From: Nanobdellota archaeon
Lineage (GTDB): Archaea; Nanobdellota; Nanobdellia; Pacearchaeales; GW2011-AR1
Length of the DNA: 32,663 nt
Direction: 5' to 3'
Assembly: GCA_018816335.1 (NCBI GenBank)
Contig: JAHIVP010000031.1
Coordinates: 1-32,663, forward strand
Part shown: positions 1-32,663 of the stretch, piece by piece
Layout: each line of letters begins with the position of its first letter
Position numbering within the stretch: position 1 is the first letter of the stretch
Position numbers and translations under genes: made by a program
Notes under the pieces: generated by a model
What the model was told of the DNA's origin: nothing
What the model saw: the letters and a program-made list of their open reading frames with translations, nothing else
Database searches by the model: none

Positions 1-2
1 AG

Positions 3-1826
3 GCAGTAGGAACAATATTTAATAGTTTATTATGGGGGGCATTAATGGCAGGGGTTGGATATATGTTAGGAGAAATGTTAGGGCCTGAGAATTCAAATGC
101 AGGGAAGGCAGCTGCAATTGCAATGGGAGTTGGAGGAACAATTAGTGGATTGATTGCTAATACTATGAATGGAGGAGGAGTTAATATTATGAATCTTGTT
201 GGGGGTACTGCGTCTACAACAGCAACAAATGCATTCTGGGTTGGTTCAATAGTTGGGATAGCTGTAGCAGCAGTTATATTTGTTATGTTATATGAAGAGT
301 GGAATTACAGAGCTGTTGTGTTTGAATGTAAACCTTGGGTTGCTCCTAGTGGAAGTGCTGCTAAAGATAATTGTGAGTTGTGTAATAATGATCCTATGAG
401 ACCGTGTTCTGAATATAGATGTAGAAGTTTGGGACAGAGTTGTGCTTTGGTGAATGCTAATTCAAGTGAGTTTGCAATGTGTTATTGGCAGAATCCTGGA
501 GAGGTTGGAGCTCCTGTTATAACTCCTAATTATGAAGTGTTAAGTTTAGATCATTCTTATAATGAAGTTTCAAGTACTGGAATGAGAGTTAAATATGATA
601 TGGAAAATGATGGTTGTGTTAAAGCATTTACACCTTTGACATTTGGAGTTGTTACTGATAAACCTGCTCAGTGTAAAGTTGATTATAATCATACAAGTGG
701 TTTTGATAATATGAGATTTGATTTTGGTAGTAATATTTTCTTATATAATCATACAATGACAATGAGTTTGCCTTCACCTAGTTCAATTAATGCTGAAAGT
801 CCTGTGATTACAAATGATGGAGTTTATACTCTTTATGTAAGATGTAAAGATGGAATGGATAATGCAAATACAGATGAGTTTTCAATTAGATTTTGTGTTG
901 GTGATGGGCCTGATACAACTCCTCCTGAGATTTTGTTGACAAATCCTTTGAATGGAAAACCTGTTCAGTATAATTTGAATGAGACAGATATTTGGGTTTA
1001 TTTGAATGAACCTGCTGATTGTAAATGGAGTAGACAAGATAGAGGTTATGATGATATGAATGATGATAACCAGATGATTTGTGATAAGAGTGTTACTAAG
1101 ATGAATAATTTAATGATGTATAAGTGTACAGATGTTTTAACTGGATTAGAAAATAGTAAGAATAATGATTATTATTTTAGATGTAGAGATCAACCTAATG
1201 CTGCTGAGAATGATAGGAATACAAATACTCAGAGTTATAAATTGACATTGATTGGAACTCGGCCTTTTGATATTATTGAAGTTGGACCTAATGGAACTGT
1301 TGAGGGTTATGCAAATGTTGCTGAGGTTGAGTTGTTTGTTGAGACTGCTAATGGATATAATCAAGGAGATGGATGGTGTTATTTTAGTACAACTGGAGCT
1401 GAAAGTGATTATATATTAATGGGAGATACAAATAGTAATGTGCATAGACAAACACAAAGTTTGGTTGAAGCAGAGTATACTTATTATTTTAAGTGTCATG
1501 ATCTTGGAGGAAATGCTGATTATGCTAATGTTTCGTTTAGGGTTGATATTGATAGAGAGATGCCAATAATAGCAAGGGCATTTAAGGATGGAGATAGATT
1601 AGTTATTATGACAGATGAGAAGTCTGAGTGTAGTTATAGTGAGAAAGATTGTGACTTTGCTTTGAATGATGGTGTTTCTATGCCTTATGTTAATTCAACT
1701 GAGCATTATGTTGATTGGACTGATGATACAACTTATCATATTAAGTGTAAGGATCAGAGTGGGAATCAGCCTGTTACTAGGTATTGTTCTATGATAATTA
1801 AAGGTTGGGAAATTCAGAAGGGTTAG
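3..1826 (+). CDS. Large cysteine-rich surface/membrane protein (5' partial)
   Basis: The reading frame is open to the left edge of the window, so the true start lies outside; the first internal ATG is at 45. The visible N-terminal part has glycine/alanine-rich hydrophobic stretches, ending in a clear membrane helix (GSIVGIAVAAVIFVMLY) at about residues 80-97 of the visible part. After it comes a cysteine-rich segment (CELCNNDPMRPCSEYRC) and then repeated Ig-like/beta-sandwich stretches, some beginning like DTTPPEILLTNP, with many N-x-S/T sequons. I infer an extracytoplasmic protein with disulfide-stabilised domains. It lies 44 bases upstream of four genes with pilin-type N-termini, so an adhesin or pilus-associated role is plausible but unproven. 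I do not recognise a named family. Confidence 0.7.
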   Translation, partial: AVGTIFNSLLWGALMAGVGYMLGEMLGPENSNAGKAAAIAMGVGGTISGLIANTMNGGGVNIMNLVGGTASTTATNAFWVGSIVGIAVAAVIFVMLYEEWNYRAVVFECKPWVAPSGSAAKDNCELCNNDPMRPCSEYRCRSLGQSCALVNANSSEFAMCYWQNPGEVGAPVITPNYEVLSLDHSYNEVSSTGMRVKYDMENDGCVKAFTPLTFGVVTDKPAQCKVDYNHTSGFDNMRFDFGSNIFLYNHTMTMSLPSPSSINAESPVITNDGVYTLYVRCKDGMDNANTDEFSIRFCVGDGPDTTPPEILLTNPLNGKPVQYNLNETDIWVYLNEPADCKWSRQDRGYDDMNDDNQMICDKSVTKMNNLMMYKCTDVLTGLENSKNNDYYFRCRDQPNAAENDRNTNTQSYKLTLIGTRPFDIIEVGPNGTVEGYANVAEVELFVETANGYNQGDGWCYFSTTGAESDYILMGDTNSNVHRQTQSLVEAEYTYYFKCHDLGGNADYANVSFRVDIDREMPIIARAFKDGDRLVIMTDEKSECSYSEKDCDFALNDGVSMPYVNSTEHYVDWTDDTTYHIKCKDQSGNQPVTRYCSMIIKGWEIQKG

Positions 1827-1870
1827 TTCTAAATTGATAAATTTAAATATGTAAATTATTATTTATTAGT

Positions 1871-2401
1871 ATGTATAAAAAGAGAGGGGTTATGAATAAG
1901 TGTGGACAACTTCAAATAACATTTAAGATGATGTTTTCTATAATTCTTATTATTGCTTTTGTAGCTGTTGCTATTTATGCTATTGTACTTTTTTTGAATA
2001 TTAATAGATGTGTGAGTGTTGGGACATTGAAAACTGATTTGCAACATGATGTAGATATTTCTTGGAATTCTCCTGAGACTGATAATTTTCCTTTTGAGGC
2101 AAAGTTGTCAGATAGTGTGGAGTATGTTTGTTTTATTGATTATGATACAGGAGGAAGAGGAACAGATGCAGATAAGTATGATTCTTTTGAGAGATTAAAA
2201 GGAACAAATGAAAATCCAAATAATGTTATGTTTTGGCCAATTGAAAGTGTTTGTGCTGAGTTAAAGGCTTTTAAAATTGAGCATTTGAATATTGGAGAGA
2301 TTACTTTGCTTCATAATCCTTATTGTATTCCTAATAGAGATGGGGAAGTTTCAATGATATTATCAAAAGATTTTAGAAGTACACTTGTTGAGATAAGATG
2401 A
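1871..2401 (+). CDS. Pilin-like protein with class III signal peptide
   Basis: The N-terminus reads MYKKRGVMNKCGQLQITFKMM followed by about 20 hydrophobic residues (MFSIILIIAFVAVAIYAIVLF). A short basic leader, Gly-Gln junction and single helix is the layout of archaeal class III (type IV pilin-like) signal peptides, cleaved before Gln. The roughly 135-residue remainder is soluble, with several cysteines, and should lie outside the cell. An alternative start is ATG 1892, which leaves a shorter leader; the purine run in front of it is too close to be a convincing ribosome site. The gene overlaps the next one by ATGA, which indicates translational coupling. The family is not recognised beyond the signal type. 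Confidence 0.65.
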   Translation: MYKKRGVMNKCGQLQITFKMMFSIILIIAFVAVAIYAIVLFLNINRCVSVGTLKTDLQHDVDISWNSPETDNFPFEAKLSDSVEYVCFIDYDTGGRGTDADKYDSFERLKGTNENPNNVMFWPIESVCAELKAFKIEHLNIGEITLLHNPYCIPNRDGEVSMILSKDFRSTLVEIR

Positions 2402-3375
2402 AAATTAAAAATAAAAGAGGTTTTGAGATGAGTTTTGCTTGGATGTTTGCAATTGCTGTAGGAGCTATTATAATATTTTTAGCTATTTATCTTGCTGTTA
2501 AAATTGTTGGGACAAAAGATGTTGAATCAGCGACGGTGGTTGCTCATGAATTTGGAAATATTTTAGATCCTTTAGATGTTGGAAGTGCTTCTGCTAAGAG
2601 TGCAAAGATTTTGTTAAATGAAGATATAAGAATATATAATCGGTGTTATGAAAATGAACCGTTTGGAAGGCAGGATTTTTCTGTTTCTGAATATCGTAGA
2701 AATGAGTGGAGAGAAGAAGGAATTCCTGTGAGGGTTCAAAATAAATATGTTTTTTCAAAAGCTGTGCCTGAAAGTGATGAGTTTTATTTTTTCTCTAAAT
2801 CTTTTGAATTTCCATTTAAGGTTTCAGATGTTATTTTTATGACAACAGGAAAATATTGTTTTGTTAGTCCTCCTAGTGAGATTGCTGCAGAGATTGTAGG
2901 TTTGAAATTTGAAAATATAAAAACAATTGAAGATAGAGATGATTGTTTGCCTGATGCTACAACTGTTTGTTTTGATAGTTCAGGATGTGATATTAGTGTT
3001 GTTCCAATGTGTAGTGGTTATGGTTGTGATTCAAGATTTGATTATGGGATGGTTCAAAGAGGAAGTGAAACTATGTATTATGTTCAGAGAAGTTTAATGT
3101 ATGGTGCTATTTTTTCAGATCAGGATATTTATGAGTGTAATGTTAAGAGGTTGATGATGAGAGTTAAGCAGATTGCTTTTTTGTATTCTGATGAAGCTAA
3201 TTATTTGATTAAAGAGGGTTGTGGAAATGTTATGTCTACTAATTTACTTTCTTTTGCTACTAATGCTAATATTCAGAGTTCTGCTGGAGTTGTTGGTTTG
3301 AGAGCTCAGGCTTTGCAGTTAGATGAACAAAATAAAGCAAGTAAAACTCAGTGTTATATATGGGGGAATTTATAA
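2398..3375 (+). CDS. Large pilin-like protein, Cys-rich ectodomain
   Basis: The gene starts inside the stop codon of its upstream neighbour (ATGA overlap). The N-terminus KIKNKRGFEMSFAWMFAIA, followed by an unbroken hydrophobic stretch to about residue 38, again has the basic-Gly junction of a class III signal peptide; the residue after Gly is Phe rather than Gln. At 325 residues it is large for a pilin. The ectodomain holds about ten cysteines, many in a cluster near residues 180-215 (CLPDATTVCFDSSGCD, CSGYGCD). It is probably a minor or tip-type pilin, or an assembly component, working with its neighbours; this is inferred from operon context and the shared N-terminus. Confidence 0.65.
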   Translation: MKIKNKRGFEMSFAWMFAIAVGAIIIFLAIYLAVKIVGTKDVESATVVAHEFGNILDPLDVGSASAKSAKILLNEDIRIYNRCYENEPFGRQDFSVSEYRRNEWREEGIPVRVQNKYVFSKAVPESDEFYFFSKSFEFPFKVSDVIFMTTGKYCFVSPPSEIAAEIVGLKFENIKTIEDRDDCLPDATTVCFDSSGCDISVVPMCSGYGCDSRFDYGMVQRGSETMYYVQRSLMYGAIFSDQDIYECNVKRLMMRVKQIAFLYSDEANYLIKEGCGNVMSTNLLSFATNANIQSSAGVVGLRAQALQLDEQNKASKTQCYIWGNL

Positions 3376-3376
3376 T

Positions 3377-3865
3377 ATGAAAGGACAATTTAAAATTCAG
3401 CAAATGGCATTTATGTTAATAGCTGTTATTGTTTTCTTTATGTTTGTGTTGTTGTTTTTTTTAATTTTTCAGGGTAGTGGGATGAGAGAAACAGCAGAGA
3501 AATTGAGGATGGATAAAGCAGAGGGAATTGCTCAAGCTATTGCAGATACTCCTGAATTTACTTGTGGGACAAATTGTATTGATACAGATAGAGTTATGGT
3601 TTTGTTAAATAGAACTTCATATTATCAGTCTCAGTTTTGGAGTGTTACAAAAATTAAAATAGCTGAGATGTATCCTAGAGATGGAGATGTGACTTGTAAT
3701 TTAGAGAATTATCCAAATTGTGATTATTATAATGTTTATGATTTAAATAAACCAGGAAGTTCTGTTGAGAGTTATGTGAGCTTATGTAGAAGAGAAAAGA
3801 AAGATACAGGAATTCATAATGTTTGTAGATTAGGTAAAATAATAGTTGGGTTTGAAAATGCGTGA
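3377..3865 (+). CDS. Pilin-like protein with class III signal peptide
   Basis: I chose ATG 3377, two bases after the stop of the upstream gene, because it gives MKGQFKIQQMAFMLIAVIVF: a minimal leader with a Gly-Gln junction and a hydrophobic helix. Upstream in-frame starts would lie inside the previous gene. The soluble part (about residues 45-162) has paired cysteines, for example CGTNC. The gene overlaps the following gene by 8 bases. I infer that it is one of four co-translated pilin-like subunits; its exact role is unknown. Confidence 0.65.
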   Translation: MKGQFKIQQMAFMLIAVIVFFMFVLLFFLIFQGSGMRETAEKLRMDKAEGIAQAIADTPEFTCGTNCIDTDRVMVLLNRTSYYQSQFWSVTKIKIAEMYPRDGDVTCNLENYPNCDYYNVYDLNKPGSSVESYVSLCRREKKDTGIHNVCRLGKIIVGFENA

Positions 3866-4352
3866 TAAAAAAAGAGGACAAGAAGAGATGGTAGGGTTTG
3901 TATTAATTATAATTATAGTTGCAGTTATAGCTCTTGTTTTTTTAGGAATAAGTTTAAGAAAAGCTCCTGAAGAAAATGAAAGTGTGAAGATAAATGATTT
4001 GGTAAGTTCTTCATTAAGGGTTTCTTCAACTTGTTATAGTAGTAATGGTGTTCAAAATAGATTGAAGGATTTAGTTGATTTGTGTAATTCAAATGCACTT
4101 TGTGTTGGAGGTAATGGAACTTGCCAGGTTTTAGGAGATGAGTTAAAGATTATCATGGATAGAAGTATTAATCCAAATGCTGGTGGAAAATATAAAGGTT
4201 ATAAAATTAATGTATTAACTCAAAATTTAACTGTTCCAATACTTACTGTTGAGAATGGGAACTTTACAGGAAAGAAAGATGTAGGAAGAGCTATTGTTAC
4301 AGATAGACAAACATATGAAATTATAATTGTTAAACTTGATGTTTATTCATAA
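3858..4352 (+). CDS. Pilin-like protein, best class III signal in the operon
   Basis: Starting at ATG 3858, the product begins MRDKKRGQEEMVGFVLIIII. This matches the archaeal pilin pattern closely: Lys/Arg before Gly-Gln, then a Glu-containing N-terminal segment running into a hydrophobic helix. It would be cleaved before Gln by an EppA/PibD-type prepilin peptidase. The ectodomain is about 130 residues with three to four cysteines. Among the four neighbours it is the most likely major subunit, on the strength of its short size and signal. It is the last gene of the operon and converges with the regulator at 4389-4751. Confidence 0.7.
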   Translation: MRDKKRGQEEMVGFVLIIIIVAVIALVFLGISLRKAPEENESVKINDLVSSSLRVSSTCYSSNGVQNRLKDLVDLCNSNALCVGGNGTCQVLGDELKIIMDRSINPNAGGKYKGYKINVLTQNLTVPILTVENGNFTGKKDVGRAIVTDRQTYEIIIVKLDVYS

Positions 4353-4388
4353 CTGTTGAGAGAAGAAACAAAGTTGATTCAAAGTTAT

Positions 4389-4751
4389 CTATTGGAAAGA
4401 GATATTTATTGCTAATTCATCTAATATTAATTCTGGTTTGAGTTTTTTTCTTTTTCCTGAATATTGGTTTGTTAATTCTATAAATCCAAATTTTTGAAGA
4501 AGTTTTAGATCATCTCTAACAGATTTAAAATCTCTTCCTAATATTTTAGCTAGGGAATAGATTGAATCTGGGCTTTTTGTTTTTAAAATGTTTAAAATTC
4601 TTGATTTTTCGTTGCTTAATAGTTGTCTGAGTTGTGCTAATTCTGAAAAATCATAATCGGTTTTCTTTCCTTCGAATTTTTTGAAGAAAGTTGAGAAAGA
4701 ACTAGGAGTAATATACAAATTTATTATTCTTTTTGATTTTTTTGCTGCCAT
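4389..4751 (-). CDS. Winged-helix transcriptional regulator (HVO_A0114/COG4190-like)
   Basis: This 120-residue basic protein has a helix-turn-helix core at about residues 45-95 (LNILKTKSPDSIYSLAKILG, then DFKSVRDDLKLLQKFGFIEL) and a short wing. Its ending (GKRKKLKPELILDELAINI) resembles the C-terminal strand of the HVO_A0114 family of MarR-like archaeal regulators. It is transcribed divergently from the S-layer gene, across a region with AT-rich palindromic tracts near 4775-4835. It could therefore regulate itself and/or the S-layer gene; this is inference from position. Confidence 0.7.
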   Translation of the reverse strand: MAAKKSKRIINLYITPSSFSTFFKKFEGKKTDYDFSELAQLRQLLSNEKSRILNILKTKSPDSIYSLAKILGRDFKSVRDDLKLLQKFGFIELTNQYSGKRKKLKPELILDELAINISFQ

Positions 4752-4900
4752 ATTTTAGCTAGGGTATTTTTGTTTATATATCTATAGTATATATATTGTA
4801 GTGTTATGGTGTTTTTGTCTATATATTATATATAATCCCTATCATCTTATAAATGTTTCGATTTGGAGTTATTTAGATTAGATTAAAATTGATTTGAAAC

Positions 4901-5129
4901 CGAAAGATTTATAAAGAAAATGTGGAAATTCATGTGTTTTTTGGGAAATATTCACTTTAGTATAGAAAGCTTTTTAAAGAAAAAATTTGTACTATATCTA
5001 TGTAAAGAACTTGAGGTAAACTCAGGTTAGGTCTATGACAATAAATGAAAAAGTGGTAATCACTAATATACCAACAGAAAAAATTTATGTTGGTTGCCAA
5101 AATTATAGAAATGAAAGGAGGTTTATGAA
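4901..5129 (+). promoter_or_regulatory. S-layer gene promoter and long structured leader
   Basis: A purine-rich BRE-like stretch and TATA-like box (CGAAAGATTTATAAAG) lie at 4901-4916, about 210 bases before the start codon; a weaker alternative is CTTTTTAAAG near 4970. Most other genes here look leaderless, so a leader of roughly 150-190 bases stands out. It contains a hairpin with arms CCAACA (5071-5076) and TGTTGG (5088-5093), and a strong Shine-Dalgarno AAAGGAGG ending at 5121, 8 bases before the ATG. Such leaders suit a very highly expressed protein. No gene is seen in 4752-5129. Confidence 0.55.
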
Positions 5130-7805
5130 ATGAAATTTAATTTTAAGAAAATCGCGACAGTCTTTGCGAGTACTGTAATGTTAGGAAGTACTTTAGGATT
5201 TGCTGCTGCAGCTAATTATCCTGCTCCATTCGTAGCCGGAGGACAGGCAGATGTTGCTGTTATTGTTGGAAACATAGCACAACCATCTGATTATTTAGCA
5301 GCTACAAATGTTGGAGTTAATCTTCAAGCTACTTTAGCTTCGCAAACTGCGACAGGAGGAACTACAAATGAAGTTACTGTTACTGGTGAAAACGCACCAT
5401 TGTTTACTGGATCTACAAAGATTTATGTAAATGATTCTATTAATGTAGTTAGAAATGTTGTTACTAAAGCTGACTTACCTACAATCTTAGCAGATGGTAG
5501 TTTTTCAGGAAATGTTGATGCAACTTATACACAAGTGATTGATATTGGAGGTAATCCAAGATTAACATTTGATAAGATGCCAACAAGTTCAGAAGATCCA
5601 GAATTTGGATTTTTAACAAGTACAACAAGTACTAATTATATCTATAATGCGTCAATTACTTTTAACAAAGCTGTAGCTTTTAACCATTCTGATTCAGAAG
5701 GTAATGATATAGATTTATTTGGAACAACATTTACAATAGCTTCTGCAACAACAGGAACTAATTTTGTATTGTTTAAGAGTGCTGAAAAAGTAAGTTTATC
5801 AAGTGATGACCCTTCAACTGAAGTTACAGTTGATGGAGAAACTTATACTATTGAATTGGTTTCAGCTTCAGACGGTGCAGCTACTATTCAAGTAACTAAC
5901 AGTGCTGGAGATTCTGAAAACAAAGAAGTTAGTGAAAACGCTTCTAAAAAAATCAATGGTCTAAATGTAGCTGTTACAACTGCAGATGAAACAAATTTAA
6001 AACTATCTGCAACAATTATAATGGGTGCTGAGAAACTTACTCTTACTGATGGAAGTACAGTTACAACAGGAGATGATGATTCTGTTGTTGATGGAACTCT
6101 AGTTACAATAACTGGAGGAGTTAATGCTATGACAAAATTAGTTGTTAGTGCAATGGCTCCTGATAGTGATACAGATACTATTAAACCAGATACTGAATAT
6201 GTTGACCCTGTGTTTGGAACATTTAAAGTAGATTTTCCATTGTTAAGTATTCCTGAAGATAGTACTTCAAGAGAAACAATAACTGTTAATCCAAGTGGAG
6301 ATGATAAAATGGAAGTAAAATTTGCTGACTATAATGGAGATGAAGCAACTATTCAGTTTGCTATGAATAGCACAAATTCAGATTCAAAACCGTATTTGCA
6401 AGTAGATTCAGATGGACATAATATGTCTGTTTTTGAAAGAGAGATTCTTCATAGAAATGACTATGTTGTTGTTGGTAATGAAGATGATGGAAGGTTATTG
6501 AAAGTTTCATCAATTGTTAACCAAACATCTGGATGGAGTAATGATAAAGTAAAATTCACAGATGTGTTTTCTGGAGGTACATATGAAGCAACTATAACTA
6601 ATGATGGAGCAGGAACTGTTACAATCGCTGGAAAGGTTTACAATGTTGTTTATGAAGGGCTTTCAACAGCTTCTGAAGATGCAAGAATTGTTAGGTTGAA
6701 TTATCCTGATAGTAGTGCTGCTGGTCAAGCTGTTGTTTATCCAACAATACAAACATCTAAGGGTGCTAAGTTAGCGTTCTATGAACCATTGACTAATATC
6801 ACAGTTCACAACTGGGATGGTGCAGGTAATGCACTTACAACATTGAAATTTCCAGATGGAGATGGTTATACAGATATAACATTTTCTCAAAACGGAACAA
6901 ATCTAGGTGTAATATCAGTTATAGTTAATGGTATAGGGCTTGGTGGTGTTAATAATGTAAATAGTACTACTTTCTCTATTGGACAACTTACATATAATGT
7001 ATCAGTAAATGCAACAAGAGACATCGGACTTTCTGCTGGTAATGGAACATCTCTAAGACTTATAGAGCCAGATGGTGCTGGAGAAATGGATAACCCTGCA
7101 ATAATTATCTTTGAAGAAAAAGATGATAATTCTGTTTATGAAGCAATGGTTGTTCAGCTTGAAGCTGGAGGTAATGCTGATGATGGTATTGGTGTTAATG
7201 ATGTTATAAGAACTTGGGAAGCAGATGGAAGTGATTGGGAAAAGACTTTAGCGAGTGATAGTAAAAAAACAAAAGAAGTAGATTTATTTGGAACTATAAG
7301 TACTATAGATTCAAGTGATTCTGACCAAAAATCAGTTATAATTAGTTACCCTGATGAGCAAGTATATGCTCAGGTTTATATTTCGGAAGTTGGTGCTACA
7401 ACAAGTGGTGGTGGTACAAGTGGGGGAACTGTAAGTGATTTAGGAACTGTAACTTTCAAAGACACAGAAGCTAGTCAAGTATCTGACAAGAATCTGATTG
7501 TTGTTGGAGGTTCGTGTGTTAATACTGTTGCTGCTAGAATTTTGACTGGAAGCGAGGCTGCACTTTGTGGTGCTGACTTTACAGCTCAAGCTGGTGTTTC
7601 TACAGGCCAATTCTTACTTAAAGTTGCTGCTTCACCTTTGAATGCTGACAAGATCGCAATGCTTGTTGCAGGATATGATGCTGCAGACACTGCAAGTGGT
7701 GTTGACTATGTAACTAATGAGGCTCCTTCAACTGAGGTTGGAGAAATGAGACTTACTAGAGGAACTTATGACACTGTAACTGCTGCTGCTGACGCTGCTG
7801 CTTAA
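5130..7805 (+). CDS. S-layer protein
   Basis: This 891-residue secreted protein probably forms the cell's paracrystalline envelope lattice. It has a signal peptide (MKFNFKKIATVFASTVMLGS, cleavage around residues 26-28) followed by PAPFVAGGQADVAVIVG at 31-47, the hallmark of the methanogen-type S-layer N-terminal domain. The body is beta-rich, acidic, Thr/Ser-rich and has many N-glycosylation sequons. After a Gly/Thr/Ser linker (GGGTSGGT) comes a C-terminal domain with SDKNLIVVGGSCVNTVAARI and VAGYDAADTASGVDYVTNE, matching the archaeal S-layer C-terminal domain; its two cysteines may form a disulfide. The strong Shine-Dalgarno fixes the start. There is no C-terminal membrane helix, so anchoring must be by another route. 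Confidence 0.9.
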   Translation: MKFNFKKIATVFASTVMLGSTLGFAAAANYPAPFVAGGQADVAVIVGNIAQPSDYLAATNVGVNLQATLASQTATGGTTNEVTVTGENAPLFTGSTKIYVNDSINVVRNVVTKADLPTILADGSFSGNVDATYTQVIDIGGNPRLTFDKMPTSSEDPEFGFLTSTTSTNYIYNASITFNKAVAFNHSDSEGNDIDLFGTTFTIASATTGTNFVLFKSAEKVSLSSDDPSTEVTVDGETYTIELVSASDGAATIQVTNSAGDSENKEVSENASKKINGLNVAVTTADETNLKLSATIIMGAEKLTLTDGSTVTTGDDDSVVDGTLVTITGGVNAMTKLVVSAMAPDSDTDTIKPDTEYVDPVFGTFKVDFPLLSIPEDSTSRETITVNPSGDDKMEVKFADYNGDEATIQFAMNSTNSDSKPYLQVDSDGHNMSVFEREILHRNDYVVVGNEDDGRLLKVSSIVNQTSGWSNDKVKFTDVFSGGTYEATITNDGAGTVTIAGKVYNVVYEGLSTASEDARIVRLNYPDSSAAGQAVVYPTIQTSKGAKLAFYEPLTNITVHNWDGAGNALTTLKFPDGDGYTDITFSQNGTNLGVISVIVNGIGLGGVNNVNSTTFSIGQLTYNVSVNATRDIGLSAGNGTSLRLIEPDGAGEMDNPAIIIFEEKDDNSVYEAMVVQLEAGGNADDGIGVNDVIRTWEADGSDWEKTLASDSKKTKEVDLFGTISTIDSSDSDQKSVIISYPDEQVYAQVYISEVGATTSGGGTSGGTVSDLGTVTFKDTEASQVSDKNLIVVGGSCVNTVAARILTGSEAALCGADFTAQAGVSTGQFLLKVAASPLNADKIAMLVAGYDAADTASGVDYVTNEAPSTEVGEMRLTRGTYDTVTAAADAAA

Positions 7806-7821
7806 GAGTATATAGCTTAAA

Positions 7822-7854
7822 TTTTTTATTTATTTTTTTCTTTTTCTTTTTTTT
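7822..7854 (+). terminator. T-rich transcription terminator of the S-layer gene
   Basis: Immediately after the S-layer stop codon there is a run of about 33 bases that is almost entirely T on the plus strand (several T5-T8 tracts broken by A or C). Oligo-T in the non-template strand is the intrinsic termination signal of archaeal RNA polymerase. This is the strongest such run in the window, and it fits a highly transcribed gene. Confidence 0.65.
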
Positions 7855-8048
7855 AAGAGGTGGTGAGAACTTTGTTAAATGAAGAAAAAAGATTGCTCAG
7901 AATTGGACATTTGTCACGATTCTTCGCTTAGGAATATTATTAATAGAAAATCAATCTTTAAGATAGTGGGTTAACTATTTAATTATTGTGAGTAATATCC
8001 AAATAATTAAGAGATAAAATTTAAAAAGTGTTATTGGTGGATATACTT

Positions 8049-8621
8049 ATGAGAAAGATAGAAACAAAAGAAAGTAGAGAGAAAAAAGATAAGAGAAATA
8101 AATTAATTATAGGAATTATATTAATTGGATTAATGGTTGTGAGTACTGCAGGTTATGCTTCGTTTGGGGGTGGGGGAGGTGATGATTCTGAAAGTAAAGT
8201 TGTTTATAATGGTTATGAGTTTTTTGAATTAGGAAATGGGTATTGGGGAACAGTGTATGGAGAGGGTGAACTTATTACTGCTTATAATCCTGAAGAAACA
8301 GAAGAAATTATTGTTCCTTATGTTACATTAAATCAGTATTATGGAAATATTTTATATTTTGATTCTGAGAGCAAAGAAATAAAAGATGAGATATCAAGAG
8401 TTTTATTTCCGTATGTTACTAGGATACAAGATGGTTGTTTATATGAAGATGATTGTCAAGGAGACTGGCCAATAAAAAATTGTACAAGTAATATGATAAT
8501 TGTTAGGAATTCTCCTGAAACTTATATTCAAAAAGAGGACAACTGTATAATGATTAATTATGTTAATGAATCTTTAAAAGTAGCAGATGCATTTATATTT
8601 AGAGCTTTTGAGATTACTTAA
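8049..8621 (+). CDS. Membrane-anchored extracellular protein, unknown function
   Basis: I chose ATG 8049 over an upstream GTG (8028) because GGTGG lies 8 bases before it and the product then begins with a basic tail (MRKIETKESREKKDKRNK). A single helix (LIIGIILIGLMVVSTAGYA) is followed by a Gly-rich linker and a roughly 140-residue outer domain that begins with VVYNGYEFFELGNG. The next gene has the similar opening VKYSGMEFDIELYGN and the same topology, so the two look like diverged paralogues. Four cysteines lie in the second half. Placement after the S-layer gene suggests an envelope role; no function is recognised. Confidence 0.65.
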   Translation: MRKIETKESREKKDKRNKLIIGIILIGLMVVSTAGYASFGGGGGDDSESKVVYNGYEFFELGNGYWGTVYGEGELITAYNPEETEEIIVPYVTLNQYYGNILYFDSESKEIKDEISRVLFPYVTRIQDGCLYEDDCQGDWPIKNCTSNMIIVRNSPETYIQKEDNCIMINYVNESLKVADAFIFRAFEIT

Positions 8622-8629
8622 AAAATAAT

Positions 8630-9346
8630 ATGGGAGAAAAAGAAGATAAAATAATAGTGAAAAAGAAAGAGAAAGGAATAGAGAAAACAGTAGAAGCTAA
8701 ATCAGGAGATGTGAATGAAGAAGAAAAAGATCCGAAGAAGAATAAAGAAAGAGAAGGACAATTTAAAGTTATATTTGTTGTTTTAGTGTTGATTTTAGTA
8801 GGAGTTGTTTTAGGTTTTTACTTATTTTCTGAGGGAACTCAAGTAAAGTATTCTGGTATGGAATTTGATATTGAACTTTATGGAAATATAAAAATATACC
8901 ACACAATAATTCCTGTTTTAAATCAGTATGGTGAGCTTCAAGCTAATTATAATTTGTATTTAAGAAATAATCCTCATGATATTAAAGACATACCAATTCC
9001 TGCTGTAATCTCATTGAAAAGAAATATAATTCATTCTGCAAGTGCTGAGTTAGGTAATTGTAGTTTTGCTGGGATTGCAGGGGTTAATCTAGGGCAGTTT
9101 TTAGCTTTAGGAAGAAGTGTTACAACAGCGAGTATTGATAGGGATTATGCAGAAGAAAATGGATTTGATTTTGCTGATTGTAATGATGTGACAGATGATA
9201 CTACTGTTATTGTAATAAAGCCTGGAGAAGAAACAAAGATAAGTGAAGTAAATGGATGTTATACTATTCAGTTTAAAGATTGTGAAATTCTAGAAGTTAA
9301 TGAGAGATTTATATTAGGAGTTTTAGAGAACTCAAGAATGGGTTGA
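8630..9346 (+). CDS. Membrane-anchored extracellular protein, paralogue of upstream gene
   Basis: The 238-residue product has a highly charged cytoplasmic N-terminus (about 45 residues, mostly Lys/Glu), one membrane helix (FKVIFVVLVLILVGVVLGFYLF, about 47-68) and an outer domain. The outer domain starts VKYSGMEFDIELYGNIKIYH and continues NLYLRNNPHDIKDIPIP, a pattern shared in part with the preceding protein. Conserved-looking cysteines occur at GNCSFAG, DCNDVT, NGCYTI and KDCEI. The gap to the upstream stop is 8 bases, so the two are co-transcribed. I infer a surface protein; its biochemical function is unknown. Confidence 0.65.
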   Translation: MGEKEDKIIVKKKEKGIEKTVEAKSGDVNEEEKDPKKNKEREGQFKVIFVVLVLILVGVVLGFYLFSEGTQVKYSGMEFDIELYGNIKIYHTIIPVLNQYGELQANYNLYLRNNPHDIKDIPIPAVISLKRNIIHSASAELGNCSFAGIAGVNLGQFLALGRSVTTASIDRDYAEENGFDFADCNDVTDDTTVIVIKPGEETKISEVNGCYTIQFKDCEILEVNERFILGVLENSRMG

Positions 9347-9394
9347 TTTTTTATTTCTGACACTGAGAAATTTCTTGAGGAAATTCCGAGGTGA

Positions 9395-10042
9395 TCAGAA
9401 ATCTAGAGATTTTGATTTTCGATTTCTGACATATTCGATAACTGGGGGAATTATAGATATTATGATTATAATTAGAATGAATATTGATAAGTTTTCTTGA
9501 ATAAATGGAAGGTTTCCAAATAAAAATCCTCCAAATAAAAATATTGCAATCCATGAGATTCCTCCGATGATATTAAAAAATAAGAATCGAGGGTAGTGCA
9601 TTTTTCCTACTCCTGCAACAAATGGAGCAAATGTTCTAATTATTGGAATAAATCTGGCGATGATAATTGTTTTTCCACCGTACTTGTGATAAAATCCTTG
9701 GGTTTTTTCTAGATATTCTTGTTTGAAAATTTTACTGTTTTTATTTTTAAATAATTTTTTGCCAAAGTAGCTTCCAATCCAATAATTTACTGTGTCTCCT
9801 AATATTGCTGCTATACTTAAAATTATAAACAATATTATAACATTGAAAAGCCCTCTAGCTGCAAATGCTCCTGCTAAGAAAAGTAGTGAATCTCCAGGAA
9901 GAAAAGGAATTATAACTAATCCTGTTTCTACAAAAATAATTATGAAAAGTATTAGATAAGAATAAAGTCCAAAGTATTGGATTAACAAATCAAGATGTGT
10001 GTCTAAATGAATAAAAAAATTAAATACCTCTTTTAGTACCAT
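9395..10042 (-). CDS. DedA-family (SNARE-associated) membrane protein
   Basis: This 215-residue polytopic protein carries the family signatures: VETGLVIIPFLPGDSLLFLAG early, an acidic residue and PGDS within the re-entrant segment, and ARFIPIIRTFAPFVAGVGKM with the conserved arginines in the second half. Family members act as lipid scramblases or transporters (undecaprenyl-phosphate or phospholipid flipping in bacteria); the archaeal substrate is unknown. A TATA-like TTTATAAA lies about 20-25 bases upstream of the start on the minus strand, consistent with a leaderless monocistronic transcript. Hairpin-rich sequence lies beyond its stop at 9353-9394. Confidence 0.88.
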   Translation of the reverse strand: MVLKEVFNFFIHLDTHLDLLIQYFGLYSYLILFIIIFVETGLVIIPFLPGDSLLFLAGAFAARGLFNVIILFIILSIAAILGDTVNYWIGSYFGKKLFKNKNSKIFKQEYLEKTQGFYHKYGGKTIIIARFIPIIRTFAPFVAGVGKMHYPRFLFFNIIGGISWIAIFLFGGFLFGNLPFIQENLSIFILIIIIISIIPPVIEYVRNRKSKSLDF

Positions 10043-10194
10043 TATTAGTTAATTGAAAGAAAGTTTATAAATATTTTATTTTGTATGAATCCACCCCCTT
10101 GAAATTTTGATTGCAATTATCTTCTTATTTGTGCAATCAAAATTTTTTTATTATTTCCCTAAGATATTAATTATTGTTTAATCAAAAGTGATAA

Positions 10195-10737
10195 TTATTT
10201 GGATTTGTTTTTTGTAGAGTTCTTAGCAAATAAAGAATTAGAATATAAATATTTTATATCTGTATATGCTGGAATGTCTTTGATTTTGTAGATTTTTACG
10301 GTGATAAACCATATTAAAACAATAAATACTGTTGAGAGAAAGTACCAGAAAATCATGTGAGTTAAATCAAAGTATTTGAAGGAGTTTATTATTAAAACTG
10401 AGAAGATAACTATTCTTAGAACATTTATAACAAAGAAAAGAGCTGTAGAGAAGATTATTGATTTTATTCTTTGACTTAGTTTCATAGGGGTTGCAAAGTT
10501 TAGGGCAATAAGTAGAAAGTATGCTGCTCCTGCAACACATGCTTCAATTATCTCTATAGAGTGCTCTCCAATGAATAAAATATTTCCGACTAGTAATACT
10601 TCATAAAAGAGTTGTAAGAGATATTTTGTTAAGTAAATTGTTAGAGGTGTGAATATCAAATAAAGAATATAAAAATTTGAAAGAGCAAACACTACAATTA
10701 TAAAATATCTTAAGAGTAGATTTATGAGTTTGCTCAT
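10195..10737 (-). CDS. Archaeosortase/exosortase-family transpeptidase (pacearchaeosortase-like)
   Basis: The 180-residue protein has about five membrane helices. The exosortase/archaeosortase catalytic triad is readable: Cys67 in EACVAGAAY, Arg108 in NVLRIVIF and His127 in LTHMIFW, in the usual order and spacing. Such enzymes cut C-terminal sorting signals and join the protein to a lipid-linked acceptor on the outer face. The gene lies 40 bases downstream of a surface protein with a C-terminal helix and basic end (10778-12391), which is the obvious candidate substrate. The short length and pacearchaeal context recall the pacearchaeosortase group; the subgroup is inferred. Confidence 0.8.
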   Translation of the reverse strand: MSKLINLLLRYFIIVVFALSNFYILYLIFTPLTIYLTKYLLQLFYEVLLVGNILFIGEHSIEIIEACVAGAAYFLLIALNFATPMKLSQRIKSIIFSTALFFVINVLRIVIFSVLIINSFKYFDLTHMIFWYFLSTVFIVLIWFITVKIYKIKDIPAYTDIKYLYSNSLFAKNSTKNKSK

Positions 10738-10777
10738 AAATAAGTTAGTTAAGAAGTGTTTAAAAATTTATCTAGAA

Positions 10778-12391
10778 TTATTCTCTTGAGATTCTTACAA
10801 TCACAATTATGATTATTAAAACTAAGATAACATTAACTATGATTATAGCCCAGATGAATCCGTTTCCTTCGAATAGGTCTCCAAGACCTCCTAAGTCAGA
10901 TCCTGCTTTTGAAACAGTAACAGTAACTGGTTGTTCTGTTGATTCGTTATCATATAATACTTTAATCTTAAATGTGTGGTCTCCTGCTGAATCTTCTTTT
11001 AAGTTAAATGTCATTGTAACAACTTTTGAATCTCCTGCATCTAGTGTAAAGATTCTTTCTGAAACTTCTTTTTCTTCTGCCCATGAATCATATCCTTCTG
11101 TAACAAATGTGTAAGATGTTGAAGTTGTTCCTGTGTTTGTAACTGTTGCTGTAACAATCATTTCTCCACCTTCTACAACTTCATCTGATTCTAGGAATGC
11201 ACTGATTGAAGCTGATTTTCCTGATACACAGTTTCCTGTAACTTGAATTTTATCTGTTAATGTAACTGTCTCTGTATCACTATAAGTATCATCATCTTTA
11301 TCATAGTCAAATTCAATTTCAAATTTTAATCTGTAATCTCCTTCTTCTGCATCTTGTGGAACTTCAATAGGGAATGAGATTCTTTCAGCTTTATCATCTT
11401 CATCTAGGTTTGTAATTGTTCTAACTATTTCATCATTTATATCTGTAGATTCTAATGTTACTCTAACTTTATCTTCTCTTTGTCTTCCTATGTTTGACAT
11501 ATATAAATCAACTTCTCCGCTTGAACCACAACTTAATACATCTGGAACATTTGAGTTTGTAATTCTTACATCGTTTTTTTCTCTATCAATTTCTAAAGGT
11601 ATACCTTCTTCATCTGTATCTTGGTTTGATCTACCGTTTTCATTTACTGATGAACAATAACTATCTTCTGCACCTTCTTCAAATACTTTAACATATAGAA
11701 CATATCTGTCTGAGCTTTTTTCTAAATCATGAGGAACATCAAATGTGAATTCAACTTCTTCTGTATCTCTATCATTAACTGAGATATCTTTATTGTCTCC
11801 AATATCTAAGAAGTCATTATCTGTTTTGTCATATATATCCCATTCAACTGTTGTGTCTAAATCATCGTCTCCTGCGTTTCTAACTTCAACATTTAGAGTT
11901 ATAGTATCTTGAGGAAACCATGTCCAATCATCATCACTTGAACTTCCTGATTCATCCATATCTTTAATATATAAGTTTGATATGTTTAAAGGTCCATCTT
12001 CACAATATGATTTTTGATAATTAACTATTACTGACATTGTGTTGTTTGCATCTGCTGTGTCTGTTACTATTAAATCAGTTGAGTATCTTCCTATTTCTAA
12101 GTTTGAATCAGCTGAATCAACTTGAAGTGTTATAGTTTCTGTTGAATTTACAGTAGCTGAAGAAATTGGTTGGAATGTAACTTGTCTTCCATCTGTATCA
12201 ATTATTGGAGCAATAGCAAAATTAAAAGTTGCTAAAGTTGGTGCGTTTTGATTTGTAAGTGTAATATTGTTTGATAATTGAGAATCTGAGAATTGAACTG
12301 TTGTAGGGCTCAAAGTAAAAGTAGCAGCATAAACTAAACTAATAGCTAGAATTGCTGTCATTAATGTTAAAATGATCTTATTTGGTCTCAT
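10778..12391 (-). CDS. Secreted beta-sandwich surface protein, candidate archaeosortase substrate
   Basis: The 537-residue protein has a signal peptide (IILTLMTAILAISLVYA), followed by several CARDB/COG1361-like beta-sandwich repeats with motifs such as VRNAGDDDLDTTVEWDIYD and VTNTGTTSTSYTF. It is very acidic. The C-terminus is GLGDLFEGNGFIWAIIIVNV..., then hydrophobic residues, ending VRISRE. This is a tripartite tail of short Gly-rich motif, helix and basic end, like archaeosortase sorting signals. A TATA-like AGTTTAAAAAG lies about 30 bases upstream. The gene is first in a two-gene operon with the sortase-like gene. I infer an envelope protein that is anchored, or cut and relinked, at its C-terminus. 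Confidence 0.75.
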   Translation of the reverse strand: MRPNKIILTLMTAILAISLVYAATFTLSPTTVQFSDSQLSNNITLTNQNAPTLATFNFAIAPIIDTDGRQVTFQPISSATVNSTETITLQVDSADSNLEIGRYSTDLIVTDTADANNTMSVIVNYQKSYCEDGPLNISNLYIKDMDESGSSSDDDWTWFPQDTITLNVEVRNAGDDDLDTTVEWDIYDKTDNDFLDIGDNKDISVNDRDTEEVEFTFDVPHDLEKSSDRYVLYVKVFEEGAEDSYCSSVNENGRSNQDTDEEGIPLEIDREKNDVRITNSNVPDVLSCGSSGEVDLYMSNIGRQREDKVRVTLESTDINDEIVRTITNLDEDDKAERISFPIEVPQDAEEGDYRLKFEIEFDYDKDDDTYSDTETVTLTDKIQVTGNCVSGKSASISAFLESDEVVEGGEMIVTATVTNTGTTSTSYTFVTEGYDSWAEEKEVSERIFTLDAGDSKVVTMTFNLKEDSAGDHTFKIKVLYDNESTEQPVTVTVSKAGSDLGGLGDLFEGNGFIWAIIIVNVILVLIIIIVIVRISRE

Positions 12392-12432
12392 TTTGTTATA
12401 ATTCTTGAGTTGTAACGCTTTTTAAACTTTTC

Positions 12433-12446
12433 TATACTGCAGTATA
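12433..12446. promoter_or_regulatory. 14-bp perfect palindrome between divergent promoters
   Basis: TATACTGCAGTATA is a perfect inverted repeat in the 139-base gap between the divergent genes at 10778-12391 and 12531-12887. It lies just upstream of the TATA-like box of the minus-strand gene. It could be an operator for a dimeric regulator; a chance AT-rich palindrome cannot be excluded. Confidence 0.35.
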
Positions 12447-12530
12447 TATTTAATTTTTTGGGAAAAAAGAAAATAATAAGATTTATAAAAGAATTTGCCG
12501 TCTATAATTTGTAAAAAAGGAGGTTTTATT

Positions 12531-12887
12531 ATGGCAAAAGGAAAAGAAAACATGATTGGTGCATGGGCGTTTTTAATTGGTGTTGTACTAGCAGTTATCA
12601 TTGGATTGTTTGCAGCTCAGTTGAGTTCAGGTACATCGAAGTGGATAACTATCTTGCTACTGGTTTTGGGTTTGTTAGTAGGGTTACTTAATGTAGGAAC
12701 AAAAGATGCTACAACATTCTTATTAGCAGGTGCAGTATTGGTTATTGTTAGTTCAATGGGAGCATCAGCATTAATGGTAGATGGTCTTCCACAAATTCAA
12801 TCAATATTAGAAGCATTGATGAAGTTATTTGTACCAGCTACAATTATAGTTGCTTTGAAAGCAGTATTTGTAATTGGACGAGATTAA
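12531..12887 (+). CDS. Small four-helix membrane protein, unknown function
   Basis: ATG 12531 is preceded by AAGGAGG (12517-12523) at ideal spacing, and a TATA-like TTTATAAAAG lies near 12482-12491. The start further upstream would not be an ATG and is rejected. The 118-residue product is almost wholly hydrophobic, with four predicted helices (about residues 10-30, 35-55, 60-85 and 95-116) and few charged residues. The strong ribosome site suggests high expression. Unlike most starts in the window, it uses a leader with a Shine-Dalgarno, as the S-layer gene does. Family not recognised. Confidence 0.65.
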   Translation: MAKGKENMIGAWAFLIGVVLAVIIGLFAAQLSSGTSKWITILLLVLGLLVGLLNVGTKDATTFLLAGAVLVIVSSMGASALMVDGLPQIQSILEALMKLFVPATIIVALKAVFVIGRD

Positions 12888-12942
12888 ATTTATTTTAATT
12901 TTACTTTTTACCCTAAAAATTTTCTAAGAAAATTTTGGGGCC

Positions 12943-13042
12943 ACGAAATTCGGGCTGTGCTCCTAAAAAATCGCAAGCGATTTTTGGGAACTTCAACTCT
13001 AAAGAGATTGAAGTCTATGCACAGACGTCTTGAGAATTTCGT
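12943..13042. repeat. Two-hairpin intergenic element, copy A
   Basis: The outer arms ACGAAATTC (12943-12951) and GAATTTCGT (13034-13042) enclose a second stem, CTGTGC (12955-12960) with GCACAG (13019-13024). Inside are two hairpins, at 12962-12988 (arms around CCTAAAAAATCGC) and 12990-13014 (ACTTCAA...TTGAAGT). The 33 bases at 12982-13014 recur exactly at 15356-15388. The layout predicts a three-way junction in RNA or DNA. It lies between convergent genes. Confidence 0.6.
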
Positions 13043-13054
13043 CGGTTTTATTTT

Positions 13055-13660
13055 TTATTTTAGGACTAGTTGATAGTCTATTATATTATTAGAATCATCT
13101 TGTATTCTTGGGCAGGCTGTGTTTACAAAGAAATCAATGTTTGGGAAGTTTTCAAGCTCATTTATATTAAGATTATTTGTGATAAAGATGTAGGCTTTTT
13201 TGCCTTGTTGTTGTATTTGATTTTTTAGTTTTTCAGCAATTTTTAGATTATATTGGCCTTTTTTTGTTGATACAATTATTCCTATTGAATTAGCAGAGTA
13301 AAATCTGGATAGTTTTCCTTTGATTTTTTGGTTGTGTTTTGTTATTTCAGACTGAGGAATTTTTTTGAGTTTATTGCTATATAGATTATAAGTGTAGATT
13401 TCTGTGTTTTGAGAATATAGATTTGTTATGTGGAATGTTCCGTCTCCTATATATATAATAGGAAGTTTTGTTGAGAGTTTAGAGCAGCCGAGAATTTGTC
13501 TTGCTTGTTTTATGTTTTTGAATTTATTTTTTAGTTTTAGAGCAATATCTTTGTATTGAATTGTATAAACTAAACATAATTGTTTTGGTAGCTTAGAGAT
13601 TGGAAACTTGTTTAGATTAAAGTTTATTTTTCTTTTTGCTTCTATGAACATTACTTTCAT
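13055..13660 (-). CDS. Dph2-like diphthamide synthase, lacking N-terminal domain
   Basis: The 201-residue product matches the second and third domains of archaeal Dph2, the [4Fe-4S] enzyme that transfers the 3-amino-3-carboxypropyl group of SAM to the EF2 histidine. Recognisable motifs are QARQILGCSK (Cys59), IYIGDGTFH, GIIVSTKKGQYN and FFVNTACPRIQDD (Cys183). The 124-residue spacing of these cysteines equals that recalled for the second and third cluster cysteines of Pyrococcus Dph2. The first domain and its cysteine (about 100 residues) are missing, and no reading frame for it lies upstream. ATG 13660, preceded by GGAGG, was chosen over GTG 13669. It may be a degenerate gene, or may work with a partner encoded elsewhere. 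Confidence 0.75.
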   Translation of the reverse strand: MKVMFIEAKRKINFNLNKFPISKLPKQLCLVYTIQYKDIALKLKNKFKNIKQARQILGCSKLSTKLPIIYIGDGTFHITNLYSQNTEIYTYNLYSNKLKKIPQSEITKHNQKIKGKLSRFYSANSIGIIVSTKKGQYNLKIAEKLKNQIQQQGKKAYIFITNNLNINELENFPNIDFFVNTACPRIQDDSNNIIDYQLVLK

Positions 13661-13880
13661 GCTAGACACCTCCTGTCTTCACTTGTTGGTCGTTTTGTAT
13701 CTTGCTCCCAACCTCGCTCGTCAGTCATTTGTATCTCCTCGTGAGATTGCTCGTCGTGAAATCACTCGCCTCCAACGGTTCATCAGAAACTTTAGTTTCT
13801 GAGTGCCATCAAAATCTAAAAGATTTTGAGGTCTAGCGAACTTCCCTCTATGATTTGGAAAATCTTTGATTTTCATATCT
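13661..13880 (-). promoter_or_regulatory. Structured leader of the Dph2-like gene (shared with uL11)
   Basis: The leader contains two blocks also found before uL11: TCTAGCGAACTTCCCTCTAT (plus-strand reading, from 13832), and the start-proximal block with CACCTCC and GCTAGAC. GTCTAGC (13831-13837) is the exact reverse complement of GCTAGAC (13661-13667), which lies between the Shine-Dalgarno and the ATG, so the mRNA can fold to enclose the ribosome site. Two extra hairpins (13783-13802 and 13809-13829) are inserted here relative to the uL11 leader. Confidence 0.5.
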
Positions 13881-13914
13881 ATACTATATAAGAAGTATTT
13901 TTAAATTTGATTAA

Positions 13915-14325
13915 TCAGTCAAATGTTTCTACGTTATCTTGAGGTTCTATTTCTACTCCATCAGAATGAACATGTGAGGATTCCATATGTGTAGGGCCTT
14001 TTGTAATTTCTGCAAATTGTGGTGTTGCTATGATTGTATTTTCTCCAAATCCTGCAATTGTTCCTTCTAATGCATCAGTAGTTTTTTTTATTTTTGTAAT
14101 TGCTCTTTTTAATTCTATTACATCTTTTTGCTTTAGAAGTTTGATGTCAACTACAGCAATAGTATATCCTTCTCTTAATGCGTTTAAGATTTCAGGAACA
14201 CCTTCAAAACTTTTCAAAACAAATGGACGAACTTTTATCTTTGATTTTTTTGATTCTTGACCTAAATCAATTTCAACATAATCATCTCCAAATTCTTCCT
14301 CTTTTGATCTACTAAACCATCCCAT
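13915..14325 (-). CDS. sepF: Cell division protein SepF
   Basis: The 136-residue protein has a short N-terminus (MGWFSRSKEEE) that may bind membrane, a variable acidic linker, and the SepF (DUF552) core at about residues 35-105: VRPFVLKSFEGVPEILNALREGYTIAVVDI, KRAITKIKKTTDALEGTIAGFGENTIIATP. Archaeal SepF dimers tether FtsZ filaments to the membrane. FtsZ is encoded 3.4 kb away on the same strand, supporting this role. A TATA-like CTTTATAAAG at about 14348-14357 sits some 25-30 bases ahead of the start. The acidic C-terminal tail (about 30 residues) is extra to the core. Confidence 0.85.
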   Translation of the reverse strand: MGWFSRSKEEEFGDDYVEIDLGQESKKSKIKVRPFVLKSFEGVPEILNALREGYTIAVVDIKLLKQKDVIELKRAITKIKKTTDALEGTIAGFGENTIIATPQFAEITKGPTHMESSHVHSDGVEIEPQDNVETFD

Positions 14326-14399
14326 GAAAATGTGATGAGCTTTAACTTTATAAAGATTTCTATGGTATTTTAATAGTTATTTAAGTATCTACTTTAGAA

Positions 14400-14711
14400 C
14401 TATTTTTTCTGTAATTCGCTTCTTAATTTTTCAATTTGATCTTTTATTGTATTTTCTTGTTTTTCTATTGACTTAACTCTTAATAAAAAGACTTTGTTCT
14501 TTTCTTCAAGCTCTTTTGTAACTGTTTCTTTTCCTGTTTTTAGCATAATTTGCCCAACAATTTTGTAAACATCTTCATTAGATTTGTCAATCTCTTTTAA
14601 TGCGTTTTCAGTTTCGTTGATTTCCAATTCAAATGCTTGCCTCTGCATTAAAATTCCCTGAAGATTTTGTTCTAGAATTTGAAGTTCTTGAATTTTCTTT
14701 TGGTCTGCCAT
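14400..14711 (-). CDS. pfdB: Prefoldin subunit beta
   Basis: At 103 residues it has the usual length and architecture of prefoldin beta: an N-terminal coiled coil (KIQELQILEQNLQGILMQRQ), a central beta-hairpin region with VYKIVGQIMLKTGKETVTKE, and a C-terminal coiled coil rich in Lys/Glu. Beta subunits join two alpha subunits in the hexameric chaperone that holds unfolded proteins for the thermosome. It lies 23 bases downstream of rpoP, so they are likely co-transcribed in the order eL43, Rpo12, prefoldin, as in many archaea. Confidence 0.9.
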   Translation of the reverse strand: MADQKKIQELQILEQNLQGILMQRQAFELEINETENALKEIDKSNEDVYKIVGQIMLKTGKETVTKELEEKNKVFLLRVKSIEKQENTIKDQIEKLRSELQKK

Positions 14712-14734
14712 TTTATTAGTTTAATACTTAATAA

Positions 14735-14872
14735 TCACTCTGCTTTTACTTTAGCGATATGTTTTCTTGGTTTGAAAAAGATTTTAGAACCACAATGTAC
14801 ACAAACAAATCTTTTTTCAAGATTATTTGTTGTTATTGCTTTTCCACATTTGAAACATTTGTATGCTGCCAT
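14735..14872 (-). CDS. rpoP: RNA polymerase subunit Rpo12 (RpoP)
   Basis: This 45-residue protein starts MAAYKCFKCGKAITTNNLEK and continues with RFVCVHCGSKIFFKPRK. The two CxxC pairs (Cys6/9 and Cys24/27) bind zinc, and the FFKPR motif is characteristic of archaeal Rpo12/eukaryotic Rpb12. It is a structural subunit of RNA polymerase. The gene sits between eL43 and prefoldin beta on the same strand, a conserved archaeal neighbourhood. Confidence 0.9.
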   Translation of the reverse strand: MAAYKCFKCGKAITTNNLEKRFVCVHCGSKIFFKPRKHIAKVKAE

Positions 14873-14982
14873 ATTAATTTATTATATATTTAGTTTAAAT
14901 AACTATCTGTCAGAAATATAAAATATCTCTGAGCAACTGAAAGTCTCTTGCTCGCCTCTGCCCTCAATAGATTTAACGACTT

Positions 14983-15192
14983 TCATTTAAATGTATATGT
15001 TCCTCCTGCAATTTTTTTTAAACATTTTTTACATTTCCAAATTCCTTGTGCCTCTCTTTTAAGAGTTCCTTTACATAGGGGACATTCTTGTTTTTTTCTC
15101 TGCTTTGATTCGACTTCATTTAATTTAATTCTTATTCTCTTTCCGTATCCTGCTCCGAATCTTCCTGCATGTTTTATTTTCTTTGTTGTCAT
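14983..15192 (-). CDS. rpl37ae: 50S ribosomal protein eL43 (L37Ae)
   Basis: The 69-residue basic protein begins MTTKKIKHAGRFGAGYGKRI and has a zinc ribbon with Cys37/Cys40 (CPLC) and Cys54/Cys57 (CKKC), followed by KIAGGTYTF. These are hallmark residues of eL43. A TATA-like CTTTATAAAA lies about 26 bases upstream of the start, giving a leaderless transcript that probably includes rpoP and pfdB; the 110-base gap to rpoP carries a second possible promoter. It is slightly shorter than typical family members. Confidence 0.9.
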   Translation of the reverse strand: MTTKKIKHAGRFGAGYGKRIRIKLNEVESKQRKKQECPLCKGTLKREAQGIWKCKKCLKKIAGGTYTFK

Positions 15193-15331
15193 GTTAATAT
15201 TACTTTCAATTAATGTTTTATAAAGTTATTGGGTGGGTTGTCCCCATCCGCCTTTCTGATCCTCTCTTCCTGCGGGCATCCTCGGCTGCGCCTGTGGTGC
15301 TCCTCGATGCGGAGGACAGAAATGGGGCTGC

Positions 15332-15399
15332 CCAGTCCTAAAAATCGCATTGCGATTTTGGGAACTTCAACTCTAAAGAGATTGAAGTATTTGAACTGG
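15332..15399. repeat. Two-hairpin intergenic element, copy B
   Basis: The outer arms CCAGT (15332-15336) and ACTGG (15395-15399) enclose hairpins at 15337-15362 and 15364-15388. The second hairpin and its left flank (33 bases) are identical to copy A at 12982-13014. The left arm overlaps the tRNA-Pro tail-like TGGGGCTGCCCAG at 15323-15335. Upstream, 15241-15327 can form a longer GC-rich hairpin (TTTCTG...CAGAAA, CCCCAT...ATGGGG). There is no gene here. Confidence 0.55.
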
Positions 15400-15416
15400 T
15401 TCAAATCCTGACTCCG

Positions 15417-15808
15417 AGCCTCGCTCGCCCATGTTTTTTGATTCCCCTACCTTCTCCACTCGAGCCCACACTCGTTAATCGTTTTTTATCGCCTCGTGTA
15501 AACTCTCGCCACTCGCGAAACTTCTCGATGGGGCTGCCCAGATTTGAACCTAGAACCTCCTGCGGGTTCTAGTTATTCCAGCATCCAAAACCTAGGTTCT
15601 CTTGCTTCGCAATTCACTCCTATCTTCAAATCTCTGAGCTCGAAGCCTCGCTCGCCCATGTTTTTTGATTCCCCTACCTTCTCCACTCGCGAAACTTCTC
15701 GATGGGGCTGCCCAGATTTGAACCTAGAACCTCCTGCGGGTTCTAGTTATTCCAGCATCCAAAACCTAGGTTCTCTTGCTTCGCAATTCACTCCTATCTT
15801 CAAATCTC
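15417..15808. repeat. Tandem repeat array carrying tRNA-Pro 3'-end copies
   Basis: The array has two units. A 46-base block at 15417-15462 recurs at 15644-15689, and a 126-base block at 15509-15634 recurs identically, by eye, at 15683-15808. Each 126-base block contains the last 21 bases of the tRNA-Pro gene (plus-strand TGGGGCTGCCCAGATTTGAAC, at 15529 and 15703). The true tRNA copy follows at 15812, and a 13-base version sits at 15323. Internal hairpins (CTAGAACC/GGTTCTAG) and outer arms (AGATTTGAA/TTCAAATCT) give secondary structure. The open frame across it is almost certainly not a gene. Confidence 0.75.
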
Positions 15809-15811
15809 AAG

Positions 15812-15920
15812 TGGGGCTGCCCAGATTTGAACTGGGGTTATGAAGTTTTTTGTAGCAAGCAACAATAGTTTTTGTTGCACTTCCCAAACCTCACGTACTA
15901 CCAAACTATACTACAGCCCC
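15812..15920 (-). tRNA. tRNA-Pro (TGG anticodon) with a canonical-position intron
   Basis: The minus strand folds as a complete tRNA. The acceptor GGGGCTG pairs perfectly with CAGCCCC, with discriminator A. The D stem is GTAT/GTAC, the anticodon stem TGAGG/CTTCA with loop TTTGGGA (anticodon TGG, proline), and the T stem CCCAG/CTGGG with loop TTCAAAT. A 36-base intron (about 15847-15882) interrupts the loop between positions 37 and 38, the usual archaeal site, and has its own GCAACA/TGTTGC stem. The mature length is 73 and CCA is not encoded. Tandem copies of its 3' end lie just beyond it. Confidence 0.93.
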
Positions 15921-15963
15921 TTAGAATTATGATAAATATGTAATTTATAAAGATATTGTTTAA

Positions 15964-16040
15964 GCCAGACAACCTAACGGTTTCCGGAAGAACTTTAGTT
16001 TTTCTAGACTATTGAAATATAAAGATTTCAAGGTCTTGGC
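15964..16040. repeat. Two-hairpin intergenic element, diverged copy C
   Basis: GCCAGAC (15964-15970) can pair, with one bulged base, with GTCTTGGC (16033-16040). Inside are a clear hairpin TTGAAAT/ATTTCAA (16012-16031) and a weaker one around AACTTTAGTT (15991-16000). It has the same layout as copies A, B and D but different sequence. It lies between tRNA-Pro and the end of uL11. Confidence 0.4.
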
Positions 16041-16082
16041 TAGTTTTCCCTTGAATTAGTAATTTTCTCAAAATCAGATTTA

Positions 16083-16793
16083 TTATTTCTTTTCTGCTGG
16101 TGTTGGTGTTCCTTCAGCTGGTGCTTCCCCTTCAGCCCCACCTTCCTCTGATTCAGCTGGTGCTTCCCCTTCTGCTGGAGCTGCTGTAGCTGCTGCTTTA
16201 GCTTCTTCAGCTAATTTATCAGCTTCTTCTTCAGCTTTAATATCTGCTGATTCTTTAGCGTGAAGTTTATCAAAGAACTTTTTGAGTTTTTCTTTTTTCT
16301 CTGGAGAGACTTCTGTTTTTTGTTCATTAATTTCAGTATCATATTTTCCCTGATGAATTTCATCCTCAATATCTTTTGGATCTTTGTTGTCAATTAAAAC
16401 TCCTAAAGAAACACAACTTCCTACAATTGTTTTTACTGCTGCTTTAAAATCAGATACAATCATACTTGGGTATTTTGTTTTTGTAATCTTTATTATTTGT
16501 TCTATTGAAATATTTCCTGCTTTTTCTTTTTTAGCTTGTCCTGAACCTTTTTCTAATCCTAATTCTTTTTTTATTAATTCTGAGGCTGGAGGTGATGAAA
16601 CTGAAACAGTGAAATCTTTTGTAGCTGTATTTATATCAAGCTCAACAGGAACTTTCATTCCTTTGAAATCTTTTGTAGCTTCATTAACATCAGACATAAT
16701 TTTTCCTAGATTTACACCCATAGGTCCTAATTGCTGAGAAACTGCAGGGCTAGGTTTCATGTTTCCACCCTCTACTAACATTTTTACAATCAT
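16083..16793 (-). CDS. rpl11: 50S ribosomal protein uL11 with long Ala/Glu/Pro-rich tail
   Basis: Residues 1-155 are ordinary uL11: MIVKMLVEGGNMKPSPAVSQ, QLGPMGVNLGKIMSDV (23S rRNA/factor-binding N-domain), and ISIEQIIKITKTKYPSM, KAAVKTIVGSCVSLGV in the rRNA-binding C-domain. It forms the base of the ribosomal stalk. A charged helix (KKFFDKLHAKESADIKAEEE) and a low-complexity tail rich in Ala, Glu, Gly and Pro add about 75 residues beyond the usual length of about 160. ATG 16793 was chosen because GGAGG precedes it by 9 bases. The gene ends the ftsZ-secE-spt5-rpl11 string. Confidence 0.92.
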   Translation of the reverse strand: MIVKMLVEGGNMKPSPAVSQQLGPMGVNLGKIMSDVNEATKDFKGMKVPVELDINTATKDFTVSVSSPPASELIKKELGLEKGSGQAKKEKAGNISIEQIIKITKTKYPSMIVSDFKAAVKTIVGSCVSLGVLIDNKDPKDIEDEIHQGKYDTEINEQKTEVSPEKKEKLKKFFDKLHAKESADIKAEEEADKLAEEAKAAATAAPAEGEAPAESEEGGAEGEAPAEGTPTPAEKK

Positions 16794-16910
16794 GCTAGAC
16801 AACCTCCTGACTTCACTCGTTGGTCGATTGTATCGCCTCGTGAAATCACTCGCCTCCAGGAATTTCTAGCGAACTTCCCTCTATGATTTGGAAAATTTGC
16901 AATTTTCATA
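16794..16910 (-). promoter_or_regulatory. Structured uL11 leader with ribosome site in a long-range stem
   Basis: On the minus strand a hairpin (GAAAATT/AATTTTC) is followed by a conserved block (CATAGAGGGAAGTTCGCTAGA), a GTGATTTCAC hairpin, and then GGAGG and TCTAGC just before the ATG. GCTAGA (plus 16865-16870) pairs with TCTAGC (plus 16794-16799), enclosing the Shine-Dalgarno. The same blocks precede the Dph2-like gene, and a partial relative lies at 15463-15508. Confidence 0.5.
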
Positions 16911-16923
16911 TCTCGTCTCTCCA

Positions 16924-17436
16924 TCATATTAAATCTCCATCACCTTGAATATCTTCATCTTTATTACTATTAACTTCATCTTCATCTGTATCTTCTTCAC
17001 TTTCACGTCTTATAACTTTTATATTGTCAATTTTTACTGTAGCTGGTATTGGGATTGCAGCTCCTAACAATATTACAACTGCTTCACCTTTTGCCTTATC
17101 AATTCTTGTTACTTTAGCTTTCTCCTTTTTAAAAGGTTCGCTTAAGATTTCTACAATGTCTCCTTTTTCAATGTTTACTTGTTCAACACTTGGTTCAATC
17201 ATATTTTTAATTTCTTCATAACTTACTTCTTTTCCTAGAATTCCTTTAACATATGGGAGATTAAATGCTGCTTCTTTTGCAGTATCTTTATCTACAGCTT
17301 CAAGAATTATATATCCTCTTAATCCGTGAGGACGTGCAATTGAAAATACTTCTAGTTCTTTTTTTTGAACTTTCTCACTAATCATTTCCATTGCTTTATC
17401 TTCTTTGTTTGTTGTAACTTTTATTATGAAAATCAT
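16924..17436 (-). CDS. spt5: Transcription elongation factor Spt5 (NusG)
   Basis: The NGN domain occupies about residues 1-85 (MIFIIKVTTNKEDKAMEMIS, FSIARPHGLRGYIILEA, LPYVKGILGKEVSYEEI). The KOW domain follows at about 90-145 (EKGDIVEILSEPFKKEKAKVTRIDKAKGEAVVILLGAAIPIPATV). With Spt4 it clamps RNA polymerase for processive elongation. An acidic tail of about 25 residues (SEEDTDEDEV...) is extra. It sits between secE and rpl11, the standard archaeal order. A TATA-like GTTTTTATAC near 17500 gives it its own possible promoter, about 65 bases upstream. Confidence 0.93.
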   Translation of the reverse strand: MIFIIKVTTNKEDKAMEMISEKVQKKELEVFSIARPHGLRGYIILEAVDKDTAKEAAFNLPYVKGILGKEVSYEEIKNMIEPSVEQVNIEKGDIVEILSEPFKKEKAKVTRIDKAKGEAVVILLGAAIPIPATVKIDNIKVIRRESEEDTDEDEVNSNKDEDIQGDGDLI

Positions 17437-17573
17437 TTTATCTTGTTAACACCAGCTCTTAATTATCTAAGAACTAGATATAGATAGTTGATATTTTGGG
17501 TATAAAAACTTTTCTAAAGTTTTTAAATCATTCAAATTTGAAAATTTGAAAATTTGAAGATATATAAATTTTT

Positions 17574-17735
17574 CTAGAATACACTCAGAGCTATAGTTAT
17601 AATAAATCCTATAAATCCAATTATTAAGATTCCTATTGCTGATACTTTTGCAATTGTTTTGAATTCCATTGATGAAGGTTTTTTCAAAACTCTCCATACT
17701 CTTAATGATTTTGATATAAATTGTTTTATTGCCAT
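17574..17735 (-). CDS. secE: Protein translocase subunit SecE (Sec61 gamma)
   Basis: This 53-residue protein (MAIKQFISKSLRVWRVLKKP, then SSMEFKTIAKVSAIGILIIG and a hydrophobic C-terminus ending ALSVF) has an amphipathic N-terminal helix with the R-V-L-K-K-P-S turn and one membrane helix, typical of archaeal SecE. It clamps SecY in the translocon. It lies 34 bases downstream of ftsZ and upstream of spt5, the conserved arrangement. Confidence 0.92.
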   Translation of the reverse strand: MAIKQFISKSLRVWRVLKKPSSMEFKTIAKVSAIGILIIGFIGFIITIALSVF

Positions 17736-17769
17736 GAGAATATAATAATTAGGGTGTTTTTAAATTTTA

Positions 17770-18936
17770 TCATTCAATAAACTCTATCCCTAATTCGTCA
17801 GAAATATCTCCGGTTTGTTTGTGTTCAAAGGTTTCGTCTGTTCCGAGAATTTGAGAGGATTTAACTCCTGTAACTATTACCATTACTCTTAATGATTTTT
17901 CCATATCTGCTGAGATTTGAGCTCCCCATATTAATCTGGCGTCGTCACTTAATTTTGTTCCTACATATTCTATTATTGCTTTTGATTCATCTAAACTTAA
18001 GTCTGGGCCTCCAATAATGTTAACTAAAGCACCTGTTGCATTGGATACATCTACATCTAATAAGGGATTGTTTATTGCTTTTTCAACTGCTTCTAGTGCT
18101 CTGCTTTGTGAATCTGCTTCTCCCATTCCAATTAGTGAAACTCCTCCGTTCATCATAACTGCTCTGATGTCTGCAAAATCTAGATTTACTAATCCTGCTT
18201 TTGTTACTAGTTCTGTTGTCCCTTTTACTGCATTAGTTAAAATTTCATCTGCGATTTTGAAAGCTGTGTGTAATGGGAGTTCTGGGGCAAGTTCTAATAA
18301 TTTATCATTAGGGATTACTATTAAAGTGTCAACAGTGCTTTCCATTCTCTCTAATCCATACATTGCGTTTTCTATTCTTTTTCTTCCTTCTATTGTGAAT
18401 GGTAGAGTTACAATTCCGATTGTTAAGGCTCCTGCTTTTTTAGCTGCTGCAGCAACAACTGGAGCTGCTCCACTTCCTGTTCCACCACCTAACCCACAAG
18501 TTATGAAAACCATATCTGTTCCTGCGAATTTCTTTTTTAGTTCTGTTTCTGATTCATGAGCTGCTTCTTCACCTATTTTTGGATTGCTTCCTGCTCCTAA
18601 ACCACGAGTTAGTTCTCTTCCTAACAAAATCTTATAATCTGCATTTGAATATAATAAATCTTGAGCATCTGTATTCATTGCTATTAACTCTGCTCCTTTT
18701 ATTCCAATTTCTCTCATCCTAGAAAGAGTATTTCCTCCTCCTCCACCTATTCCTACAACTTTTACTTTTGCGTTTTGTTCATTAAGGATTTCTTCTAACT
18801 CTCTATTTATCTCCATTAAATGATCTTGAGGGGGTGATATTTGGCTTGGAGGAGCTTGAGAACTATATGAAGGAGTTGGTGGAGATTGTGAATTATTTTC
18901 AGAATCTATTTGATCTAATACCTCATTTGTGTCCAT
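17770..18936 (-). CDS. ftsZ: Cell division GTPase FtsZ
   Basis: The 388-residue tubulin-like GTPase has a Pro/Ser/Gln-rich N-terminal extension of about 55 residues. The core follows: VVGIGGGGGNTLSRM (about 61-74), LIAMNTDAQDL, the tubulin signature GLGGGTGSGAAP (148-159), the synergy-loop region NLDFADIRAVM, and GVSLIGMGEA. It polymerises into the division ring. The C-terminal tail ends DELGIEFIE, a hydrophobic peptide likely to bind SepF, encoded in the same region. TATA-like CTTATAAAG sits about 25 bases before the start (18955-18963), consistent with a leaderless transcript running into secE. Confidence 0.96.
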   Translation of the reverse strand: MDTNEVLDQIDSENNSQSPPTPSYSSQAPPSQISPPQDHLMEINRELEEILNEQNAKVKVVGIGGGGGNTLSRMREIGIKGAELIAMNTDAQDLLYSNADYKILLGRELTRGLGAGSNPKIGEEAAHESETELKKKFAGTDMVFITCGLGGGTGSGAAPVVAAAAKKAGALTIGIVTLPFTIEGRKRIENAMYGLERMESTVDTLIVIPNDKLLELAPELPLHTAFKIADEILTNAVKGTTELVTKAGLVNLDFADIRAVMMNGGVSLIGMGEADSQSRALEAVEKAINNPLLDVDVSNATGALVNIIGGPDLSLDESKAIIEYVGTKLSDDARLIWGAQISADMEKSLRVMVIVTGVKSSQILGTDETFEHKQTGDISDELGIEFIE

Positions 18937-18998
18937 AAATAAGTTTGGGAGAATTACTTTATAAGGATTTATGTGATTTTTTGTGTATTTTTGAGTAT

Positions 18999-19676
18999 CT
19001 ACTTCTTTTCAGATTCTTTTGAAGAATCAGATTTTACTTCGATTTCTAAATCTAGAATTTCTTTAAATTTGTCTTTGAATAGCATTACAATTTGTTCAAA
19101 ATTTTTGTCTTCTTTTGATGGTGAGAAGATTATTTTTTTAGCTTCTACGTTAAATGGAATTTCTTTTTTAAAGAAGTATAAAGATAGTGCTTTAACTTTT
19201 TCATTTAAGTCTGTAACTTCACCTATTACTTCTAAATCATATTCAACTTCTTTTCCTGCTAAGGGGTTATTGAAATCTACTATGACTCTTCCCCCGGAAA
19301 CTGCAGAAATTTTTGCAATCATTCCATCGAAGTTTAAAATCATTCCTGGTTGAGGATTCATATTTTGTTTTGAAAAAACAGACATTGGCATTGTTTTGAT
19401 TAGTTCTCTTTTTCTTTCACCAAATGCTTTATCTGGAGTTAAATCTAAATGATACTTTCCTGGTTTTTTATCTTTTAGAAATTCATCAATTGAAGGAAGA
19501 ATCATGCCTTGATCAATACATATTACTAAAGGACGATCTTTTATGTCTAAATCTATTTTTTTAGCTTCTTCAGGAATATTTGTGTCAAAGATATCTTGGT
19601 TTTTGACTTTTCCTATAAATTTTAATTTTATGAATTTATTTTCTTTTTTCTTTTCTTGTTTATTTCTCTGTTCCAT
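18999..19676 (-). CDS. FKBP/SlyD-type peptidyl-prolyl isomerase
   Basis: The 225-residue protein matches archaeal long FKBPs. The split FKBP domain has FIKLKFIGKVKNQDIFDTN, then PLVICIDQGMILPSIDEFLK and KPGKYHLDLTPDKAFGERKR in the active-site region. The inserted IF (chaperone) domain is MILNFDGMIAKISAVSGGRVIVDFNNPLAG, followed by KEVEYDLEVIGEV. A further 75-residue C-terminal domain (about 150-225) is typical of the larger archaeal form. It should catalyse prolyl isomerisation and assist folding in the cytoplasm. It is divergent from the aIF5A gene. Confidence 0.85.
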   Translation of the reverse strand: MEQRNKQEKKKENKFIKLKFIGKVKNQDIFDTNIPEEAKKIDLDIKDRPLVICIDQGMILPSIDEFLKDKKPGKYHLDLTPDKAFGERKRELIKTMPMSVFSKQNMNPQPGMILNFDGMIAKISAVSGGRVIVDFNNPLAGKEVEYDLEVIGEVTDLNEKVKALSLYFFKKEIPFNVEAKKIIFSPSKEDKNFEQIVMLFKDKFKEILDLEIEVKSDSSKESEKK

Positions 19677-19752
19677 ATTTTAGCTTAATAAAGAGTATTT
19701 TTAAGTTTATGGTTTAGGGAACTTTTATAAATGGAAAATTTCTAGATAAGAC

Positions 19753-20139
19753 ATGAGTAAGTTAATTAATGCTACTGATGCAAAAGTAGGGACAGTGATT
19801 AAGATTGATGGTGTTCCTTGTACAGTTAAAACTTTAGATAAATCTAAATCAGGAAAGCATGGGGCGGCGAAATGTAGAATTGAAGCAATTAATATTATCG
19901 ACGGGAAAAAGAAAATTATTGCAGTTCCTGGACATGAGAGATTTGAAGTTCCTATGATTAATAAAAAGAAAGGACAGATTTTAAGTATTGAGGGAGAAAA
20001 AGCTAGTATTATGGATTTAGATAGTTATGAAACTTTAGATGTTATACTTCCTGAAAATATGAAAGAAGAAGTTAAACTTGAAGACCAGGTTGAATATTGG
20101 GAAATTGAAGGAACGAAAATTATTAAAAGGAAGAATTAA
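19753..20139 (+). CDS. eif5a: Translation initiation factor aIF5A
   Basis: The 128-residue protein has the N-terminal SH3-like domain with the hypusination loop SKSGKHGAAKCR; Lys35 is the residue to be modified. It also has the C-terminal OB fold (LSIEGEKASIMDLDSYETLD). It relieves ribosome stalling, notably at polyproline. TATA-like CTTTTATAAATGG (19721-19733) lies about 26 bases upstream, so it is leaderless. No deoxyhypusine synthase gene is in the window. Confidence 0.96.
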   Translation: MSKLINATDAKVGTVIKIDGVPCTVKTLDKSKSGKHGAAKCRIEAINIIDGKKKIIAVPGHERFEVPMINKKKGQILSIEGEKASIMDLDSYETLDVILPENMKEEVKLEDQVEYWEIEGTKIIKRKN

Positions 20140-20268
20140 GATAAAATTTAGGAGAAATTAAAAACTTAAACTCTTAAGACTGCGCCTACGCGCAGAGTGA
20201 GTTGAACGAGTTTAAGACATCGGAAATCAAAGATTTCCGGGGTATTTAAATTTTAAAAAAATTTAAAC

Positions 20269-20433
20269 ATGGCAAAAATACAAGCAGCACAAAATAGAAT
20301 GTTTAAGAACGTATTTGTATGTAAGAAATGCGGGACTAAGATAAAAGCAGATAGCAGAAAAATTATAGAATTAAAGGTTAAGTGTAGAAGGTGTCAGAGG
20401 AAAGCTTTTAGAGCAATAAAAAAAGGTAAATAA
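20269..20433 (+). CDS. rpl40e: 50S ribosomal protein eL40
   Basis: The 54-residue basic protein (MAKIQAAQNRMFKNVFVCKK, CGTKIKADS, KCRRCQRKAFRAIKK) carries the eL40 zinc-binding pairs Cys18/21 and Cys39/42. The S2P gene begins 5 bases after its stop, so the two are co-transcribed. The 129-base gap upstream holds structure: outer arms CTTAAACTC/GAGTTTAAG around a CTGCGC/GCGCAG hairpin, and then GGAAATC/GATTTCC (20222-20238). Confidence 0.85.
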   Translation: MAKIQAAQNRMFKNVFVCKKCGTKIKADSRKIIELKVKCRRCQRKAFRAIKKGK

Positions 20434-20438
20434 TAATC

Positions 20439-21836
20439 ATGGTTAGTTTTTTTATATATGATATGATTTTTCTTGTACTGTTTAGTTTGTTTGTAGTTGT
20501 ATTTCTATATAAAAGAAGAAAGAATTTGAAGAGAGAAGGAATTTTATTTTTATATAGAACTAAGATAGGGCTGAAAGTTATAGATTATGTTGGTGGAAAA
20601 TATAAAAGAACATTGAAATTTCTTCAGTATCCAATTATTATTCTGAGTTATGTTTTGATGATTTTAATGACGTGGATGTTGATAAATGTGTTAAAGTTGT
20701 ATATGTTTTCTCCACAGATTACTGAATTTTTTAAAGCTCCTCCTTTATTGCCTTTGGTTCCTTATATTACTTCAACATTTGATTTGAATAGTTTTTTACC
20801 TCCTTTATATTTTACATATTGGATAATTTCTATATTAGTTATTGCAATTGTTCATGAATTTGCTCATGGAATTTATGCTAAGTATTATGGTGTTAAAATT
20901 AAATCAACTGGTTTTGGATTTTTAGGACCTTTGCTAGCAGCTTTTGTTGAGCCAGATGAAAAAGCTCTAATGAAAAAATCAAACAAACAACAATTGTCGG
21001 TTTTAGGTGCTGGAGTTTTTGCTAATGTTATAACTGCTATAATTTTCTTTTTTCTGATATGGGGTTTTTTTAGTATTGGTTTTGTTGAAAGTGGAGCTAT
21101 GTTTTCTTCATATAGTTATAATATAATTCATAAATCAAATTTAACAAATATTAATGGTGTTGATGTGACAATAGATAGTGCTGAAGGTTTGATTGATAGT
21201 ATTGATGATGAAAGTTTTGTTGAGGTGAATTATGATTATGTTTTGAAGAAGGAAGATTTAGTTAGACAGATTGAAAGTGATTCTGAATATATGCAAGTTT
21301 TTCATGATCTTCCTGCTGTGAGAAATGATCTTAAAGGAGTTATAGTCGAGGTGGATGGAGTTGAAATAAAGAATCAAGAAGATTTAACAGTTTATATGAA
21401 AGAGAGAAAAGTAGGTGAAGAAATTATTTTGAGAACAATATTTGATGATGAGGAGATTGAATATAAAATTGAGCTTGGAAAAGATCCTAATAATGAAGAG
21501 AGAGCTGTTTTAGGAATTACATCTACAAAAAATGTTAAAAGAATTTTAGAGAGTTTTGCTTTTTTCAAAAATCCAGGAACATATTATGAATCTAGAGTTG
21601 ATGGGATTACAATTTTTATTTATTATTTGTTATGGTGGATATTTTTAATTAATGTTGCTGTTGCATTGTTTAATGCTCTTCCGATTGGAATTGTCGACGG
21701 TGGGAGAATTTTTTATATAACAATGTTATCATTAACAAAGTCTAAAAAGTTTGCAGAGAAGTCTTATAAGATTGTAACATGGTTCTTTATACTTTTGTTC
21801 TTTGCGATGATGTGGTTGTGGGTTAGAGCGCTCTAA
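20439..21836 (+). CDS. Site-2 (M50) membrane metalloprotease with PDZ domain
   Basis: The 465-residue polytopic protein has the zinc motif HEFAH at 139-143 within a membrane helix, and the second signature NALPIGIVDGG at about 412-422, supplying the third metal ligand. Between them, about residues 275-360 form a PDZ-like domain (LKGVIVEVDGVEIKNQEDLT, KVGEEIILRTI). The layout matches archaeal S2P/RseP-like proteases that cleave membrane-bound regulators within the bilayer. The substrate is unknown. It is co-transcribed with eL40. Confidence 0.9.
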   Translation: MVSFFIYDMIFLVLFSLFVVVFLYKRRKNLKREGILFLYRTKIGLKVIDYVGGKYKRTLKFLQYPIIILSYVLMILMTWMLINVLKLYMFSPQITEFFKAPPLLPLVPYITSTFDLNSFLPPLYFTYWIISILVIAIVHEFAHGIYAKYYGVKIKSTGFGFLGPLLAAFVEPDEKALMKKSNKQQLSVLGAGVFANVITAIIFFFLIWGFFSIGFVESGAMFSSYSYNIIHKSNLTNINGVDVTIDSAEGLIDSIDDESFVEVNYDYVLKKEDLVRQIESDSEYMQVFHDLPAVRNDLKGVIVEVDGVEIKNQEDLTVYMKERKVGEEIILRTIFDDEEIEYKIELGKDPNNEERAVLGITSTKNVKRILESFAFFKNPGTYYESRVDGITIFIYYLLWWIFLINVAVALFNALPIGIVDGGRIFYITMLSLTKSKKFAEKSYKIVTWFFILLFFAMMWLWVRAL

Positions 21837-21978
21837 TTTGTCGACGGTAAAAATTACAATTTTTATTTATTATTTGCCATTAATTGATAGAGGGAAAGAT
21901 ATTTAAATAAAAAAATGTTATTTAATTAAGAGAATATAAAAAATATTTTCAAAACTAAATTTAAAAAAAGAGGTAAAA

Positions 21979-22131
21979 ATGGCAAAAGCAAAAAAGAAAG
22001 CGGTGAAGAAGAAAGTTGTTAAAAGAAAAGCAGCTGTGAAGAGAAAAGTTGTTAAAAGAAAAGCTGTGAAGAAGAGAGTAGTGAAGAAGAAGACAACAAA
22101 AAAATCTGCTAAGAAAAAGAAAAGACGATAA
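21979..22131 (+). CDS. Lysine-rich H1-like nucleic-acid-binding protein
   Basis: The 50-residue product is about half lysine, with degenerate repeats of the type VKRKAxVKRKVVKRKA and KKKTTKKSAKKKKRR, and no acidic residues. This resembles the lysine-rich tails of histone H1-like or Hc1-type proteins. I infer non-specific DNA or RNA binding or compaction. TATA-like ATTTAAATA lies at about 21899-21907, leaving a leader of about 50 bases that contains GAGGT 5 bases before the ATG. The extreme composition makes homology uncertain, but the clean frame and ribosome site favour a real gene. Confidence 0.7.
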   Translation: MAKAKKKAVKKKVVKRKAAVKRKVVKRKAVKKRVVKKKTTKKSAKKKKRR

Positions 22132-22236
22132 GTCTTATAATTAATTTTTTATTTTTTAATTCTCGATTGAGAAGGTTGGGTGGTTGGTTTAGTTTTTAAT
22201 CTATAATTTTAAAAGAGTGTTTAGATATTTATATTT

Positions 22237-23202
22237 ATGATTCCAAAGAAACTTAAGGACTTGTTAGAAAAACAACATTATAGTATTTTTTGTGGACATT
22301 GTGCTTTGCAAGTTTGTAGATGGTGTAAACATAGTTTGTTAGATGAAGGAGTTTGTTATAAAGAACAATTTTATGGAATTAAATCTCATAAATGTTGTCA
22401 GATTTCTCCTGCTGTAGCTTGGTGTCAAAATAAATGTGTTCATTGTTGGAGGCCAATTGAACTTTCATTAGGAAGTGAGATGAAAGGAAATTTAGCTGAG
22501 CCCAAAGAGATTATATTTAATTCTATACAAGCTCAGAAAAAAAGGCTTACTGGATTTAAGAGTAATAAAAAAATTAATATGGAAAAATGGGAAGAAGCTC
22601 AAGAACCTGATCAGTTTGCAATTTCATTAATTGGAGAGCCATTGATTTATCCTAAGATGATTGAGTTGATTAATGAGTTGAGGAAGCAGAAGAAGAGTAG
22701 TTTTATTGTTACAAATGGTTTAGTTCCTGAAAGATTGAAAGAGATGATTGATAAAAAAGTTTTTCCAACTCAGATTTATATTAGTTTAAATTGTCCAAAT
22801 AAAAAAATGTATGAAGAGTGGCATAAGAGTTGTGAAAAAGATGCTTGGAAAAAGTTTAATGAGTCGTTGGGTTTGTTGAAGGATATTAGAAAAAAAGGAG
22901 GGAGAACTGTTTTGAGAATGACGTTGGTTAGAGATTTGAATATGAATGAGAAGATGATTGATGAATATGTTAAGTTGATTAAGAAAGCCTCTCCGCAGTT
23001 CTTAGAATTAAAAAGTTACATGGCAGTAGGTTACGCAAGGAATAGATTGGGGTATGAGAGAATGCCTTTTCACGAAGAAATAAAAGAGTTTGCTGAGAAA
23101 CTTTCTAAGAAATTAAAGATGAAAGTTTTAGATGAGCATGAGTTTTCTAGGGTTGTTTTGTTGGGGAGGAAGAAGGGGGATATGAAGATTTCTAAGGTTT
23201 AA
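22237..23202 (+). CDS. taw1: tRNA 4-demethylwyosine synthase Taw1 (TYW1)
   Basis: The 321-residue radical-SAM enzyme has the cluster motif CQNKCVHCW (Cys63, Cys67, Cys70), preceded by a cysteine-rich N-terminus (FCGHCALQVCRWCKHS, GVC, HKCCQ) that probably supplies the second cluster. ISLIGEPLIYPKM and FIVTNGLVPERLK are TYW1-like SAM/pyruvate-binding stretches. It makes the tricyclic wyosine precursor at G37 of tRNA-Phe from methylguanosine and pyruvate. It converges with the reverse transcriptase gene, the stops overlapping by 4 bases. Confidence 0.92.
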   Translation: MIPKKLKDLLEKQHYSIFCGHCALQVCRWCKHSLLDEGVCYKEQFYGIKSHKCCQISPAVAWCQNKCVHCWRPIELSLGSEMKGNLAEPKEIIFNSIQAQKKRLTGFKSNKKINMEKWEEAQEPDQFAISLIGEPLIYPKMIELINELRKQKKSSFIVTNGLVPERLKEMIDKKVFPTQIYISLNCPNKKMYEEWHKSCEKDAWKKFNESLGLLKDIRKKGGRTVLRMTLVRDLNMNEKMIDEYVKLIKKASPQFLELKSYMAVGYARNRLGYERMPFHEEIKEFAEKLSKKLKMKVLDEHEFSRVVLLGRKKGDMKISKV

Positions 23203-24248
23203 ATATTAATATGTTTCTTAATTTTATTAGTTAATCTAAAACTATTAGCCCATTTTGCATAAGCTTGCCAGCCTTGAAAGCTTTCTTCTAATTCTTCTCT
23301 ATCATTAGACTTTTTTATTCTTGATAACATTTGTCTAATATTTCTTTGCCTTAATAACTTGAAGTAATAAAAATTTCTGAAACCTACAAAATCTATTCCT
23401 TTTGCTAAGGGAATTATTTTGGATTTGTCTGGATGAAGTTCTAGTTTTAATTCTGCTTTTAGAAATTTATCAATTTTCTTTTTCCATGTTTCAAGTTGTG
23501 ATTTGGAGTTATGTAATAATATAAAATCATCAACATATCGAATATAACATTTTGCTTTTAATGTGTGTTTAACAAAAGAATCTAATTTATTGAGATATAT
23601 GTTTGCAAAGAACTGAGATGTTAAGTTGCCAAGAGGCATTCCTTTATTTATTAATAATTTGTCCCCGTCTCTCTCTGAAATATTATTTAATATTTGTTTT
23701 ATCAACCATATAGCTTTTTCATCTTTTATTTTTCTTTTTATTCTACTTATTAGAATATTGTGGTCTACTTCTTGAAAATAGTGTTTGATATCTGCTTTTA
23801 AACAATAACCATAAACAAAGTTTGTATCATTAAATTTGTTTCTTATTAATTTTCCATTTCCTGAAATTTTGCTCATGAATTTTTTTAGTCTGTCTAAAGC
23901 AAATAAGTTTCCTTTTCCTTTACGATTTGCACAAGAATCATAAATAAAAGTTTTATCAAAAATTGATTCTATAATTCTAACAATTGCGTGATGAATAATT
24001 CTATCTCTGAAATTTGACTTGCTTATTTTACGTGTTTTTGGATCTCGTAAAATAAATGTCTTCAAGGGTTTAGGACAATAAGTTTGATTTTGCAATTCTT
24101 TTTGTAACTGAAATAAATTGCCTATTGTGTCAAATTCAAATTCAATTACATAATCTTTTTGTGTTTTTCCTTTTCTTGCTCTTCTCCAGGCCCTTATTAA
24201 ATTATCAATTGAGACTATCTGCTCATATAAGTTTTTGTGGGATTTCAT
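23199..24248 (-). CDS. DGR reverse transcriptase
   Basis: The 349-residue protein has RT motifs in order: RDRIIHHAIV (81-90), KADIKHYF (151-158, catalytic Asp153), GMPLGNLTSQFFANIY (203-218), YVDD (238-241, catalytic aspartates) and GIDFVGFRN (284-292). GxxLGNLTSQ in the motif B region is the form typical of DGR reverse transcriptases, as opposed to retroviral or group II intron types. The start is 28 bases from the TR, and adenine-specific differences between TR and VRs show that it has acted. No endonuclease or maturase domain is present. It is expected to make error-prone cDNA from TR RNA and mutate adenine positions. Confidence 0.95.
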   Translation of the reverse strand: MKSHKNLYEQIVSIDNLIRAWRRARKGKTQKDYVIEFEFDTIGNLFQLQKELQNQTYCPKPLKTFILRDPKTRKISKSNFRDRIIHHAIVRIIESIFDKTFIYDSCANRKGKGNLFALDRLKKFMSKISGNGKLIRNKFNDTNFVYGYCLKADIKHYFQEVDHNILISRIKRKIKDEKAIWLIKQILNNISERDGDKLLINKGMPLGNLTSQFFANIYLNKLDSFVKHTLKAKCYIRYVDDFILLHNSKSQLETWKKKIDKFLKAELKLELHPDKSKIIPLAKGIDFVGFRNFYYFKLLRQRNIRQMLSRIKKSNDREELEESFQGWQAYAKWANSFRLTNKIKKHINI

Positions 24249-24276
24249 TTTAAAAAAGTCCTAGAGATGAACTATT

Positions 24277-24388
24277 CCGAGCCTAGAAGTCTCGTTTTAT
24301 ATCCGGGCTATAAAATTTCGAGTTCTGAGGATTCCTGTTGCAGTTGAGGTTAGACCTCTCAGCATAAGCGTTAACCCTCGCGGCTCTA
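24277..24388 (-). repeat. DGR template repeat (TR) with internal hairpin insert
   Basis: The core 24317-24388 and the IMH*-like end block 24277-24288 match both variable repeats. On the minus strand the 22 core adenines are the only positions where VR1 or VR2 differ. Read in the target frame, the core gives an Asn-rich peptide (SNLNCNRNPQNS) from AAC/AAT codons, the classic DGR design. The 28 bases at 24289-24316 are absent from both VRs and contain TTTTATA/TATAAAA arms. The end block reads GGAA where the VRs have GGGG, as expected for IMH* versus IMH. Confidence 0.93.
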
Positions 24389-24604
24389 AGTAGCATGTTC
24401 ACCAAAACAGAAAAGTTTCTGTCACACTACAATTTTAATTTTCATAAATAATTACTAATTATCATTGCTGTATTTTACTGGCAAAAAAATAAAAAAATGC
24501 ACTATGAACATACGTGTAGTCCAGATTTTTCTCTCGAATTAAATACTACAAGAGAAAAATTCTCTAGGACAGAAAATTAAGAAAAAATAAATTAATAAAA
24601 TTAA
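24389..24604 (-). ncRNA. Spacer between target 1 and TR, probable 5' part of TR transcript
   Basis: No gene is seen in these 216 bases. There is a perfect hairpin ACAGAAA/TTTCTGT at 24406-24421 next to the TR. A larger one at 24518-24568 has GTCC/GGAC ends and TTTTTCTCT/AGAGAAAAA inner arms. A T-rich run on the minus strand near 24485-24500 may end the target operon. No accessory variability (Avd) gene fits here. That the transcript includes this region is inferred. Confidence 0.4.
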
Positions 24605-25450
24605 TTATTCTGCGGTGTCGTGCGCTTCGCGCACATGACGTACCCCGAGCCTAGAATACGAGCCCTGAGGATACCTGCCGCAGACGAGGAAAGACCCCCC
24701 AGCACAAGCGCCAACCCCCGCGGCTCTATCTTGTCTAGGATGCCAGAAATAAGTATCTCCAGATTTTACACCTTTTCTAGGGAATCCTTGTGCAGTTGAA
24801 TTGGCAACCCAATCTCTTAGATCAATTCCTTTATCCCTCATTAGACAAGTTGTTAGTCTTTGGGAATATCTAGGAACTAGATTTTCTCCATCTGGGGCAT
24901 AATTTTTATTTAATACTAACCCATCATCTCCTTGTGTAAAATCATCTTCATACCATTCTGATCTCCAAGGAGCTCTTACACCTGCTATTTCATCAAATAT
25001 AGCTGATAATTCTGTTCTTGAAACTTTCTTTCCATTTCCATCATAAGCTTTTCCAGATAATAATAATGCAAAAACATCTTTTGCTATTCTGAAATTTTGG
25101 GTTCTTCCCTCTAAAGCAAGATTTAATCTTACAGCTTGTTTTTTATTTATATGTCCAACATAACCTCTACCGTTTTTCTCTGTTGTACTATTTTGTAAAT
25201 TTAATCCTAATGTTTGCCCTGCTGCTTGAACAGCTGAAGTTGCTCCTAATCTATATTTACAAACCAATAAATCAGGGTAGCCATCTCTTCCTTTTTTTGC
25301 TTCTAAAAATAAATAATCAGAAGGGTCTACTTCGAAACCTGCTCTTGCTGGCTCTGTAGGTTTTTGTGTTTCAACTAATCTATAGTCTACTCCAGCAGCA
25401 TCTAATAATCTTAATGCTCTTGGATCTTCTGTATCAAATCTTGGTGTCAT
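24605..25450 (-). CDS. DGR variable protein 1 (target of VR1)
   Basis: This 281-residue, signal-less protein has its variable segment in residues about 241-269 (plus bases 24645-24728). Just before it is GDTYFWHPRQDRAA, and the end resembles the conserved C-type-lectin-like fold of DGR variable proteins (xxSRLGVRHV). A comparable frame GxxFxFxHPRQDxAA occurs in variable protein 2, so the two are paralogues. 16 of 22 template adenines are altered in VR1. The last residues, VREAHDTAE, are encoded by the post-VR hairpin. The fold should display a ligand-binding surface; the ligand is unknown. With no signal peptide, an intracellular or unconventional location is possible. Confidence 0.9.
   Translation of the reverse strand: MTPRFDTEDPRALRLLDAAGVDYRLVETQKPTEPARAGFEVDPSDYLFLEAKKGRDGYPDLLVCKYRLGATSAVQAAGQTLGLNLQNSTTEKNGRGYVGHINKKQAVRLNLALEGRTQNFRIAKDVFALLLSGKAYDGNGKKVSRTELSAIFDEIAGVRAPWRSEWYEDDFTQGDDGLVLNKNYAPDGENLVPRYSQRLTTCLMRDKGIDLRDWVANSTAQGFPRKGVKSGDTYFWHPRQDRAAGVGACAGGSFLVCGRYPQGSYSRLGVRHVREAHDTAE
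24617..24639 (-). repeat. GC hairpin after VR1
   Basis: GTGCGC and GCGCAC (24620-24634) pair around a 3-base loop (GAA on the minus strand), extended by GTC/GAC with a 2-base bulge. It begins 5 bases beyond the VR1 IMH end, inside the target gene. Hairpins or cruciforms in this position promote target recognition in the Bordetella phage DGR; the same role is inferred here. Confidence 0.8.
24645..24728 (-). repeat. DGR variable repeat VR1
   Basis: The 84 bases align to the TR without gaps once the TR's 28-base insert is skipped. There are 16 differences, all at template adenines on the minus strand; every other position in the core matches. The 3' end on the minus strand is an unmutated GC-rich IMH block (TTCTAGGCTCGGGG). 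Confidence 0.95.
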
Positions 25451-25456
25451 TTTTAA

Positions 25457-26242
25457 TTATTTAGTTGGTTTATCATCGGCGCACGCGCCTTCGGCGCAAG
25501 GGAATCCCCCGAGCCTAGAATCCGAGTACTGAGGACTCCTGTAGCAGTCGAGGAGAGACCTCTCAGCACAAGCGTTAACCCTCGCGGCACTATCTTGTCT
25601 TGGATGCAAGAAATAAAAGTTTTTTCCTGCTTCAAAACTATTAACCTTGGATTTTTGTGTTGGTAGTCCTTGAGAATTTAGTGAATCTAAATCTGCCAGT
25701 CCATCTTCAGTTAGACAAGGTTCTAAAGGTTGTCTTGATAAAACTGGTTCTCCTTTGTCATTTAATCCAGCTATTGTAACTAAATCTAAACCTAAGTGTC
25801 CTTCTCCTTTTGGAAATCTTGCATTTAACCAAACCCAATTATTATGATTTAATGTATGGGTATATTGACTTAATCTTTCTCCTTCAATTAAATTTCCTGC
25901 TGCATCATATAAAACTCCTCTTCCTTGTACTGCCAAGTTTACGTTTCTATAGTGGGGCATAAACTGAGCTGGGGTAGGAACAAATTTTCCATCTCTTAAA
26001 ACATTAACAATTGTATCTTCTTGGTTACTTCCATTATATTCTTGAATCATTGAAATTGCTGAATTCGCTGCTAAGTTCTCTATATCTCCTTGTTGCATTA
26101 AAACATAATTTGCTGGATCAAATTTAACTGCTGTCTGAAAAGCATCAACTTGTCTAGGAAAAACATAAACTCTGTTAGGAGTAGCTACAAAAACTTCATT
26201 TGGACCAGGTTCTATTTTTCTTGCTTTAATTTTAACTCCCAT
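25457..26242 (-). CDS. DGR variable protein 2 (target of VR2)
   Basis: The 261-residue, signal-less protein ends 6 bases before variable protein 1 starts, so the two share an operon. The N-terminal 100 residues (MGVKIKARKIEPGPNEVFVA...) differ from those of protein 1. The C-terminal half shares the frame FYFLHPRQDSAARVNACAER before and within the variable segment (about residues 217-245; bases 25509-25592). 9 of 22 template adenines are altered. The tail CAEGACADDKPTK is encoded by the post-VR hairpin. It is probably a C-type-lectin-like binding protein with a different N-terminal module and partner. Confidence 0.9.
   Translation of the reverse strand: MGVKIKARKIEPGPNEVFVATPNRVYVFPRQVDAFQTAVKFDPANYVLMQQGDIENLAANSAISMIQEYNGSNQEDTIVNVLRDGKFVPTPAQFMPHYRNVNLAVQGRGVLYDAAGNLIEGERLSQYTHTLNHNNWVWLNARFPKGEGHLGLDLVTIAGLNDKGEPVLSRQPLEPCLTEDGLADLDSLNSQGLPTQKSKVNSFEAGKNFYFLHPRQDSAARVNACAERSLLDCYRSPQYSDSRLGGFPCAEGACADDKPTK
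25485..25497 (-). repeat. GC hairpin after VR2
   Basis: GCGCC and GGCGC pair around a 3-base loop (GAA on the minus strand), 11 bases beyond VR2 and inside the coding end of target 2. Its sequence differs from the VR1 hairpin, but it has the same type of stem and the same loop, so structure appears conserved rather than sequence. Confidence 0.75.
25509..25592 (-). repeat. DGR variable repeat VR2
   Basis: The 84 bases align with the TR (insert skipped) with 9 substitutions, all at template adenines. The IMH block is identical to that of VR1, TTCTAGGCTCGGGG on the minus strand. It is closer to the template than VR1 is (9 versus 16 changes). Confidence 0.95.
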
Positions 26243-26306
26243 ATTTTTCAGAGAGAATCATAGTTTTTAAATCTTTTTATTATGTTATCTTTATATAGTA
26301 ATTACA

Positions 26307-26654
26307 TCAAAGTTCAACAACTCCCTTAGAAGTATATACAACAAACTTAACTCCGACAGGAAGATTAAGTAAAGCTGAGATAAGTGCCATGTGTTCTTTT
26401 CCTGTTCCTGATGCAATTGAGATTGCTGTTTCTAATCCTTTAATTTTTCCTTGGAGTTTTGATTTAATTTCATCTCTTAATTGAAGAACAGGTTGATTAG
26501 TATTTATCTGAATTACTTCATTAGGTTTTGAAGTTGGTATTGTTTTATTGTTTGCTGATAAAATTATAATATTATCCCAGTCTCCATTTTGTATTAAACT
26601 GTTTAGTTGAGGAAGATTTTCTTCTTTTTCGGATAATATAATTATTAGTTCCAT
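26307..26654 (-). CDS. Small Rossmann-like protein, unknown function
   Basis: The 115-residue protein has alternating beta/alpha pattern: MELIIILSEKEENL, DWDNIIILSANNK, NEVIQINTN, then SGTGKEHMALISALLNLPVG and VKFVVYTSKG. The last part recalls the C-terminal helix-strand unit of CARF-like and related Rossmann domains seen in archaeal defence or sensing proteins, but the protein is too short and the match too weak to name. It lies 64 bases upstream of the DGR target operon on the same strand. It is not similar to the four-helix Avd proteins. A role in the DGR is only a possibility. Confidence 0.5.
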   Translation of the reverse strand: MELIIILSEKEENLPQLNSLIQNGDWDNIIILSANNKTIPTSKPNEVIQINTNQPVLQLRDEIKSKLQGKIKGLETAISIASGTGKEHMALISALLNLPVGVKFVVYTSKGVVEL

Positions 26655-26748
26655 TATTTGTTTAAATTGAAAATGTTTATAAGGTTTTATGTGTTCTAGC
26701 CTATAGAAAGATTTATATAAGTTTATATAATATATAATTATATATAGA

Positions 26749-27006
26749 ATGGAAAAAATAATACATTACCCAAGTCTTAGAACTATGCTAATGGTGGAGA
26801 AGGTTTTGAAGAAAATGGATACTACTATTTCTAGAGAAGAAATTAAAAGAAGACTTCCTAAAAAACTTATGCATCAAACATTGAACCTGATATTAAATTA
26901 TTTAGAAGAAAAAGGGATGATAATTGATGGGCCTAAGGGGGTGTTATGGATTTATAATCCGAGTCCTAAATTAAAAAAAGCTATTGAGAAGGGAAGAGAA
27001 ATATAG
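26749..27006 (+). CDS. Small winged-helix DNA-binding protein
   Basis: The 85-residue basic protein has a helix-turn-helix-like core (VLKKMDTTISREEIKRRLPKK, MHQTLNLILNYLEEKGMIID) and a short wing (GPKGVLWIYNPSPK). It has the size and pattern of archaeal one-domain winged-helix regulators. The upstream gap to 26654 is a divergent promoter region with a palindromic AT tract (TATATAATTATATA, near 26730). It may control the DGR-side gene and/or the HicBA pair 36 bases downstream; this is inferred from position. Confidence 0.6.
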   Translation: MEKIIHYPSLRTMLMVEKVLKKMDTTISREEIKRRLPKKLMHQTLNLILNYLEEKGMIIDGPKGVLWIYNPSPKLKKAIEKGREI

Positions 27007-27042
27007 ATAAATTTTTAAGTATCATTAATATTAATTATTAAG

Positions 27043-27282
27043 ATGGAAAAAGAAAATCTGGAGTTTAATGTTGTAATAGAACAGGATGAAGATGGGATTT
27101 ATGTAGCGAGAGTTCCTGAATTAGAAGGGTGTTATACCCAGGGAAAGACAGTTGAAGAGGTTGTGTCGAGAATTAAAGAAGCTATTGAAGTATGTTTAAA
27201 AGGAGATGATGATATAATTCCTATGAAATTTATTGGATTACAAAGAGTACAGGTAGAAAAAGAAAATCAGAATATTGTTTAA
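27043..27282 (+). CDS. hicB: HicB-family antitoxin
   Basis: The 79-residue protein shows the HicB partial RNase-H-like fold: EFNVVIEQDEDGIYVARVPELEGCYTQGKTVEEVVSRIKEAIEVCL. There is no separate DNA-binding domain, so repression, if any, may come from the neighbouring winged-helix protein. HicB neutralises HicA by blocking its RNA-binding face. The gap to HicA is 1 base (antitoxin first), which ensures coupled translation. A palindromic AT tract (TAATATTAATTATTA) ends just before the start. Confidence 0.88.
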   Translation: MEKENLEFNVVIEQDEDGIYVARVPELEGCYTQGKTVEEVVSRIKEAIEVCLKGDDDIIPMKFIGLQRVQVEKENQNIV

Positions 27283-27283
27283 G

Positions 27284-27517
27284 ATGGTGAAGCTTGTTCC
27301 TATTTCTGGAAAAAAGTTTTGTAAGATATTAGAAAAATTAGATTTTGAAAAAATTTATGGAAAAGGAAGTCATGTAAGATTTAAACATCCTGATGGAAGA
27401 AGAACAGTAGTTCCTGTTCATGCAAATGAAGATTTAGGAAAAGGGTTATTAAGAGAAATATTAAATCAGATTAAATTGAGTAAAGAGGATTATGAAGAAT
27501 TAAGAAGGAAGGTTTAA
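27284..27517 (+). CDS. hicA: HicA-family mRNA interferase toxin
   Basis: ATG 27284 immediately follows the hicB stop; an upstream TTG inside hicB was rejected. The 77-residue protein has VPISGKKFCKILEKLDFEKI and the double-stranded-RNA-binding-like core GKGSHVRFKHPDGRRTVVPVH, with the family's catalytic histidine in GSHVRF. HicA cleaves mRNAs when HicB is degraded. The protein looks intact. Its neighbourhood (DGR, small unknown genes) suggests that it stabilises an accessory segment. Confidence 0.9.
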   Translation: MVKLVPISGKKFCKILEKLDFEKIYGKGSHVRFKHPDGRRTVVPVHANEDLGKGLLREILNQIKLSKEDYEELRRKV

Positions 27518-27558
27518 TCTATAGAATAATTTATAATACATAGTTTCTTATTTAACAT

Positions 27559-28032
27559 ATGGTTGCAAGAGATATTCCGTTGAATGAAATTACATTGAGA
27601 AAGTATGAAAAACCTTATGCTGGAGATAAGAGGGAGATTATGAAGAAGACTTGTTTGAGCTTGGGTTTGTTGCAGTCAGGAGATTCTAGAGATGTTATTA
27701 CAGATATAATGATGGTTTTGTTAGAGGGTAGGAAACATAAAGATAGGATGAGTTCTGATGAGATTAAAAAGAGAGTTGAGAAGATGAGAGAGAAGCATAA
27801 TCTTGAGATGAAAGGAATTGCTGAGTCTAATATTCGGAGACAGTTGAAGAGGTTGAGAGATTTGATGATAGTTGATAAGAAAGAGAATCTGTATCATTTG
27901 AGTGAGCATGAATCTCTTTCACATATATTTGAACATAAAATTGAGAAGTTTATTTTGCAGCAGACTATTGATAGGGTTAAGGAGTATTTGGTGGAATTAG
28001 AAAGGGAGGAAGGAGATAAAAATGTTAAATAA
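27559..28032 (+). CDS. Probable winged-helix regulator
   Basis: This 157-residue, strongly charged protein opens MVARDIPLNEITLRKYEKPY and has a helix-rich middle (DVITDIMMVLLEGRKHKDRM, SSDEIKKRVEKMREKHNL) that fits a winged helix with recognition-helix candidate IAESNIRRQLKRLRDLMIVD and wing KKENLYHLSEHE. A C-terminal helix (FILQQTIDRVKEYLVELERE) could dimerise. I infer a DNA-binding regulator. The next small gene starts inside its end, with an 11-base overlap. The target is unknown. Confidence 0.6.
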   Translation: MVARDIPLNEITLRKYEKPYAGDKREIMKKTCLSLGLLQSGDSRDVITDIMMVLLEGRKHKDRMSSDEIKKRVEKMREKHNLEMKGIAESNIRRQLKRLRDLMIVDKKENLYHLSEHESLSHIFEHKIEKFILQQTIDRVKEYLVELEREEGDKNVK

Positions 28033-28201
28033 AGATTTGAATGGATATTCAGTTAGAGGTAGAGCTGCAAGAGCAGCATATGATGGAGATTCTAGAGTTG
28101 ATGAAGATGTTGTTTTGGCTGCTCAGAGAGGGAATAATGATGAATTGTTTCCTGGGGATTTGGATGCTCCGGGGCGTGAAGTTAAGAAAAGGGAAGAATA
28201 A
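28022..28201 (+). CDS. Small protein overlapping the upstream regulator
   Basis: The ATG lies within the last codons of the preceding gene in another frame, with GGAGG 9-13 bases before it (28009-28013). The 59-residue product (MLNKDLNGYSVRGRAARAAY, DGDSRVDEDVVLAAQRGNND, ELFPGDLDAPGREVKKREE) is polar and highly charged, without membrane helices. Overlap plus a ribosome site supports translational coupling. Family not recognised; it may be a partner of the regulator. Confidence 0.5.
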   Translation: MLNKDLNGYSVRGRAARAAYDGDSRVDEDVVLAAQRGNNDELFPGDLDAPGREVKKREE

Positions 28202-28204
28202 TTA

Positions 28205-28435
28205 CTATCTATCTTGATCTGCTGGTGGAGAATCTCTTACTTTAATTTCTAACTTTATGTCTTTACCAAATCGTTTTGATGCTTCTTCTAAACTTCCCCT
28301 AAAGTCCCCAAGTTTGGTACCCCAAGCAAGCCACATAGGAACAGTTTCAGATTCAGAAACCTCAGGACTCACTGCAGCACCAGGATTTGCAGCTACTTCA
28401 TAAGTATAAATTGGTTCATATTCTCCTGGCCCCAT
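28205..28435 (-). CDS. Small hypothetical protein
   Basis: The 76-residue protein starts MGPGEYEPIYTYEVAANPGA and has a charged second half (GSLEEASKRFGKDIKLEIKV). A TATA-like CTTTAAATAA about 20-30 bases before the ATG on the minus strand fits a leaderless transcript, which is the main support. The GC content is slightly higher than that of its neighbours. It is convergent with the 59-residue gene, 3 bases away. No function is recognised. Confidence 0.5.
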   Translation of the reverse strand: MGPGEYEPIYTYEVAANPGAAVSPEVSESETVPMWLAWGTKLGDFRGSLEEASKRFGKDIKLEIKVRDSPPADQDR

Positions 28436-28495
28436 TTTCTAATTACACAATGTTATTATTTAAAGATTTATTTAGTAGAACATATAGTTTTATAA

Positions 28496-28549
28496 CCCCC
28501 AGCTTAATTCTTTCTCAGGTAATTAATTGAGTTAAGGGGATTTGGGGGT
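28496..28549. other. Long intergenic hairpin with G-tracts
   Basis: CCCCC (28496-28500) and CTTAATTC pair with GAGTTAAG and GGGGG (28545-28549) through small internal loops. The 3' side has runs GGGG and GGGGG followed by GGTGG. It could be a leader structure, a small RNA, or a weak G-quadruplex site upstream of the gene at 28618. A TATA-like TTTTATAAC at about 28487-28495 directly precedes it. No gene is visible in 28436-28617. Confidence 0.35.
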
Positions 28550-28617
28550 GGTGGAGAAAGATGAATAATATTCTAGAGAATATAAATTATTAAATAGTGT
28601 GCCTATTAACAAAAAGT

Positions 28618-28935
28618 ATGATACTTAGATGGTCTAAATTAGGAAGATTAGGGGGAGCATTTCTAAGAAATGTTGTCAGAGCTAGAGAAGATTTAGAGAA
28701 GGGGAGGAAGGTTGATCCTCGTTTTTATAAAGAAAGATTTGTTCAAGAAGTTGAAGAAGCAATAAATGAACCAAGTATTAGGGAAACTGAAGGAATCAGA
28801 GACTATGAATTGAGGAGAATGATTGAAGTTGCAGGGAGAGTAAGATGGGATACTATTTCTGGGATTAATGCTTTATATAGAACTTATTCTAATATTAGTG
28901 GTGAGAATTTTCCTAATTATTCTTTGGCTGCATAA
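28618..28935 (+). CDS. Small basic hypothetical protein
   Basis: ATG 28618 was preferred over GTG 28597. A TATA-like ATTATTAAATAG (28586-28597) lies about 26 bases upstream, which predicts a leaderless start exactly there. The 105-residue product is helical and charged (MILRWSKLGRLGGAFLRNVV, RFVQEVEEAINEPSIRETEG, YELRRMIEVAGRVRW). It has no cysteines or membrane helices. It lies directly before the uL1 promoter. Function unknown. Confidence 0.55.
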   Translation: MILRWSKLGRLGGAFLRNVVRAREDLEKGRKVDPRFYKERFVQEVEEAINEPSIRETEGIRDYELRRMIEVAGRVRWDTISGINALYRTYSNISGENFPNYSLAA

Positions 28936-28972
28936 ACTTTAAATACCCAAAATTCTAACCCTTAATATCATA

Positions 28973-29018
28973 CTACATCGCTGAAGTTCAAAATTCTGAA
29001 CACAGGCGCATTATGTAG
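28973..29018 (+). promoter_or_regulatory. Probable uL1-binding autoregulatory leader
   Basis: Nested stems are readable: CTACAT (28973-28978) with ATGTAG (29013-29018), CGC with GCG, and GTTCA with TGAAC, the last two separated by an asymmetric loop (TGAA versus ACAG). A TATA-like CTTTAAATAC (28937-28946) places the transcript start near 28970, at the foot of the stem. In methanogens L1 represses its own L1-L10-L12 mRNA by binding an rRNA-like leader stem; this fits the position. The match to the actual binding consensus was not tested. Confidence 0.5.
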
Positions 29019-29032
29019 AAGATAATAGTAAA

Positions 29033-29659
29033 ATGGATAGCACAAAGATTGTGAAAGCTCTTGCTGAGCTAAGGAAAGAGAAAGAACGAAAGTTTGATCA
29101 AACTATAGACTTAATTATAAATCTAAAAAATATTGATATGAGAAAAGAGAGTGTTAGTTTATTTGTTCCTGTGCCTCATAAAATTAAAGAAGTTAAAGTT
29201 GCAGGAATTTTTGAGAAAAAGAGTGATTTGGTTGATGATACAATTACAGCTACAACTTTAGAAAGTTTGAAAGATGTTAAAGAAATTAAAAAGATAGCTG
29301 CTCAGTTTGATTTTTTTATGGCGAATGCTAAACTCATGCCAAAGGTTGCAAGTGTTTTAGGAAGATATCTAGGTCCTATGGGAAAAATGCCTTCTCCTCA
29401 ATTAGGGATAGTGCCTCCTGGAGAAGATGCTGCTTCTATTAAAGATGTTAAAGATAAAATTGATAAAAGTGTTAAAGTAAAACCAAAAGAACCTTCGATA
29501 AAAGTTGCTATTGGAAAGTCTTCGATGAAAGATGAAGAAATTGTTGCTAATATTAATGCTGTTGAAGCTGGTGTGATTAAAGCTCTTCCTAGAGGAAAAG
29601 AAAATATTAGAAATATTTTAATTAAATTTACAATGACAAAACCGATTAAGGTTGATTAA
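29033..29659 (+). CDS. rpl1: 50S ribosomal protein uL1
   Basis: The 208-residue protein has SKIV-type N-terminal helices, VSLFVPVPHKIKEVKVAGIF, FDFFMANAKLMPKVASVLGR and the family signature YLGPMGKMPSPQLGIVPPGE at about 117-136, followed by VAIGKSSMKDEEIVANINAV. It forms the mobile L1 stalk, and in archaea it also represses its own mRNA. It heads the uL1, uL10, extra gene, L12 operon with 1-4 base spacings or overlaps. Confidence 0.95.
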   Translation: MDSTKIVKALAELRKEKERKFDQTIDLIINLKNIDMRKESVSLFVPVPHKIKEVKVAGIFEKKSDLVDDTITATTLESLKDVKEIKKIAAQFDFFMANAKLMPKVASVLGRYLGPMGKMPSPQLGIVPPGEDAASIKDVKDKIDKSVKVKPKEPSIKVAIGKSSMKDEEIVANINAVEAGVIKALPRGKENIRNILIKFTMTKPIKVD

Positions 29660-29660
29660 G

Positions 29661-30680
29661 ATGGAAGAAGAAGTAAAAGAAGACGCTCAAGAAGAGACAA
29701 AAGTTGAAGAAGCCTCAGCAGATAAAGTGAAAGAAGAAACTGAAGAAGAATCAAAACCAGAAAAAAAGAAAAAAGCAAATGCTCCTGAAGCTCATGTTAA
29801 TCCGTCAAAAAAGAAACTTGTTAAAACATTAGTGAATTTAATAAAAGAAAATAAGAGTTTTGTTGTTGTGTCTGTTAAGAATATTCCTGGGAAGCAATTT
29901 CAAGAGATTAAAAAAGTTTTGAGTGAAAAAGTAAAACTAAAATATGTTAAGAAGAGTATAATTTATAGGGCTATTGATGAGATTGATGGTGAGTTGACTC
30001 CTATGAAAGAGCATATTAAAGAAGATGTTGCTTTGTTGTTTTCTGATGCTGATGCTTTTGAGTTGAGTGGTATGATGGCTAATTTTAAGAGTCCTGCTAA
30101 AGCTAAAGTTGGGCAAGAAGCTCCTGAAAATATTGTTATTGAGCCGGGGCCAACTGAAATTTTGCCTGGGCCTGCTGTTGGAGAGTTTAGTGTTTTAGGA
30201 ATTAAGGTTGCTGTTGAAGATGGTAAAATTGCTATTAAAACTAAGAAAGTTTTAGTTAAAAAAGGAGAAAAGATTACTGCTCAGCATACAGCTATAATGG
30301 ATAAGTTAGATATTAAGCCGTTTAAGATTGGGTTTGAGCCTATTGCTGCTTATGATAGAGAAGAGAAAAAGATTTATGTTGGGATTAAAGTTGATAAAGA
30401 AGCTACTTTGGAAGAATTAAAAACTTCATTTGCAAAGGCGTTGGGATTTGCTGTTAATATTTGTTATGTGAATAAAGATACACTTCCATTTATATTAGGG
30501 AAGGCGGCTGCTCATGAGGCTGCTTTGAGTAAAATTATAGAAGAGAAGGGTGGAGCTAGTGGGGAGAAGAAAGATGAGGAAAAAGTTGAAGAGACTAAAG
30601 CTGAAGAAGCTAAGGAAGAAGTTGTAGAAGAAAAGAAAGATGATGCTGGAGAAAAGAAAGATGAAGGAGAAGGAAAATGA
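29661..30680 (+). CDS. rpl10: 50S ribosomal protein uL10 (P0)
   Basis: ATG 29661 directly follows the uL1 stop; a TTG start at 29652 inside uL1 was rejected. The 339-residue protein begins with an acidic/lysine extension of about 45 residues, then the uL10 rRNA-binding domain (KKLVKTLVNLIKENKSFVVV, VKLKYVKKSIIYRAIDEI), an insertion domain (PGPTEILPGPAVGEFSVLGI), C-terminal helices that bind L12 dimers (FAKALGFAVNICYVNKDTLP, LGKAAAHEAALSKII), and a charged tail. The N-terminal extension is unusual. Its stop overlaps the next start (ATGA). Confidence 0.93.
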   Translation: MEEEVKEDAQEETKVEEASADKVKEETEEESKPEKKKKANAPEAHVNPSKKKLVKTLVNLIKENKSFVVVSVKNIPGKQFQEIKKVLSEKVKLKYVKKSIIYRAIDEIDGELTPMKEHIKEDVALLFSDADAFELSGMMANFKSPAKAKVGQEAPENIVIEPGPTEILPGPAVGEFSVLGIKVAVEDGKIAIKTKKVLVKKGEKITAQHTAIMDKLDIKPFKIGFEPIAAYDREEKKIYVGIKVDKEATLEELKTSFAKALGFAVNICYVNKDTLPFILGKAAAHEAALSKIIEEKGGASGEKKDEEKVEETKAEEAKEEVVEEKKDDAGEKKDEGEGK

Positions 30681-31000
30681 TTGGAATATTAAAAGATTGG
30701 TTATCAGAAAGAATGAGAAGAAAAAGTGCTGAAACCGAGTTGTGGAATATAGTTGATGAAGGAATAAACAATCCCCCAGAAGCAAATGGAGAAAGGTTTG
30801 GATATTTACTAGTTACATATTTGCGGGCTAAGAGGGTTGCGGAAGAAAAAGGAATAAGTTTAAGAAAGACAGGGGTTGTTAGTGTAACTCGTGCTTTGGA
30901 TTATGCTATAGATGCTACAATTAATAATGGGATTTTCCAAGCTGCTCAAAGAGCTCAAGAAAAATATGCTCAAGAAGTAAATTCTGGAGAAACAAAATAA
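30677..31000 (+). CDS. Unknown small protein inserted between uL10 and L12
   Basis: The start ATGA overlaps the uL10 stop, and L12 starts 1 base after its stop, so it is fully embedded in the stalk operon. The 107-residue product is helical and charged: MIGILKDWLSERMRRKSAET, ELWNIVDEGINNPPEANGER, FGYLLVTYLRAKRVAEEKGI, LDYAIDATINNGIFQAAQRA. It has no zinc ligands or membrane helix and no ribosomal-protein signature that I recognise. Perfect coupling suggests that it is made in step with the stalk proteins, as a chaperone, modifier or lineage-specific stalk factor. This role is inferred. Confidence 0.7.
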   Translation: MIGILKDWLSERMRRKSAETELWNIVDEGINNPPEANGERFGYLLVTYLRAKRVAEEKGISLRKTGVVSVTRALDYAIDATINNGIFQAAQRAQEKYAQEVNSGETK

Positions 31001-31001
31001 A

Positions 31002-31289
31002 ATGGAATATATGTATGCGGCTTTGTTGTTGCACAAACTAGGAAAGCCAGTTGATGAGGCAAACTTGACAAAAGTTGTTTCTGGAGCTGGAGCTGAAGTT
31101 GATGAGTCGAAAGTTAAGACTTTGGTTGCTAGTTTAGATGGTGTTGATATCGACGCTGAATTAGCAAATGCTAGTGTAGTTGCTGCTGCTCCTGTTGTTG
31201 GGGCAGAAGGCGGAGATAACAAAGCTGAAGAAAAGAAAGAAGAAAAAGCTGAAGAAGCTGCAGAAGGATTAAGCTCTCTATTTGGTTAG
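31002..31289 (+). CDS. rpl12: 50S ribosomal protein L12 (P1 stalk protein)
   Basis: The 95-residue protein begins MEYMYAALLLHKLGKPVDEA, followed by VVSGAGAEVDESKVKTLVAS (dimerisation helices). It has an alanine-rich hinge, an acidic Lys/Glu stretch and the ending AAEGLSSLFG, the conserved C-terminal tip of archaeal P1 that recruits elongation factors. Several dimers bind uL10. It is the last gene of the operon; a promoter for the next gene follows. Confidence 0.95.
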   Translation: MEYMYAALLLHKLGKPVDEANLTKVVSGAGAEVDESKVKTLVASLDGVDIDAELANASVVAAAPVVGAEGGDNKAEEKKEEKAEEAAEGLSSLFG

Positions 31290-31335
31290 TTATTATTAAT
31301 TTTAATACTGATTAGAGAGTCCTGATGTAGTTTTG

Positions 31336-31377
31336 ACTGTTTCTGTAGTTGTGATTCAATATAATAATGTTTAAATA
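31336..31377 (+). promoter_or_regulatory. Promoter repeat, copy 1
   Basis: 42 bases, including GTGATTCAATATAATAATG and TATA-like TTTAAATA, recur with one mismatch at 31876-31917. The TATA centre is about 25 bases before ATG 31399, so the transcript would be leaderless. Everything upstream of the TATA box is conserved too, which may include a regulator site. Confidence 0.6.
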
Positions 31378-31398
31378 AACTAGATACATAAAAGATTT

Positions 31399-31875
31399 AT
31401 GGCTGGAGATACTTATTTGCCTGTAGGAATAACTCATTATACTTGTCCTAGGTGTTGGGCAGATGTAGGCACAGATAGAGACAGAGCATCAGAGCATGTT
31501 GAAATGCCTTCAAATGAATTGCCTGAAAGATTTGTTTTTATGCAAGAACGATCTGAAAGACCTTATAGGATAATTGTTGGTGTTTCATTTGCTCCACAAG
31601 ATCATTCTGCTTCTCATTTTGAAGCTAGATTAGCTGCTCCTTCTGATACTGTAGAATATGCTATGAAAGCTGCAGCAGATATTAGGAGGGAATTGGGAGG
31701 GGGTAGTTTAAGGATATTAACAGTTAGTGAATTGATAAGTTTCCAAAAAAATTATGCAGAGAAATTGGCTGAATTAAGGAGTGAAAAGAGTCCATGTGGA
31801 TTAATATTAGGAGAAGGTGAGTTGGTTAGGACCACGGATCAAATTGATTGTTTGGTTCCTAGAGCTGGTTCTTAA
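31399..31875 (+). CDS. Tandem paralogue with putative zinc/knuckle motif, copy 1
   Basis: The 158-residue cytoplasmic-type protein has HYTCPRCWADVGTDRDRASE HVEMPS near its N-terminus: a CxxC pair followed by Asp/His residues that may bind zinc. It continues LPERFVFMQERSERPYRIIVGV and ends with helices and GLILGEGELVRTTDQIDCLV. The downstream protein repeats this architecture (YKCRVCN, EHADRPS, LxEGLVFL, LEGKLLRT), so the two are paralogues that have diverged greatly. It is leaderless by promoter spacing. Family and function are not recognised; nucleic-acid binding is possible. Confidence 0.6.
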   Translation: MAGDTYLPVGITHYTCPRCWADVGTDRDRASEHVEMPSNELPERFVFMQERSERPYRIIVGVSFAPQDHSASHFEARLAAPSDTVEYAMKAAADIRRELGGGSLRILTVSELISFQKNYAEKLAELRSEKSPCGLILGEGELVRTTDQIDCLVPRAGS

Positions 31876-31917
31876 ACTGTTTCTATAGTTGTGATTCAAT
31901 ATAATAATGTTTAAATA
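31876..31917 (+). promoter_or_regulatory. Promoter repeat, copy 2
   Basis: It is nearly identical (41 of 42 bases) to 31336-31377 and begins 1 base after the stop of copy-1 gene. TTTAAATA ends at 31917, so a start about 25 bases on favours ATG 31943 over ATG 31928 for the following gene. Confidence 0.6.
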
Positions 31918-31942
31918 TGGTTGAATTATGAAATGTATTAAG

Positions 31943-32479
31943 ATGGCAGAGGGATTAGAGATAAACTCTGAGGCTGAAGAAGCTCATAGGCGGGGATTAG
32001 TTCACGAATCTTTGGAAGTAATTAGTGCTTACAAGTGCAGAGTATGTAATACTGTTTTTCCTCATTATGATTTATCGCAAGCAAATGAACATGCTGATCG
32101 GCCAAGTGATAGATTAAGTGAAGGGTTGGTTTTTTTAACGGGAAATCAAGCACATCAGTTCTACCACGTAATTATTGGGACTCAGCATCATGATAACATG
32201 CATAATGCTACTCATGATCTGGCTGTTCTTTTTACTTTAGAGGATGGTAGAACGATAATAACCTTTAGTGAAGATAGCGCTGCTAAAATAAGAGATACAT
32301 ATACTACTGGATTGGCTCCAATATTGGGAGAAATGGAATTTGAAGAATTCCAGAGAACTTATGAAGGTGAATTAAAAAAACTTAGAGAAGGTTATTATCC
32401 ACAAAGAAGATTAGAAGGTAAATTGTTGAGAACAATTCCTGAAGTTGAAGCATTAGTTGCAGAGGCTGCAACTGATTAA
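31943..32479 (+). CDS. Tandem paralogue with putative zinc/knuckle motif, copy 2
   Basis: ATG 31943 fits promoter spacing better than ATG 31928, which would add only five residues. The 178-residue protein has an N-terminal extension of about 25 residues, then SAYKCRVCNTVFPHYDLSQANEHADRPSD split by eye into a CxxC pair and a downstream His. A His-rich middle follows (GTQHHDNMHNATHD) that copy 1 lacks, and the ending is like copy 1 (RRLEGKLLRTIPEVEALV). The His cluster could bind additional metal. Function unknown. Confidence 0.6.
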   Translation: MAEGLEINSEAEEAHRRGLVHESLEVISAYKCRVCNTVFPHYDLSQANEHADRPSDRLSEGLVFLTGNQAHQFYHVIIGTQHHDNMHNATHDLAVLFTLEDGRTIITFSEDSAAKIRDTYTTGLAPILGEMEFEEFQRTYEGELKKLREGYYPQRRLEGKLLRTIPEVEALVAEAATD

Positions 32480-32530
32480 TTATTCTTTTGATAAGATTTA
32501 AAAGGTAAAATTAATTCAATTAATTAGGCC

Positions 32531-32599
32531 ACCATCGCATCTTGAAATTGAAAATTTCAATCTCATTCAAAATCCATAAAAGATTTTGAAGATAATGGT
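32531..32599. repeat. Two-hairpin intergenic element, copy D
   Basis: ACCAT (32531-32535) and ATGGT (32595-32599) enclose two hairpins, TTGAAATT/AATTTCAA (32542-32560) and TCAAAATC/GATTTTGA (32567-32589). It has the same layout as copies A-C with different sequence. ATTAGGCCA occurs on both sides, at 32524-32532 and at the window's end (32655-32663). No gene is seen in 32480-32663. Confidence 0.5.
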
Positions 32600-32663
32600 A
32601 TTGCATCTGGCTTGATTCAATCAAAAACTTTAAAACCAAACTCTATCTATAATTATTAGGCCA

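Follow-up and report, generated by a model that had tools for sequence, protein, structure and literature searches.

A 28-nt TR-only insert as a probable BHB intron spliced from the template RNA of a nanoarchaeal DGR

In a DGR locus of a Nanobdellota archaeon (contig JAHIVP010000031.1), the TR carries 28 nt that both VRs lack, and this insert is very probably a BHB intron of the type known from tRNA and cbf5, which would be spliced out of the template RNA. The locus lies in a stretch of 32,663 nt, referred to below as the window, and comprises the following features.

23199–24248, minus strand: DGR-type reverse transcriptase (RT), 349 aa (PF00078; phrog_1423)
24272–24288, minus strand: putative TR exon 2, the IMH*-like end TTCTAGGCTCGGAATAG (TR/VR alignment; IMH* of the ...GGAAT type)
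24288–24290, minus strand: 3′ bulge ACT, with the predicted cut AC^T between 24289 and 24288 (BHB geometry)
24289–24316, minus strand: 28-nt TR-only insert, composed of A, TTTTATA, GCCCGGA, TATAAAA, CGAG and AC in succession (unique best junction; 8/8 BHB pairs; local fold)
24291–24294, minus strand: 3′ strand CGAG of the BHB central helix, within the putative intron (BHB geometry)
24316–24318, minus strand: 5′ bulge AAA, with the predicted cut AA^A between 24317 and 24316 (cut rule of PMC2738675)
24317–24388, minus strand: putative TR exon 1, the mutable core (aligns to both VRs with A mismatches only)
24319–24322, minus strand: 5′ strand CTCG of the BHB central helix, within exon 1 (pairs with CGAG at 24291–24294)
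24385–24537, minus strand: RT-16 RNA (Rfam RF03019), adjoining the TR on its 5′ side (full-length cmscan hit, E 1.1e-11)
24605–25450, minus strand: target gene 1, 281 aa, with VR1 at its 3′ end (ORF)
24620–24634, minus strand: hairpin GTGCGC-GAA-GCGCAC past VR1, of the GRA-loop type (sequence read directly)
24640–24728, minus strand: VR1, without the insert (TR/VR alignment)
25457–26242, minus strand: target gene 2, 261 aa, with VR2 at its 3′ end (ORF)
25485–25497, minus strand: hairpin GCGCC-GAA-GGCGC past VR2 (sequence read directly)
25504–25592, minus strand: VR2, without the insert (TR/VR alignment)

The window thus holds an RT, TR/VR mismatches that face adenines, an IMH/IMH* pair (ends CGGGGT versus CGGAAT) and a hairpin downstream of the VR, as a DGR does, while TR–VR collinearity, which is usual in DGRs although copying through RNA does not require it, is broken by the 28-nt TR-only insert. 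The best PDB match of the window RT was the 8ub7 series (E 7e-38), annotated there as ‘Reverse transcriptase’ only and presumably the RT of the BPP-1 DGR, with group II RTs behind at 7e-21. RT-16, an RNA motif associated with RTs, is modelled in Rfam without the TR and the intron. Its end coincides with the TR start here and in most relatives; because it lies directly 5′ of the TR both here and in 19 of the 20 relatives tested, intron-bearing or intronless, it appears to be the 5′ portion of the archaeal DGR template RNA, on the same transcript as the TR. With the nanoarchaeal DGRs, as described in the main text of Paul et al., 2015 (PMC4372165), the locus shares the RT, a TR just upstream of it, adenine-specific VR changes, IMH/IMH* of the ..GGGGT/..GGAAT type and a GAA-loop hairpin after each VR, the one past VR1 matching the GRA trinucleotide-loop hairpins reported there. 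In contrast, the window TR is interrupted by the putative BHB intron, and the passages of that text on introns, insertions, hairpins and gaps mention no TR introns.

Read on the minus strand, the TR runs ...CCTCAGAACTCGAA, ATTTTATAGCCCGGATATAAAACGAGAC, TTCTAGGCTCGGAATAG, and both VRs proceed from CTCG[G or T]A at once into TTCTAGGCTCGGGG. When all possible junctions were enumerated, CTCGAA/TTCTAG, with 24289–24316 skipped, gave no non-A mismatch and the lowest mismatch count for either VR, namely 16 and 8, every one of them facing a TR adenine; two neighbouring junction shifts likewise gave no non-A mismatch, but at the cost of one additional A change each. An earlier sequence-only reading of this DNA had described the 28-base insert as present in the TR and absent from both VRs, and had held that skipping it keeps all remaining mismatches on adenines; its coordinates proved exact, and the latter claim was borne out in both VRs.

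The pairings which that reading had described, that is, the arms TTTTATA/TATAAAA around a 7-nt loop with the flanking CTCG/CGAG, AGAA/TTCT and CCT/AGG, were confirmed and together make up the local MFE fold, CCU.AGAA-CUCG-AAA-UUUUAUA-loop-UAUAAAA-CGAG-AC-UUCU-AGG. The local MFE of 24280–24330 on the minus strand was −10.2 kcal/mol, a fold energy that by itself is only suggestive since 10 of 200 shuffles folded equally well, and the hairpin was missing from the global MFE of the 133-nt TR context. In the register set by the VRs, the BHB geometry is complete with 8/8 pairs, which none of 1000 shuffled inserts reached (p<0.001), and has a 4-bp central helix, CTCG/CGAG, between the 3-nt bulges AAA and ACT (in the ViennaRNA drawing the T is paired, leaving a 2-nt 3′ bulge AC). 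In BHB motifs, EndA cleaves each bulge after its second nucleotide, before the third (PMC2738675), and the cuts AA^A and AC^T would yield CTCGAA and TTCTAGG, exactly the VR junction. The 4-bp helix, the 3-nt bulges, this cutting position and an EndA in the host are all shared with the archaeal BHB introns of pre-tRNA, rRNA and cbf5 mRNA (PMC2738675, PMC7714728), whereas the RNA hosting the window intron would be a retroelement template; beyond tRNA and rRNA, PMC7714728 names the cbf5 mRNA intron alone and adds an intron in the HVO_1309 5′UTR. At 15–58 nt, the inserts with BHB geometry lack the conserved core and the hundreds of nt of group I/II self-splicing introns, and no Rfam match was found within the window insert, the sole match, RT-16, lying outside it.

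In the mechanism that we propose, transcription would run from the RT-16 RNA through the TR to the RT, the host tRNA-splicing endonuclease EndA would cut the TR RNA at the two sites AA^A and AC^T, and ligation of the exons would follow, presumably by RtcB; the intronless RNA would then be reverse-transcribed with adenine mutagenesis, and the cDNA would replace the VR. The VRs would never hold the intron because the cDNA would derive from spliced RNA. The loss of the insert, as defined by the VRs, implies that the template is spliced ahead of copying, a splicing that we infer from DNA, and from sequence we likewise infer that EndA and RtcB act on the TR RNA and that this precedes reverse transcription. 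EndA (PF01974) was found in the window’s own genome, where it lies around 41960–42214 of G000:C36, and in 7/7 other intron-bearing genomes (8/8 together), and in 0/7 of the bacterial genomes tested; RtcB (PF01139) was found in the window’s own genome, the one genome tested for it. In that genome, ARAGORN predicted introns in >10 of the 28 tRNA genes, several of which fit the BHB geometry. A tRNA gene with a probable intron also lies in the window itself, at 15812–15920 on the minus strand, where it was missed by the ARAGORN default scan and found by the Rfam tRNA model.

To survey related DGRs, RT relatives were gathered from GTDB genomes and by whole-genome searches, and TR/VR pairs were identified with a script in which TR adenines match anything and TR-only gaps are allowed. 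TR-only inserts proved recurrent, as inserts of at least 13 nt were found in 34 of about 160 distinct TR/VR pairs, a count that includes two probable alignment artefacts (L046 and L232); two further intron-bearing TRs, L081 and L265, were recognised by eye beyond the 34. TRs of Pacearchaeota/Woesearchaeota, the class of the window, usually had a single intron of 18–39 nt at CTCGAA^A, and most Aenigmatarchaeota TRs for which a VR was found carried one to three, often two or three. All VRs checked were without introns, including every one of the two to three VRs in four multi-VR loci, so that an insert inside the VRs of a related locus, which the sequence-only reading had named as counter-evidence, was not encountered. 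One DGR was found on viral contigs, and it is collinear. Among 34 bacterial TR/VR pairs of related RTs, no BHB insert was scored, a 14-nt gap in L355 being left unscored.

Counting L298 and L320 once, as second copies of L031 and L071, 46 of the 54 unique inserts reached at least 7/8 BHB pairs in a VR-compatible register; before removal of duplicates the figure was 51/59, compared with a mean of 1.8 and a maximum of 6 of 59 for shuffled inserts (1000 runs). The eight below this level comprised five at 6/8, one resembling an intron plus a codon indel, and the two probable artefacts L046 and L232, which at 2/8 pairs were rejected as BHB introns. In a register scan of the 46 introns, the mean number of central-helix pairs was 3.78 out of 4 in the register set by the VRs, and about 1 away from the helix diagonal. 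The central helices covary, with 174/184 pairs formed versus 88 with strands permuted, and among the 23 distinct central helices 86/92 pairs were kept versus 39 (maximum 60) when strands were dealt anew, although these shuffle and permutation nulls treat the sequences as unrelated and ignore kinship. The BHB was present in the local MFE at 25 °C for 27/46 introns. Intronless relatives were contiguous over the predicted junction, as in L105, where 38/44 positions are identical to the spliced window TR; rows of this comparison that set Aenigmatarchaeota TRs against the second copies L298 and L320 are to be disregarded. On the RT tree, a quick tree with many open forks in which L298 was wrongly entered as intronless, at least 14 changes of intron state were counted, 5–6 of them forced by supported branches; the precise count varies with this tree, but gain, loss or transfer of the intron is accordingly frequent.

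Three explanations of the missing bases had been offered from the sequence, namely that the RNA is processed, that the RT jumps across the hairpin, or that cDNA priming occurs at the hairpin. The first is supported and can be made specific as BHB splicing of the tRNA type, the VR junction matching the cut pattern of EndA, and the other two are disfavoured. Structured templates can be skipped by RTs, and the insert forms a hairpin whose local fold juxtaposes the exons, but we consider it unlikely that the RT or the cDNA skips the hairpin in reverse transcription, as a deletion without RNA splicing: the junction falls two nt inside each 3-nt bulge and not at the stem base, with the VRs keeping the 5′ strand of the helix and two bulge nt and losing the 3′ strand and two. 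Moreover, equal precision was found over stems of varied length and sequence, TRs with up to three inserts lose each of them precisely, and no such skipping was scored in the 34 bacterial DGR pairs.

The distribution of adenine mutations bears on priming at the hairpin. Downstream of the first intron, 182 mutated adenines versus 3 non-A differences were counted, including those of the Aenigmatarchaeota TRs with two or three introns; in 20 of 30 intron-bearing TRs, a mutated adenine lay downstream of an intron and outside the last 8 nt, and in multi-intron TRs adenine mutations occurred in every exon. Since downstream exons carry adenine mutations too, the exons would be joined before or during copying, and because both flanks of the intron are copied with DGR-type mutagenesis, a spliced RNA template is a better explanation than priming or skipping at the hairpin. 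The window TR has no mutated adenine past the intron, the IMH end aside, and for this locus exon joining therefore rests on the relatives. It is also conceivable that EndA cuts the TR RNA and the exons stay unligated, the RT switching template between fragments or the cDNA being primed at the cut; the EndA geometry is present, and a cut would leave a defined RNA end near IMH*. We regard this as very unlikely, however, given that exact joining across two or three introns and the adenine mutations in middle and last exons (the same 182 versus 3) are simpler with ligated RNA, and that RtcB is encoded in the window’s own genome.

VRs last copied from an older, intact TR, before a recent insertion killed it, would look identical to those observed, and within its own RT clade (13 rows) the window TR is the only one with an intron. 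Such a dead TR is nonetheless highly improbable: inserts of this type, showing BHB geometry and compensatory helices, recur in about 34 TRs, pointing to their maintenance, and at the window locus the RT, the RT-16 RNA, IMH* and both VRs are intact. The TR was found once in the 82%-complete genome, and no second, collinear TR, which would have argued for this explanation and against the sequence-only reading, was found there.

An ordinary in-frame codon indel between TR and VR has a precedent in relatives, in which 3- and 6-nt TR/VR indels occur, and 35 of the 46 introns are multiples of three in length. For the window its probability is negligible, as a length of 28 nt puts the insert out of frame, and its BHB geometry coincides exactly with the junction. 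Whole-codon TR/VR differences of 3 or 6 nt, in alignments otherwise restricted to A, were observed in L005, L007, L018, L025 and L066.

Statistically, the excess of lengths divisible by three (binomial 4e-9, relatedness ignored) was accompanied by a scarcity of stops, with 2 of those 35 introns containing a stop in the VR reading frame versus 15.8 expected after shuffling; the 28-nt window intron is an exception to the multiple-of-three pattern. This in-frame, stop-free excess may mean that unspliced templates are sometimes copied. One reading of the length bias is selection for a harmless outcome of copying an unspliced template, and another is descent from coding sequence. More speculatively, and with some doubt on our part, BHB introns might break TR–VR homology and so shield the master TR from cDNA/DNA recombination; only spliced RNA would then be an efficient template, and rare unspliced copies would stay readable, the introns being mostly in-frame and stop-free.

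Apart from the TR, the RT genes displayed simple-sequence tracts whose position is fixed, immediately preceding the RT motif GMPLGNLTSQ. Of 243 distinct RT sequences, 41 carry poly-G (8 nt or more) or (GA)n (10 nt or more) at this site, for example poly-G of 9–12 in L042, L050 and L054 and (GA)n in L041 and L048; the window has a short GAGAGAGA-C-GGGG there (about 23662–23677, minus strand). In relatives, a frameshift between the two RT halves often accompanies the tract, and what seemed to be an intron in their RT genes was found to be such frame-shifting tracts. The pattern resembles phase variation of the DGR RT. In the bacterial relatives L057 and L069, (CTGTC)n or (GT)n repeats lie ahead of the RT start, which perhaps also switch expression.

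Within the open PMC full texts, no paper linking DGRs with BHB introns was found, and in this literature a TR splicing step appears unreported so far for DGRs, although an earlier mention is possible. The introns may also have hidden such elements, since they split the TR into short exons: Roux et al., 2021 (PMC8144416) set 50 bp as the minimum length of a blastn repeat, a length that many Aenigmatarchaeota TR exons fall short of, and searches for long ungapped repeats could overlook these DGRs. The DGR of Bordetella phage BPP-1 (PMC3240598) shares with the window the RNA intermediate, adenine mutagenesis, IMH and a hairpin after the VR, but its TR and VR are collinear and those of the window are not. 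The archaeal TR introns would provide natural evidence that archaeal DGRs work via a processed RNA. Reportedly, Guo et al. in 2008 engineered the self-splicing td intron into the BPP-1 TR to prove the RNA intermediate, and the archaeal introns would be a natural version of this test. Among BHB introns outside tRNA they would further form a class that is both new and frequent, joining the archaeal tRNA-splicing machinery with targeted protein hypermutation, two systems with no earlier connection in the literature searched.
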